From Rhodothermales bacterium (lineage in GTDB: Bacteria; Bacteroidota; Rhodothermia; Rhodothermales; VXPQ01), in assembly GCA_022825385.1 (NCBI GenBank), contig JAJDWX010000017.1:1-58827 (forward strand): a DNA stretch of 58,827 bases, written 5' to 3'. Each line of letters opens with the position of its first letter. Within the stretch, counting starts at the first letter, position 1. The translations under genes were made by a program, and so were the position numbers. The notes under the pieces were generated by a model. The model was given only the letters and a program-made list of their open reading frames with translations, did not search any database and was not told where the DNA came from. Below are positions 1 through 58,827 of this stretch, piece by piece.

Positions 1-1415
<1,415 letters not shown>

Positions 1416-1945
1416 TGCCTGTTTGAAATCGAGAACCGATTCGATGATACGAAGAACCGGGGAGACTTGCCCGCCGGAATCCGCGCCCCCGTCCGCCCGG
1501 CAAATCCGCCCCCGCCTAAATTATTTAAGTCAAAAATTTCCAGCCTAAATAATTTAGGTTGCCCCAATTCTCCCGTCCGCATCAAACCGTTTGGAAGCCG
1601 TAAATTTTTGCCTTCCGGCACTGGCGTTTTTCGATTCCAATGCGTATCTTACGGCCTATGATTCCGTTATTGCCCATATTTCCGCCGGACGCCGCCCACA
1701 ACGCAGGCCATCGCCCGCGAAATGCCGCGTTATGGTGTCAGGTAATGACCGGAACGAACCCCCGCCCTGTTCGCCGCTTTTTATATCCGTTATTGCACAT
1801 TCTCTCGTTTCAACCCTGGCGCGTCCCGCCGCCACGCCCAAAACAGAAGATACCCGCCGTCCCAACATTCCTGATACCCCAACATCTCCGGTAAACCTCG
1901 CCTGAATCCCGGCGCGCCTCCTTCCAGCGCCCCCTGAACCCCGCC
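1416..1945. other. Divergent intergenic region between hsdM and parC
   Basis: This 530-bp stretch holds no convincing gene. Short open frames here lack recognisable motifs and overlap each other on both strands. It should carry the promoters of hsdM (minus) and parC (plus). The only clear structure is the pair of AT-rich palindromes at 1515-1558, which stand out in otherwise GC-rich sequence. Confidence 0.6.
1515..1558. promoter_or_regulatory. Paired AT-rich palindromes upstream of hsdM (putative operator)
   Basis: CCTAAATTATTTAAG (1515-1529) and CCTAAATAATTTAGG (1544-1558) are near-identical palindromes with a centre-to-centre spacing of 29 bp. They lie 100-143 bp upstream of the hsdM start. 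Two palindromic boxes roughly three helical turns apart suit a dimeric repressor or controller protein. No candidate regulator gene is next to them in the window, so the role is inferred. Confidence 0.5.
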
Positions 1946-4258
1946 ATGCCCATCGTCGAAACCATATCCCTTCAGGAAACGGCCCGGGAGCGCTATCTGA
2001 ACTATGCGCTGTCCGTCATCATGAGCCGCGCCCTGCCGGATATCCGCGACGGCCTCAAGCCCGTGCAGCGGCGCATCCTGTACGCCATGTACGCAAACCT
2101 GCGGCTTACCCCGGACGCCCGCTATCGCAAGAGCGCCGCCGTGGTGGGGGAGGTGATGGGCAAGTACCACCCGCACGGCGACGCCGCTATTTACGACGCC
2201 ATGGTGCGGATGGCCCAGGATTTCTCCCTGCGCGACCCGCTCGTGGACGGGCACGGCAATTTTGGCTCCATCGACGGGGACAATCCCGCCGCCATGCGGT
2301 ACACCGAGGTCAAGTTGCGTCCGCTGGCCGTGGAAATGCTGGAAGAAATCCGGCAGGACACCGTGGATTTCCGGCCCAATTTCGACGGCAGTTACGACGA
2401 ACCGGTCGTTCTCCCGTCCCGCATCCCCAACCTGCTTGTCAACGGGGCAGACGGCATCGCGGTGGGGATGGCCACGAAAATCCCCCCGCACAACCTGCGC
2501 GAAGTGGCGGAGGCGCTGATTCATCTGATAGACTGCCCGGAGGCGTCTATAGAAGCGCTGGCGGAGCATGTGCCGGGGCCGGACTTTCCTACCGCCGGCC
2601 GCATTCTGAATACGCCCGAAGAATTGCTGCAAATCTACCGGACCGGAGAGGGCGCGGTGGAATTGCGCGGCGACTACGCCATGGAAGGGAAGAGCCGCAT
2701 TGTGATCGCCTCCGTTCCGTATATGGTCAACAAGGCGGCGCTCGTGGAAAAAATCGCCGAGCATATCGTCAACGAGCGGGTGCCGCAACTCTCCGACGTG
2801 CGCGACGAATCGACGGAGGACGTCCGCGTCGTGCTCGAGCTGCGGCGCGGGGCAGACCCGGAAGCGGCCATTGCGTACCTTCTGCGCCATACCGACCTGC
2901 AAAAGCGCTACCATGTCGATATGACGTGCCTTGCGCCGACGGAAAATCCGCTGGTTCCCACGCCGAAGAAGGTCAATCTGGGCGAAGCGCTGCGGGCTTT
3001 TCTGGCTTTTCGCCTGCATGTGGCGACGCGCCGCCTCAATTATGCGCTCGAGCGCCTGGAGCGGCGCATCCACCTTCTGCGCGGTTTCGAGAAACTGTTC
3101 GACGCCCTCGACGAGGCGATCCGGCTCATTCGCGCGTCCGAGGACCGAAAGGACGCCGCCGCCCGCCTCATGCGCCGCTTCGACCTGGACGAAGAGCAGG
3201 CCGACGCCATCCTCGAAATCAAACTGTACCGACTGGCCCGGATGGAAATGGAGGAGATTCGCCGGGAACTGGCGGATAAACTGGCGCGGGCGGCGGACGT
3301 ACGGGCCATCCTGGCCTCCGAAGACAAGCAATGGGCGCTGGTGCGCTCGGAAATCGCAGAGACCGCCGCCGCGTTCGGCACGGACCGCAAAACGCGCATC
3401 GCCGGGCCGGACCAGGCGCTTGCGTACGACGCCGAGGATTATATCGTGGCCGAAGATTGCTACGCCATCGTTACCCGCGACGGCTGGATCAAGCGGCAGC
3501 GAACGTATGCGGACATCGACAGCGTCCGCGTCCGGGAGGGCGACAGCGTGGGGTGGATATTGCCCGTCTCCACCCGGGGTTCGGTAGGATTTTTCACCAA
3601 TTTCGGACGGTGCTATTCGCTGCGCGCGGATACGCTTCCGAACACGACCGGGTACGGGGATCCGGTCCAGAAATTCTTCGATTTTTCCGACAAGGAGCAT
3701 GTCGTCGGGGTGGTTTCGTTCGATGCGCGGGCGCTTCCGAAGCCCATCGCCCTGCCGGAGGCGGAACCGGAACTGTTTGGAAAGAACGGGCGCGGCGGAC
3801 AGGAACCCTGCTTTGTGGCCGTAACGAGCGCCGGGCAGGCCATGCGTATGCCGATAGACGGCTTTGCGGAACCCTCTACCCGCAAGGGCCGCAGTTACGC
3901 CAAACTGGAAGGCCCCGACGAGGTGGTGAGCGCCGAAGCTGCGGCGGGCGACGAAAACGCGTGCCTTGCTTCAAGAGACGGGTACGCCCTTATTTTCCCT
4001 GTTTTGCAGATTCCAATCTTCAAGAGCGCGGCGAAAGGGGTCATCGCCATGCGCCTCGCCCCGGACGACAGGGTGATGGGGTGCGCGCTTTCCAATGCGG
4101 CCCGCGCCGGACTGAAGGTTGAAACGAGCCGGGGCCGCACCGAAACGATCCGAACGACCAAGTTCGAGGTTTCCCGGCGCGGAAACCGGGGCAAGGCCAT
4201 CATCAAACGGGGGCATGTGGCCCGCGTCGTACCCGAACCCGTGGAAATTCGGCTATGA
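1946..4258 (+). CDS. parC: DNA topoisomerase IV subunit A (GyrA/ParC family)
   Basis: 770-residue DNA breakage-reunion subunit of a type IIA topoisomerase. The winged-helix core contains [13 protein letters not shown] (from about residue 72) and the active-site tyrosine Tyr119 in AAMRYTE. A coiled-coil tower follows, then a beta-pinwheel C-terminal domain from about residue 500. The canonical gyrase GyrA box QRRGGKG is not seen in the pinwheel; a loosely similar SRRGNRGK lies near the C-terminus. That absence, together with the B subunit directly downstream, favours topoisomerase IV over gyrase. The residue equivalent to quinolone-contacting Ser83 of E. coli GyrA is Ala80, while the Asp87 equivalent is kept (Asp84). 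Its stop overlaps the parE start by 4 bp. Confidence 0.9.
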
Positions 4259-6195
4259 GCAGCGCGCAAACCTATACGGGCGCCGACATTCAGGTGCTGG
4301 AAGGGCTGGATCCGGTGCGCAAGCGGCCGGGGATGTACGTGGGCGGCACAGGCAAGGCGGGCCTGCATCATCTGCTTTGGGAAATCGTGGACAACGCGGT
4401 GGACGAAGCCACCAACGGCTATGCGTCCCACATAGAGGTGACGCTCCACGAGGACGGCCGCAGCGTCACGGTGTCGGACAACGGACGGGGCATTCCGGTG
4501 GACGTCCACCCCGGCAAAAATATTTCCGCCCTTGAACTCATCATGACGACGCTGCATGCGGGCGGCAAATTCGACCAGACGAATTACATCGCTTCCGGCG
4601 GACTGCACGGGGTGGGCGCCTCGGTGGTGAACGCCTTGTCCGAAGAGATGACCGTCACGGTCCGTCGCGACGGGGCCGTCTGGGAGCAGCGCTATGCGCG
4701 GGGCGCGCCGCTTGCCGCCGTCCGCAAGGTCAGGGAAAACGGCAGGGGAACCGGCACGGCGATCCATTTTCGGCCCGACCCGGAGATATTCGAATCCGTG
4801 GCGTTCGATCCCGAAGCCATCGGCCAGAACCTGGAAATAAAAACCTATCTGAACGCCGCCCTGTGCATCGTATTTCGCAACGAAATGGACGGGGGCCGCC
4901 GCGAATATCGCCACGAAGGCGGCATTGCGGAGTTTCTGGCCCGACGGGTGAAGGCGCTGGGGGGGCGGCCCGTGCACGAGGAGCCGTTTCTGGCGCTTCA
5001 GGAAGGCATGACGGACGGCGCCCGCGTGGAAGTGGCGCTGCAATGGACCGAAGCGCCCCGCGAACAGGTCGTTTCTTTCGTCAACGGCATTCCCACGAAG
5101 GAAGGGGGCAGCCACGAACAGGGATTTCGCGACGCGGTTCGCAGCGCCGTGCGGGCCTACATGGAAACGCACGACTTGCTGCCGAAGAACCTCGACATTG
5201 CGGCGGACGATATTCGGGAGGGCCTGGTCGCCATCCTGAACCTGTTCATGGTCGAACCGCAATTTCAGGGGCAGACCAAGGAAAAACTGAACAATCCGGG
5301 CGCCCGCTCGATCGTCGCCGGGGCCATGCGCCTGGAACTGGAGCGGTTTCTGAACGCGCATCCTACGACGGGGGAGGCGATCGCCGCGCGCGTCATACAG
5401 TCCGCGAAAGCCCGTCGCGCTTCCCGCGCCGCCGCCCGCGACGTCCGCCGCAAGAACGGCCTCAGCCACCGATTAAACCTCCCTGGCAAATTGGCGGATT
5501 GCTCGTCCACGGACCCGACGAAAAGCGAACTGTTCATCGTGGAGGGGGATTCCGCCGGGGGATCGGCCAAGCAGGGCAGGGACCGAACGTTCCAGGCCGT
5601 GCTGCCCTTGCGCGGCAAAGTGCTCAACGCCGAGCAGCACGCGGCCAGCAAGGTGCGCGAAAACAAGGAACTCTCGAACGTGGCGCAGGCGCTGGGGTGC
5701 GGCATGGGGGACGATCTGGACCTTGCGCGGCTTCGATATCACAAGGTCGTCCTGCTCATGGACGCGGATTCCGACGGGCACCATATCGCCACGCTGCTCC
5801 TCACCTTCTTCTATCGGTACATGCGCCCGCTCATTACGGAAGGCTTTGCGTACATTGCGCAGCCGCCGCTGTACCGGCTGGACGCGGGGCGGGAAACCTG
5901 GTGGGCGCTTGACGAGGCGGAGAAGGACCGCATCCTGCGCAAGATCGAGCGGCAGAAAAAGGGTCGCCGGGACATTCTGGTGCAGCGCTTCAAAGGGCTT
6001 GGGGAAATGATGCCCGCCACGCTGCGGGAAACAACCCTCGACCCCGAAAAACGCATGTTGCTGCAAGTGCGCATCGACGAGGCGGAGCGCCTCGACACCG
6101 AGCGCACCATTTCGGACCTGATGGGGAAAGACGCTTCGGCGCGGTTCCGTTTTATCATGAACCATGCCGCAGACGCGGACGCGCTGGATTTGTAG
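4255..6195 (+). CDS. parE: DNA topoisomerase IV subunit B (GyrB/ParE family)
   Basis: 646-residue ATPase subunit that pairs with the preceding A subunit for ATP-driven strand passage. Visible motifs are the GHKL signatures VDNAVDEA and DNGRGIPVD, the ATP-lid [15 protein letters not shown], and the TOPRIM elements [15 protein letters not shown] and [14 protein letters not shown]. The length is normal for ParE or for GyrB without insertions. The ATG overlaps the parC stop (ATGA), implying translational coupling. A gyrase B assignment is possible but less likely because of the partner's missing GyrA box. Confidence 0.9.
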
Positions 6196-6215
6196 CCGTG
6201 CCGGGCAGCGAAACG

Positions 6216-7079
6216 CTACGCCGTCTCCTGCACGACATGGTTCTCCAGGACGCCGATGGGGTCGATGGCGATCCGGATGCGATCCCCCGGCGCAAGCGTA
6301 AAATCGTCGGGCGGCACGACGCCAGCGCCGGTCAAGAGGAAACAGCCGTCCGGGAAGGACTGATCGATAAAAAGCCAGGACACCAGTTCCTCGACGGAGC
6401 GGCGCAGCTTGGCAAGCGTCGTGCTTCCTTCGAAGGCCGCGTCGCCGCCGCGCTCCACCCGAAGCCGGATCGTTGTGTCCGGGGGCAGCGGCTCCCCGGA
6501 AACAAGCAGGCACGGCCCCAGCGCGCAACACTGGTCGTACACCTTCGCCTGCGGCAAATACAGGGGATTCTCCCCCTCGATGTCGCGCGCGCTCAGGTCG
6601 TTTCCTATGGCGTAGCCGACCGCCTGGCCCGCCGCGTTGACGGCGACGGCCAGTTCCGGCTCCGGTACGCTCCAGGCCGCATCCCGCCGAATGCGTACGG
6701 CCTCGCCTGGTCCGGCGACCCGGCGCGGCGTCGCCTTGAAGAACAGTTCGGGGCGCGCCGCCGCGTACACCCGGTCGTAGACGTCGGCGGCCTGTTCGGA
6801 TTCCGCCATGCGGGCGGTTCGGCTGCGCCAGTAGGTTACGCCGGCGGCCCATACTTCCTGTCGTCCGAGCGGAGCAAGCAATTCTTCCGGGCGGGGCGGA
6901 GGGGTTTCCGTCGCGCGGCGGGCGCTTTTCGCCAGGCGCTCGCGGAGCGAGGCGTCGTTGAAGAGGTCGTCCCAGCAGGCGTCCCGAAGGGCAAAAAAGC
7001 GGCCGTTCACCTCCGCCCGCGGCCCGTCCGCACATTTATAAAGGCGCATAACGTCTTGCGGGACAATGAATTTAGTCAT
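6216..7079 (-). CDS. Fumarylacetoacetate (FAA) hydrolase family protein
   Basis: 287-residue protein of the FAA hydrolase/2-hydroxyhepta-diene-dioate isomerase superfamily, which uses a divalent metal to cleave or hydrate 2-oxo acids. The C-terminal two thirds carry VPEPELAVAVN, the metal-ligand and substrate region AIGNDLSARDIEGENP, and the family end motif LTGAGVVPPDDFTLAPGDRI. The start is set at ATG 7079 (MTKFIV); ATG 7049 is an in-frame alternative. It converges with parE, leaving a 20-bp gap, and is divergent from the TIM-barrel lipoprotein gene. Its position beside a sugar/sulfate degradation cluster suggests a role in sugar-acid breakdown, for example of a 2-keto-3-deoxy sugar acid; that is inference. 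Confidence 0.85.
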   Translation of the reverse strand: MTKFIVPQDVMRLYKCADGPRAEVNGRFFALRDACWDDLFNDASLRERLAKSARRATETPPPRPEELLAPLGRQEVWAAGVTYWRSRTARMAESEQAADVYDRVYAAARPELFFKATPRRVAGPGEAVRIRRDAAWSVPEPELAVAVNAAGQAVGYAIGNDLSARDIEGENPLYLPQAKVYDQCCALGPCLLVSGEPLPPDTTIRLRVERGGDAAFEGSTTLAKLRRSVEELVSWLFIDQSFPDGCFLLTGAGVVPPDDFTLAPGDRIRIAIDPIGVLENHVVQETA

Positions 7080-7195
7080 TATCTTAAAGTTGATTTCCTG
7101 AAGATGCGGAGGGCGCGGCGCCGGGCGTTCCCCCGCGCGGGGATCGCAAAACGCCCCCGGGCCGCCGCGGCGTCTTCCCGTAATATTAGCCATTT

Positions 7196-7203
7196 TACGT
7201 TTG
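7196..7203 (+). promoter_or_regulatory. Possible Bacteroidota-type -7 box
   Basis: TACGTTTG matches the TAnnTTTG -7 consensus known for Bacteroidota primary sigma factors. It lies in an AT-rich pocket of the 261-bp divergent region, 138 bp before the isomerase start at 7341. No clear -33 TTTG partner is seen at the expected spacing. Confidence 0.3.
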
Positions 7204-7340
7204 TTATTATACATTATATGCCCGGCGCCCGGCTTGCGGCGCGTCCTTGCTTCGGAGAAACACGGGCAAACGCGGGGATTCGCCGTTTCCCCGAAACGTT
7301 CCGCCAGGTCTTTCCCTTCCAAACATTCCCCTGCATCCTC

Positions 7341-8330
7341 ATGATTGATCGTCGCGCTTTCGTCAACCTGCTGGGCGCCGGCGCCGCCGGGCTTTATGTC
7401 GCCGGATGCGCCTCCGCTTCGGACGAAACCTCCGAAGAAGCCCCTGTCCCGACGTCCCTCGTCGAGCGCGTGGGCCTGGGCCTGTTTTCCATTCCGCATC
7501 TTCTCGAAGAGGATTTCGAGGGGACGATGCGCCTTTTGGCCGACATAGGCTACAAGGAGATAGAAATCTACGGGCCGTACCCGTTCAGCGTACCCGCCGC
7601 GCAGGAAATGTGGGCGGCCCTCACGCCGCAACTGGGATTCAGCGCGAGCGGCTATTACGGCATGGAGCCGGAGGGCCTGCGGAGCCTGCTGGACGACGCG
7701 GGCCTTTCCGTGCCGTCCCTGCATATCGATCTGGGTACGCTGCGCGAGCGGATCGACGAAACCGCCGAAGCCGTCCAAATGCTTGGCGCCCGCTATGCAG
7801 GCATTGCGGCGATCCCCGAACAAGAGCGCGCCGCGCTCGACGATTATCGCCGCCTTGCGGACGAATTCAACGAGATCGGGCGGCGGGCCGTCGAACGCGG
7901 GTTCCGGTTCCTGTACCATAACCACGGCTACGGCTTGCAGGAAGTGGACGGCGCGATCCCGATGCATATCCTGCTGGAGCGCCTCGATCCGTCCGTCGTG
8001 GCGCTTGAAATGGATATTTACTGGACCGTGGCCGGCGGAGCCGACCCTGTCGAGTACTTGCAAAACTGGCCTGGCCATTACCGCCTCATGCACCTCAAGG
8101 ATATGACCGAACTGGTGCGCTTCGAGGGCAATGGGGACAATCCGCAGGAATGGATGGAACTCTTTCCGTTCATGGCTTCGCCGGGCGCGGGCGTACTGGA
8201 TATTGCGGCCATCGTCGCCGAGGCGAAAACCGCAGGCGTCGAGCATTTTTACGTCGAACGCGACCTGGCTCCCGACCCCGCGAACATGCTCCAGGCCAGT
8301 TTCGATTTCCTGAACGCCCTCCAGGGCTAA
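7341..8330 (+). CDS. Exported sugar phosphate isomerase/epimerase (xylose-isomerase-like TIM barrel)
   Basis: 329 residues. The N-terminus combines a twin-arginine-like DRRAFVNLLG with a lipobox ending in Cys (LYVAGC), suggesting a Tat-exported lipoprotein. The rest is an AP-endonuclease-2-type TIM barrel: IGYKEIEIYGPYPF, the FLYHNHGYG segment, ALEMDIYWTVAGGADPVEYL and LMHLKDM, with His, Glu and Asp positioned as metal ligands of sugar isomerases and epimerases. The start at 7341 is chosen because the signal begins there; upstream in-frame codons are shadow of the opposite gene. It heads a same-strand series with esterase, sulfatase, SMP-30-like and NIPSNAP genes. Confidence 0.87.
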   Translation: MIDRRAFVNLLGAGAAGLYVAGCASASDETSEEAPVPTSLVERVGLGLFSIPHLLEEDFEGTMRLLADIGYKEIEIYGPYPFSVPAAQEMWAALTPQLGFSASGYYGMEPEGLRSLLDDAGLSVPSLHIDLGTLRERIDETAEAVQMLGARYAGIAAIPEQERAALDDYRRLADEFNEIGRRAVERGFRFLYHNHGYGLQEVDGAIPMHILLERLDPSVVALEMDIYWTVAGGADPVEYLQNWPGHYRLMHLKDMTELVRFEGNGDNPQEWMELFPFMASPGAGVLDIAAIVAEAKTAGVEHFYVERDLAPDPANMLQASFDFLNALQG

Positions 8331-8343
8331 ATCCTTTTTCGCC

Positions 8344-9273
8344 ATGTCCTTTTCTCCAAGACGTCTCGTATCCTTCCCAACGTTCATGCGGCCTGGCGGC
8401 CTGGCCGCGTTATGGTGCGTCGCCGCGCTCTGGGCGTTCGCCTGCTTTCGGCCTGCTTCCGCCCAGGGCGTCGAGCGGGGGGCCGTGTACGACAACCTCT
8501 CCATGCACAGCGACATTCTGGGCGGCGAGCGGAAGTACGCCGTCTACCTGCCTCCGGATTACCATATTTCCGAGCGAAGCTACCCCGTGCTGTACCTGCT
8601 GCACGGCGCCGGAGACGACCAGACCGGATGGATCCAGTACGGAGAGGTGCGGCATATCGCCGACCGGGCCATTTCGAGCGGCAAGGCCACGGCCATGATC
8701 GTGGTGATGCCGGACGCCTTTACGGGCCGCCTCGGGTATTTCAACGCCGCCGGGGCGGACTGGCGCTACGAAGATTTTTTCTTCGAGGAACTGATGCCGC
8801 ACGTGGAATCCACGTACCGGATCCGGCGGGAGAAGCAATACCGCGCCGTGGCGGGCCTGTCGATGGGCGGCGGGGGCAGTTTCATGTACGCGCTGCACAG
8901 GCCCCACCTGTTCGCCTCGTCCGCGCCCCTCAGCGCCTATGTGGGGCCGTCCTCCATGGAAGATTTCAACCGGTGGCGGTCCCCCGAGGACCCCGAACTA
9001 TCCGAAGAAGAAATCATGGACTGGATCGGGAGGCACAACGCCGTCGAACTGATCAAGAGCCTGCCTGCGGATAGCGTCAAGGCCGTGCGCTGGTATATCG
9101 ACTGCGGGGACGACGATTTTCTCTACGAAGGGAATTCCCTGGCGCATATCGAGATGCGCCGCCGCGAGATTCCGCACGAATTCCGGATTCGGAACGGAGG
9201 CCACTCGTGGAGCTACTGGCGCGATTCGCTGCCGGAGGTGCTGGCGTTCGTATCCGAAACCTTTCGACGGTAG
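8344..9273 (+). CDS. Secreted esterase, CE1/esterase D-like alpha/beta hydrolase
   Basis: 309 residues starting with a signal peptide (hydrophobic stretch to about residue 40, ending PASAQ). The fold shows YLPPDYHISERSYPVLYLLHGAGDD (oxyanion strand), a nucleophile elbow GLSMGGGGS with Ser173, a late Asp in DCGDDDF and the catalytic His in NGGHSW. This matches feruloyl or acetyl-xylan esterase-like enzymes that deacylate polysaccharides. It begins 13 bp after the isomerase gene, so the two are probably co-transcribed. An internal ATG at 8386 would give a shorter signal peptide. The substrate cannot be read from the sequence. Confidence 0.87.
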   Translation: MSFSPRRLVSFPTFMRPGGLAALWCVAALWAFACFRPASAQGVERGAVYDNLSMHSDILGGERKYAVYLPPDYHISERSYPVLYLLHGAGDDQTGWIQYGEVRHIADRAISSGKATAMIVVMPDAFTGRLGYFNAAGADWRYEDFFFEELMPHVESTYRIRREKQYRAVAGLSMGGGGSFMYALHRPHLFASSAPLSAYVGPSSMEDFNRWRSPEDPELSEEEIMDWIGRHNAVELIKSLPADSVKAVRWYIDCGDDDFLYEGNSLAHIEMRRREIPHEFRIRNGGHSWSYWRDSLPEVLAFVSETFRR

Positions 9274-9320
9274 CGCATTGTCCCGCCGCCAGGCCACATA
9301 GCCAATCCATAGCCAAAAAC

Positions 9321-10889
9321 ATGTTTACGCTACGCCCGAAAATTCTTTGCGCCGCACCAGGTTGCGTTTTCGTTTCCTGTATTCTGTTCGCCGCCGCCGC
9401 TTTCGCCGCCGCGACGGAAACGCGGGGAGACGCCGACCCCGGCGAACCCGCTTTCGTCCAGCCGGATCGTCCGAATATTCTCTGGATCGTGGGCGAAAAT
9501 CTGGCGCTCGACCTTGGAATCTACGGGATGGAGCAGGTGGCCACCCCGAACCTGGACGGGCTGGCGCAGGGCGGGCTGCGCTTTACGAACGTATACGCCA
9601 CGTCGCCGGTGTGTGCCCCCAGCCGCTCCGCTTTCATGACCGGGATGTACCAGACCACGACCGACATGCACCACATGCGCTCCCACCGGGACGACGACTA
9701 TCGCCTGCCGGAAGGCGTTCGTCCGCTCACCCATCGGCTTTCGGACGCGGGGTACTACACGGCCAACGTTACGCACATCGGGGACCGCGAAGTGGGCACG
9801 GGCAAACTGGACCTGAATTTCGTGAACGAAGGCCCGCTGTACGACACCTCCGACTGGTCCGACCTGCAAGCGAACCAGCCGTTCTTCGCCATGATCAACA
9901 CGCCCGAGGCGGAGTACGACATTTATGATCGAAAATCCGCGGAAAAGGAACGCGTGCCGTGGGTCGGGGAGGATTGGCACCCGCAGATCGCCACGCCGGA
10001 GAACGCGAATCCGCCGCCCTATTATCCGGATCATCCGGTGGCGCGCGAGGAATGGGCCCGCTACCTGAATTCTATTTCGGGAATGGACGTGCGGGTGGGG
10101 TGGATTCTGGAAGCGTTGCAGGAAGAAGGGATGGCGGAGAATACCATCGTCGTGTTTTTCGGAGACAACGGACGGCTCACGGCGCGGGGCATCCATTGGG
10201 TGTGGGACGTGGGCATCCACGTGCCCATGATTATCCGGTGGCCGGATGCGTTTCCCGCGCCGCCCCAATACGCTCGGGGCGGCGTGCACGACGGCGTGGT
10301 GAGCCTGCTCGACCTGACCGCCACGACGCTCTGGATGGCGGGCGTCGAACGGCCTTTCGGCATGCAAAGCCTGAATTTTTTCGGAGACCGGCCCGATCCG
10401 GCGCGTACGTACGCGTTCAGCGCCCGCGACCGCATCGACGAAACGGTGGCCCGCCTCCGATCCGTCCGCGGCGCCCGCTACCACTATATCCGGAATTACT
10501 ATCCCCGCGAAGGATTCCTGACGCTGAACCGGTACAAGGAGAAGTGTTTTCTTGTGAAACCGCTGATGCGGCAGCTCCATGCCGAGGGACTGCTTACCGG
10601 CGCCCCGGCCCGGCTGATGGAGCCGGTTCCGTACGAGGAATTGTACGATACGAAGGAGGATCCGCACGAACTGGAAAACCTTGCGGACTCCGACAACCCG
10701 GAGCACCGGGCGGCGCTCATTGCAATGCGGGCCGCGCTGGACGGCTGGATCGCCGACACGGGGGATCGGGGCATCTATCCCGAACCGGAGTATGTCGTGG
10801 AGCCGTTCGTGCAGGAAATGCACGACTGGTTCGGTACGCCGGACTGGCATCCCGCGCCGGAGCCCGACGTTCGATTCATAGTAGAATAA
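9321..10889 (+). CDS. Secreted sulfatase (formylglycine-dependent arylsulfatase family)
   Basis: 522 residues with a signal peptide (MFTLRPKILCAAPGCVF... to about residue 30). The sulfatase signature C-x-P-S-R is at Cys98 (VCAPSRSAFMTG), the cysteine that becomes formylglycine. RPNILWIVGEN supplies part of the metal site; where most sulfatases have two adjacent Asp residues, this strand has GEN, as in the N-sulfoglucosamine sulfohydrolase-like branch. FFGDNG is the second metal-site strand. The start is taken at 9321, where the signal begins; the frame stays open upstream into the esterase end. A formylglycine-generating enzyme is not in the window. The natural substrate is probably a sulfated glycan, inferred from context. 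Confidence 0.9.
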   Translation: MFTLRPKILCAAPGCVFVSCILFAAAAFAAATETRGDADPGEPAFVQPDRPNILWIVGENLALDLGIYGMEQVATPNLDGLAQGGLRFTNVYATSPVCAPSRSAFMTGMYQTTTDMHHMRSHRDDDYRLPEGVRPLTHRLSDAGYYTANVTHIGDREVGTGKLDLNFVNEGPLYDTSDWSDLQANQPFFAMINTPEAEYDIYDRKSAEKERVPWVGEDWHPQIATPENANPPPYYPDHPVAREEWARYLNSISGMDVRVGWILEALQEEGMAENTIVVFFGDNGRLTARGIHWVWDVGIHVPMIIRWPDAFPAPPQYARGGVHDGVVSLLDLTATTLWMAGVERPFGMQSLNFFGDRPDPARTYAFSARDRIDETVARLRSVRGARYHYIRNYYPREGFLTLNRYKEKCFLVKPLMRQLHAEGLLTGAPARLMEPVPYEELYDTKEDPHELENLADSDNPEHRAALIAMRAALDGWIADTGDRGIYPEPEYVVEPFVQEMHDWFGTPDWHPAPEPDVRFIVE

Positions 10890-11022
10890 AGGATACGCTG
10901 ATCCAAACCGCCTTATGAACCGGGGCGCGCCGTCTGCGCGGTTGCCGCGTCCGCCCCTTTTCGTATTTTGCAACCGTCGTTTTTTCCTTTGAACCAACCC
11001 GTCGCTTTGCGACCTGAAAACC

Positions 11023-11958
11023 ATGTGCTCGCCTTCGAATCCTGTGCTCCGGGACGTTTCCTTCGCGCTTGCCGCCACGCTGCTTGTCGGGCTTTTCGCC
11101 GGATGCCAGGCGGCCGCCGAACCGGATACGCCCCCTGAAGAAGCGCCCGCCGCCTTGCCCGACTCGGTCGAACTTGCCGAAGTCTGGGTGCTTGAGGCCG
11201 GCCTCAACCGTCCGGAATCGGTTATCTACGACGCCGAGCGGGGCGTACTGTACGTTTCGAGCATCAATTTCGAGGGGCCGGGCCATATTTCCAAGGTTTC
11301 CCTGGACGGAACGCCCGTGGATTCCCTGTGGGCGTCCGACCTGGCCGCGCCCAAGGGCATGGCGCTCGGCGAGGGGGTCCTGTACGTGTCGGACGAAAAC
11401 GCGCTGCTGGAAATCGATCTGGATTCCGGGGAAATCGTCGCCCGGCATGTGGCGCAGGCAGACGAAGTATACCTGAACGACGTGGCCGTGGGCGCGGACG
11501 GCGCGGTCTACGTATCCGATTCGCGTTTCAGTAAAATTTATGCGCTCGAGGACGGCGCGTTCGACGTCTGGCTGGCGCACGAGAACGTGCTTATGCCGAA
11601 CGGGGTGCATGTGGTCGGGGACGAGTTGTACGTCGCGGCGGGAGATTCCACGGCGGAAGAGCCGGGCCGCGCCCGGTATCTGCAAGCGGTGTCTCTTGCG
11701 GACCAAAGCGTGCGCGCCCTGCATGGCACCGAGCCGGAAGGCGCGCTGGACGCCATTGAGCCGGACGGCGCGGGCGGCTTGTTCGTGTCGGACTGGGGCG
11801 GCGGGCGTCTGCTGCATTACCGCGACGGAACCGGCCTCGCCCTGTTGCGCGCGCCGGGACAAGGCACCGCCGACGTGGAATTCGTCGCCGACACGCAGAT
11901 GCTGTACGTGCCCGTGATGATGTCCAACCAGCTCATCGCCTTCGAAGTGTCCCTGTAG
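11023..11958 (+). CDS. SMP-30/gluconolactonase-like beta-propeller lipoprotein
   Basis: 311 residues. A lipoprotein signal ends at Cys28 (LFAGC), followed by a short acidic/Pro-rich linker. The remainder is made of repeated beta-propeller blades with the pattern GVLYVSxxN/D (RGVLYVSSIN, GVLYVSDEN, AVYVSDSRF, ELYVAAGDS, GLFVSDWGG), typical of SMP-30/gluconolaconase/LRE or NHL-type propellers. Such proteins are often metal-dependent lactonases, so a lactone-opening role between the isomerase and FAA-type steps is plausible. A purely binding function is equally possible. It follows the sulfatase by 133 bp, with a possible GC hairpin (about 10922-10962) in the gap. Confidence 0.75.
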   Translation: MCSPSNPVLRDVSFALAATLLVGLFAGCQAAAEPDTPPEEAPAALPDSVELAEVWVLEAGLNRPESVIYDAERGVLYVSSINFEGPGHISKVSLDGTPVDSLWASDLAAPKGMALGEGVLYVSDENALLEIDLDSGEIVARHVAQADEVYLNDVAVGADGAVYVSDSRFSKIYALEDGAFDVWLAHENVLMPNGVHVVGDELYVAAGDSTAEEPGRARYLQAVSLADQSVRALHGTEPEGALDAIEPDGAGGLFVSDWGGGRLLHYRDGTGLALLRAPGQGTADVEFVADTQMLYVPVMMSNQLIAFEVSL

Positions 11959-12057
11959 GTTGCCTCGCCCGCCGCATGGCACAGGCGCGGGCTACGCCTC
12001 GCCGCTGCCCGCTTCCTTTTCTTTCGCACGAAGTACGCAAAAAGACCCGACCCTCCC

Positions 12058-12840
12058 ATGATCGACAGACGCACCTTGCTGGCCTCGGCCCTTCCCGCCG
12101 CGCTGGCTCCGCTGGCCCTGTCGCGCGCCGCCCTCGGCGCGCTGGCCCCGTCGCCGCAGTACTACGAACTGCGTCGCTATCGCCTGCAAAATTTTTCCGG
12201 GCAGAACGCCTTTCATGCGTTCTGGGGCGAGGTGGCCGTGCCGGCCCTGAATCGCCTCGGCGTCGAACCGGTGGGCGCTTTTACGGTCGTGCATGGCCCG
12301 AACGCGCCCTCGGCGTACGTGTTGCTGCCGCATCCGGACCTGGCGTCCGCGGTGGGCGTCCGCCGTCGCCTGGCCGAAGACGCGGCCTACATGGAGGCGG
12401 GCGAAGGCTTCCTGAAGCGTTCCCTGGCCGACCCGTCCTATGCCCGGTACGAGAGCTCGCTTTTCAAGGCGTTCGACGGCATGCCCGTCCTCGAAACGCC
12501 CATCGACGCTGCGGGCAGGGTTTTCGAACTGCGCGTTTACGAAAGCCAGAGCGACGAGGCGGGGATACGCAAGATCGAGATGTTCGACAACGGGGAGATT
12601 CCGATTTTCCGGGAAGTGGGCTTGCACCCGGTCTTTTTCGGGGAAGCCCTCGTAGGCGAGCAGCTCCCGAACCTGACCTACCTGCTTGCGTTCGAAAGCA
12701 TGGCCGCCCGCGAGGAAGCCTGGGCGAAATTCCTTGCCCACCCGGACTGGAAAACGCTTAGCGCCGATCCGTACTACGCGGAAACCGTTTCGGCCATCAG
12801 CAGCTACGTGCTCCGCCCCGCGCCCTATTCGCAGGTGTAG
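12058..12840 (+). CDS. NIPSNAP family protein with Tat-like signal
   Basis: 260 residues. The N-terminal DRRTLLASALPAALAPLALSRAALG region looks like a twin-arginine signal. Two ferredoxin-like NIPSNAP modules follow: YYELRRYRLQN... with FWGEVAVPALNRLGVEPVGAF, and VFELRVYESQSDEAGIRKIEMF with the FLAHPDWKTLSADPYYAET end typical of the family. The biochemical role of bacterial NIPSNAP proteins is unknown; they recur in sugar-degradation clusters of Bacteroidota and Planctomycetes. It is the last plus-strand gene before the convergent subtilase. Confidence 0.85.
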   Translation: MIDRRTLLASALPAALAPLALSRAALGALAPSPQYYELRRYRLQNFSGQNAFHAFWGEVAVPALNRLGVEPVGAFTVVHGPNAPSAYVLLPHPDLASAVGVRRRLAEDAAYMEAGEGFLKRSLADPSYARYESSLFKAFDGMPVLETPIDAAGRVFELRVYESQSDEAGIRKIEMFDNGEIPIFREVGLHPVFFGEALVGEQLPNLTYLLAFESMAAREEAWAKFLAHPDWKTLSADPYYAETVSAISSYVLRPAPYSQV

Positions 12841-12872
12841 CCGCCGCTCGTCGGATTTTCCGCCGCCCGCCT

Positions 12873-14606
12873 TTACTTGACGAGCAGCATGGTTTTGGCC
12901 GCGACCTTGTCCGGCGTTTGCAACCGGTAGACGTACGCGCCACCGGGCAACGTCCCCGCCTCGAAGCGTATCCGATGCTCCCCGGCGGCTTGCTGACCGT
13001 CCACGAGGATCGCTATTTCCCGGCCCAGCAGGTCGTACGCCGCAAGGCGTACGCGGCCTGCCTGCTCCAGCGTATACCGGATGGTGGTTTCCGGGTTGAA
13101 GGGATTGGGATAATTGCCAAGCAGCGCGGTTTCGGCGGGTACTTCGCCGCTCGCCGCCGAAACGGGGCCGCCGGCCATGCTCTCCGCCATCCGGACCGCT
13201 TCGCCCGCGTTGACGACGCCCCAGCCCAGGACATTGTCGGGCTTGTCCGCCTGATGGGCCGTTTGGCGCAAGATGTCGCGCACCGCTATGGGGTCCAGGT
13301 CCGGGTTGGCCTGCAGCACTTGCGCGACGACCCCCGTCACAAGCGGCGCGGAGAAGGACGTGCCGTTCGAATATTTGAACCGATTGCCGCGATCGCCTAC
13401 GTACGCGAAGACGCCCAGGGCGGCGACGTCCGGCTTCCTGCGCCCGTCCGCCGTAGGGCCGCGCGAACTGAACGACGCGACGTTAGAACGCGCGTCCACG
13501 GCGCCCACCGTAATGACGGAATCGGCGTCGGCGGGCGTCGTGACATAGTACCAGCAAAATTGCGGACTTCTACATCTTCCCTCGTTGCCCGCGCTCACCA
13601 CCACCACGACGCCGAGCGCCGCCGCCTTGTCCGCGGCAATGGTCGTAATGCCCGTATCTCCGTCCATGTCGCTTACCGCGTAGCTTCGCTGTCCGCGGTC
13701 GAATTCCGAATAACCGAGGGAGATATTCACCACGTCCACGCCCTCGCTTTCCATCCATTCGAGGCCGGCGACCAGGTTATCCTCTTCCCGGTTCGTTTCC
13801 GTAGGCGCGTATTCCGTGACGGCGGCAAGCACTTCGGCTCCGTGCGCCGGACCGATGAGGGCGCCCTCCTGGTATCCTACGGTAGTGGAGGCCACGTTCA
13901 TGCCGTGCCTTTCGTTATCGTCTGTGCGGCCCGTAAAATTCCGAACGGCGAGGAGGCGGTTCTCTATTTTAAGGACGTCGAACGCCGTATGGTCGAAGTT
14001 CCCGAACGGCGTGTCCAGAAACCCGATCCGTACCCCCTTCCCGTTGATTCCCCGTTCCAGCGGTTCGATGGCGTTCATCAATTCGAGTTGCGTTCGGGAG
14101 GGGCCGTAGAGGTCGTTGCCTGTTTTGGCGGAGAAGGGGGAGGGCGGCGCGTCCGAAACCGGTTCGGGAAGCCGGTGCTTTCCCTGGGCCACCGGCCGTA
14201 TTTCCCGAACGAAATCCATCTCGCGCAGCCGAAAAAGCGTCTCCTCCGTCAGGCGCGCGCTTACCGCGTTCAGCCAGCGGCTTTCCGTTCGGATTTCTGC
14301 GCCCGCCTCCTCCAGCGCGCGCAGGTACGTTGGCGAAACGTTGCGGTCCATTTCCGCGGCTTGCGGTTGGCCGCGGCGCGCCCGCCTTTCCCGGGCCCGT
14401 TCGCTGATCTCTGCCCGAGGCGCATCCGGCTTTCCGTCCAGAAAAATCCAGTAGGCGTCGGGTTCGGCGCGGGGAGCGGCGCGTTGCGCCGTTTGCGCCG
14501 CCGCGTTCCTTGCCGGGAATCCGATGGAAACGAGGAGAAACAGCAGGGCGAGCGGGACGAAAAAGGGGCGTACGGAGTGCATGTCGAATCGGGGGAGATC
14601 GCGCAT
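12873..14606 (-). CDS. Subtilisin-like (S8) serine protease with type IX secretion sorting domain
   Basis: 577 residues: signal peptide (to about residue 38, ending NAAAQ), an I9-like propeptide, then an S8 catalytic domain with Asp198 (GFLDTP), His234 (NERHGMN) and Ser417 (SNGTSFSAP); SAGNEG supplies the oxyanion Asn. From residue 497 the segment NYPNPFNPETTIRYTL through GGAYVYRLQTPDKVAAKTMLLVK is a type IX secretion C-terminal domain, which directs export and surface attachment in Bacteroidota. A second Met at residue 9 (14582) is the likelier start because the hydrophobic signal begins there. It converges with the NIPSNAP gene. No other gene in the window carries this tail. Confidence 0.93.
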   Translation of the reverse strand: MRDLPRFDMHSVRPFFVPLALLFLLVSIGFPARNAAAQTAQRAAPRAEPDAYWIFLDGKPDAPRAEISERARERRARRGQPQAAEMDRNVSPTYLRALEEAGAEIRTESRWLNAVSARLTEETLFRLREMDFVREIRPVAQGKHRLPEPVSDAPPSPFSAKTGNDLYGPSRTQLELMNAIEPLERGINGKGVRIGFLDTPFGNFDHTAFDVLKIENRLLAVRNFTGRTDDNERHGMNVASTTVGYQEGALIGPAHGAEVLAAVTEYAPTETNREEDNLVAGLEWMESEGVDVVNISLGYSEFDRGQRSYAVSDMDGDTGITTIAADKAAALGVVVVVSAGNEGRCRSPQFCWYYVTTPADADSVITVGAVDARSNVASFSSRGPTADGRRKPDVAALGVFAYVGDRGNRFKYSNGTSFSAPLVTGVVAQVLQANPDLDPIAVRDILRQTAHQADKPDNVLGWGVVNAGEAVRMAESMAGGPVSAASGEVPAETALLGNYPNPFNPETTIRYTLEQAGRVRLAAYDLLGREIAILVDGQQAAGEHRIRFEAGTLPGGAYVYRLQTPDKVAAKTMLLVK

Positions 14607-14762
14607 GGGGTCAGGATGTCGGGCGCCTGAACAGATCCAGGGTCTTTCCGGCGGGATATTTCCGGGCGCATAAAACGAAAATACGCTCTATCCCGTAAAC
14701 GAAGCAAAGAGCATGCCGGAACGCACGCAATTTTCTTCCTGAAAAATCAGCGGGATATGCTG

Positions 14763-14770
14763 TAACTTTG
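14763..14770 (+). promoter_or_regulatory. Possible Bacteroidota-type -7 box before the Ca2+/Na+ antiporter
   Basis: TAACTTTG is an exact TAnnTTTG match 25 bp before the start codon at 14796, in the 189-bp divergent region with the subtilase gene. A -33 TTTG is not obvious at 19-21 bp upstream, so the call rests on position and the -7 match only. Confidence 0.35.
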
Positions 14771-14795
14771 CAGCCTTTGAGAAAAAACGCTATCC

Positions 14796-15884
14796 ATGCC
14801 CATGGCTTATCTGCAATGCCTTGTCGGGCTTCTCCTGCTGCTTGGCGGGGCCGAGTTGTTCGTGCGGGGCGCCTCCAGGCTGGCGCGCGCGTTGGGCATG
14901 ACCCCGCTGGTCGTGGGCCTGACCGTGGTTGCCCTTGGCACCAGCGCGCCCGAATTCGCGGTCGTGCTCCGGGCGGCGCTTGCCGGAGAGACGGGCATTG
15001 CCGTGGGCAACGTCGTGGGGAGCAATATTTTCAATACGTTCTTTATTCTGGGCGTGTCGGCGCTGGCGGCGCCGCTGGTCGCGTCGAAAGGATTCATCCG
15101 CACGGATTTGTCCTGGATGATTGCGGCCTCGGCGGCGGCGATGGCGCTGGGGTTGCTGCATGGCCGGATCGGCAGGCTGGAAGGCGTCGTTTGTTGCCTT
15201 GCGCTTGCAGCGTACATCGGATGGAAGGTGCGCAGCGGGCGACGGGAAGCCGTCGAAAGCGCTTTGTCCAGCCCGGCGCCGCGCCCTCCCTTTCGCGCGC
15301 GGGACGCGCTTTTCCTTACGGTCGGCTTCGTATTGCTTATTCCGTCGGCGGACTGGATCGTACAGGGCGCCACGGCCATCGCGACCGGCCTGGGCGTGAG
15401 CGATCTGACGATCGGCCTCACCGTGGTGGCGGCGGGCACGTCCTTGCCGGAGGTGGCTACGTCCGTGGTGGCCACCCTGCGGGGCGAACGCGATATCGCC
15501 GTGGGCAATGTGGTGGGGAGCAACCTGTTCAACTTGCTTGGCGTGCTGGGGTTGGCGGGCGCGCTGTCCGCAGGCGGGGTGCCGCTTTCGGAAGACGTTG
15601 TCTGGTTCGACCTGCCGATCATGGCGCTGGCGGCGCTGGCGTGCGGGCCGCTTTTTTTCACGAAGGGGCAAATCTCCCGCTGGGAGGGCGGAATGCTCGC
15701 AGCGTATTACGCGGCGTATGCGGCGTGTCTCGTCCTTGCATCCGGCGCGGATTCGGGGCTTGGCCTGTCCTTCGCCAAAAACGCGCAAAACGCAGTATAT
15801 TTTACGGCGCCCCTGATATTGTTCGCATTGGGCGGCGCCGCGTTTTCTGTCTGGAAAGGGCGAAAGGAGCCCCGCGCCGCGTAG
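14796..15884 (+). CDS. Calcium/sodium antiporter (CaCA family, YrbG-like)
   Basis: 362-residue inner-membrane protein with about ten hydrophobic segments. The two inverted alpha-repeats that define the family are clear: GTSAPEFAVVL ... GNVVGSNIFN in the first half and GTSLPEVATSVVA ... GNVVGSNLFN in the second, with the acidic residues that bind Ca2+. A hydrophilic loop (about residues 145-175) separates the halves. Expected function is Na+-driven (or K+-dependent) Ca2+ export. The potassium channel gene follows after 49 bp, so the two may share a transcript. An in-frame ATG at 14802 is an alternative start. Confidence 0.92.
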   Translation: MPMAYLQCLVGLLLLLGGAELFVRGASRLARALGMTPLVVGLTVVALGTSAPEFAVVLRAALAGETGIAVGNVVGSNIFNTFFILGVSALAAPLVASKGFIRTDLSWMIAASAAAMALGLLHGRIGRLEGVVCCLALAAYIGWKVRSGRREAVESALSSPAPRPPFRARDALFLTVGFVLLIPSADWIVQGATAIATGLGVSDLTIGLTVVAAGTSLPEVATSVVATLRGERDIAVGNVVGSNLFNLLGVLGLAGALSAGGVPLSEDVVWFDLPIMALAALACGPLFFTKGQISRWEGGMLAAYYAAYAACLVLASGADSGLGLSFAKNAQNAVYFTAPLILFALGGAAFSVWKGRKEPRAA

Positions 15885-15933
15885 CCGCCCCGATCAGAAT
15901 ATCCTGCTTCATCAGCGTATCTCCCTTGCTGGC

Positions 15934-16818
15934 ATGTCCGATACAAGCAACCCGGCCGATGCGCCCGCCCCCGGCCGTTCGCCCTTCCGGGACCGCATGG
16001 AGGGCTTTATTTTCGGGGACGATACCCGGGCGGGGAATTATTTCGATGTGGCGCTCATCGTAGCGATCCTGTTGAGCATCGTGGTCGTGATGCTGGACAG
16101 CGTGGCGGCCATATCCGAAGCATGGGGTCCCGAGCTGGCGCTGCTCGAATGGATATTCACCATTTTGTTTACGGTGGAATACGCGCTGCGGCTCTACAGC
16201 GCCCGCAACGTTCGGTCCTATGCGACGAGTTTTTTTGGCGTCGTGGACCTGCTTTCCATTCTGCCCACGTTTCTCGGGCTTCTTTTTCCGCCGGGCCGTT
16301 TTCTGCTTACGATTCGCGTGTTGCGCCTCTTGCGGGTGTTTCGCGTACTCAAACTGGCGCGGTTCCTCAGTGCGGAGAACGTGCTTTATACGGCGTTGCG
16401 GGCAGGCCGACGGAAAATCATGGTGTTCATGCTGACCGTCTCGACCATCGTGATTATCGCCGGATCGCTGATGTACGTCATCGAGGGCGGCGATTCGGGG
16501 TTCACGAGCATTCCCCGAGGGGTATACTGGGCCATCGTAACGGTTACGACGGTCGGATACGGGGATATTGCCCCGGCGACGCCGCTTGGGCAGATGCTGG
16601 CGGTGCTGCTCATGTTTACCGGCTACGCCATTATTGCGGTTCCTACAGGCATCGTGGGGGTGGAAGTCGGGCGGTTTTATGCGGGCGCGCAACCCGCCCG
16701 GAAAGTATGCGCCGACTGCGGGCGGGGCAGCGACGCGCCCGGCGCCGCGTATTGCGCTTTTTGCGGCGAACTTCTGCGCGCGCGCAATCCTGATCCGTCG
16801 GACCCGGATTCGTCCTGA
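15934..16818 (+). CDS. Voltage-gated-type potassium channel with C-terminal zinc ribbon
   Basis: 294 residues with six-transmembrane architecture. An S4-like helix has regularly spaced arginines (TIRVLRLLRVFRVLKLARF), then comes a pore loop with the K+ selectivity filter TVGYGD and an S6 helix. After the membrane part, residues about 252-282 contain CADC ... CAFC, a rubredoxin-type zinc ribbon, in place of the RCK domain found in many bacterial channels. The tail is short and acidic. It lies just after the Ca2+ antiporter gene, which suggests joint ion-homeostasis control. The ion specificity call is firm; voltage gating is inferred from S4. Confidence 0.92.
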   Translation: MSDTSNPADAPAPGRSPFRDRMEGFIFGDDTRAGNYFDVALIVAILLSIVVVMLDSVAAISEAWGPELALLEWIFTILFTVEYALRLYSARNVRSYATSFFGVVDLLSILPTFLGLLFPPGRFLLTIRVLRLLRVFRVLKLARFLSAENVLYTALRAGRRKIMVFMLTVSTIVIIAGSLMYVIEGGDSGFTSIPRGVYWAIVTVTTVGYGDIAPATPLGQMLAVLLMFTGYAIIAVPTGIVGVEVGRFYAGAQPARKVCADCGRGSDAPGAAYCAFCGELLRARNPDPSDPDSS

Positions 16819-16961
16819 AGGCGTTACGCCGGTTGTCGCAGCGGCGGACAAAAAGTAAAGAATATGCTGCCTATGCCATGTCCTTCATTTTTTCTTTTAT
16901 TTTTTGCATTTGTCATTATTTTTTCGTAAAGTAATAAAATCATGTAAATACAAAGCAAAAG

Positions 16962-16967
16962 AGGAGG
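16962..16967 (+). promoter_or_regulatory. Strong Shine-Dalgarno of vapB after an AT-rich leader
   Basis: AGGAGG lies 4 bp before the ATG at 16972, stronger than leaders elsewhere in the window. The preceding stretch 16875-16955 is strikingly AT-rich (runs of T and A) compared with the roughly 60% or more GC around it. It probably holds the toxin-antitoxin promoter and operator. Confidence 0.6.
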
Positions 16968-16971
16968 CGCC

Positions 16972-17205
16972 ATGGAATCTTCCACAATTTCAAGCAAAGG
17001 GCAAACTACTTTGCCCAAACCCATTCGTAAAGCGCTTGGTTTAAAGGCAGGGGACGAGGTTCGCTACCTTGTTTTCGACGACGAAGTGCGCATCACGCCG
17101 GTGCGCCCGATTGGCCGGCTTTTTGGCGCGCTGAAGCGCGAAGGGCCTGTCGTATCTATAGAAGAAATGGACGCGGCCGCCGCGGCGGAGGCATGCAAGC
17201 AATGA
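16972..17205 (+). CDS. vapB: AbrB/MazE/SpoVT-type antitoxin
   Basis: 77 residues. The N-terminal swapped-hairpin DNA-binding domain reads SSTISSKGQTTLPKPIRKALGLKAGDEVRY, the textbook AbrB pattern. The C-terminal third is acidic/Ala-rich (SIEEMDAAAAAEACKQ) and would wrap around the toxin. It is expected to neutralise the PIN nuclease encoded by the overlapping next gene and to repress its own promoter. The stop codon overlaps the toxin start by 4 bp. Confidence 0.88.
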   Translation: MESSTISSKGQTTLPKPIRKALGLKAGDEVRYLVFDDEVRITPVRPIGRLFGALKREGPVVSIEEMDAAAAAEACKQ

Positions 17206-17657
17206 TTGCGCTGGATACGAACGTACTGGTCCGGTACCTGGTCTGCGACGACCCGGAGCAGGCTGCCATGGCCCGCGAGGTGCTGGAATCCCTTACCCGG
17301 GAGGCCCCCGGTTTTGCGTGCCGGGAAGTCATTGTGGAGCTGGTTGCGGTTCTGGAGCGGGCGTATGGATGCTCCCCGGACGAAATCGCCACGGCGCTGG
17401 AAGACCTGACGGCGACCGAGGGCCTGACGGTCGAAGCGGCCGAAGACGTGGCGTACGCCGCCGCGCAGTACCGCGAAGGGGGCGGGCCGTTCGCGGACCT
17501 CATGATTCGGGCGGCGGCGCAGCGCGTGGGCGGGGCGCTTTGCACCTTCGACAGAAAAGCGGCGAAACAGGACGGCGTTACGCTGCTTGGCGCGGCGGGG
17601 GACAAGGAAGGGGCTGCGCCGGAAACATCGGGCGCGGAGGGGGCGCCGCGCGATTGA
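17202..17657 (+). CDS. vapC: PIN-domain ribonuclease toxin
   Basis: 151 residues from ATG 17202, which overlaps the antitoxin stop as ATGA; ATG 17193 would add three residues but is less likely given the coupling. PIN-domain acidic residues are visible in order: Asp in ALDTNVLVRYL, Glu in VIVELVAVLE, Asp in GGPFADLMIRAAA and Asp in CTFDRKAAK. These would coordinate Mg2+ for RNA cleavage; VapC toxins usually cut tRNA or rRNA. The C-terminal 20 residues are low-complexity Gly/Ala/Glu. The gene sits 58 bp from a tRNA-Lys gene transcribed toward it. Confidence 0.88.
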   Translation: MIALDTNVLVRYLVCDDPEQAAMAREVLESLTREAPGFACREVIVELVAVLERAYGCSPDEIATALEDLTATEGLTVEAAEDVAYAAAQYREGGGPFADLMIRAAAQRVGGALCTFDRKAAKQDGVTLLGAAGDKEGAAPETSGAEGAPRD

Positions 17658-17715
17658 GAAAAAATTGCGTTGCGCGGCGGCGTACGGAATCGTCGGGCGC
17701 ATGATCCAGGACATG

Positions 17716-17788
<73 letters not shown>

Positions 17789-18050
17789 GGCGATGCGAAA
17801 AAAACTGCTTCGAGACGAGGCTATACGCCAAACAAAGGCGTTATGTTCGGCAACCGCGCCGACGGGCGTCGCAAAGGGTGCGAATTTGTGCCGATTTTGC
17901 TTTGTCCTGGCCGTTCGCTTTGTTATCTTGTTTGCTGTACGCGGCGCGGTCCGGTTCCGCGTGATCTGTTTCGCTCCCTGTCAGGGCGAAAACGCCCGAT
18001 TCGCGGCGGACGGCGCATTCCGCAAGACCCGTATAGAGTATCCTTGATTC

Positions 18051-19319
18051 ATGCCTGGCGAAGCCGAACACGGAAAACAATTCGCTCGGGACCTGTGCAG
18101 CATTCGCAGGGCGCACGGGGTTTCCCTGACGGATATACACGAAGCCACCCGGATGGCGTACGACTTGATCAAGCGTTTCGAGCACGACGCGCTGATCGAC
18201 CATCCTCAGTTCAACAGAGTGTACATTCGGCTCTTTGTGCGCGGATACGCCACGCGCATCGGCATTGACTCGGGTCGGGCGCTGGAGGCGTTCGAACTGG
18301 CCATGAAGGGCGAGTACGACGGTTCGCTGGCGAGGGAGTATCTGGAAACGTCCGGGGAGGCGCCTTCGGACAAGGAGCCGGAGCCGGAAGCGGAGGCCAG
18401 CGGCGAAGAACCGGAACCCTCCGAGCCGGAGGATGCGCCGCCCGCCAAGGCCGACCCGGCCCCGCCCGCCGAAGCCGACCCAGCGCCGTCCGCCAAGGCC
18501 GCCCCCAAGCCGCCCGCCAAGGCCGATCCGAAGCCGCCCGCCAAGGCTGCCCCGAAGCCGCCCGCCAAGGCTGCCCCGAAGCCGTCTGCCAAAGCGGATC
18601 CGAAGCCGCCCGCCGAAGCGGAGCCCGCGCCGTCCGGCGGCGAATCTTCCGAAAAATCCGAAGAATCGGTTGCCATGGCCTTGCCGCCGGAAGCCCCCCC
18701 GAAACCGCTTCCCAAAGAACCTGCCGTACCCGCTGCTTCGCCATCCAGAGGCGTGTCCGTTGCGGCGCCTTCTATGCCTGCGCCATCCAAAAGAAACGGT
18801 TCCGTCGCCGCAGGCCGGCAAGCGCCTGCCGCGCGGGCAGGCAAACTGGACCCCCGGTGGGTATTCGTCGGCTTGCTTGTCGTCGTGCTTGCGCTTGTTG
18901 TCTGGAACCTGGCGAGGGCGATGTCCGCTCCGGGCGAGGCGGACGAGGCCGCGCCTTCTTTGGCTCCGTTGCCTGCTTCCGTCCATGCGACGACCGAGGC
19001 GAACGGAGCGACCGGGGCGCCCGGAGCGCTCGGAGCGTCCCTCCCCGATACGCTCGCCATCATGGTGGCGGCGGACAAGGGCTCCGTGGCCCCCATCCGG
19101 GTGACGCTGGACGAAGACGTGCGCCGCCCGTACTGGCTTGCGCTCGGCGATACGATAACGTTTCGCATGGGAAGTCGCATTATCCTGGAACAGCAACTCG
19201 ATAGCGTTACGGTGCATGTGGAAGGCATGGTTTATCCGTTATCGACGCCTGCCGGCCAGGATTCGGCGATTCTTACGCGCGCTGCGCTGGGTTCCTGGCA
19301 TGCATCCCTTTCAAGATAG
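18051..19319 (+). CDS. RodZ-like membrane protein with N-terminal helix-turn-helix
   Basis: 422 residues. Residues about 8-90 form a RodZ/HTH_25-type domain (FARDLCSIRRAHGVSLTDIHEATRM ... FVRGYATRIGID). A long disordered region (about 105-275) is rich in Pro, Ala, Lys and Glu with repeated PKPPAKA units. One transmembrane helix follows (about 278-300, WVFVGLLVVVLALVVW), then a C-terminal beta domain resembling DUF4115 (PYWLALGDTITFRMGSRIIL). RodZ links the MreB cytoskeleton to the wall-elongation machinery. The long repetitive linker is unusual in its length. ligA follows after 33 bp. Confidence 0.82.
   Translation: MPGEAEHGKQFARDLCSIRRAHGVSLTDIHEATRMAYDLIKRFEHDALIDHPQFNRVYIRLFVRGYATRIGIDSGRALEAFELAMKGEYDGSLAREYLETSGEAPSDKEPEPEAEASGEEPEPSEPEDAPPAKADPAPPAEADPAPSAKAAPKPPAKADPKPPAKAAPKPPAKAAPKPSAKADPKPPAEAEPAPSGGESSEKSEESVAMALPPEAPPKPLPKEPAVPAASPSRGVSVAAPSMPAPSKRNGSVAAGRQAPAARAGKLDPRWVFVGLLVVVLALVVWNLARAMSAPGEADEAAPSLAPLPASVHATTEANGATGAPGALGASLPDTLAIMVAADKGSVAPIRVTLDEDVRRPYWLALGDTITFRMGSRIILEQQLDSVTVHVEGMVYPLSTPAGQDSAILTRAALGSWHASLSR
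18440..18625 (+). repeat. Degenerate PKPPAKA-type coding repeats in the RodZ-like gene
   Basis: About ten imperfect tandem units of roughly 18-24 bp encode Pro-Lys-Pro-Pro-Ala-Lys-Ala variants (GCCCCGAAGCCGCCCGCCAA and similar). The units differ at synonymous and nonsynonymous positions, but the tract is prone to slippage and length variation. It lies in the predicted cytoplasmic linker between the HTH and the membrane helix. Confidence 0.8.
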
Positions 19320-21479
<2,160 letters not shown>

Positions 21480-21492
21480 ATTACGCCGTTTT

Positions 21493-23022
21493 ATGCTTAC
21501 CCTGTTTGATTACGTAGTGATCGTTTTATACCTCGCGGGCGTCGTTGCGTTTGGCGTCAAGGCTGGAGGACGGCAACGAAGCACCGCGGATTATTTTCTG
21601 GGGAACCGCGATTTGCCCTGGTGGGCCGTCTGCTTTTCGGTGGTGGCTACCGAAACGAGTACGCTGACCGTGATCGGCATTCCGGCGGTGGCGTACGGCG
21701 GCAGCCTGACGTTTTTGCAACTCACGCTTGGCTACCTGCTTGGCAGGATCGCCGTTTCGATCTTTTTTCTTCCAAAGTATTTTCAGGGCGAACTCACCAC
21801 GGCCTACGCCTTGCTCGGGCAGCGGTACGGGGACGCGATGCGGAGCGCGGCTTCGGGGACGTTCCTTCTTACGCGCCTGCTTGCGGACGGCGTCCGCCTG
21901 TTCGCCACGGCCATCCCGCTGAAGGTCATTGCGGCGACGGCGGGGCTGGATATATCCTACGCGGCGATTATCGCCGTTATTTCCCTGCTGACCATTGCCT
22001 ATACCCTGATCGGGGGCATCAAGGCGGTCGTATGGATGGACGTCGTGCAGATGGCGGTGTACCTTGGCGGCGCGGCGGCGGCGGTCGTCATTCTGCTTGG
22101 GCAAGCCCCCGACGGCTGGTGGGCGCAGGCGGCCGAAGCGGGCAAGACGCAGGTATTGAATTTTGCCGCCGGGGGGTCGTTCTCCGGCTGGATCACGTCT
22201 CCCTACGCTTTTGCGACGGCGGTGGCGGGCGGGGCGGTGTTTTCCATGGCCTCGCACGGCACGGACCAGCTCATCGTACAGCGCCTGCTTGCATGCCGGA
22301 ACGTGGGGGACAGCAAGAAGGCGCTTATCGGGTCCTCCTTCGTGGTTTTCTTCCAGTTCGCCCTTTTTCTGCTGGTGGGGTTGTTGCTCTGGAGCCACTA
22401 TGGCGGGGCGTCCGTAGCGGACCTGGGCCTTTCGCGGGGCGACGAGATTTTCCCGAAATTCATTATCGAAGGGCTGCCTCCGGGCCTGTCCGGCTTGCTG
22501 TTGGCCGGGATTGTGGCGGCGGCCATGAGCACGCTGTCGTCGTCGCTCAATTCCCTTGCCTCGTCTTCCCTGTTCGATTTGTTCGAACGCATTCGGGGCA
22601 AGGCTACGCCGCCGGAGCGCTCCCTGTTCGTATCCCGGCTGTTTACGGTTTTCTGGGGTCTGGTATTTATTTTCTTCGCCACGCTTTTCGAGAACCGGGA
22701 CAATCCGGTCGTCGAACTCGGGCTGGCGATCGCTTCGTTCACGTACGGCGGGTTGCTTGGGGTTTTCCTGCTGGGCCTGTGCAACAAGGCGTCGAACCAG
22801 ACGGACGCGGTGGTTTCGTTTGCGGTTACGGTCGTCGTCATGGCCTTTGTGATTTTTTCCGTCTGGCATCACCCGGAAACGGGCTGGCTCGTTTCGTTCA
22901 TGCCCGGCGACGAGTTGATCGCCCGGGAAGGCCTTCGCGCCATAGCCTGGCCGTGGTATACGACGATCGGAGCGGGTCTTTGCCTTGTTTTGGGATCCCT
23001 GCTTTCCTTGCGGCATAGATAA
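21493..23022 (+). CDS. Sodium:solute symporter (SSS family)
   Basis: 509-residue inner-membrane transporter with about 13 hydrophobic helices. The family signature region is present: ADYFLGNRDLPWWAVCFSVVATETSTLTVIGIP near the N-terminus and GLLLAGIVAAAMSTLSSSLNSLASSSLFDLF in the second half, where the Ser/Thr residues form the Na+2 site. It probably imports a sugar, amino acid or carboxylate with Na+. The substrate cannot be named from the sequence. It is compactly placed between ligA and the PgpH-like gene. Confidence 0.9.
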   Translation: MLTLFDYVVIVLYLAGVVAFGVKAGGRQRSTADYFLGNRDLPWWAVCFSVVATETSTLTVIGIPAVAYGGSLTFLQLTLGYLLGRIAVSIFFLPKYFQGELTTAYALLGQRYGDAMRSAASGTFLLTRLLADGVRLFATAIPLKVIAATAGLDISYAAIIAVISLLTIAYTLIGGIKAVVWMDVVQMAVYLGGAAAAVVILLGQAPDGWWAQAAEAGKTQVLNFAAGGSFSGWITSPYAFATAVAGGAVFSMASHGTDQLIVQRLLACRNVGDSKKALIGSSFVVFFQFALFLLVGLLLWSHYGGASVADLGLSRGDEIFPKFIIEGLPPGLSGLLLAGIVAAAMSTLSSSLNSLASSSLFDLFERIRGKATPPERSLFVSRLFTVFWGLVFIFFATLFENRDNPVVELGLAIASFTYGGLLGVFLLGLCNKASNQTDAVVSFAVTVVVMAFVIFSVWHHPETGWLVSFMPGDELIAREGLRAIAWPWYTTIGAGLCLVLGSLLSLRHR

Positions 23023-23117
23023 CCGTTCTGCCTGCCTGACGGGGGCGCGCCTGCGCGCTTTCCCGGATCGGGCGACCAGAATTCATTTGCCGCAAATCTG
23101 TCCCCGGACGGTCCCTT

Positions 23118-25538
23118 ATGAAACGATTGCGCGTCGCTGGCCTCTGGAAGAGGAAGCCCCGTCCTGTGGGGACCCGACTTGAAAAGGGTCTGGCGACCGA
23201 GGGAGCGCCCGGACAATCCGGCTGGCTGTACGCCGGCGGCGTGTTGCTTGCGCTCGTTTTGCTGACGCTGGCCGCCTTTCCCCGGAGCAACGTCTACCAG
23301 TACACGGTGGAGATCGGGGACGAGTGGCATGCGGAGGCGCTGGTGGCTTCCTTCGATTTTCCCATCTACAAGTCGGAGGAGGAACTGGAAGCGGAACGGG
23401 GGGCGTTGCGGGCAAATACGCCGCCGTATTTTCGCGTGGCGGCGGACGCGCAACAGGTTATGGAGGCGCGTCGGGATACGTTGATTCGGCATCTGGACGA
23501 GGCGTTCGCGGCCTGGCGCGCGTATCGCATCCATCGCCTTGCGGGCGAGACAGAGGAAGCGGAGGCCGACTCGCTTGCGTATCTGGACTTGCGCCGGATG
23601 GTCCGTCTCGCCATTACGGAGGGGCAGTGGCGCTTGCTTGCCAACCTTCGCGCGGACCGCTTGCCTGGCGCGCCGGACGGGGCCTCGCCTGTTTTGCCCG
23701 GAGCGAACGCCGCTCGCCCGGAAGCCTACTTGCTGAACGAGGCCTGGAGTATTGCTTCGCAGCTCCTTGTGGTGGGCGTGACGGATGTTGCGCGAGACAG
23801 CGTCTTGTCCGACCGGATCGTGATCAGGGACGAGGCGAACCGGACGGAAACCGTTCGGGACCGGGACAATATCTATGGCCTCGACGAGGCGTACGCATTC
23901 GCCGAAGACCGCTTCCGCGAGCACGAAGACAGCCTTGCGGTCGCCATGGGCGGCGCTTTTTTTCGGGCGATTTTCACGCCTTCCCATACGTACCTGCGGG
24001 GAGAAACCATACGCGAATTGCGCCGCCTCGAACAGCGCATTTCCCCGGTCCAGGGGCGGTTCGCGGCGGGCGAAACGATCATCGAGCAAGGCGGGCGCGT
24101 AACGGAGGATGTGTACGCCCAGCTGGTTTCGTACGAACGCGCATGGCAGGAGCGGGGCGGAGAAAACATTCTGTGGCGCGTACTTCTTGGACAGTTTCTC
24201 GTTATTCTGTCCGCCTGTTTTCTCTTTTTTCTGTATTTGTACCTTTTGCGGCGGTCTATTTTTTCGAGCAAACGGAGTCTGTTGCTGCTGGCCGCGCTGT
24301 TCGCTGTCGTGATCGTTGTTTTCGCTATGGTGGTTCGCGTCGAATCCCTGCGCATGTACATTGTCCCGGTGGCCATTGTCCCGGTGCTCGTAACGGTGAT
24401 TTTCGATTCGCGCGTCGGCATTTTTGCGGCGTTGACGCTGGCGCTGCTGGGCGGGCAGTTATTGCATTACAATTTCGAATTTACGTTTGCGACGTTTCTG
24501 GCGTCCGCGCTGGGGGTGTTCAGCGTGCGGGACCTGCGCAACCGGCAGCAATTCTTCTTCAGCGCGGGCATGGTTTTCCTTGGGTATCTCGTGGCGCTTT
24601 CGGGCACGGCGATCTTGTTCGGAGAACCCTGGCAGGTGTTTTTCGCGGATATGCTTCCCGCAAGCATCAGCGCCTTTTTCCTGTTGCTGGCCTACCCGCT
24701 ATTGTGGATTGCGGAGCGCGCTTTCGGCGTCGCCACGGACCTGGCGCTGGTCGAACTGTCGGACATGAACAACCCGCTTCTGAAGCAACTGTCGCTGGAG
24801 GCTCCCGGTACGTTCAACCATACGCTTCAGGTCGCGAACCTTGCCGAAGCGGCGGCGGACGCCGTCGGGGCGAATACGTTGCTGGTGCGCGTCGGCGCGC
24901 TGTACCACGACATAGGCAAACTGGCCAAGCCCAACTATTTCGTGGAGAATCAGCGTTCGGGCGCGAACCCGCACGACGACCTGAAGCCGCAAATGAGCGC
25001 CCTGATCATTGCCTCCCACGTGAAGGAGGGACTGGAGAAAGGCAAAGAGCGCAATATACCGAACCGGGTGCTGGATTTCATCGCCATGCACCATGGCTCC
25101 TCCCGGATAGATTTTTTTTATCGGCAGGCGCTGGCGCAGCGCAAGAAAGGCGACCCGGAGATTCTTGAATCCGAATTTCGGTACCAGGGGCCGCCGCCCA
25201 ATACAAAGGAGACGGGCATTCTCATGCTGGCGGATTCGGTGGAGGCGGCCAGCCGCAGCCTGAGCGACCCCTCGCACCGGCGTCTGGAATCGCTGATCGA
25301 GGAGATTGTGGCGGACCGCCTTGCGGACGGGCAGCTGGACGACACGGATTTGACGTTCCGCGATTTGTCCCGCATCAAGCGCACCTTTTTGTCGATCCTG
25401 CTTGGCATTCACCACATCCGGATCAAGTATCCCGGCCAGGAGGAAGAGCCTGCGCTCCTGCCTCCCGCAAAAGAGGACCTTGCGCCGGGCGCCATCGACG
25501 CCGACGACGAGGCGTCCGGGCCGCCGGACGGGGGATAG
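23118..25538 (+). CDS. PgpH-like 7TM receptor with HD phosphohydrolase domain
   Basis: 806 residues. One N-terminal membrane helix (about 35-55) is followed by a large extracytoplasmic 7TMR-HDED-type domain (60-340), seven transmembrane helices (about 350-540) and a cytoplasmic HD domain. The HD residues are seen in APGTFNHTLQVANLAE (about 566-580) and VGALYHDIGKLAKPNYF (HD at about 597). Later HMHH-like elements AMHHGSSRIDFFY and ILMLADSVEAASRS complete the metal site. Characterised relatives (Listeria PgpH) hydrolyse cyclic di-AMP. No diadenylate cyclase is present in the window, so the nucleotide is inferred from the family. Confidence 0.9.
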   Translation: MKRLRVAGLWKRKPRPVGTRLEKGLATEGAPGQSGWLYAGGVLLALVLLTLAAFPRSNVYQYTVEIGDEWHAEALVASFDFPIYKSEEELEAERGALRANTPPYFRVAADAQQVMEARRDTLIRHLDEAFAAWRAYRIHRLAGETEEAEADSLAYLDLRRMVRLAITEGQWRLLANLRADRLPGAPDGASPVLPGANAARPEAYLLNEAWSIASQLLVVGVTDVARDSVLSDRIVIRDEANRTETVRDRDNIYGLDEAYAFAEDRFREHEDSLAVAMGGAFFRAIFTPSHTYLRGETIRELRRLEQRISPVQGRFAAGETIIEQGGRVTEDVYAQLVSYERAWQERGGENILWRVLLGQFLVILSACFLFFLYLYLLRRSIFSSKRSLLLLAALFAVVIVVFAMVVRVESLRMYIVPVAIVPVLVTVIFDSRVGIFAALTLALLGGQLLHYNFEFTFATFLASALGVFSVRDLRNRQQFFFSAGMVFLGYLVALSGTAILFGEPWQVFFADMLPASISAFFLLLAYPLLWIAERAFGVATDLALVELSDMNNPLLKQLSLEAPGTFNHTLQVANLAEAAADAVGANTLLVRVGALYHDIGKLAKPNYFVENQRSGANPHDDLKPQMSALIIASHVKEGLEKGKERNIPNRVLDFIAMHHGSSRIDFFYRQALAQRKKGDPEILESEFRYQGPPPNTKETGILMLADSVEAASRSLSDPSHRRLESLIEEIVADRLADGQLDDTDLTFRDLSRIKRTFLSILLGIHHIRIKYPGQEEEPALLPPAKEDLAPGAIDADDEASGPPDGG

Positions 25539-25580
25539 GGATTTTCCGGATCCGGCGATCCGCCTGACTTGCCGAGCGGG

Positions 25581-26591
25581 TTACGCCGCGCCGCGCTCGT
25601 CTTCGAGCAGCCGGTCTATGATATCGACGGGGGTTACGCCGTCGGCTTCCGCGTTGAAATTCGTAACGATCCGGTGACGCAGCACGGGGACCGCGATGCG
25701 CCGCACGTCGTCTACGAGCGGCGACAGGCGTCCGTCGAGCGCAGCAAGCGCCTTGGCGCCGAGGATAAGGTACTGCGAGGCCCGCGGACCGGCCCCGTAA
25801 TTAAGGTACTTCGTAACGAAATCCGGCGCGCCGTCTCGTCCCGGGCGCGTCCGTCCGGTAAGCCGGACTGCGTACTCGATCACATTGTCCGCCGCGGGGA
25901 GTTGCCGTATGAAGCGCTGAAATTCCCGAATTTCCCGAGCGTGCATGACCGGTTGCACGTCGGCGATACGCGCGCTGGTCGTGTTGCGGACCACCTTCAC
26001 TTCTTCCTCGAACGTCGGATAATCCAGCCACAGGTTCAGCATGAACCGGTCCAGTTGCGCCTCGGGCAGGGGGTAGGTGCCTTCCTGTTCGATGGGGTTT
26101 TGCGTGGCCAGCACGAAGAAAGGTTCGTCCAGCAGCAAGGTTTCTCCGCCGGCGGTTACGTGGTGCTCCTGCATGGCTTCGAGCAGCGCCGCTTGCGTTT
26201 TCGGCGGCGTTCGGTTGATTTCGTCCGCCAGCACGACATGGGCGAAGATGGGGCCTCGCGCGAACCTGAACGATCGGCGGCCCGTAGAGACGTCTTCTTC
26301 GATGATTTCCGTCCCCGTGATGTCGCCGGGCATCAGGTCCGGCGTAAACTGGATGCGGCTGAACTTGAGGCTCGTGGCCTGGGCAATGGTCCGGATAAGC
26401 AGGGTTTTCGCCAGGCCCGGCACGCCGATCAGCAGTACGTGCCCCTGCGCGAGAAATCCCGTGAACAGATGGAGAATAACCTCGTTTTGCCCCACGATAA
26501 CCTTTTCGACTTCCGAACGAAGGCGGCCGTAGGCGCCGTGGAGCGCTTCGAGGGTCTCGGAGAATTGCGGATGCTGCGGGTCGGGCGGCAT
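25581..26591 (-). CDS. MoxR family AAA+ ATPase
   Basis: 336 residues. P-loop GVPGLAKT (about 56-63), Walker B VVLADEINRTPPKTQAALLEAM, sensor 1 region FVLATQNPIEQEGTYPLPEAQLDRF, and the family's C-terminal lid. MoxR ATPases act as chaperones that assemble or activate metal-containing or VWA-domain proteins, and in Bacteroidota they usually precede DUF58/VWA genes. No such partner is adjacent: the gene is last in a minus-strand run after three peptidyl-prolyl isomerase genes, 51 bp downstream of the nearest one. It converges with the PgpH-like gene. Confidence 0.93.
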   Translation of the reverse strand: MPPDPQHPQFSETLEALHGAYGRLRSEVEKVIVGQNEVILHLFTGFLAQGHVLLIGVPGLAKTLLIRTIAQATSLKFSRIQFTPDLMPGDITGTEIIEEDVSTGRRSFRFARGPIFAHVVLADEINRTPPKTQAALLEAMQEHHVTAGGETLLLDEPFFVLATQNPIEQEGTYPLPEAQLDRFMLNLWLDYPTFEEEVKVVRNTTSARIADVQPVMHAREIREFQRFIRQLPAADNVIEYAVRLTGRTRPGRDGAPDFVTKYLNYGAGPRASQYLILGAKALAALDGRLSPLVDDVRRIAVPVLRHRIVTNFNAEADGVTPVDIIDRLLEDERGAA

Positions 26592-26642
26592 GAAAGAGGG
26601 GAGAATGCGGTAGAAAGTAAGGGGAACGCCGGGACCGTCGCG

Positions 26643-28019
26643 TTACCGTTCGGCCATCTGGACCGTTCGGGCCTTGCCGCGCAGGTCTATGTAGATTTCC
26701 TCCCGGAGCGTATCGATGTAGTCCTGCATCCATTGCGCGCGTTTTTCCTGAAGCGCGAACTCCTCGATGCGTTCGTAATCCGTTTCAAGGCTTACCGTAT
26801 GCTCTTCCTGGGAAAAGACCAGTTGCACGATGTGGTAGGCTTGCCGGGGGGTTTCCAGTTGCACGGGCGTGGGCAGGCTGATTTCTCCAACGCGCATGGT
26901 GTCCAGGGTGGCCAGCCAGAGCGGGCCGAGATTTTCCCGGACCAGGTCGCGTTCTCCGCTGCGCGGATCGACGACCCGCCCGCCCAGCTGCGCCGTGGAT
27001 TCTTCCTGGGAATGCTGCTTGGCGAGGCGTTCGAAGGGAACGTCGAGATGCAGCGCCGAATCCCGCACGGCGGTCAGGAAGGCAATGGTTTCCGAGGGGT
27101 CTATTTCGCTGTCGTCGATGCGAATCAGGATGTGGTTGAAATCAACGATCTCGCCCCGCCGATCATTTACGCGGACAATGTGGTAGCCGAACGGGGATTC
27201 GAACACTTGCGACGTTTCCCCGATCGGATTGCGCGAAGCTACGGCGCCGAATTCCGGGACAAGGTCGCTCAGGGTCGTATTGTCTATGCGTCCGCCCACG
27301 CTGGCCGATCCCGGGTCTTCGGAAAACCGCCGCGCCATGTCCTCGAACGCGCCCGCCCCCGTTACGACGGAGTCGCGAATGGCCGTAATGATTTCGCGGG
27401 CTTCCTCTCGGGCTTCTTCCGTGAGGTCGGGAAAGCGCACGATGTGGTTCAGCCGCACCACATGCGGAATGACCGGCAACGAATCCGCGGCGAACCGACG
27501 AAACCATTCCTCGGATTCCGTGGGCGTGATGCGAATGTTCTGGATTTTGGATTGCCTCAGTTGATCCGCGAGCAACTGATCGCGCAGTTCGTCCCGCAGG
27601 TCCGCCCGGATGCGCACGATGCTTCGCCCGTACAATTCTTCCAGCCTTTCTTCGCTGCCCACCTGGGACGCCATGAATTCGATGCGCTGGTCCAGCGCCT
27701 GATCGACCTGTTCTTCCTGTACCGTAATGTTGGTGTCGCGGCGGGCGGCCACTTTCAGGACTTCCTGTCCGATCAACTCGTTCAGGGCGTCCATCCACAG
27801 GACTTCGGAATAGGGGACGCGCTGTTGTTGCAGATAATTCGCCACGATGGCGTCCACCTCGGATTTGAGCACGATCTGGTCGCTGACGACGGCGACAATC
27901 TCGTCGACCACGTCGTCCTGCGCATGGGCCGCCGGGAGGGTCCAGGGAGCGAGCGCCGCCCAGACAAGAACAAGCGCGGCGCGCAGGCGCGCGGCGGGTT
28001 TCATCGAGTGCAAAGACAT
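26643..28019 (-). CDS. SurA-like periplasmic peptidyl-prolyl isomerase
   Basis: 458 residues. Signal peptide to about residue 34 (ALAPWTLPAAHAQ), SurA N-terminal chaperone domain (DEIVAVVSDQIVLKSEVD ...), then two parvulin (PpiC) domains. The first, from about residue 180, contains HVVRLNHIVRF ... RRFSEDPGSASVGGRIDN ... SPFGYHIVRVNDRRG; the second contains FNHILIRID ... and QHSQEESTAQLGGRV. This is the domain order of SurA, which escorts outer-membrane proteins through the periplasm. It is the third of three consecutive isomerase genes and ends 51 bp before moxR. Confidence 0.88.
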   Translation of the reverse strand: MSLHSMKPAARLRAALVLVWAALAPWTLPAAHAQDDVVDEIVAVVSDQIVLKSEVDAIVANYLQQQRVPYSEVLWMDALNELIGQEVLKVAARRDTNITVQEEQVDQALDQRIEFMASQVGSEERLEELYGRSIVRIRADLRDELRDQLLADQLRQSKIQNIRITPTESEEWFRRFAADSLPVIPHVVRLNHIVRFPDLTEEAREEAREIITAIRDSVVTGAGAFEDMARRFSEDPGSASVGGRIDNTTLSDLVPEFGAVASRNPIGETSQVFESPFGYHIVRVNDRRGEIVDFNHILIRIDDSEIDPSETIAFLTAVRDSALHLDVPFERLAKQHSQEESTAQLGGRVVDPRSGERDLVRENLGPLWLATLDTMRVGEISLPTPVQLETPRQAYHIVQLVFSQEEHTVSLETDYERIEEFALQEKRAQWMQDYIDTLREEIYIDLRGKARTVQMAER

Positions 28020-28087
28020 GAAGCGTGCAAAGCCGTGAATGCGCGGGGAATCGGGAACGACAAAGAAACGCCGCGCCGTACGAGATA

Positions 28088-28984
28088 TTATGGACTATCG
28101 AGCGCTTCGCGTGCGAGGGCCTCATTGGTCAAGCGTTGAACCAGACGGGCATACAACTGTTTCCGGTTCTGGAGCATGATCTGGCGCGCCAGTTCGGGTT
28201 GGATCCATTCCTGTTCCGGGATGCTGCCCGTCGGGATGCGCTGCGCCATTTGCAGCACATGGTAGGCGGAATCGCTTTCTATGACCGCGGCGGTTCGTTC
28301 GTTGCCCAGGTTGGCCAGCGCTTGCCGAATGAGGGGCTGGTTGCCGAAGAGGCGGCTTTCCGGGTAATGGTCGTATGCGGAAATGCGCGGGTCGGACAGC
28401 GTGTCGGGGGCGGACGGGCTGCTTGCGAGCGCGGCGGTCCAGGCGGCCCATATGGAATCCCGTTCCGCCGCGGGCGCGTTGCGCAGGGCCTGTTGCGCTC
28501 GCCGGGCTTCCGCCGCCGTCGGCGCGCGCAGGTAGCGAATCCGTACGAACGGTTCGCGCAGCCGGAGTTGCTCCTTGTGTTGTTCGAAATAGGCCCGCAT
28601 TTCTTCCGCGGCGGGCGCCGCCGTGTTGTCCCGGTAAAACGACTCGACGAGCGCGTTCGCCAGCACGGATCGTTCGCTTTCGTCCAGGCGACGCTGCACT
28701 TCGGGATCTTCCGCCAGCCCCCGCCGCAGCGCCTCTCCGTACAGCAGTTCCGTGGCGAGCCACTGATTCACGATTTGCTGCCGCATTTCTGTCGGGTCCC
28801 CGGTTGCGGCGAGGTTCGTCATGGTGCGCTCGAGGTCTTCCTCGAAGAGGTACCGGTCTTCCACGCGCGCTACGTAGTCCGGCAGCGGCGTTTCTTCCAT
28901 GCAGCCGGCAAGCAGCAACAGGCCGGTTCCCGCGACGCACAAGCGCAGAAACCGCCACCATCCGGACAGGGAGCGCGTTCCCAT
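28088..28984 (-). CDS. PpiC/SurA-N-like lipoprotein
   Basis: 298 residues. The lipoprotein signal ends in LLLLAGC with Cys at about 28. A SurA-N-like helical domain follows (YLFEEDLERTMTNLAATGDPTEMRQQIVNQWLATELLYGEALRRGL), then a C-terminal half that resembles a parvulin domain only weakly. The usual GGxxG and FGYH motifs of active rotamases are not evident, so it may be a pure chaperone. It starts 3 bp after the stop of the larger isomerase gene upstream, so both are surely in one operon. Confidence 0.78.
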   Translation of the reverse strand: MGTRSLSGWWRFLRLCVAGTGLLLLAGCMEETPLPDYVARVEDRYLFEEDLERTMTNLAATGDPTEMRQQIVNQWLATELLYGEALRRGLAEDPEVQRRLDESERSVLANALVESFYRDNTAAPAAEEMRAYFEQHKEQLRLREPFVRIRYLRAPTAAEARRAQQALRNAPAAERDSIWAAWTAALASSPSAPDTLSDPRISAYDHYPESRLFGNQPLIRQALANLGNERTAAVIESDSAYHVLQMAQRIPTGSIPEQEWIQPELARQIMLQNRKQLYARLVQRLTNEALAREALDSP

Positions 28985-28987
28985 GGC

Positions 28988-31069
28988 TTAGGGGGCGGCG
29001 GGCGCCTCGGCAGGTTGCATGGCGGGTGGTTTCTCGCGAAAGGCGTGGACCAGCCGGTCCGGGAAGGTATGCGCGGCGTAGCGCTTTCTGAGGCGGGCCA
29101 GCAAGCGTTTCTCCAGCGTCTGCTGATGCTCGCTGACGATTTGGGTGCGGGCTTCCTCGAAGGTTTTCCCGCGCGCCGGTTCGACGCCGCCATGCGCCAG
29201 CAGGATGCGCCGGTTTCGCAGCGGCAGGACTTCCGTGCGTTCGCCTTCGCTGAGGTCAAGTATGTAGTCGTAGACGGAGCCGGACGAGTCCGCTATGAGC
29301 GTGGTGTCCGCATGCATCGCATACAGCGAGTCCGAGGCGTAGAGCGCATGGATATCCGCTATCGAGGCGCCTGCGTCAAAGCGCGCCGCGGCGTCCTGCA
29401 TCAGGGAATCCGACGTGCTTTGCAGGGAGATGGCCCGAATCCGGTCAGGCCATTGATACGCTTCCGGCTGCATGTCGTAGCGGGCGCGCAGGGCTGCCGA
29501 ATCCTGGTCGGCGGCGGTCCATACGGAATCTTCCATCAGCGCGAACAGCATGAGGCCGTCGCGAAACTCCTGCATGATTTTCGCGAATTCGCCGTCGCGT
29601 TCCTCAAGTCGGGCGGACTCTGCATTCAGGGCGGCCTCCTTGACGAACGACGAAACGAGGTCGCGCACCGTGCTTTCGGTATCGCGGCCGCCGCGGCTGC
29701 CCAGGTTGCCCGCCGCGCTTGCAAGGTCGCCCAGCGTCCAGGTCGAATCGCCCAGCGCGAAGAAGGTATCCGCGAGCGCCGTCGCGGCGAGGCCGCCGTT
29801 CGGCAGGGCGAGGATCGAGTCGGGCGAGATGCCCGCGAAGGCGTTCAGGGCGAGCGCGGTGTCCACCCGGCCCTGCCTGTTTCGGATAATGTCGCGGGCC
29901 AGCGCTTCTTCGGCCCGCGCCATGCGCGGCAATTGACCGGCCAGGGTTTTGAGGTCCTCGTAGGCTTCTTCGTAGGAAGGCAGCGCGCCGCGCTCGATCA
30001 ACTGGATAAGGTGTACGCCGAACTGCGTTTCGACCGGATCGCTCACGTCGCCCGGCTCCGCAAGCGCAAAGGCGGCTTCCTTGAAGGCTTCGGGGATCGG
30101 TCCCGTATAGGCTATGAGTCCGATGTCTCCCCCGCGCCCGGCGGATGCGACGTCTTCGGAATGCGCGCGCGCCAGTTCCGCAAACTCGGCTCCTTCGTCC
30201 AGTTGTTGTTTAAGCGCTTCCACGCGGGCCAGGGCGTTCGTGGAATCCCCCGGCGGTCCCGCAGGACGAATCATAAGGTGCGCTACGCGGATGTCCGCCG
30301 GGGTAGGCTTGCGTTCGTGGACCCTCAGCATATGGTATCCGAATCGCGTACGGAATACCGGAGACAGCCCGCCGACGGGTACCTCGTACGTGAACGATTC
30401 GAAGGGTTCGACGAGGTCTCCGCCCCGGAAAAATCCGAGCCGCCCCCGCGCGCCCCGGTTCCCCGCAGGCGCTTTGGCGGAAGGGTCTTCCGAGTGGCGC
30501 GCGGCAAGGTCTCCGAAATCCGCTCCCGCGAGCGCCGAATCCCGCAGGGCCTGCATCCCGCGGTAGGCTGCAAGGGTGTCTTCCGGGGGGGCGTCCTCGG
30601 CGACGACAAGGAGGATATGGCTTACGTCCGACATTTCCATCCGCCGTTCGTACAGGGTGCGAACGAGGGGATCCACGACTTCCTTTTCCATCAGGAACGG
30701 ACGGGCGAGGCGTACGCGGTAGGCCGCTATCTCGTCAAGAATGTCGGGACGATCATTCAGGCCGGCGTCTTGCGCCGCCAGCACCTTCAGCCGGAAATCG
30801 ACGTATCGCTCAAGGAAATCCCGATGCGAGGCCAGCGAATCGGCGGCGGATTCGTTGCTGTCGCCTGCATGCGGGGCGTAGTTCGCCTCGAATTCGTTCA
30901 GCGTAAGCAATTCGCCGCCAAAAGAGGCGACGACCTCCGGGTCCTCCGCGCCGGGGATCGGGGCCGTCCGGGACAACGATCCGCACGCTGCGGTATACGA
31001 AAGAATGATGAATAATGCGGCTAAAGCGGTTCGAGAACTGAAAAAAAACAGTTTTGTACGGCTCATCAT
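28988..31069 (-). CDS. Large SurA/PpiD-like peptidyl-prolyl isomerase lipoprotein
   Basis: 693 residues. The signal ends in a probable lipobox (SYTAACG). Residues about 40-130 form a chaperone segment. Two parvulin domains follow: MSDVSHILLVV ... DLAARHSEDPSAKAPAGNRGARGRLGFF ... RFGYHMLRVHERK, and IRVAHLMIRPAG ... HSEDVASAGRGGDIGLI ... TQFGVHLIQLIERG. A long C-terminal extension (about 370-693) is mostly helical. Start may be either Met of a MM pair (31069 or 31066). It leads the minus-strand isomerase operon and is divergent from gltX across 218 bp. Confidence 0.87.
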   Translation of the reverse strand: MMSRTKLFFFSSRTALAALFIILSYTAACGSLSRTAPIPGAEDPEVVASFGGELLTLNEFEANYAPHAGDSNESAADSLASHRDFLERYVDFRLKVLAAQDAGLNDRPDILDEIAAYRVRLARPFLMEKEVVDPLVRTLYERRMEMSDVSHILLVVAEDAPPEDTLAAYRGMQALRDSALAGADFGDLAARHSEDPSAKAPAGNRGARGRLGFFRGGDLVEPFESFTYEVPVGGLSPVFRTRFGYHMLRVHERKPTPADIRVAHLMIRPAGPPGDSTNALARVEALKQQLDEGAEFAELARAHSEDVASAGRGGDIGLIAYTGPIPEAFKEAAFALAEPGDVSDPVETQFGVHLIQLIERGALPSYEEAYEDLKTLAGQLPRMARAEEALARDIIRNRQGRVDTALALNAFAGISPDSILALPNGGLAATALADTFFALGDSTWTLGDLASAAGNLGSRGGRDTESTVRDLVSSFVKEAALNAESARLEERDGEFAKIMQEFRDGLMLFALMEDSVWTAADQDSAALRARYDMQPEAYQWPDRIRAISLQSTSDSLMQDAAARFDAGASIADIHALYASDSLYAMHADTTLIADSSGSVYDYILDLSEGERTEVLPLRNRRILLAHGGVEPARGKTFEEARTQIVSEHQQTLEKRLLARLRKRYAAHTFPDRLVHAFREKPPAMQPAEAPAAP

Positions 31070-31287
31070 GCCTGGTTATGCGTAGGTTTTGACGTAGTTG
31101 CGGCTTGTCTTGAAAACAGACCCGCATTGACGCGCATAAGGCGGATGCGGTTCCGCTGTATTTGTCCCGTTGCGCCGGATCAAAGACCCTGCGCGGGCGT
31201 TATCGCTTTCTCTTCCTCGCAACCCGTCGTTTTTTTCTTTTCCCCATCCCAAAAAAGTCGCGGCGCATGCTGCGCAGACGTACGACT

Positions 31288-32823
31288 ATGATGGACTATC
31301 ATGCACCCCGAGTCCGGGTTCGTTTTGCGCCCAGTCCCACCGGAGCCTTGCACCTGGGCGGACTTCGAACGGCGCTCTTCAATTACTTCTTCGCCCGCAA
31401 GCACGAGGGCGTTTTCGTGCTTCGCATCGAGGATACCGATCAGGCGCGTTTTACGCCGGAAGCCGAAGAAAATATCCTGTCCGGCCTTTTGTGGGCCGGC
31501 GTCGAGCCGGACGAAGGGCCGGAGCAAGGCGGGCGCTACAAGCCCTATCGCCAGTCCGAACGGCTGCTGCTCTACGCCGTGTACGCACAGCGGCTGGTCG
31601 ACGAGGGACATGCGTACTATGCATTCGATACGCCCGAAGAAATAGCGGCCATGCGGAAGCGGTTCGCCACAAAGGAGAACCCTTCGCCCAAATACGACGC
31701 GTCCACGCGCGGGGAGATGGCCAACTCGCTGGCTCTTCCCCCGGCAGAGGTTTGCCGCCGTCTCGACCGGGGAGACGAGCATGTGATCCGGATGAAGGTG
31801 GAACCCGGGGAGCGCATCGCTTTCGAGGACCGCATTCGGGGGCCGATTTCCTTTGCGTCCGAGGACATAGACGACCAGGTTCTGATCAAGTCCGACGGGA
31901 TGCCCACCTACCATCTGGCCCATGTCGTGGACGACCGCACCATGTGGATCACGCATGTTATTCGCGGGGAGGAATGGCTTTCCTCGACGCCCAAGCACCT
32001 GCTCCTGTATCGCTACCTTGGTTGGGAGGCGCCGGAAATGGCGCATATGCCGCTCATTATGAATCCGGGCGGCAAGGGCAAACTTTCCAAGCGCCATGCC
32101 CAGGCAAACGGGTTGCCCGTAACGGTCGAGCAATGTCGCGACGCCGGGTACGAACCCGAGGCTGTCGTCAATTTTCTGGCGCGTCTCGGGTGGAATCCCG
32201 GCGACGACCAGGCGTTGTTGTCGCTTGACGACATGGCGGAGCGATTTTCGCTCGACCGGGTTGGCGGCGGCGGCGTGCAATTCGACGTGGACAAGCTGGG
32301 CTGGTTCAATCAGCAGTTCCTGCGCACGCTTTCCGTCGGCGGATTGCTGGGCCGGGCCGCCAAGTGGGGCGGTACGGATTTTTACACGAGAAAGGAACAT
32401 TGGGAACGGATCGTTGCGCTTATGCAGTCTCGCGTTGCGTTCGCCAGAGACCTTCCCGAAACGTGCATGTATCTTTTCCCGGACCCGGAGTTCGACCCGG
32501 ATACGTACGACGAACGGTCTGTCGAAAAGAGGTGGGCGCCGGATTCCGCGGACCTCCTGAGCGCGTATGCGGATCGCCTCGGGGAATTGCAGGATTTCGG
32601 CGCGGAGCAGACGGAAACGACGTTGCGCGCGCTGGCCGAGGACCGGGGCGTCGGCGCGGCCCGGATCATTCATCCGGTTCGACTTGCCCTGAGCGGCGTT
32701 TCCGGCGGACCGAGCCTGTTCGCCATGATGGGCGTGCTGGGCCAGGAAGCCTGCGCGCGCCGCATCCGCAAGGCGGTGGGCGCCCTGGGATTAAGGCTAC
32801 TTACTCCTGACTTTCCTGAATAA
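31288..32823 (+). CDS. gltX: Glutamyl-tRNA synthetase
   Basis: 511 residues, class I synthetase charging tRNA-Glu. The nucleotide-binding HIGH-type motif reads FAPSPTGALHLGG near residue 13, and the KMSKS-type loop reads GKLSKRHAQ near residue 264. The anticodon-binding domain fills the C-terminal third. The start is set at the MMDYHAPRVRVRF Met pair (31288/31291); the frame stays open upstream without family similarity. GlnRS is encoded separately at 36627-39014. The last 27 bp overlap the end of the convergent DUF2335 gene. Confidence 0.95.
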   Translation: MMDYHAPRVRVRFAPSPTGALHLGGLRTALFNYFFARKHEGVFVLRIEDTDQARFTPEAEENILSGLLWAGVEPDEGPEQGGRYKPYRQSERLLLYAVYAQRLVDEGHAYYAFDTPEEIAAMRKRFATKENPSPKYDASTRGEMANSLALPPAEVCRRLDRGDEHVIRMKVEPGERIAFEDRIRGPISFASEDIDDQVLIKSDGMPTYHLAHVVDDRTMWITHVIRGEEWLSSTPKHLLLYRYLGWEAPEMAHMPLIMNPGGKGKLSKRHAQANGLPVTVEQCRDAGYEPEAVVNFLARLGWNPGDDQALLSLDDMAERFSLDRVGGGGVQFDVDKLGWFNQQFLRTLSVGGLLGRAAKWGGTDFYTRKEHWERIVALMQSRVAFARDLPETCMYLFPDPEFDPDTYDERSVEKRWAPDSADLLSAYADRLGELQDFGAEQTETTLRALAEDRGVGAARIIHPVRLALSGVSGGPSLFAMMGVLGQEACARRIRKAVGALGLRLLTPDFPE

Positions 32824-33243
32824 TTCGCGCGCCAATAGCGTTAGGATTCCAGTCCCGCTAAGCGGTAAGGCCAGCCAGGCAGGTTCATAGATTACGCATA
32901 GGCCGGCAACCAAAAGCATGCCTCCAGAAACCATTACAGAGGCGTTGATTCTTCGCTTGGCAAGGCCAATATTCCCTTCCATGGAAGCACCCTGCAGGTC
33001 AAGCGCCTTTTCGGCCATGCCAATAATGCGATCTGCTGCTCCGGGGCACGCCTCGTCATATTGAGACAATTCGTCTGCTGGCGGAAGCGGTCCACTGTAA
33101 TGCACCATGCGTTGAAACGCAACGAAGCGCTCAACTACATCGGGAGGCGCATCTGGTTTTAGCCACTGTTGCAGGTCAGGATTGGCAACCGAGCTGCTGG
33201 TCGCATCAGGGTTCTCTTTCCTGGTATTGTCTGGATTGTCCAT
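32797..33243 (-). CDS. DUF2335-like membrane protein
   Basis: 148 residues from ATG 33243 (MDNPDNTRKENP). A polar N-terminus leads to FQRMVHYSGPLPPADELSQYDEACPGAADRIIGMAEK, the conserved core of predicted membrane proteins known as DUF2335. A helix and two hydrophobic segments follow (about 100-140), ending with a basic tail. Function unknown; relatives occur in accessory DNA and prophages. Base composition is less GC-rich than in the neighbouring gltX. An upstream in-frame ATG at 33306 would overlap the preceding ORF further. Its 3' end overlaps gltX by 27 bp. Confidence 0.72.
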   Translation of the reverse strand: MDNPDNTRKENPDATSSSVANPDLQQWLKPDAPPDVVERFVAFQRMVHYSGPLPPADELSQYDEACPGAADRIIGMAEKALDLQGASMEGNIGLAKRRINASVMVSGGMLLVAGLCVIYEPAWLALPLSGTGILTLLARELFRKVRSK

Positions 33244-33499
33244 TTCTGCTTTGTATGTACATCGCCCCGGATAGGTAATTTCCGACACGTCGCCATGCCT
33301 CGCCAAGTATATCGTTGGCCTCCCTTAAGTCGGCAACATCTTGAACAGGGGGGCAGTTAATATCAATGACAGTCTCCCGGAAACCGGGATTCCAGGTCAG
33401 ATGCGTTTCTGCCTCGCCTGTGTGTTTTGTCGTCATTACTTTCATAACGAGAGGCTGGTATGGACTGAGGTCGGCGATAGTGTTTAGGCGCGTTGGCAT
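33206..33499 (-). CDS. Small uncharacterised protein upstream of the DUF2335 gene
   Basis: 97 residues from ATG 33499 (MPTRLNTIADLSPYQ). I do not recognise a family. It is soluble-looking, with an ITV-type beta start (PLVMKVMTTKHTGEAETHLTW), a PGFRETVIDINCPP segment and a helical C-terminus. It overlaps the DUF2335 start by 38 bp on the same strand, so the two form a small operon. Codon use is more AT-rich than the surroundings, pointing to acquisition as a unit. ATG 33541 is a possible longer start. Confidence 0.5.
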   Translation of the reverse strand: MPTRLNTIADLSPYQPLVMKVMTTKHTGEAETHLTWNPGFRETVIDINCPPVQDVADLREANDILGEAWRRVGNYLSGAMYIQSRNGQSRQYQEREP

Positions 33500-33625
33500 A
33501 TGTCTGACATAAAATACGCGCTCTCCCTGAAAAAGTTGCATCAGAAACCTGGTTTTTTATCTTCTATCTTGCCTGGAAGAGCAGTGCGGCCGTTGTCGCG
33601 CTTTTGCCGTCTTTCCGCTGTCCGC

Positions 33626-34744
33626 ATGGCGCATATCCGACTCGAAAACATCCGCAAGGTATACGACAGGCAGGTCGAGGCTGTCCGGGATATCGCCTTT
33701 GAGGTCGAGCGGGGGGAATTCGTCGTGCTCGTGGGGCCGTCGGGATGCGGCAAAAGCACGGTACTGCGCATCATTGCGGGCCTCGAGTCGATTACGGAGG
33801 GGGCCCTGTACATAGACGGGCGGGCGATGGAGCGCGTGCCCCCGAGAGACCGGGACGTGGCGATGGTTTTTCAGAATCAGGTCCTGTATCCGCACATGTC
33901 CGTGTTCGACAACATGGCCTTCGGACTCAAATTGCGCGGATACGGCAAGGAAGCCATGCAGCGACGGGTACGGGAAGCCGCGGAGCTTCTTGGCGTCGAA
34001 GCCATCCTGGACCGGAAACCGGAGCAATTGTCTGGCGGCCAGCGTCAGCGCGTCGCCGTGGGCAGGGCCATTGTTCGCAAGCCGCGCATCTTCCTTTTCG
34101 ACGAACCGCTCGCCAGCCTCGACGCCGGACTTCGGGGAAAAATGCGGGCAGAACTGTCGAAACTGCACGCCCGGCTGGGAACGACCATGATCTACGTTAC
34201 GCACGATCAGATCGAAGCCATGACCATGGGGGACCGGATTGTCGTGCTCGACAAGGGGCGCATCCAGCAAATCGATACGCCGGGTGCGCTCTATCGGCGG
34301 CCCGCCAACCGGTTCGTAGCCGGATTCATAGGCAATCCGCCCATGAATTTTATAGAAGGGCGCCTTGTCGGGGGTACCGGGGGAGGGCCTGCGTTCGAAG
34401 CGAAAGGCGGAACGCTGCGCATTCCCCTCGCGGAATCCCGCCATGCCCCAGCGGCTTCCCGGATCGGGCAGGCCGTAACGCTGGGCATTCGTCCCGAAGA
34501 TATTCGCCCGCCGACGGATACGCCCCCGGAATCTCCCGTATGCGAGGCCGACTTTCTGCTGGATGCGGTGGAATATATGGGGCGCGAAGCCTTGTTGCGC
34601 GTCCGCACCGGGGCGCAGGACGTTCGCGTCCGCATTGCCGCGCAGGCGCTGCCCCCCGCGAACCATACGGTGCGGCTGGCGCTGGACCTGAACGCATTGT
34701 ATTTCTTCGACCGCCGCACGGGAGCGCGCCTGCATCCCGGGTAG
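33626..34744 (+). CDS. ABC transporter ATP-binding protein, MalK/UgpC type
   Basis: 372 residues. Walker A GPSGCGKST, Q-loop MVFQNQVLYPHMSV, signature LSGGQRQRVAVGRAI, Walker B IFLFDEPLAS and H-loop YVTHDQIEA are all intact. The C-terminal third is a TOBE-type regulatory domain, with RLVGG ... LGIRPEDIRPP as in carbohydrate importers. It would energise uptake of a sugar or glycerol-phosphate-like solute. No permease or binding-protein genes are adjacent, so it may serve several transporters, as MsmK does. The start is at the conserved MAHIRLENI; upstream in-frame codons are not family-like. Confidence 0.92.
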   Translation: MAHIRLENIRKVYDRQVEAVRDIAFEVERGEFVVLVGPSGCGKSTVLRIIAGLESITEGALYIDGRAMERVPPRDRDVAMVFQNQVLYPHMSVFDNMAFGLKLRGYGKEAMQRRVREAAELLGVEAILDRKPEQLSGGQRQRVAVGRAIVRKPRIFLFDEPLASLDAGLRGKMRAELSKLHARLGTTMIYVTHDQIEAMTMGDRIVVLDKGRIQQIDTPGALYRRPANRFVAGFIGNPPMNFIEGRLVGGTGGGPAFEAKGGTLRIPLAESRHAPAASRIGQAVTLGIRPEDIRPPTDTPPESPVCEADFLLDAVEYMGREALLRVRTGAQDVRVRIAAQALPPANHTVRLALDLNALYFFDRRTGARLHPG

Positions 34745-34748
34745 GGCG

Positions 34749-34770
34749 TCCGCAGCCTCTTCGCTGCGGA
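34749..34770 (+). terminator. Stem-loop after the ABC ATPase gene
   Basis: TCCGCAGC (34749-34756), loop CTCTTC, GCTGCGGA (34763-34770): a perfect 8-bp GC-rich stem 5 bp after the stop codon. There is no T-run, so intrinsic termination is uncertain; it could stabilise the 3' end. Confidence 0.4.
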
Positions 34771-34944
34771 GCAGAAACGGCGGGGCGGACAAAGCGCGCA
34801 TCCGGCTTGCGGCCAGTTTGGCGTCCCGCGCCCGTCCGGTTCGTTTTTTCCTGCAATTGATCGCCGCAGGCCGTATATTCCTGATCGCTTGCGGTTTTCA
34901 TCGCCCTATCCATAACCATTCCATAAACCATCCCTCGTAAAACC

Positions 34945-35481
34945 ATGTTCAAGAAACGCTCCGGTCTTTTAGCCCTTGCCCTGCTTGCCGCCGCCTGGTT
35001 GCCCATGACTTCCCAGGCCCAGTCGAGCCAGGACGAGATCGCCTCCGAAGTGGACGCCGTGCTGAACAACGTGGTGGCCCTTGCCGAAGTATTTCCCGCC
35101 GATCAATACGATTGGGCGCCCACCGAAGTCGTGTTTTCGTTCCGGCGACACCTTGTGCATGTTGCGCAAGCGTCGTATGGGTTTGCAGGGTTCGTGGGAA
35201 TCGAAACGCCCGAGGACGTCGATGTGCAGGGGGCGCTGGACAATCTGACGGAAAAAGAAGACGTGGTTGCGTTCCTGAAGGGCGCGCAGGCGTTTGCGGT
35301 TTCCAGCATTCGCGGGCTTTCGGACGAACAGATGGAATCCATGGTGGATTTGTACTTTACCGACGAGGCGCGAACCGCCCGCGCGGCCCTGCTCATCTAT
35401 CTGCGGCATAATTCCGAACACCTGGGCCAATTGATTTCCTATGCGCGCATGCAGGATATCGTGCCCCCCTGGAGCGAGTAA
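34945..35481 (+). CDS. Secreted DinB-like protein
   Basis: 178 residues. A signal peptide ends near residue 26 (WLPMTSQAQ). The mature part is a four-helix DinB/YfiT-like domain with metal-ligand histidines in FRRHLVHVAQ and in the HNSEHLGQLISYARM end motif typical of the family. Most DinB-type enzymes are cytoplasmic thiol transferases or hydrolases; an exported version is common in this group, and its substrate is unknown. It is followed after 27 bp by the glycosylasparaginase gene. Confidence 0.83.
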   Translation: MFKKRSGLLALALLAAAWLPMTSQAQSSQDEIASEVDAVLNNVVALAEVFPADQYDWAPTEVVFSFRRHLVHVAQASYGFAGFVGIETPEDVDVQGALDNLTEKEDVVAFLKGAQAFAVSSIRGLSDEQMESMVDLYFTDEARTARAALLIYLRHNSEHLGQLISYARMQDIVPPWSE

Positions 35482-35508
35482 GGCATAGCGCATAGCGCGA
35501 AATTCAAT

Positions 35509-36531
35509 ATGCCGGAAATATCGAGAAGAACGTTTTTGCATTTGTCCGGCGCGGTCGCCGCCGCTTCGACGGCGGGCTTGCCTCACCCGCTGCGCGCTCG
35601 GCCGCGCCGGACCCCGCCGGTCGTCGTGGCTTCCGGCAATGGCCTTCGCGGGGTCGAAAAGGCCTACCGGATGATGACCGAGGAGGGCGCAGACCCGCTG
35701 GACGCCGCCATCGCCGGCGTCAACATTCAGGAACTGGACCCTGCGGACCAGAGCGTGGGCCTTGGCGGCTTGCCGGACGAGCGGGGCGTCGTTACGCTGG
35801 ACGCTTCGCTCATGCATGGCCCTACCCGCCGCGCCGGGGCGGTCGCCGCGCTGGAGGATATCGCAACGCCTTCCCTCGTAGCCAAGGCGGTCATGGACTA
35901 CACCGACCATGTGATTCTGGTGGGGAAAGGAGCGCGAGATTTCGCCATTCGCATGGGATTCAAGCCGCAAAACCTCCTTACGGAGCAGAGCAGGAGGGAT
36001 TGGCTGGCCTGGAAAACCAGCCTGAACGCCCGCGACAATTGGCTGGAATGGCCGGACGCAGCGGCCAAACATACGGACGGCACCATTCACATGAGCGCCG
36101 TGACCGCCGCCGGAGACGTATCCTCGGTGACCACCACCAGCGGACTGGCGTGGAAAATTCCCGGGCGCATAGGGGACAGTCCCATCGTCGGCGCGGGGCA
36201 ATACTGCGACAACGCCACAGGCGCCGCCGGCGCGACCGGGCGCGGCGAAGCGGCTATTCAGTCCTGCGGATCGTTTTTGGCCGTAGAATTTATGCGCCAG
36301 GGCTATGATCCCGAAGACGCCTGTCTCGAAACGCTGCGCCGCGTCGTGGCCATGACGGAGGATCGCCTCCTTGACGAACAGGGCCGTCCGCAGTTCGGCC
36401 TCAGTTTTTACGCTGTCCACAAGGACGGACGATACGGAGCCGCCACGATGTACGAAGGGCCGCAGTTCGCCGTCGCCTCGGCGGAAGGCGCCCGCCTCGA
36501 ACCCATGGCATTTCTGTATCCCAATGACTGA
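35509..36531 (+). CDS. N4-(beta-N-acetylglucosaminyl)-L-asparaginase (Ntn hydrolase)
   Basis: 340 residues. The N-terminal SRRTFLHLSGAVAAAS is a twin-arginine signal. The mature enzyme resembles glycosylasparaginase: NGLRGVEKAYRMM ... ADPLDAAIAGV, GLGGLPDERGVVTLDASLMHG, and the autocleavage site around HTDGTIHMSAV where the Thr of GTIHMS becomes the N-terminal nucleophile. Product segments TTTSGLAWKIPGRIGDSPIVGAGQYCDN and GEAAIQSCGSF match the family. It splits GlcNAc-Asn from glycopeptides in the periplasm, consistent with glycoconjugate scavenging. Confidence 0.9.
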   Translation: MPEISRRTFLHLSGAVAAASTAGLPHPLRARPRRTPPVVVASGNGLRGVEKAYRMMTEEGADPLDAAIAGVNIQELDPADQSVGLGGLPDERGVVTLDASLMHGPTRRAGAVAALEDIATPSLVAKAVMDYTDHVILVGKGARDFAIRMGFKPQNLLTEQSRRDWLAWKTSLNARDNWLEWPDAAAKHTDGTIHMSAVTAAGDVSSVTTTSGLAWKIPGRIGDSPIVGAGQYCDNATGAAGATGRGEAAIQSCGSFLAVEFMRQGYDPEDACLETLRRVVAMTEDRLLDEQGRPQFGLSFYAVHKDGRYGAATMYEGPQFAVASAEGARLEPMAFLYPND

Positions 36532-36626
36532 GTTGCCTGTTTTTGGCCGTCTGTGGATTCAACGGGCTCTAAAGGTATCCATAAGGCTGGGGCCGCGCCC
36601 ATGCATGAGTGCGAGGCCCTGAGCGC

Positions 36627-39014
36627 TCATACTGCGAGTTGCTCCTCCAGCATTTTCCGAACCAGTTCCGGCTTGGCCGCGCCGCCGGTGCGCTGCATTA
36701 CCTGCCCCATAAAGAATCCGACAAGGCCTTTTTTGCCCGACCGGCAGGCAGCCGCCTTGTCGGGAAAGGCCGCCAGCGCTTCGTCGATGGCGGCGCGCAG
36801 CGCTTCCGGGTCCGTCATCTGTTTCCATCCCTTTTCGTGCACGATGGCTTCGGCGCTTTTGCCGGTAGCCAGCATCTCGGCCAGCACGTCCTTGCCCGTG
36901 CGGGCGGAAATAATGTCCTCGTCCACTAATTTCACGAGTGCGGACAACGCCTTGGGAGACAACGGTAAATCGCCCTTTTCCCGTGCTATTTTGTCCCACG
37001 GCAATTCGTTGAGTATCCAGTTGGCCAGCGCATTCGCGCGCGCGGCGTCGTCCGGCGCTGGCGCATAGTCGGCCAGCGCTTCATGGAAATAGTCGTGGGC
37101 CTCCGGTTTCTGCGCCAGCCCGATCGCCATGTCGCTGGACACGCCAGATTCGACGTTGACCGAAAAATGCGCGCGTTCCCGTCCCGAAAGATTTTCGATC
37201 CGCTCGGCAAGCGTGGGCGAGGCGGAAGAAGAAGATTTATTCCCGGGTACTTTCCGAATTGCCTCGGCTCCGTCGGTTGTTTCCCGGCCTGCGCCTTTCG
37301 CCCTGCCTTCTATTTTCGCCCAGGTGTCCCGCAGCGGCGCGATCCGGTTGAAAACCATGCGTTCGGGCGTCGAATCTTCCGGGTCTCTCCAGAAATACCC
37401 TTCCCGCTCGAACTGATAGCGCTGCGCAGCGGGGTCGCCCGCCACGCTTGGCTCGACGAGGGCGTTCTGCAGCGCGATCAGCGAATCCGGGTTCAGCGCG
37501 TCCGCCCAATCTTCTTCGCCCCGTTCCGGGTCCGCTGCGCGAAAAAGCCGGTCGTACAGCCGCGCCTCGACAGGAATCGCCCGCCTCGCCGACACCCAGT
37601 GGATGACGCCGCGTACCTTGCGCCCGGCGGGCGCCTTGCCGCCGCGCGTTTCCGGATCGTACGCGCAGCGCAATTCGACCGCCTCGCCCGCCGCGTTGCG
37701 CACCACCTCTTCGCACCGGATTACGCAGGCGTGCCGCAGCCGAACTTCCCGTCCCGGCGCCAGCCGGTAGTAGTTCTTTGGCGGGTCCTCCCGAAAATCG
37801 TTCCGGTCGATGTAGAGTTCCCGTCCGAAAGGAACCTTCCGCGACCCTTCGCGCGGCACGTCGTGCGGCCAGAAAGGCGCATCCAGTTCTTCCTCTCGGT
37901 CGGGGGGATAGTTCACGAGCGTCACTTTCAGGGGCCGCAGTACGCACAGGACGCGCGGCGCCTTGAAATTCAGGTCGTTCCGAATGGCGTAATCCAGCAG
38001 GTCCGGCCCAATGCGGTTATCCGCTTTGGCCACCCCGATTTCCGCGCAAAAGGCGCGTATCGCTTCTGGCGGAACGCCCCGCCGACGCAGCCCGGCGAGC
38101 GTCGGCATCCGGGGGTCGTTCCAGCCCGTAACATGCTTCTCCTCGACCAGCCGCCGCAGTTTGCGCTTGCTCATCACCGTATAATCGAGGTTGAGGCGCG
38201 CAAATTCGTACTGACGGGGGCGCGGCGCCTCCGCGCACCGATCCACGAGCCAGTCGTACAGCTCCCGATTGTTGTCGAATTCAAGCGTGCACAAGGAGTG
38301 CGTTACCCCTTCCAGCGCATCCGAAAGGGGGTGCGCAAAGTCGTACATTGGATAAATGCGCCACGCATCCCCGGAACGATAATGGCGCGCGTGGCGAATC
38401 CGGTAGAGGAGGGGGTCGCGCATCTTCATATTGGGCGACGCCATATCGCCCCGGGCGCGCAGGACATGCTCCCCGTCCGCGTATTCGCCGCGTTTCATGC
38501 GGCGGAAAAGGTCCAGGTTTTCTTCCGGGGACCGGTTTCGGAAGGGGCTTTCTTGTCCCGGCTCCGTGACCGTCCCCCGCGTCGCCCGAATCGCGGCCTC
38601 GTCCTGACTGTCCACATAGGCATGGCCCGCCTGGATCAGGCGCTCCGCAAGGGCATACAGCTTGTCGAAATAATCCGAAGCGTAGTATTCCCTGTCGCCC
38701 CAGTCGAAACCCAGCCAGCGGACGTCCTCCTTGATGGATTCGACGTATTCGACGTCTTCCGTTTCGGGATTGGTGTCGTCGAACCGGAGGTTGCACGCGC
38801 CCCCGAAATCTTCCGCGAGTCCGAAATTCAGACAGATGGCTTTGGCGTGCCCGATATGCAGGTACCCGTTCGGCTCGGGAGGGAACCGCGTCGCGACCCG
38901 CCCGCCGCAGGTATCGTTGCGCAGGTCGTTTTCAATAATTTCCCGAATGAAATGCGAACCCGATTCGGACGCTTCGGCGGCGGACGGGGGGCTGGGCGAT
39001 TCGGTTTTCGTCAT
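36627..39014 (-). CDS. glnS: Glutaminyl-tRNA synthetase with C-terminal YqeY/GatB-like domain
   Basis: 795 residues, well above the roughly 550 of E. coli GlnRS. The class I core has PPEPNGYLHIGHAK (about 45-58) and the MSK loop VMSKRKLRRLV (about 280). The two-barrel anticodon-binding domain runs to about residue 580. After a Ser-rich linker, residues about 615-795 carry ENLSGRERAHFSVNVESGVSSDMA ... LPLSPKALSALVKLVDEDIISARTGKDVLAEML ... KKGLVGFFMGQVMQRTGG. This is the GatB/YqeY tRNA-binding module. A comparable appended domain is known from Deinococcus GlnRS. It is divergent from the glycosyltransferase gene. Confidence 0.95.
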   Translation of the reverse strand: MTKTESPSPPSAAEASESGSHFIREIIENDLRNDTCGGRVATRFPPEPNGYLHIGHAKAICLNFGLAEDFGGACNLRFDDTNPETEDVEYVESIKEDVRWLGFDWGDREYYASDYFDKLYALAERLIQAGHAYVDSQDEAAIRATRGTVTEPGQESPFRNRSPEENLDLFRRMKRGEYADGEHVLRARGDMASPNMKMRDPLLYRIRHARHYRSGDAWRIYPMYDFAHPLSDALEGVTHSLCTLEFDNNRELYDWLVDRCAEAPRPRQYEFARLNLDYTVMSKRKLRRLVEEKHVTGWNDPRMPTLAGLRRRGVPPEAIRAFCAEIGVAKADNRIGPDLLDYAIRNDLNFKAPRVLCVLRPLKVTLVNYPPDREEELDAPFWPHDVPREGSRKVPFGRELYIDRNDFREDPPKNYYRLAPGREVRLRHACVIRCEEVVRNAAGEAVELRCAYDPETRGGKAPAGRKVRGVIHWVSARRAIPVEARLYDRLFRAADPERGEEDWADALNPDSLIALQNALVEPSVAGDPAAQRYQFEREGYFWRDPEDSTPERMVFNRIAPLRDTWAKIEGRAKGAGRETTDGAEAIRKVPGNKSSSSASPTLAERIENLSGRERAHFSVNVESGVSSDMAIGLAQKPEAHDYFHEALADYAPAPDDAARANALANWILNELPWDKIAREKGDLPLSPKALSALVKLVDEDIISARTGKDVLAEMLATGKSAEAIVHEKGWKQMTDPEALRAAIDEALAAFPDKAAACRSGKKGLVGFFMGQVMQRTGGAAKPELVRKMLEEQLAV

Positions 39015-39142
39015 AATGCACAGGGCCCGCCGCCGGTATCGTTACGGCGCAAAGCGGACTTGATCGGCGTATCCTTACTTAACGCCTCCGAACCCGAAAA
39101 GTCCCTGAGGCGTTCACAGGACCCGCAGGCGCAACGCATGGC

Positions 39143-40498
39143 ATGAACCGATCTGCTGTCCCGACATTTTCTTCCGAACCTTCCCTGGCCCCACGGCCAG
39201 CGCGGCGGGCGCTTGTCTTTGCGTATTATTTTCCGCCCATGGGCCTGAGCGGGGTCCAGCGGACCGCCAAATTCCTTAAATACCTGCCCCGATACGGCTG
39301 GGAATCGACGGTCGTTACCTGCCGCCCGCATGGCTATTTCGCCTACGACGACAGCCTGCTTCGGGAGGTCGAGGAGGCGGGCGTGGCGATTCGCCGCGCC
39401 GCTTCCTGGGACCCCACCCGCCTTTTCGGGCCGCGCGCCACCGTGCGCATGCCCCGCGAATCCGTGCGGCAGGGCTTGTCCGCGCTTAGCCAATGGATTT
39501 TCGTGCCCGACAACAAGATCGGGTGGATTCGTCCCGCCCTCCGGCAGGCGCTCGCCGCGCTGCGGGAAACTCCGTGCGACCTGATTTATTCTTCTGCTCC
39601 GCCGTACGCGTCGCACCTGGCCGCCGCCCGCCTGGCCCGAAAAACGGGCTTGCCGCTGGTCCTTGATTTTCGGGACGACTGGGTTGGGAATCCGCGCCAT
39701 ATCTACCCGACCCCGTGGCACCGGGCGCTATCGACCCGGCTGGAAGGCCGCGCCCTGCGCGCGGCGGACCGGATCGTCGTCATCGACGATGCGAAGCGGG
39801 ACGGCCTTGCGGAGCGGCATCCGGATATTCCCGCCGCCCAGGACATACGCATCGTGCCGCACGGCTACGATCCCGAGGATTTCGCGGGCGCGCCGCGCAT
39901 TCCGGGCCTCGATGCGGATCCGAACAGATTTACCCTCCTGTACAGCGGCGTATTCTACCATGCGCAATCGCCGGAGCCGTTCCTGCGGGGCCTGGCGGCG
40001 CTGGCGGAAAGCAAACCGGCGCTGCGCAAACGGGTGCGCGCCGTTTTCGCAGGCTTGTTGCCCGCGTCGGCCCGGCGGCTCGTCGAGCGCCTGCGCATCG
40101 GCGACCTGGTGCATTATGCGGGCTACCTGCCGCACCGGGACGCGACGAAGGCGCTCCTTGCGGCGGACATGCTGTGGATGACCATCGGGCGCGCGCCGGG
40201 CTGCGACCGGATATCGACCGGCAAGATATACGAATATTTTGGCGCCCGGAAGCCGATACTGGGCCTTGTGCCGGAAGGCGTCGAGCGCGAGGCGCTTCGG
40301 GCGTACGGCGCGGTGCGGATCGTGGAGCCGGACGCGGCGCCGGAAGTCGTCGCCGCCGCCCTCGAACAATGCTACGAGGCGTGGCGCGCGGGGCGCTTGC
40401 CGCAGCCGGACCCGTCCTGCGCGGCCCCATTCGACCGCCGCCGCCTTGCCGGTGCGCTGACCGATATTTTTAACGATATTGTGTCCGAAAGAGGATGA
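39143..40498 (+). CDS. Glycosyltransferase, GT-B fold (family 4-like)
   Basis: 451 residues. The N-terminal Rossmann half starts with ALVFAYYFPPMGLSGVQRTAKFLKYLPRYGWESTVVT, a typical acceptor-binding start for GT4 enzymes. The C-terminal half has LLYSGVFYHAQSPEPFLRGLAAL and TGKIYEYFGARKPILGLVPEG, the nucleotide-sugar-binding region with the conserved Glu of GT4 enzymes. No membrane helix is seen. It probably adds sugars to an envelope polysaccharide or glycolipid. A membrane GT-C/methyltransferase fusion lies nearby downstream. Confidence 0.87.
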   Translation: MNRSAVPTFSSEPSLAPRPARRALVFAYYFPPMGLSGVQRTAKFLKYLPRYGWESTVVTCRPHGYFAYDDSLLREVEEAGVAIRRAASWDPTRLFGPRATVRMPRESVRQGLSALSQWIFVPDNKIGWIRPALRQALAALRETPCDLIYSSAPPYASHLAAARLARKTGLPLVLDFRDDWVGNPRHIYPTPWHRALSTRLEGRALRAADRIVVIDDAKRDGLAERHPDIPAAQDIRIVPHGYDPEDFAGAPRIPGLDADPNRFTLLYSGVFYHAQSPEPFLRGLAALAESKPALRKRVRAVFAGLLPASARRLVERLRIGDLVHYAGYLPHRDATKALLAADMLWMTIGRAPGCDRISTGKIYEYFGARKPILGLVPEGVEREALRAYGAVRIVEPDAAPEVVAAALEQCYEAWRAGRLPQPDPSCAAPFDRRRLAGALTDIFNDIVSERG

Positions 40499-40517
40499 GC
40501 GAATAGCCCGTAACGCC

Positions 40518-40940
40518 ATGCACGACACCCCTCCCGCCCCGGACATCATGGAACGGACGCTTGCCAGCGAACGCGCAAGCATCGAACGGATTGTCTCCGA
40601 AACGGAAGCCTTTCTCGAAGGCCGCGTGGGCGACGAAGAACTGGCCTACAACATCGTTCTGTTGACTGTGGAAGCGGTTACGAACGCCATCGAGCACGGA
40701 AACCGGTTCGATTCGGGCAAAAAGGTGCATTTCCGGATGCAAGTCGCGGGCGAACGGATCGAGGTGACGGTGGAGGACGAGGGGGAAGGATTCGACCCGG
40801 AAACCTCTGCCGACCCGCGGGCCTGCGAAAATCTGCTGCAAGAAGGGGGGCGCGGGCTGCTTTTCATGCAATCCATGGCGGACCAGGTCGTGTTTGACCG
40901 CCGCGGCAGGAGGGTGCGCCTCGTTTTCCATGCCGGGTAA
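40518..40940 (+). CDS. RsbW-like anti-sigma factor/serine kinase ATPase
   Basis: 140 residues from ATG 40518. A compact GHKL (HATPase_c_2) domain: N-box LLTVEAVTNAIEHGNRF, G1 motif VEDEGEGFDPE and G2-type GGRGLLFMQSMAD. This matches RsbW/SpoIIAB-type proteins that phosphorylate an anti-anti-sigma factor and sequester a sigma factor. Neither an STAS partner nor a sigma factor is adjacent. It overlaps the start of the membrane glycosyltransferase fusion by 11 bp and begins 19 bp after the GT4 gene, so control of surface-glycan genes is possible. An upstream start at 40479 would overlap the GT4 gene. Confidence 0.82.
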   Translation: MHDTPPAPDIMERTLASERASIERIVSETEAFLEGRVGDEELAYNIVLLTVEAVTNAIEHGNRFDSGKKVHFRMQVAGERIEVTVEDEGEGFDPETSADPRACENLLQEGGRGLLFMQSMADQVVFDRRGRRVRLVFHAG

Positions 40941-42873
40941 GGATACGCTGATTAAAGCCGTTTCAATCAAGCCCTCGGGCCGCACCCTGATCCTCTTGGG
41001 GCTGTTGACGCTTGCCATGGGCGGCATGGCCTGGTCGGCCGCTGCGCCGGCAACCCGCGGGGCCTTCGTCGCAGCGGCGCTGGCTGCCGGCGCGCTGTGC
41101 GTCCTCGCGTGGAAACGGGGAGACGTCTCCATGCCTGTCGTCATCGCGCTGGCCCTTGTTTTCCGGCTGGCCGTATTCTGGCTCCCCCCAACCCTTTCCG
41201 ACGACGCCTATCGGTACGTATGGGACGGCCTTGTGCAGGCTGAAGGCCACAATCCCTATCTCCACGCGCCCGACAGCCCGGCGCTGGAAGCCCTGCGCGA
41301 AGAACCTCTGTACGACGAACTCAATTCGCCCGGCTTGCACACGGTATACCCGCCCGTCTCCCAGTTGATTTTTCGGATCGGGGCCGTTTTCTACGACCAG
41401 GGCTGGGCCGTTTCCTGGTTCGTTGTCAAGGGGATTCTGGCGCTCTTCGAATTCGGGGCGGTGCTGACGCTGGCTCGCATGCTGGCTCCAAGGCAGTTGC
41501 TGATTTACGCATGGAATCCGGCGGTCGTGCTTGCGGGGGCCGGGCAGGGGCATGGCGAAGCGGCGATGGTTTTGTTTCTGGCGCTGGCGTTGCACGCGCT
41601 CAGGAAGGACCGGGGAATTTGGGCTTCCGTCTGGCTGGCCTGCGCGGGCGGGGTCAAATTGTACCCGTTCCTGCTGCTTCCTTTCGTCTGGCGCCGCTTT
41701 GGCTGGAAGAGCGTGGCGGCAAGCCTTGGCATGGCGCTCGCGCCTGCGCTGCCTTTCCTGAATATTGGAATAACGGACATAATGCACATAATGCAAAACA
41801 TGGGTTCTTCGCTTGATCTCTATGTGCGCCTTTTTGAATTCAATGCAGGATTATACTATAACTTGAAGTATTTTTTGATGCTTTTTACGGGACTGGACCT
41901 GAGCAAATGGCTTGGCCCGCTGCTTGCCGCCCTGTACCTGACGGGGCTGGGCGCCCTCTATATGCAACGACGCAAACCCGCAGGAACCGGCTGGAAAGCC
42001 TGGCTGGGCCTGCAAGATGTTTTGCGCGAGGACGGCCCGCTGCGGCCCGTGTTTGTTTGGGCGGCGGGCGGCTTTCTCGTATGCGCCACTACCGTGCATC
42101 CGTGGTATTTGCTGGGCGTTCTCGCGCTTGCCGCGCCCGCGGAACGTCCCGCATGGCATTGGTACGGATTGTCCGTCTGTTCTCTGGGGACGTATTTGCT
42201 CTATACGGGCGGGCCCTACTGGCTATGGGTCTGGGCGGGATGGGGAGGATGGACCGCGCTGGCTGCCTGGCGGTATCGTCGCGGGCTTACGGACCTCTTG
42301 CTGCGGCTCCGGGCTGCCCGCAAAGCCGCCCGCATCGCGCGTTTGCTGGAGGGATCCCGGTCTGTGCTCGACGTAGGCGCCGCCGAAGGATATGTGGGGG
42401 CGCAGGTGGCGAAACGCCTTGGGGCGCAGGCGCGCCTGGCGGATATTCTGGACCGGAACAGGACGTCGCTTCCCTTGGACGCGTACGACGGCCGGCATTT
42501 GCCCTACGCCTCCGGAGCCTTTGACGCGGCCCTCCTGGTCTTTGTCCTGCATCACGCCGAGCGCCCCGAAGCGCTGCTCCGCGAAACGCTGCGGGTCAGC
42601 CGCCGCGTAGCGATCCTCGAATCGACATATGCGTGGAAGTGGGAGTTGGCGTTGCTCGGCAGGCTGGATCGCCTGGCGAATCGCCTTCGGTCGATAGGGG
42701 AGCCTGCGCCCGGGCAGGAGGGACCCCTGCGTTTTCGGACGCACGAAGCGTGGCTGCACTCTTTTCGCGAGGCGGGCCTCCGGGTGACGCGCGAAGAACA
42801 GACGCGGCGGTGCGTGGACAGGCAATCGCTTTTCGTGGTGGAGCGAGAGGGGGCGGAAGGAAACACCCCTTGA
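40930..42873 (+). CDS. Fusion of a GT-C membrane glycosyltransferase and a class I SAM methyltransferase
   Basis: 647 residues from ATG 40930. The N-terminal 430 residues have about ten to twelve membrane helices. The luminal-loop motif LSDDAYRYVWDGLVQAEGHNPY is typical of polyprenyl-phosphate-dependent mannosyltransferases (GT87/DUF2029-like). Residues about 450-640 are soluble and carry a SAM-binding motif I VLDVGAAEGYVGAQVAKRL, an acidic LADILDRN, DGRHLPYASGAFDAALLVFVLHH as motif II/III, and a C-terminal cap. The join lies in a basic stretch after the last helix (LLRLRAARKAARIARLLEG). No stop or frameshift separates the halves. The fusion would couple glycosyl transfer and methylation of a lipid-linked glycan. 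Confidence 0.85.
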   Translation: MPGKDTLIKAVSIKPSGRTLILLGLLTLAMGGMAWSAAAPATRGAFVAAALAAGALCVLAWKRGDVSMPVVIALALVFRLAVFWLPPTLSDDAYRYVWDGLVQAEGHNPYLHAPDSPALEALREEPLYDELNSPGLHTVYPPVSQLIFRIGAVFYDQGWAVSWFVVKGILALFEFGAVLTLARMLAPRQLLIYAWNPAVVLAGAGQGHGEAAMVLFLALALHALRKDRGIWASVWLACAGGVKLYPFLLLPFVWRRFGWKSVAASLGMALAPALPFLNIGITDIMHIMQNMGSSLDLYVRLFEFNAGLYYNLKYFLMLFTGLDLSKWLGPLLAALYLTGLGALYMQRRKPAGTGWKAWLGLQDVLREDGPLRPVFVWAAGGFLVCATTVHPWYLLGVLALAAPAERPAWHWYGLSVCSLGTYLLYTGGPYWLWVWAGWGGWTALAAWRYRRGLTDLLLRLRAARKAARIARLLEGSRSVLDVGAAEGYVGAQVAKRLGAQARLADILDRNRTSLPLDAYDGRHLPYASGAFDAALLVFVLHHAERPEALLRETLRVSRRVAILESTYAWKWELALLGRLDRLANRLRSIGEPAPGQEGPLRFRTHEAWLHSFREAGLRVTREEQTRRCVDRQSLFVVEREGAEGNTP

Positions 42874-42975
42874 TTTTTTGAATATTATCTCGCCCGGCCC
42901 CTTTGACTTTACAGGTACCCGGCCTCCTGTCCGTTGCTAAAAAGCGGGCGCGCCGCCGGGCGGGGACGCGAAAGG

Positions 42976-43842
42976 TTAATCCCTTGTTCGCCGCTCCGGG
43001 CTCGAAAACCAGGGGTCCTCGAAAAGGGAAAGCGTTCCGGTATCGACGGGCGCCTCTTCTTCGCCTTCGGGACGATCTGGTCCGTCCGCCTGATCCAAAC
43101 CGCCAGAAGACCGCCCGGATCCGCGCAAGCGCGTTCGCGCGAGGCGGGACGAAGCGGCAGTCAGGGTCTCTGCATAGAGTCCGCCGCTCGTTAGCAACAC
43201 GACGGCATGGTTCAGCGCCGCCGCCCGGCGCTGCGCCGGAACCTGTTCGAGCGACGTTCCGCGCAGGCGAGCGCAGGCCCAGGCCCCCTCCATCAGCATA
43301 TACAGGCGGTGAACGGTCCCCGCAATGTCCCGAAACCCGGCGTCGGCGCTCCATTTCTGCAATTCGGCCCGGATGGCCTCCTTGTGTCGCCGGGCAAGCC
43401 GGTTCGCTGCATGATCCGCATCGGGATATTCGCTCAAGGCCATCTGAAAGGGGCAGCCCCGGCAGCGAGGGGAAGCCGTGCGTTCGGCGAGCGCGGAGAA
43501 AAACGCTTTGATCTTTTCCAGCGGCGTCCGGGCGCTTTCCGTGCTTATGCGAAGCCAGGTCAGGATATGAGCCGCCTCTATGCCGAGGTATTCGAGTACG
43601 AGTTCGTCCTTGGATTTGAAATAGCGGTATAGCGTACGTTTCGCCACCTCTGCTTCCCGGGAAATGGCGTCCACGGAGACGGCCTGATACCCCTTGTTTC
43701 CGAACAGCGCCGAGGCGGCGTTCAGGATATCCGCGCGCAACTGCTCGCCTTGCGCTTCGGGCTGGATTTCCTGGCCTTGCGTTTCTTCCCGCATTTGGCC
43801 CCGTTCCAGGCTCGGCGTCTCTATTGGCTTGTTCTCATCCAT
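42976..43842 (-). CDS. TetR/AcrR family transcriptional regulator
   Basis: 288 residues from ATG 43842 (MDENKPIETPSLERG). After a 30-residue charged lead, the HTH domain reads LRADILNAASALFGNKGYQAVSVDAISREAEVAKRTLYRYFKSKDELVLEYL. The ligand domain contains SPRCRGCPFQMALSEYPDADHAANRLARRHK. The paired Cys and the GCPF element resemble TetR regulators of the NemR/AcuR type, in which cysteine senses electrophiles. A 65-residue Arg/Gly then acidic tail (from about residue 225) is additional. An upstream ATG at 43980 would place the N-terminus across the first operator and is rejected. Upstream lies an array of five palindromes, its likely own binding sites. Confidence 0.9.
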   Translation of the reverse strand: MDENKPIETPSLERGQMREETQGQEIQPEAQGEQLRADILNAASALFGNKGYQAVSVDAISREAEVAKRTLYRYFKSKDELVLEYLGIEAAHILTWLRISTESARTPLEKIKAFFSALAERTASPRCRGCPFQMALSEYPDADHAANRLARRHKEAIRAELQKWSADAGFRDIAGTVHRLYMLMEGAWACARLRGTSLEQVPAQRRAAALNHAVVLLTSGGLYAETLTAASSRLARTRLRGSGRSSGGLDQADGPDRPEGEEEAPVDTGTLSLFEDPWFSSPERRTRD

Positions 43843-43947
43843 TCGCTTGTTCCCGTTTATTGGCTTGCGCTTTTTCTTGTTGGCCTTTCGCCGGATTTCT
43901 TTGCTTTGCCTCTGGCGTAATCCCGATCCCGGAGGCAGATAGTCCGA

Positions 43948-44099
43948 GTAGACCGCACAGTCTACATCCCTGCATTGCAAAGTATACCCTACGGTCTACC
44001 TTGTCGTCTTTATAGTATACTGATCAGTCTACTTTTTCGTATCGAAAGTATACTGATCGGTATACACAAGGTTGCAGGCGGGTAGACCGGACGGTATAC
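43948..44099. promoter_or_regulatory. Array of five 18-bp palindromic operators (probable TetR sites)
   Basis: Five imperfect palindromes with the pattern GTAkACysnnCrGTmTAC lie at 43948-43965 (GTAGACCGCACAGTCTAC), 43982-43999 (GTATACCCTACGGTCTAC), 44015-44032 (GTATACTGATCAGTCTAC), 44048-44065 (GTATACTGATCGGTATAC) and 44082-44099 (GTAGACCGGACGGTATAC). Start-to-start spacings are 34, 33, 33 and 34 bp. They fill the upstream region of the TetR gene, 106-258 bp before its ATG, and end 40 bp before the miaA stop. The 18-bp dyad length and position suit a TetR dimer. Spacers of 15-16 bp are dissimilar. Confidence 0.85.
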
Positions 44100-44139
44100 T
44101 CCTCTGGAAAGGCGGAGTGGGCGGTGTGGCAGATACCCC

Positions 44140-45051
44140 CTACAGCCCCAAACGCGCCCGTACTTCGGCGAGCAGGGCGGGGGCGTCCTGGGTTGCGTCT
44201 ACGTACAGGGCCTCGGACTGCCCCCGAAACCATGTTTCCTGGCGTTTGGCGTAGCGGCGCGTGTTCTGTTTGATCAAACGCGCCATTTCGGCTTCGTCGA
44301 TCTCTCCTTTCAAAAAAGCGATGGGTTCCCGATAGCCGATCGTGCGCAGCGGGGGGGCGTCCGGATCGTGTCCCGCCGCCAGCAGCGCGCGTACCTCCTC
44401 CAGCAGTCCGGCTTCCAGCATGGCGTCTGCGCGGCGTTCGATGCGGGCGTAGAGTTCCCGTCGGGGGCGCCGCAGAACGATGGTGCGGAAAGCGTAGGGA
44501 GGCGGCGTCTGCGCCTCGTGAAACCGGCTGAGCGGGACGCCCGTCGCTTCGTACACTTCAAGGGCGCGGGCAAGGCGCTGCGTCTTCGTGGCGTCCATCG
44601 TCGCGGCGGCCCGGGGATCGACCTTTTGCAATGCGGCGTACAGCGCCTCTGGGCCGTCTTGCTCCAGGCGGCGACGAATATTCGCCCGGATTGCCGCAGG
44701 AATGTCGGGGATGTCGGCAAGGCCCTGTTCCAGGGCGCGCAAATACAGCGTGGAGCCGCCCGCCACGAGGGGCGTCCGCCCGCGGCGGAGGATATCCCCG
44801 ATGCGGGCGCGCGCTTCCTCCATGAATCGGCCTGCCGAAAAAGGCGCTCCCAGCGACCGTTCGTTGACGAAGTGGTGTGGAACGCGCGCCAGAATTTCCG
44901 GGTCGGGCTTCGCGACCCCGATGTTCAATTCCCGATAAACCTGCCTGCTGTCCGCAGAAACGACTTCTATTTCAAATTTTTTATGAAGATTTACAATTAA
45001 TTCCGTCTTGCCCACAGCAGTAGGACCGGTGATCACAGGTATTCTTTCCAT
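44140..45051 (-). CDS. miaA: tRNA dimethylallyltransferase
   Basis: 303 residues from ATG 45051 (MERIPVITGPTAVGKTEL). The P-loop GPTAVGKT, SADSRQVYRELNIGVAKP and the catalytic segment DATKTQRLARALEVYEATGVPLS identify MiaA, which adds the dimethylallyl group to A37 of tRNAs reading UNN codons. The late motif IGYREPIAFLKGEI ... IKQNTRRYAKRQETWFRG is standard. It lies between the recombinase gene (146 bp upstream, same strand) and the TetR operator array. An upstream in-frame ATG at 45105 is possible but not supported by the family. Confidence 0.95.
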   Translation of the reverse strand: MERIPVITGPTAVGKTELIVNLHKKFEIEVVSADSRQVYRELNIGVAKPDPEILARVPHHFVNERSLGAPFSAGRFMEEARARIGDILRRGRTPLVAGGSTLYLRALEQGLADIPDIPAAIRANIRRRLEQDGPEALYAALQKVDPRAAATMDATKTQRLARALEVYEATGVPLSRFHEAQTPPPYAFRTIVLRRPRRELYARIERRADAMLEAGLLEEVRALLAAGHDPDAPPLRTIGYREPIAFLKGEIDEAEMARLIKQNTRRYAKRQETWFRGQSEALYVDATQDAPALLAEVRARLGL

Positions 45052-45196
45052 TCCGTTATTTCCCGATTTCGGGCCTTTTGGGTGCGTTTGGCATCGTATT
45101 AGCACAGGCTGGAACTATATAATAAACAGGGGCGCAAGGAGAAAGGGCTTTAAGATAATAATATACATTAGGCATAATCCTTTTATATCAAGGCGT

Positions 45197-46180
45197 TCAA
45201 GGCTTTTCGCCGTCTATACGGATGTAGTCTGCCGCGCTGTCGCGCAGGCGATCCCGTTGATGTACGTACACCATGGTGGTCTCGATTTTCTTGTGGCGCG
45301 CATGCGATTGCACTTGCTGAATGGACGCCCCGGATTCGATGGCCAGCGTACAGCCCGTGTGGCGGAGCGAGTGCGCCCCGATTTCCTGGGGAAGGCCTGC
45401 CCGCCGCGCAGTACGATCCACGATGCCGTAGATAGAACGTTCCGAAAGGCGTTTCCCGAAACTGTTGTTGCTGAGCGAGCGCCAAAGCGGGCCGTCCGCA
45501 ATCTTGTAATACGCTTTCATGCGGTCGATTTCTTCCACGACATGCCCGGGAATTTTCACGTACTGATCGGCGCCGCCCTTCGTGTCGGGCAAATCGAGCA
45601 CCTGGTATTTTCCGAGCGTACGAATATCCTGCGCGTTCATGGCCGCGGCTTCGGAACGCCGCAGCACGCAGTGGAGGAGGGTGAGCAGCAGCGCCCGATC
45701 CCGGGGCGCCGAGCGGGCTTGCTTGCCGTCCGGGCCCGGGTTCGTCGCCGCGCGGATGAGCCGGCCGGCCTGTTCGGCGGTCAATACGATGCGGGCGCCG
45801 TCGCGGCCGCTTGATTTGCGGACCCGGCGCAGCACATGCCGGCTGGCCGGGTTTCTGGTCAATACGCCGAGGGCCACCAGCCATTCGCAAAACCCCCGAA
45901 TGGCTGCGATGCGGCGCTTGATGGTGGCGGGTTTGTAGCCGTTTTCTTCCATCTCGGCAATGTGCCGGTTGATATCGGCGAACGACAGTTCGCGCACCGT
46001 AACGGTATCCGCATGGTCGGATCCGAAGAAAGCGGATAAATCGTCTCCGTAGGCTTTGCGCGTCTGGGGGCGGTCGTAGCGGTCGAGAAACGCTTCGACG
46101 AGGTTGGCGTCCGGGCGAATAATGCCCGTGGCGACATCCATCAAAGCGATGGGCGAAAAATCCAAAGGTCTGGAAGCCAT
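45197..46180 (-). CDS. Tyrosine recombinase (Xer/phage integrase family)
   Basis: 327 residues. An N-terminal SAM-like core-binding domain (about 25-115: TRKAYGDDLSAFF ... ATIKRRIAAIRGFCEWLV) is followed by the catalytic domain with the full set: Arg174 (VLRRSEAAAM), Lys201 (DTKGG), His270 and Arg273 (HSLRHTG), His296 and the nucleophile Tyr305 (IETTMVYVH). Size and layout resemble single-protein Xer recombinases, but an element integrase is also possible. A dif-like palindrome lies 60 bp upstream of the start, and the accessory island begins directly beyond it. Confidence 0.92.
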   Translation of the reverse strand: MASRPLDFSPIALMDVATGIIRPDANLVEAFLDRYDRPQTRKAYGDDLSAFFGSDHADTVTVRELSFADINRHIAEMEENGYKPATIKRRIAAIRGFCEWLVALGVLTRNPASRHVLRRVRKSSGRDGARIVLTAEQAGRLIRAATNPGPDGKQARSAPRDRALLLTLLHCVLRRSEAAAMNAQDIRTLGKYQVLDLPDTKGGADQYVKIPGHVVEEIDRMKAYYKIADGPLWRSLSNNSFGKRLSERSIYGIVDRTARRAGLPQEIGAHSLRHTGCTLAIESGASIQQVQSHARHKKIETTMVYVHQRDRLRDSAADYIRIDGEKP

Positions 46181-46239
46181 AGCGCGGTGCGGTTGGATGT
46201 TTGTATTGGATCGGTGGCGGGTTTCGTAATCGTTATTTT

Positions 46240-46267
46240 AGTTCCGATAAGAACTGTTATCGGAAGT
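46240..46267. promoter_or_regulatory. dif-like recombination site upstream of the tyrosine recombinase
   Basis: Left arm AGTTCCGATAA (46240-46250), 6-bp centre GAACTG, right arm TTATCGGAAGT (46257-46267). The arms are inverted repeats matching at 10 of 11 positions. This is the exact 11-6-11 geometry of Xer dif sites, with the characteristic ATAA and TTAT flanking the centre. By eye each arm matches the E. coli XerC or XerD half-site at 7 of 11 positions. The neighbouring gene encodes a tyrosine recombinase. An autoregulatory operator is the main alternative reading. The rest of 46181-46442 holds no gene. Confidence 0.65.
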
Positions 46268-46442
46268 AGAGACAGTATACGGCCTCTGGAGCGGGTTGTC
46301 AAGGGGTTTTTTCGTTTGGAAACCGATTGCAGGCATTATATTACGCCCTGCGTTCTCATTTTCGTAACATTTGACGCTTGCGCGCCATAGCCCATAGCGG
46401 AACGCGATCACCAGAAAGCCCCCTGTCTGGAATCTAAAAAAG

Positions 46443-46865
46443 ATGAAAGAGCGGTTCATGCTCAAGGCCCTCGGGCTGCTCCTGATGGCGCTCAGCGCCC
46501 CCGATGTCGTGCAATGGCTGCTTGCATTATTCGAGGGGCGCGTCGGTTTCAGCACGAATCTGCTTTTGCCGCTGATTGGGGCCGGATTGTTTTATGCGCA
46601 TCCGGTATGGCGCCGGGCGGCAAGGTTGTATGTGGTCCTGTGCGGCCTTGCGCTGGTCACAGTAGCCGTGAGGACGTTCGCCGGATTCCCGGAGGTCGCA
46701 CGTTGGCTGGCGTTCATCGAACGCGATACCCTCGCATCCATTCCGCCTCCGTTTATAGCGCTGTATGCGCTCGCAACCCTGGGGCTGCTTGTCGGCAGTT
46801 ATGTATTCCTGCACAAGGCGGCTTTGGCGGACAAGCAGGCGGACCTGTCCAGCATTTCAGATTGA
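46443..46865 (+). CDS. Small four-helix membrane protein of unknown function
   Basis: 140 residues, with four hydrophobic segments (about 7-28, 36-55, 60-82, 100-122) and a short polar C-terminus (KAALADKQADLSSISD). I recognise no family. It is the first gene of the plus-strand accessory island, 175 bp from the dif-like site, and ends 25 bp before the type III restriction gene, so it probably shares a transcript with it. Either a membrane partner of the defence genes or an unrelated passenger is possible. Confidence 0.6.
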   Translation: MKERFMLKALGLLLMALSAPDVVQWLLALFEGRVGFSTNLLLPLIGAGLFYAHPVWRRAARLYVVLCGLALVTVAVRTFAGFPEVARWLAFIERDTLASIPPPFIALYALATLGLLVGSYVFLHKAALADKQADLSSISD

Positions 46866-46890
46866 GACGGAAGTTATCGGTGTAAATTAT

Positions 46891-49692
46891 ATGGCGCAGG
46901 CAACCATCGACCGGCTGATAATCAATTCCCCCTACCAGGAACCTGCGCGGCATTGGCGCTACGACAGGGCGTCCCGCCTTTTCGATCTTGCGGAGGGGCG
47001 GCGACCAGCCGGGTATGTTGTGGCTTCTCAGGATTCGAAAGCCTTTGACGACCCTGGCACATTTGTCCCCATTCCGCTGGTGAAGCAAATTCGCGCGCGC
47101 GTAAAGAATTGGCGCGACGCGGGCTATCCGGGCGTTACCGGCGTCACCCGTCGCCTGCTTCGACACTGGACAGATCCTGAGGAATTCGCCGAACGGCGCT
47201 TCTTTTTCTGTCAGATTGAGGCTGCCGAAACATTGATCTGGCTTGCGGAAGCACCCGACACAGAGAAAGTCGGCATTGATATTCCAACCGACGGGAGCAA
47301 TTTCCGGCGACTGTGCGCCAAGATGGCGACGGGCTCAGGCAAAACGGTGGTTATGGCCATGATCATCGCTTGGCACATTCTGAACAAGGTTGCTTATCCA
47401 CAGGATCGCCGCTTCGCCAAAAATATTCTTGTGATAGCGCCTGGCTTGACCGTCAAGAACCGTCTGGCGGTTCTTAAGCCCGCGCATACTGAAAGTTACT
47501 ACAAGGCCTTTCGCATCCTCCCCTCTCCTATGCTGGACAAACTCCGCCAGGGGAAGGTGCTTGTGCATAACTGGCATGTGCTCAACTGGGAAACCGAGGA
47601 GAAAATCGCCAAAAAGCGCAGCGTGGACAAACGCGGACCGAAAAGCAACGAAGCGTATGTTCGGGAAGTGCTTGGAGATATGGCCACCGCGCGAAACATT
47701 CTGGTTATCAACGACGAAGCGCATCATGCGTGGCGCCTGCCTGCCGGGTCGGGCGCCCGCGGAATTTCAAAAAGCGATATCGAACAAGCCACAAAATGGA
47801 TTGGCGGACTTGACCGAATCGACCAGGCTCGGGGCATTCTTGCCTGCTACGACTTTTCCGCCACGCCTTTCGTGCCGTCCGGCAAGCAAAGCTCGCAAGA
47901 AGCGCTGTTCGACTGGATCGTAAGCGATTTCGGCCTGAACGATGCTATCGAGGCGGGTCTGGTCAAAACGCCCCGCGTAGTGATCCGTGACGACGCCCTT
48001 CCCAACCCGCAAACCTACAAATCGCGCCTTTATCATATCTATAACGATCCCGAAGTAAAGGACGATCTGAATCGCAAGGCCGAGCCGGCCACGCCGCTCC
48101 CCGACCTTGTGCTGAATGGGTATCACCTGCTTGGTTATGACTGGCGCGAAACAGCGAAGCAATGGAAGGGTCAGGGGTTCAAGACCCCGCCGTCCATGAT
48201 TACCGTGGCAAATCGCACAGAGACCGCCGCGCGGGTCAAGCATTCTTTCGACAACGGTAAAATCCGTATCGAGGAGCTTTGCGATGCGGACCGAACGCTT
48301 CACATCGATTCGAAAGTACTTGGCGAGGCCGAAGCAGCCGACGAACCGATTGCCGAAATCGACGGAGAAGAGAATCGCGTAAACGGTCAATCTCGCAAGC
48401 TCACGAAAAAACAGCGAGCCGAGCTTTTGCGGCGGCAGGTAGACACGGTGGGCCAGGAAGGGAAACCCGGCGCGAATATCCAGAATGTGATTGCCGTCGG
48501 CATGCTATCGGAAGGCTGGGACGCCAGAACCGTAACCCACATCATGGGCCTGCGGGCGTTCGCCAGTCAGTTGCTATGCGAGCAGGTCGTGGGGCGCGGC
48601 CTGCGACGCACCGCGTATGAAACGAACCCGGAAACCGGCTTTTTCGAGCCGGAATACGTCAATGTTTTCGGGGTTCCCTTTACCTTTCTGCCGCACGAAT
48701 CGCAGGAGGGCGTGGTGCCTCCCCCTCCCAAACCGAAAACCGCTATCGAACCCGTTCCGGAAAAGGCGGCTTTCGAAATTCGGTGGCCCAATCTCGTTCG
48801 AATCGAGCACGTATTCCGTCCGCACTTGACGTTCGATCCGAAACAGGTGGCGCTGCTGGAATTGGACCCCGCAGGCATTGCCCGGATCGCCGATTTGGCT
48901 CCCGTGATTGAGGGCAAGCCGGATATCACGAAGATCGCTTCCATCGACCTGGATAACCTGGCCCGCGAGTTTCGTACGCAGCGGATTGTTTTCGAAACCG
49001 CAGCGCACGTATACGACCGGATGCTCCCGGACTGGCAGGGAAGCAGGGAATTTCTACTGGCCCAACTGGTGCGGCTCATAGACAAGTTCATCCGTTCTGA
49101 CAGAATTGTCGTTATATCCTCCCTGTTCAATCAGGACGACAGGAAAAAGCGTCTGCTCATTACGCTCAATATGAACAAGGTTGTCCAGCACATCTTTCAG
49201 GCGATTCATTTCGAAAACGTCGAAAAACTGGAACCGGTATTCGATACGGACCGCCCTATTCGCTCGACCGCAGACATGATGACCTGGCATTCCAGCAAGC
49301 CTTGCGAGCGAACCGAACGCAGCCATATCAATTTCTGCGTGTACGACAGCGCCTGGGAGGCAACGGAAGCCTTTGCGCTGGATAACAGCCCCTTTGTGGA
49401 GGCGTGGGCGAAGAACGACCATCTCGGATTCGAGGTGTTCTACGTATACCGCGGGGTGGTAAGGAAATATCGCCCCGATTTTATCGTGCGGCTGACTTCG
49501 GGCGATACGCTGGTTCTGGAAGTCAAAGGCAAAGACACCGAGCAGGATCGCGTCAAGCGCGGGTCCCTCGACGGGTGGACGCGCGCCGTCAACGAGCACG
49601 GCGGATTCGGGCGGTGGACCTGGGCCGTGTCGCGAAACCCCGGCGAAATTCACGATATTCTGGCGAAACACATGTGTGCCGAAAGTGTCTAA
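46891..49692 (+). CDS. res: Type III restriction enzyme Res subunit (SF2 helicase plus PD-(D/E)xK nuclease)
   Basis: 933 residues from ATG 46891. SF2 translocase motifs are in order: Walker A ATGSGKT (146-152), DEAH box at 275-278 (INDEAHHAW), motif III FSATPF, and motif VI QVVGRGLRR near residue 568. The C-terminal nuclease has Asp863 (RPDFIVRL) and Glu877-Val-Lys879 (LEVKGKD), the PD-ExK core. Together with Mod it would cleave DNA lacking methylation at paired inverted sites. The methyltransferase gene is not upstream as in classical mod-res operons but 2 kb downstream, after genes A and B and an IS fragment. The frame is intact. Confidence 0.93.
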   Translation: MAQATIDRLIINSPYQEPARHWRYDRASRLFDLAEGRRPAGYVVASQDSKAFDDPGTFVPIPLVKQIRARVKNWRDAGYPGVTGVTRRLLRHWTDPEEFAERRFFFCQIEAAETLIWLAEAPDTEKVGIDIPTDGSNFRRLCAKMATGSGKTVVMAMIIAWHILNKVAYPQDRRFAKNILVIAPGLTVKNRLAVLKPAHTESYYKAFRILPSPMLDKLRQGKVLVHNWHVLNWETEEKIAKKRSVDKRGPKSNEAYVREVLGDMATARNILVINDEAHHAWRLPAGSGARGISKSDIEQATKWIGGLDRIDQARGILACYDFSATPFVPSGKQSSQEALFDWIVSDFGLNDAIEAGLVKTPRVVIRDDALPNPQTYKSRLYHIYNDPEVKDDLNRKAEPATPLPDLVLNGYHLLGYDWRETAKQWKGQGFKTPPSMITVANRTETAARVKHSFDNGKIRIEELCDADRTLHIDSKVLGEAEAADEPIAEIDGEENRVNGQSRKLTKKQRAELLRRQVDTVGQEGKPGANIQNVIAVGMLSEGWDARTVTHIMGLRAFASQLLCEQVVGRGLRRTAYETNPETGFFEPEYVNVFGVPFTFLPHESQEGVVPPPPKPKTAIEPVPEKAAFEIRWPNLVRIEHVFRPHLTFDPKQVALLELDPAGIARIADLAPVIEGKPDITKIASIDLDNLAREFRTQRIVFETAAHVYDRMLPDWQGSREFLLAQLVRLIDKFIRSDRIVVISSLFNQDDRKKRLLITLNMNKVVQHIFQAIHFENVEKLEPVFDTDRPIRSTADMMTWHSSKPCERTERSHINFCVYDSAWEATEAFALDNSPFVEAWAKNDHLGFEVFYVYRGVVRKYRPDFIVRLTSGDTLVLEVKGKDTEQDRVKRGSLDGWTRAVNEHGGFGRWTWAVSRNPGEIHDILAKHMCAESV

Positions 49693-49722
49693 ATAAGGAA
49701 TGAACACACTGGATACTGTAGA

Positions 49723-49869
49723 GGTCGCTACGGCGCGCCGGATGTTTTCAATACGGACCAGGGGGCGCAGTTCACGTCGGAAGCGTTCACCGGCGCGCTG
49801 AAGGCGCACGGAGTGCGCATCTCGATGGACGGCAAGGGCCGCTGGCTCGATAACGTGTACATTGTATAA
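49723..49869 (+). pseudogene. IS3-family transposase (OrfB) fragment
   Basis: A stretch of about 48 codons encodes YGAPDVFNTDQGAQFTSEAF ... ISMDGKGRWLDNV, the central part of the DDE integrase core of IS3-family OrfB, including the Asp of TDQG. Neither the N-terminal half nor the remainder after DNV is present; the frame stops at 49867-49869. It is a decayed insertion scar between res and gene A. The element ends are not visible here. Confidence 0.85.
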
Positions 49870-49888
49870 GGGACAGCAAAAGCAGTCG

Positions 49889-50335
49889 ATGAAACACGGA
49901 GGCAACGATCCGAAACGCCGGATTGCAGAACCAGATGATTTTACCAGGGGCGAGTTGGATAGATTTGCCGAAGCTGCTCACTACAAGGGCAGAGCGTATC
50001 ACAAGACGAAGCCAGCTGATTACGGCTTCCATCCGTCTGTCAGCCCCCGCCCAGGGAAATCGGCTTGCGACGACATCCGGATTATTAAAAAGGCCGAGGC
50101 GGAACAACTCCTTCTATCAGGCTTTGCCCGTGGTATGGTCAGCACTTTCTGTCAGGGAAGCCTCAATCTGCCCAAGTTTGTGTGGGCTGTGGATGACGAT
50201 GGCGAGGCGTACGAAGCAAAACTTGATGGAGACGGACTAAACTACCACGGATACCGAATCGACGAATATAGAGACCCCGGCTCACGCAAGATGCGCAAAC
50301 AAGTACTAAAGGCATGGAAACGACGGAGCAATTGA
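49889..50335 (+). CDS. Uncharacterised small basic protein, island gene A (copy 1)
   Basis: 148 residues from ATG 49889 (MKHGGNDPKRR). I do not recognise the family. The centre is highly conserved with copy 2: GRAYHKTKPADYGFHPSVSPRP, CDDIRIIKKAEAEQLLLSGFARGMVS, then LPKFVWAVDDDGEAYEAKLDGDG, YHGYRIDE and a basic end MRKQVLKAWKRR. The last part (FVWAVDxxGExYEA...YHGY) looks like an alpha/beta core as in small nucleases or toxins, but no catalytic set can be assigned. It overlaps gene B by 22 bp. A gap-free hand alignment to the second copy at 57938 gives about 71% identity over all 148 residues. Confidence 0.7.
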   Translation: MKHGGNDPKRRIAEPDDFTRGELDRFAEAAHYKGRAYHKTKPADYGFHPSVSPRPGKSACDDIRIIKKAEAEQLLLSGFARGMVSTFCQGSLNLPKFVWAVDDDGEAYEAKLDGDGLNYHGYRIDEYRDPGSRKMRKQVLKAWKRRSN

Positions 50336-51675
50336 AATTCACGCTTGTCCCGGAAACGCTGGAAGAAGGCTCTCCAGAAGAGAAAGCGAGTTTCGGCATG
50401 GTCACCATCGCCGCAAACGGACATGTACTGACCGAAGGCATCGCTTTGCTCGAGCACAACGAGCTCTTCAGCGGCCCGCATGTTTCCGGCTACCATATGA
50501 CCGAGTGGCTGTTGTGGAACTGGTGGCGGCTTCTTTGGGAACCCCGTCCTGCAGGCGTGGATAACGACGAGGACAACGACGATACGTGGTTCGAATGGGT
50601 CTTTGCGCACAATATGTCGTCCATCGGCGAGGGCTACCTGTGGCCGGACATCGAAATAGCGTCCGACGGGGTACTGATGCGCTTGACCTCTTCACGGACT
50701 GGGAGCCCGGACGAAAAGGTATTTCGTTACCTGGGGGCGCCCCGGTCCGAGACCATCACGGTCGAGGCATTCAAGAAGGCCGTAGACGAATTCGCCCATG
50801 TCGTGCTGGAACGCCTTGACGAAGAAAGTATCCTCAATACCAACCTGCATGTCATCTGGCGCTATCTGGAACGGGAACGTGACGACGAGGGAGCGGCGGC
50901 TTTTCGCCGCATGGAGGCGATACTGGGGCACGACCCCGGCAAGGGAGACGACAACGAGATACGGGAATGCCTTGCGGACGCTACAAAATTAGGACACGAT
51001 ACGATAACCGAATTGGCAGCCCATACAGGACAACGTAAGGATCGCCCGGTACGAGCATCGGAATTGGAAGTAAGCGCCCGGCGAGCCGGGTTCGACATGC
51101 GCGTCCGCGACGCCGTGCGACTCGGCCCCGCGGAAAGCATTCCCGAGTGGGGCACTGACAAGGCTTGGCGTATTGGTGTCGCCATGGCGCGGGCTGTGCG
51201 ACAGGCCGGGGGTTTGAATGGTCAACCGATCAAAAACACCAAGTTGACGGACCTGGCAGGAACCTCCAGAAAGGTGGTAGAAAATATCAACCGAACAACG
51301 GGCAACATTTCTTTTGTGCTGGATGGCGAAAACGGGTGCTCGCGCATCGCACTACGGTCGAAATGGGAAACGGGCAGGCGCTTCGATCTGGCGCGGCTAT
51401 TGGCGGACAAACTGTGCTTCAACCATATTAACGAACCCCTGCATCCGGTTACCCGGTCGTATACCTACCGGCAGAAGCTGCAGCGTGCGTTCGCCGCCGA
51501 GCTATTGGCGCCCATCGAAGCAGTAGATGATTTTCTGGATGGCGACACATCCGAAGAAAAACAAAACGACGCTGGCAGGCACTTTAACGTCTCCCCGCTA
51601 ACGATACAATCCCTGCTTGTCAACAACGGTCTCATAAACCGGGAAGAGGCGTTAGATATTATTGATCGGACGTAA
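50314..51675 (+). CDS. Uncharacterised protein with ImmA/IrrE-like C-terminus, island gene B (copy 1)
   Basis: 453 residues. The N-terminal part (1-200) has a distinctive SGYHMTEWLLWNWWRLLWEPRPAG ... WVFAHNMSSIGEGYLWPDIEIASDG signature that I cannot name. The C-terminal part resembles ImmA/IrrE regulators: RRFDLARLLADKLCF aligns where these have the RFTLAHELGH zinc motif, and RAFAAELLAPIEAVDDF ... AGRHFNVSPLTIQSLLVNNGLI matches their end. The HExxH zinc site is absent (LARLLAD instead), so protease activity is unlikely. The gene starts inside A and ends 21 bp before mod, placing it firmly in the operon. A truncated second copy is at 58363. Confidence 0.72.
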   Translation: METTEQLKFTLVPETLEEGSPEEKASFGMVTIAANGHVLTEGIALLEHNELFSGPHVSGYHMTEWLLWNWWRLLWEPRPAGVDNDEDNDDTWFEWVFAHNMSSIGEGYLWPDIEIASDGVLMRLTSSRTGSPDEKVFRYLGAPRSETITVEAFKKAVDEFAHVVLERLDEESILNTNLHVIWRYLERERDDEGAAAFRRMEAILGHDPGKGDDNEIRECLADATKLGHDTITELAAHTGQRKDRPVRASELEVSARRAGFDMRVRDAVRLGPAESIPEWGTDKAWRIGVAMARAVRQAGGLNGQPIKNTKLTDLAGTSRKVVENINRTTGNISFVLDGENGCSRIALRSKWETGRRFDLARLLADKLCFNHINEPLHPVTRSYTYRQKLQRAFAAELLAPIEAVDDFLDGDTSEEKQNDAGRHFNVSPLTIQSLLVNNGLINREEALDIIDRT

Positions 51676-51696
51676 GTAAACGCCTGTTTGCAAGCC

Positions 51697-54231
51697 ATGC
51701 CGAAAAAGAAATCCATTGAAAGCTACGCGCACACCGACAAGGAGCGTACGAACAACCCGCCCGTCGGCCTGGTAACGCCTGAAACCGATCAGGATCAAGG
51801 CAAGAAAGCGTATGCGCACGATCCCCATATCGACCCGCAACTCGTCTGGGCCGGTAAGGCCGAGCATACTTCGTTCGACGTCCCGACCGTATCGCTGCAT
51901 GTGCACGAACGCATAGATCCGCGTACGATTATCGAGGCTACGCGCAAACGCAATGGCGCCCTGCCCCAGCCGTCGTTATTCGACGCGACGGAAGAAAATC
52001 CCCCGCTTCGGCAGGCCATCGAGTTCTATCGGCATAAGCATAACTGGACCAACCGCCTTGTCGCGGGCGATAGCCTGCTTGTGATGAACAGCTTGCTGGA
52101 AAAGGAAGGGCTTGGCGGGCAGGTACAAATGATTTACATAGACCCGCCCTATGGAATCAGTTACGGCTCGAATTTTCAGCCTTTTGTGCATCGCCGCGAG
52201 GTGGTCGATGGCAAGGACGACGACCTGACCGCCGAACCGGAACAGATCCGCGCCTTTCGTGACACTTGGGAGATGGGCATTCATTCCTACCTGGCGTATC
52301 TCCGGGACCGGCTTCTGCTCTCCCGGGAATTGTTGACGGAAAGCGGTTCCTGTTTCGTGCAGATTGGCGACGAAAATATCCACCGGGTGGGCATGGTGAT
52401 GGACGAAATTTTCGGCGCACAGAATCGTATAGCCACCATATCCTTCGCCACGACGAGCGGCAGTTCCGCCTCTACCCTGCCGCAGGTGGCCGACTACCTG
52501 CTCTGGTATGCAAGGGATAAAAAGAAAGTAAAATACCGGCAGATATATGAAACCCTGACGCGCAGTGAGATAATCGATTTCTTCAGTTCCTACGTCATGG
52601 TGGAATTACCGGATGGCACGTCCCGAAAACTCACCAGGGAAGAACGCTTCGACCCCGACGCAGCACTGCCTGAAGGGGCCCGCATTTATCGGCGCACCGG
52701 GCTGGATTCGCAAGGGGCTTCTACAACAGGTCGCTCCGAACCTTATGAATGGAACGGCAGGGTATTTCCTTGTGCGAACAACCGACAATGGTCCATCTCC
52801 AAAGAGGGCATGGATCGCCTGGCCGAGTTGGGCAGACTGGAAGCGCTCGACGGTCGGGAGTCGCTCATGTGGAAAAAATACGAAAATGAAGTGCCGGGCC
52901 GGCGTATCAACAATGTCTGGCCAACCCAGATGTATCCGAGCGCTAAATCCTATGTGGTGGAGACCTCCACGAAGGCCATCCAGCGTTGCCTGCTGATGAC
53001 CACCGATCCTGGCGATCTCGTGCTGGATCCCACCTGCGGCAGTGGAACCACCGCCTTTGTCGCCGAGCAATGGGGTCGGCGATGGCTCACGTGCGATACC
53101 TCGCGGGTTGCAATCACACTGGCAAAACGGCGGCTGATGACTGCACACTTCGACTATTATGAACTGGCATATCCTGACGAGGGAGTGGGCAGCGGTTTCC
53201 GTTACAAGACGGTCCCGAAGGTTTCTCCCAAAGTGCTCATAGGCGAGGAATCACAGTCCGACATCATCCTCTATGATCAGGCCGTGGAAGACAGAAAGAA
53301 GTCTCGTGTCACGGGCCCATTCACCGTAGAAGCCGTACCTGCCCCGGCGGTAAAGCCACTGGACGATATTCAGGATGTACCCCCCTCCCCTGCCGACGAC
53401 TCGGTTGCCCGTTCCGGAGAAACGATCCGCCAAAGCGATTGGCGCGACGAATTGTACAAGACCGGCATTCGAGGGAAGGCCGGACAGCGCATTTCCTTTG
53501 TCCGGCTGGAACCGCTGCCCGGTTTTCAGTGGCTGCACGCAGACGGAGAAACGCGCCCGGACGATGCCGCAACGCCTTCCGAACGAGTGGTTATTTCCTT
53601 CGGCCCGGATCATGCCCCGCTGGAGCAACGCCAGGTCGCGCTGGCCATTGAAGATGCACAAAATCTCGTTCCCAAGCCCAAAATCATCGCCTTCGCTGCT
53701 TTTCAGTTCGACCCGGAGGCAGCGAAAGACATCGACGAGACCAATTGGCCCGGCGTAATGCTCCTCAAGGCGCAAATGAACGCGGACCTGCTGACGGAAG
53801 ACCTGAAGAAAGAACGTTCCAGCAACGAAAGTTTCTGGCTCATTGGCCAACCGGACGTAGAACTGGAGACGATTTCGTATGGCGAGCACGCAGGCAAACT
53901 GCGCGTCTCTGTTCTTGGGTTCGATTACTACAACACCAAAACCGGCAAGTTGGAATCCGGCGGATCCGACCGGATCGCCGTATGGATGCTGGATCCCGAT
54001 TACGATGGCCGTAGCTTGTTTCCCCACCAGGTTTTCTTTCCTTTGGCTGGCCCCAAGGACGGCTGGACTCGCCTTGCGCGCAATCTCAAGGCCGAGATCG
54101 ACGAAAGCCTGATAGAAGCCTATCGCGGCACGACCTCCCTCCCCTTCGAGCCGGGCGAACACCGCCGAGTGGCGGTCAAGATTGTGGACGACCGGGGTAT
54201 TGAGAGCTTGAAAATTGTGGAGGTGGGGTGA
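51697..54231 (+). CDS. mod: Type III-like DNA adenine methyltransferase Mod
   Basis: 844 residues from ATG 51697. Motif order is beta-class: the catalytic DPPY at 149-152 (MIYIDPPYGISYG) precedes the SAM-binding DPTCGSGTTAF beginning at Asp444. The section between and the C-terminal 330 residues would hold target recognition. Residues about 555-600 form a Pro/Asp-rich linker. It is expected to methylate the N6 of adenine in an asymmetric site and to guide the Res subunit. A TTG at 51688 is an alternative start. The stop TGA shares a base with the ATG of the TIR-domain gene (TGATG). Confidence 0.93.
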   Translation: MPKKKSIESYAHTDKERTNNPPVGLVTPETDQDQGKKAYAHDPHIDPQLVWAGKAEHTSFDVPTVSLHVHERIDPRTIIEATRKRNGALPQPSLFDATEENPPLRQAIEFYRHKHNWTNRLVAGDSLLVMNSLLEKEGLGGQVQMIYIDPPYGISYGSNFQPFVHRREVVDGKDDDLTAEPEQIRAFRDTWEMGIHSYLAYLRDRLLLSRELLTESGSCFVQIGDENIHRVGMVMDEIFGAQNRIATISFATTSGSSASTLPQVADYLLWYARDKKKVKYRQIYETLTRSEIIDFFSSYVMVELPDGTSRKLTREERFDPDAALPEGARIYRRTGLDSQGASTTGRSEPYEWNGRVFPCANNRQWSISKEGMDRLAELGRLEALDGRESLMWKKYENEVPGRRINNVWPTQMYPSAKSYVVETSTKAIQRCLLMTTDPGDLVLDPTCGSGTTAFVAEQWGRRWLTCDTSRVAITLAKRRLMTAHFDYYELAYPDEGVGSGFRYKTVPKVSPKVLIGEESQSDIILYDQAVEDRKKSRVTGPFTVEAVPAPAVKPLDDIQDVPPSPADDSVARSGETIRQSDWRDELYKTGIRGKAGQRISFVRLEPLPGFQWLHADGETRPDDAATPSERVVISFGPDHAPLEQRQVALAIEDAQNLVPKPKIIAFAAFQFDPEAAKDIDETNWPGVMLLKAQMNADLLTEDLKKERSSNESFWLIGQPDVELETISYGEHAGKLRVSVLGFDYYNTKTGKLESGGSDRIAVWMLDPDYDGRSLFPHQVFFPLAGPKDGWTRLARNLKAEIDESLIEAYRGTTSLPFEPGEHRRVAVKIVDDRGIESLKIVEVG

Positions 54232-54869
54232 TGCCGAGACCGAGTAAGAAAAAAGCGATGGAGCTCATCCAGAAATCTTTGTTCGGAATAAATGAATTCA
54301 AAATATTAGCCGAGGATTATTATGATTTGGACGATTCTGTGGAGTTCCGTACATGGTACAGAGATACTGAAATAACAATTAAAACAATTTTTAGTAACCA
54401 AGATGGACATGTCCATGAGTTTCTTGAATGTTTTCACCTTGCAGATGATGATATAGATGCCATGAGGCGTGCTGAAGCTGTTTTAGAATCAATGTTTAAT
54501 GAGGTCAATGAGCACTGGGATGATAACCTTCCGATACAAAGATCTTCGCCTACGAAAAGAACTATACAGACAGATACGAAAAAAGTATTCGTCATCCACG
54601 GCAGGGACGAAGGTACTCGTGCAATGGTGGCGGGCTTCCTCAAACAATTAGAGATCGAACCCGTGATACTTTCCGAACAGTCGAGTCAAGGTCGCACCAT
54701 CATCGAAAAATTCGAGAAACATGCGAATGTCGGATTTGCCGTGGCTCTACTGACTCCAGACGACACTGGATCACTTAAGGGAGCCAGGGGCAAATCAAAT
54801 CCACGTGCCCGACAAAACGTGATTTTCGAACTGGGCTTCTTCATCGGAAGGCTTGGACGAGAACGTGTA
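54231..54869 (+). pseudogene. TIR-domain (PF10137-like) effector, 5' part, interrupted by an insertion sequence
   Basis: Codons 1-213 of a predicted nucleotide-binding TIR-like protein related to the CAP12/Pycsar effector TIR family. The first 115 residues are an unassigned helical domain. The TIR part starts with KVFVIHGRDEGTRAMVAGFLKQL, continues EQSSQGRTIIEKFEKHANVGFAVALLTPDD and ends ARQNVIFELGFFIGRLGRERV. Glu200 in VIFELGFF is the likely NADase glutamate. The frame then reads eight codons into the inserted element and stops at 54893. The remaining 49 codons lie at 56495-56644. ATG 54231 overlaps the mod stop. Local GC is clearly lower than in mod. Confidence 0.9.
54862..54869. repeat. 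Left copy of the 8-bp target-site duplication
   Basis: AACGTGTA directly abuts the left end of the IS256-family element; the identical octamer at 56487-56494 abuts the right end. Eight-base duplications are usual for IS256. Confidence 0.9.
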
Positions 54870-54903
54870 GGGGGTGTCCAGAAAACTGTGTAATTTAACC
54901 TTA

Positions 54904-56142
54904 TGTACAAGTTTAATATTTACTTGACGTTCGGGGTCTCCCTTTCGTGGGTCATGCGGCTTGTTTTTGGGTTTCGTTTTCGGTGTTGGGAACGATGGGC
55001 GGCAGCGTTTTTCTTCCGAGGGCTTCTCGTAGCGCCTGCGCGGGCGTACGGCCCTTGAGGCGATAGCCCTGATGGCTGCGCTTGAGGTTGTAGTACGCAA
55101 GGTACTCGTCAAGGTCGCGCTGAATCTCTACGGGCTTCTGGTACCACGTCGTGCGGCCCTTGATCCGGAAGCATTCGTCGAGCAGGGTGCGGTTCATGCG
55201 CTCGACGAAGCCGTTCGTCTGCGGGCTGCGCACCTTCGTCCTGCGATGCTCTATGTCGTGCATGGCGAGCATCAACTCGTAGTGGTGCCTCTCGGGCCGT
55301 CCGCAGAACTCCCTGCCGTTGTCCGTAAGGACGGCCTTCACCTCTACGCCGAGCGCTTCGTAGAAAGGCAGCACCCTATCGTAGAGCAAGTCGGCGGCGG
55401 TAACCGGTATCTTCGACGTGTAGACCTTCGCGAAGGCCAGCGAGCAGAAAGCGTCGACGACGACCTGCACGTAGACCTTGCCTACGCCCTTGAGCGTACC
55501 CCAGTGGAAGGTATCCTGATTGAGCAGCTCTCCAGGGGCGTTCGCCTCTACGTGGCGCACCCTGAACTCAGGCGAGTGCTTCTCGAGCATGCGTATCTGC
55601 TCCGCGCTGAGCGCTATCGTCTCCTTGTTGGCCTCCCCCTCAAGGCGCAAGAGGCGCTGGCTGCGATGCAAGAGATCGTGCCGCGTCCATACGCCGCGTA
55701 CGCCCGTGGCGCTTACGTTCACGTCCATAAGGCGCAACTCGTTGGCTATGCGCTGCGCGCCCCACGTAGGACGCTCGAGGCAGAGCGCGAGAATCTTCTC
55801 CTCTATCTCTTTCGCTACGCGGTTCGGGTGCGGGTTCTTCGGACCGCGCTTCTTCTCTACGAAGGCGGCCATGCCGCCCACCTGAAAGGCGCGGCGTATA
55901 TCGTAGAACGACTGGCGGCTGTAGCCTGTGATCTCGCAGGCCTTCGATACGTTGCCGAGTTCCTCGGCAAGGCGGATAAGCGAGAGTTTGCGTTTTGCGC
56001 TTTCCGTGGTATTTTGCTTGGTAGCGGGCATTGGGTGTCTCCTTTTGTTAGGATTGGTTCGGTGAAAAACCCAATCTAAGGGAGACCCCGGTGTCCGTCC
56101 TCTTTTTATCGAGGACTGTCAAGTAAATACTGATACTGTACA
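54904..56142 (-). mobile_element. IS481-like insertion sequence nested in the IS256 remnant
   Basis: Both ends read TGTACA outward-in and share TATTTACTTGAC at the same offset, giving an imperfect inverted repeat of about 25 bp (54904-54928 and 56118-56142). A 5'-TGT start is usual for IS481. Further inside, GGGGTCTCCCTT (54933-54944) and AAGGGAGACCCC (56078-56089) are a second inverted pair. Near the right end GTCCTC/GAGGAC (56097-56116) forms a hairpin, perhaps shielding the transposase from outside transcription. The intact transposase gene suggests recent activity. Because TGTACA is itself palindromic it could instead be a target duplication. Confidence 0.75.
54952..56031 (-). CDS. IS481-like transposase
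   Basis: 359 residues, intact. The N-terminal HTH region (LSLIRLAEELGNVSKACEITGYSRQSFYDIRRAF) and a second HTH (ERPTWGAQRIANELRLMDV) precede an rve/DDE integrase core: Asp in NQDTFHWG, Asp in LTDNGREFCGRP and Glu in SPQTNGFVERMNRTLLDECF. The C-terminus has the usual LDEYLAYYNLKRSHQGYRLKGRTPAQAL. The gene starts 111 bp inside the right end of the element. Confidence 0.92.
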   Translation of the reverse strand: MPATKQNTTESAKRKLSLIRLAEELGNVSKACEITGYSRQSFYDIRRAFQVGGMAAFVEKKRGPKNPHPNRVAKEIEEKILALCLERPTWGAQRIANELRLMDVNVSATGVRGVWTRHDLLHRSQRLLRLEGEANKETIALSAEQIRMLEKHSPEFRVRHVEANAPGELLNQDTFHWGTLKGVGKVYVQVVVDAFCSLAFAKVYTSKIPVTAADLLYDRVLPFYEALGVEVKAVLTDNGREFCGRPERHHYELMLAMHDIEHRRTKVRSPQTNGFVERMNRTLLDECFRIKGRTTWYQKPVEIQRDLDEYLAYYNLKRSHQGYRLKGRTPAQALREALGRKTLPPIVPNTENETQKQAA

Positions 56143-56456
56143 ACTGGGGCGGGCGATACCCGGCTATCGCTCCCCTATGGAGAAAGGACTGGGCGCGATT
56201 GGCCACGTTCTTCGATTATCCTCCGGCTATCCGCAAGGTGGTCTACACGACGAACGCCATCGAGTCGCTCAACTACAGCTTGCGGCGGATCATCCGGGAC
56301 AAGGGCTCCTTCCCTAACGACGAGGCCGTTCTCAAGCTGCTCTGGCTTGCGCTGAACGAGGCGTCGAAGAAATGGACGCGGCCCGTGAAGAACTGGAAGG
56401 ACGCGCTCAACCAGTTCGTCATTCTCTACGGAGACAGAATGCCCAACGAAACTTAA
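56143..56456 (+). pseudogene. IS256-family (Mutator-type) transposase, C-terminal remnant
   Basis: About 104 codons encode NWGGRYPAIAPLWRKDW, FFDYPPAIRKVVYTTNAIES, LNYSLRRIIRDKGSFPNDE and KNWKDALNQFVILYGDRM, the conserved C-terminal third of IS256 transposases. The catalytic DDE domain upstream has been lost and the frame is cut by the right end of the nested IS481-like element. The stop is followed 30 bp later by the IS256 right inverted repeat end. Confidence 0.9.
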
Positions 56457-56486
56457 CCAGACTTACACAGTTCGCTGGACACCCTC

Positions 56487-56494
56487 AACGTGTA
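56487..56494. repeat. Right copy of the 8-bp target-site duplication
   Basis: AACGTGTA repeats the octamer at 54862-54869. Joining the TIR gene at this duplication restores the frame: the codons for Glu-Arg-Val before the left end are followed directly by Cys-Ala-Leu after the right end. Confidence 0.9.
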
Positions 56495-56644
56495 TGCGCC
56501 CTTACCAAAGGCAAGGTAGAGATACCTTCAGACTACTCCGGCGTTCTTTATATCGAATTGAATGTATACTCAGGATGGAAACTCGAACTTTGCAAGGAAC
56601 TCAAAGCCGCCGGGTATAATATCGATGCGAATAGGATTATGTAG
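56495..56644 (+). pseudogene. TIR-domain (PF10137-like) effector, 3' part
   Basis: 49 codons plus a stop continue the interrupted gene in frame: CALTKGKVEIPSDYSGVLYI ... GWKLELCKELKAAGYNIDAN. The pattern LPSDxxGVLYI ... ELKAAGxxID is the usual C-terminal end of PF10137-type proteins. The reconstructed protein would be about 262 residues. Without its own start this part is not expected to be translated usefully. Confidence 0.88.
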
Positions 56645-56746
56645 CAATATTTCTGAGATTTATCCATTTAACTTGACAACTTAATTTCACAATCTTCTGA
56701 AATCGCATAAAACCCCAAAAAGCACATAAACGGGCGTGTAGAGGGG

Positions 56747-57469
56747 CTAATTGAGGGGGCGCTTCCAGGTTATGGCTTTCTTAACAGCAAGAAAACTGCC
56801 AACAGCCAACCACATAATCACACCTGCAACTAAGCATAGTTCAGCAACAGGGATAGAGTAGAGGAACAAGCTGGGAATTCCCATATGGATTTCTATCATG
56901 ATGAAGAATATCCATAATATCCATGCCATTGACGCAAACAATCTGGCTCGGCTCCCTGTGCTCTGGAATACCCAGACGGTTTGCGAGAAAGTGTGTTTAC
57001 CTATGTGGATTCCATGAATTTCGGGTATGCCGAAACACAATATGGCTGGTATATACAGCCAACTGGGCGCATCTGCTAGGCGGACGCATTCCACCAACAC
57101 ATGGGCAGCAGCATACCCTGTCAGGTACCAGGCGTTCAGCCTTGCGCCTTCGTTATGTTCTTCGAGGGCCTTAGTAAGAGTGGCATAATATCTGACACGC
57201 TTGCGCTTAGGGGTTTTACGCTTGATGATGCCATCCTCTAATTTTGCATCAAGATCATACGACACTATCCTGTTTCTAAATAGCCATGACACTGCTGTTG
57301 CTATGCTCGTGATCCTAAAAACAAGGAGAAGCCACTCTTGACTTGGCTGGCAGGGCAGATCATGACACTCCCAGACAAAAATCACCAATACAACCCAAAA
57401 GATTGCACCGCACACAATAAAGGCATAGTCTGCAATCGCTTTAAGGGTTTCCGACGGTCGAAAAGACAT
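56747..57469 (-). CDS. Multi-pass membrane protein of unknown function
   Basis: 240 residues from ATG 57469 (MSFRPSETLKAIADYAF). Six or so hydrophobic segments: FIVCGAIFWVVLVIFVW, LLLVFRITSIATAVSWLF, a central pair, LFASMAWILWIFFIMIEI and LCLVAGVIMWLAVGSFLAV. A basic cytoplasmic stretch (IIKRKTPKRKRVRYYATL) lies between helices two and three. No family recognised. GC content is far below the core genome, like the TIR gene. It is transcribed against the island operon and sits between the TIR gene's 3' fragment and the second A-B pair. Confidence 0.6.
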   Translation of the reverse strand: MSFRPSETLKAIADYAFIVCGAIFWVVLVIFVWECHDLPCQPSQEWLLLVFRITSIATAVSWLFRNRIVSYDLDAKLEDGIIKRKTPKRKRVRYYATLTKALEEHNEGARLNAWYLTGYAAAHVLVECVRLADAPSWLYIPAILCFGIPEIHGIHIGKHTFSQTVWVFQSTGSRARLFASMAWILWIFFIMIEIHMGIPSLFLYSIPVAELCLVAGVIMWLAVGSFLAVKKAITWKRPLN

Positions 57470-57937
57470 GAGATGCTGTCTACTTGAGTTGGCTTTAATA
57501 TGACCGTAGAGGCAATTTACACACAATTTTCCAGAGCCTTATCCACGACCGACCTTTCGACAAAAGGCTGACTCGAAGAAGTGGTCCGTAAAAGTTGGAC
57601 AGGTTTTTACGTGTAGGATTGCGGTGGTTTACCCCGCCTTCGTCTGTAGTATACGCCATCGGGTGTCAAGTTGCAAGACCTTGGTGAGAGTATTCTTCGT
57701 CAAGGCGGCGGATGTAGCATGTAAACGGTGGTGTGCTCTCGTGCCTCGGAGCCGTTGCCTGCGTATGCTGGCGTATACCTCTTGCTGATACTGTGTTAAG
57801 ATGGATATGTAAAATTCACATAAATTTCATAAAATATACACAACCGAATGTATCTATAGGGGCGAAATACAGCAGGTGCGTATTTTTTGCGCCTCTCTCC
57901 TTATCTGGCATTACATGCCTCAAAGACAATGCGGTCG
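57470..57937. other. Gene-poor stretch with insertion-sequence scars
   Basis: Apart from the IS3-like terminal repeat at 57582-57601 I see no gene. Short open frames here lack motifs. The composition changes abruptly around 57580 and again near 57800, where the sequence becomes AT-rich just upstream of gene A copy 2, a plausible place for its promoter. The last 11 bp before the A start (with GTCGATG) match the first copy, so the A-B duplication begins about there. Confidence 0.5.
57582..57601. repeat. Probable IS3-family terminal inverted repeat (orphan end)
   Basis: TGGTCCGTAAAAGTTGGACA resembles the outer ends of IS3-family elements (TGGnCC...GGACA type). No matching second end or transposase lies nearby, so it is a leftover end. 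Whether it belongs to the same insertion as the OrfB fragment at 49723 cannot be told. Confidence 0.45.
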
Positions 57938-58384
57938 ATGAAACACGAAGCCCATGATCCGAAGCGCCGGCTCGCGCCCTGGGGTCATTTTTCGAAAAAT
58001 GATTTGGCGTATTTTACCGATGTAGCCCGTTATGAGGGGCGGGCATACCACAAGACAAGGCCCGCTGACTACGGCTTCCATCCGCCGGTCAGTCCTCGTC
58101 CGACAAAATCGGTTTGCGACGACATTCGGGTTATTCGAAAAGCCGAAGCGAAACAACTGCTTCTTTCAGGTTTTGCTCGTGGCATGGTCAGCACGTATCG
58201 CAAGGGAAACCTGAGGCTGCCCAAGTTTGTATGGGTCGTAGATAGTCATGGCGAGGTCTACGAGGCCAAGCTGGACGGCGATGGACCCGGCTACCACGGG
58301 TACCGAATCAATCAGCATAGAGACGCCGGCTCTCGAACAATGCGCAAACAGGTACTAAAGGCATGGAAACGACGGGCCAACTGA
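57938..58384 (+). CDS. Uncharacterised small basic protein, island gene A (copy 2)
   Basis: 148 residues from ATG 57938 (MKHEAHDPKRR), the same length as copy 1 at 49889. A gap-free hand alignment gives about 71% identity, concentrated in GRAYHKT, PADYGFHP, CDDIR, QLLLSGFARGMVST, LPKFVW, YEAKLDGDG, YHGYRI and MRKQVLKAWKRR. The N-terminal 30 residues differ most. Its end overlaps the following B copy by 22 bp, exactly as in copy 1, so the pair was duplicated or acquired as a unit. Divergence excludes a very recent duplication. Confidence 0.72.
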   Translation: MKHEAHDPKRRLAPWGHFSKNDLAYFTDVARYEGRAYHKTRPADYGFHPPVSPRPTKSVCDDIRVIRKAEAKQLLLSGFARGMVSTYRKGNLRLPKFVWVVDSHGEVYEAKLDGDGPGYHGYRINQHRDAGSRTMRKQVLKAWKRRAN

Positions 58385-58691
58385 AGTTCACGCTTATCCC
58401 GGAGACGCTGGAGGAAGGCGCTCCGGAAGAAAAGGCTTCTTTCGGCATGGTTTCCATCGCCGCAAACGGACGCGTCCTGACCGAAGGCGTTGCCCTTCTG
58501 GAGAAGGGCGAGATAGTCAGCGGCCCGCATGTTTCCGGTTATCATATGGCTGAATGGCTCTTGTGGAACTGGTGGCGGCTGCTTTGGGAGCCTCGTCCTG
58601 CAGGCGTGGATAACGGCCAGGATAACGACGATACATGGTTCGAATGGGTCTTTGCGCACAATCTGTCATCCATTAACGAGGGCTACCTGTG
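58363..58691 (+). pseudogene. Island gene B (copy 2), truncated by an insertion sequence
   Basis: The first 109 or so codons match gene B copy 1: METTGQLKFTLIPETLEEGA, SGPHVSGYHMAEWLLWNWWRLLWEP and FAHNLSSINEGYL. After GYL the match to copy 1 (which continues WPDIEIASDG) ends because an IS481-family element begins. The frame stays open into the element to the window edge. Whether the rest of B exists beyond the element is unknown. Confidence 0.85.
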
Positions 58692-58827
58692 TAAACCCAC
58701 TACATTATTCATTGGCAATTTGAGGGACTCGATGGGGGTTTGGTATTTGAGGCTGGCGTGCGGTCGATGCCAATTGTATCGGTGCAGCCACTGGGACAGG
58801 TATTCTCCTCGCTGTTTGGAACTGTCG
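58683..58827 (-). CDS. IS481-family transposase, C-terminal part, running off the window
   Basis: The minus strand encodes SKQRGEYLSQWLHRYNWHR then PHASLKYQTPIESLKLPMNN and VVGLHR before a stop at 58683-58685. The YNWHRPHASL and NNVVGLH ends are hallmarks of IS481 transposases. The last codons and the stop come from host gene B sequence. This is a different element from the one at 54904, whose C-terminus is unlike it. Confidence 0.85.
   Translation of the reverse strand, partial: DSSKQRGEYLSQWLHRYNWHRPHASLKYQTPIESLKLPMNNVVGLHR
58690..58827 (-). mobile_element. IS481-family element, left end only
   Basis: The element begins at TGTAAACCC (58690; TGTGTAAACC from 58688 is an alternative boundary because copy 1 of gene B shares CCTGTG). 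It interrupts gene B copy 2 and continues beyond the right edge of the window. Confidence 0.75.

Follow-up and report, generated by a model that had tools for sequence, protein, structure and literature searches.

The 58,827-nt stretch of Rhodothermales bacterium DNA analysed here, referred to as the window, contains at positions 46240–46267 a 28-bp sequence that is very probably a chromosome dimer resolution site (dif), and the adjacent gene encodes Xer1, its putative single recombinase. The single copy of the site, its conservation, arm symmetry and position relative to the GC skew, together with the lack of XerC/XerD in the sampled genomes of the order, point to the chromosomal dif of a single-recombinase system. 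Linkage of site and gene lends further support to this reading, which the first-pass annotation had put forward. The features concerned are the following:

45197–46180, minus strand: xer1, encoding Xer1 (P0001), a 327-aa tyrosine recombinase with catalytic R174, K201, H270, R273, H296 and Y305
46240–46267, minus strand (as read by the gene): dif-like recombination site, near-symmetric, with arms 46240–46250 and 46257–46267 and spacer 46251–46256
46302–46297 (TTGACA) and 46279–46274 (TATACT), minus strand: sigma-70-like promoter with a 17-bp spacer, a consensus match conserved in the genus, reading through the site into xer1
46233–46318, minus strand: site-plus-promoter block shared by every member of the genus, beyond which the DNA diverges on both sides

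The 28-mer, AGTTCCGATAA-GAACTG-TTATCGGAAGT, has the build of a dif, i.e. about 28 bp with inverted 11-bp arms around a centre of 6–8 bp. Its arms of 11 bp each are symmetric at 10 of 11 positions and enclose a 6-bp spacer, and the ATAA/TTAT edges that had been described along with this 11-6-11 Xer geometry are present. It lies upstream of xer1, 59 bp before the ATG (46180), in agreement with the earlier estimate of about 60 bp. The recombinase had also been credited with all catalytic residues; when aligned to E. coli XerD, its six positions proved intact, and the R-K-H-R-H-Y set is retained in all 16 aligned orthologs outside the Salinibacter group. With up to three mismatches allowed, the pattern did not occur in shuffles of the window, and for its core, GATAA-N6-TTATC, 0.01 chance occurrences are expected per window. 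A search of the own assembly (3.02 Mb, 49 contigs) for second or multiple copies, again with up to three mismatches, returned the 28-mer once; like a dif, it is thus single per chromosome, in this genome as in the genus.

All six genomes of the genus hold one site each, always just upstream of the orthologous xer1, and four of the six sites have perfect arm symmetry. Conservation extends across the order: the exact GATAA-N6-TTATC was found upstream of Xer1 at 34 loci of Rhodothermales, at distances from about 40 bp to 1.4 kb, and two further orthologs with flanking DNA (L019, L022) have no core upstream. The outer arms differ between genera with symmetry retained. Over 30 sites, the outer six arm positions were symmetric in 112 of 180 cases vs. 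77.9 ± 6.0 after shuffling, in which right arms were dealt randomly among the sites and kinship between sites was ignored; 0 of 10,000 shuffles did as well. Such change of sequence under retained symmetry is expected if two copies of one protein bind the site. In some genera the arms are less symmetric (6/11), which would leave room for a second protein on one arm. In Rhodothermus the gene is not beside the site, the distance being about 5 kb in R. marinus and 75 kb in G007.

Close orthologs of Xer1 (E ≤ 1e-45) were detected in 34 of the 117 sampled genomes of the class, all within the order of the window; relatives that could be named are Rhodothermales MAGs, Roseithermus sacchariphilus, Longimonas halophila, Rhodothermus sp. 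and Rubricoccaceae. Distant relatives (24–36% identity) are few outside the order. One of them, from a candidate division WOR-3 MAG (L250, 36% identity), has ATTTCCGATAA-N6-TTATCGGAAAG, almost the site of the window, 1134 bp upstream. The idea that the 28-mer is the ancestral dif of the whole phylum was rejected, as no exact match was found outside the order and the 2-mismatch matches there look like chance, a reversed-pattern control having matched as well. At three loci, each from a different genus (L017, L021, L024), an HNH-nuclease-like ORF was apparently inserted between site and recombinase, as judged by eye. Adjacent to Xer1 paralogues within the genus (L240, L241, L243; 45–48% identity) there is a GC-rich 11-6-11 hairpin, GCCCCCGTTGC-N6-GCAGCGGGGGC, which is present in several copies per genome and is cassette-like (G003:C1:100742 and 102222, G003:C22:10530 and 13275).

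For the position relative to the replication terminus, five single-contig relatives were used, the assembly of the window itself being in 49 contigs, and GC skew was sampled at 20 points per genome. With dnaA as the origin, the site is located at 0.605 in G002 (skew switch at 0.57–0.62), 0.459 in G004 (0.43–0.48), 0.531 in Roseithermus, G012 (0.48–0.53), 0.476 in G016 (0.46–0.51) and 0.489 in G007 (0.475–0.525). In all five, the 5% interval that contains the site also holds the switch or borders on it, so the proposed relation of the site to the GC-skew inflection was borne out, as is required of a dif. The unbalanced chromosome of G002 is the strongest terminus case. The flip in G007 was placed within 2 kb of the site, while the gene, 75 kb away, sits in unswitched DNA. 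R. marinus (G021) is an exception, with local GC skew that does not flip at the site. Two DnaA proteins above the family cut-off occur per genome in the genome of the window (contigs C4 and C32), in G002 and G004, and also in G018, G028 and G058; the second DnaA in the genus of the window lacks the N-terminal part of the model.

Each of the 72 genomes sampled from the phylum outside the order has a XerD-grade protein (71 over the cut-off and one at 276 bits), and most of these genomes have a second, XerC-like protein. Inside the order, canonical XerD was found in none of 22 genomes, with the best match at about E = 1e-53, and the check for another XerCD likewise gave no canonical XerC/XerD in the genomes sampled. 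Across the order there is a second Xer homologue, Xer2, located in the genome of the window on contig C29 (L191 3242–4222, minus strand) and elsewhere at L192–L200, L203 and L206. Both of its catalytic arginines are replaced in 12 of 12 aligned genomes (GLSEI or GLGEI, and SLTHT), one of which also lacks the tyrosine, and Xer2 is probably a conserved but inactive tyrosine recombinase. Given the lack of XerD in the order and of the arginines in Xer2, Xer1 is the sole conserved competent candidate found where it is present. Larger genomes carry other integrases besides Xer1. FtsK with a gamma domain was found in 10 of 10 genomes tested.

With its Phage_int_SAM_1 and Phage_integrase domains, Xer1 is a simple tyrosine recombinase that scores far under the cut-offs of the XerC (115.5 vs. 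335.15 bits), XerD (108.7 vs. 329.6), archaeal XerA (99.9 vs. 220) and XerS (42.9 vs. 267) models. It is accordingly assigned neither to XerA nor to a XerC/XerD pair, for which two active recombinases above the family cut-offs were looked for and not found. What it has in common with the single-recombinase kind of Xer system is one competent Xer, a gene-linked site of its own and FtsK with a gamma domain, on which it would presumably depend. Trees placed Xer1, the plasmid proteins, X3 (both described below) and XerC/D in separate groups, with sister relationships not resolved.

XerS/difSL of streptococci and lactococci consists of one recombinase with its site immediately beside the gene, at the terminus (PMC5357621, PMC3025954), and Xer1 is alike in all these respects. 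However, XerS is 356 aa long and the centre of the 31-bp difSL measures 11 bp (PMC5357621), vs. the 28 bp, 6-bp spacer and 327 aa found here. The comparison with XerS drawn in the first-pass annotation thus holds for the manner of working and not for membership, given the XerS score and the centre of the site. XerH/difH of Helicobacter and Campylobacter also combines one recombinase with a site near the gene, and resolves dimers in dependence on FtsK (PMC5357621). XerH has 354–362 aa and difH arms are AGTTATGAAAA (PMC5357621); Xer1 matches the XerH structure only over its C-terminal part and its site has different arms, which keeps it out of this family as well. XerL/dif of the Legionellales is, like Xer1, a lineage-specific single recombinase, one that had escaped homology searches, and comes from a different order in another phylum (PMC9765430, compared by description only). 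The dif of XerC/XerD shares with the Xer1 site 28 bp, 11-6-11 geometry, ATAA/TTAT edges and position at the terminus, whereas Xer1 differs from XerC/XerD in being one recombinase instead of two, with near-symmetric arms, a gene that adjoins the site and a separate place in the trees. Judged from sequence, Xer1/dif belongs to neither XerS/difSL nor XerH/difH but would resemble both in its manner of working.

The promoter upstream of xer1 (TTGACA-17-TATACT) matches the consensus at 11 of 12 positions; relative to it, the site falls around +1 of xer1 transcription. In several other genera a −35 box stands just before the site, and a −10 box, TATTAT, is made up of the spacer end and the TTAT of the right arm, again as consensus matches. 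The site thus abuts or overlaps a predicted sigma-70-like promoter of the recombinase itself. With the dif inside the xer1 promoter or at its start, Xer1 that is bound there probably holds down transcription of its own gene, i.e. xer1 would be autoregulated.

These observations invite a reading in which the palindrome is only an operator, through which Xer1 represses the promoter of its gene, and dimer resolution, if there is any, takes place elsewhere. It agrees with the position of the site against or across a promoter, seen in the window and several further genera, and with Salinibacter-type genomes, which keep the site upstream of a dead Xer1; there, binding alone could remain at the site, since Xer1 has lost catalysis. 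Against it stand the location of the site at the GC-skew switch, in G007 75 kb from the gene, the plasmid copy without an annotated recombinase beside it, and the search of Xer1-bearing genomes, which found no second conserved Xer that is competent; we regard this explanation as very unlikely. Equally improbable is a two-protein system resembling XerCD, in which Xer1 and a second protein, perhaps the dead paralogue Xer2, would each occupy one arm. It could account for the presence of Xer2 alongside Xer1 in every aligned genome and for the asymmetric arms of some genera, but not readily for the missing arginines of Xer2 or for the perfect arm symmetry in four of the six genomes of the genus.

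The last alternative is a mobile-element integration module, with Xer1 as integrase, the 28-mer as att site and the right-hand island as cargo. The right flank does carry type III restriction-modification-like and TIR genes that are not conserved in relatives, and related recombinases reside on plasmids; however, the genome contains no second site, and this unit of gene and site recurs, at the terminus, throughout the genus and in many families, which makes this explanation extremely unlikely. The first-pass annotation had the island start right behind the site. Non-conserved defence-type genes indeed lie beyond, but the DNA at 46436–46843 is still conserved in three relatives. As no second copy was found in the genome, and the site is intact and single across the genus members searched, the related idea of an integration hotspot for elements that exploit Xer was dropped. 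The genes at 46765–54893 of the window are type III restriction-modification-like and end with a CAP12/Pycsar-type TIR gene, and are not conserved in the genus.

With a dif and its single recombinase as the preferred reading, the following mechanism can be proposed. Each dif would be occupied by two Xer1 protomers on its two near-identical arms. Once sister chromosomes have been joined into a dimer by homologous recombination, FtsK would bring the two terminus copies of dif together at the septum, and a Xer1 tetramer would exchange strands across the 6-bp spacer, giving two monomers. Xer1 bound at dif would also limit xer1 transcription. We infer binding, strand exchange, FtsK dependence, dimer resolution and autoregulation from the sequence features described above.

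Sites of the same kind were found on plasmids. Plasmid pRMAR01 of R. marinus has a copy whose arms equal those of the chromosomal site but whose spacer differs; no recombinase is annotated in the stretch around it. Among plasmid-borne relatives of Xer1, those that score best (about 28–34% identity) are from Pseudomonas, Polaromonas, Stutzerimonas, Sphingobium, Methylocystis and others; they have the same kind of site, but theirs is on plasmids and not at a chromosome terminus. An exact GATAA-N6-TTATC palindrome was observed upstream at 7 of 10 proteobacterial plasmid loci, and one with a single core mismatch at 1 more (L286–L290, L292, L297, L298). These recombinases and their palindromes may form a family of modules for plasmid multimer resolution. 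A direct sister relationship to Xer1 is not resolved (tree support 79/89), and a plasmid-type origin of Xer1 is suggestive only. Exploitation of the site by viruses was considered and rejected: among 21 IMG/VR contigs with TTCCGATAA-N6-TTATCGGAA, most of them low-GC, the four examined with Pfam encode proteins of tailed phages (terminase, head-tail connector, capsid), and a recombinase, of another kind, is present in only two contigs. In L264, L268, L272, L280 and other low-GC tailed-phage contigs the motif is near structural genes.

Salinibacter-type genomes retain the site with a catalytically dead Xer1, and a recombinase of a different class, in which the catalytic residues are present, follows downstream. 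At L201 (3768–6300), which we take to be Salinibacter ruber, and at L202, Xer1 lacks several catalytic residues and a GATAA-type site lies upstream; the locus is at 0.53 from dnaA. Relatives of the downstream recombinase, termed X3, occur in genomes of three families without close Xer1. In two genomes of one of these families a perfect or near-perfect CATAA-type palindrome, ATGCAACATAA-N6-TTATGTTGCAT, is located by the X3 gene (L204 3186–3213, L205 4460–4487), and X3 with this palindrome is perhaps a second replacement dif system. A reasonable reading of these sequences is that the dimer resolvase may have been replaced repeatedly within one order. A broader scenario seems to us plausible, if somewhat short of likely: in much of Rhodothermales, XerCD would have given way to a mobile or plasmid-resolution type of recombinase with a recombination site that also serves as its own promoter/operator, making dimer resolution a self-regulating one-gene module, and some lineages would have replaced it again by a second enzyme class, leaving dead Xer paralogues.

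Dimer resolution is close to universal, and the XerC/XerD pair is near-universal. To our knowledge, replacements of XerCD are known from few groups only, namely XerS, XerH, XerL and archaeal XerA. Our literature search, in which subscription papers were mostly not covered, found no paper on Xer/dif in Rhodothermus or Salinibacter, and a one-enzyme system in place of XerC/XerD across much of Rhodothermales is apparently undescribed. Xer1/dif would add to the known cases a replacement across much of an order, including Rhodothermus and Roseithermus. It is an open question (discussed in PMC8138268) whether domestication of mobile-element recombinases can give rise to host Xer proteins, and the presence of the same kind of site beside the best-scoring plasmid relatives bears on it. 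The overlap of site and promoter makes autoregulation of xer1 directly testable, and the site can serve as a terminus marker for Xer1-bearing Rhodothermales genomes.
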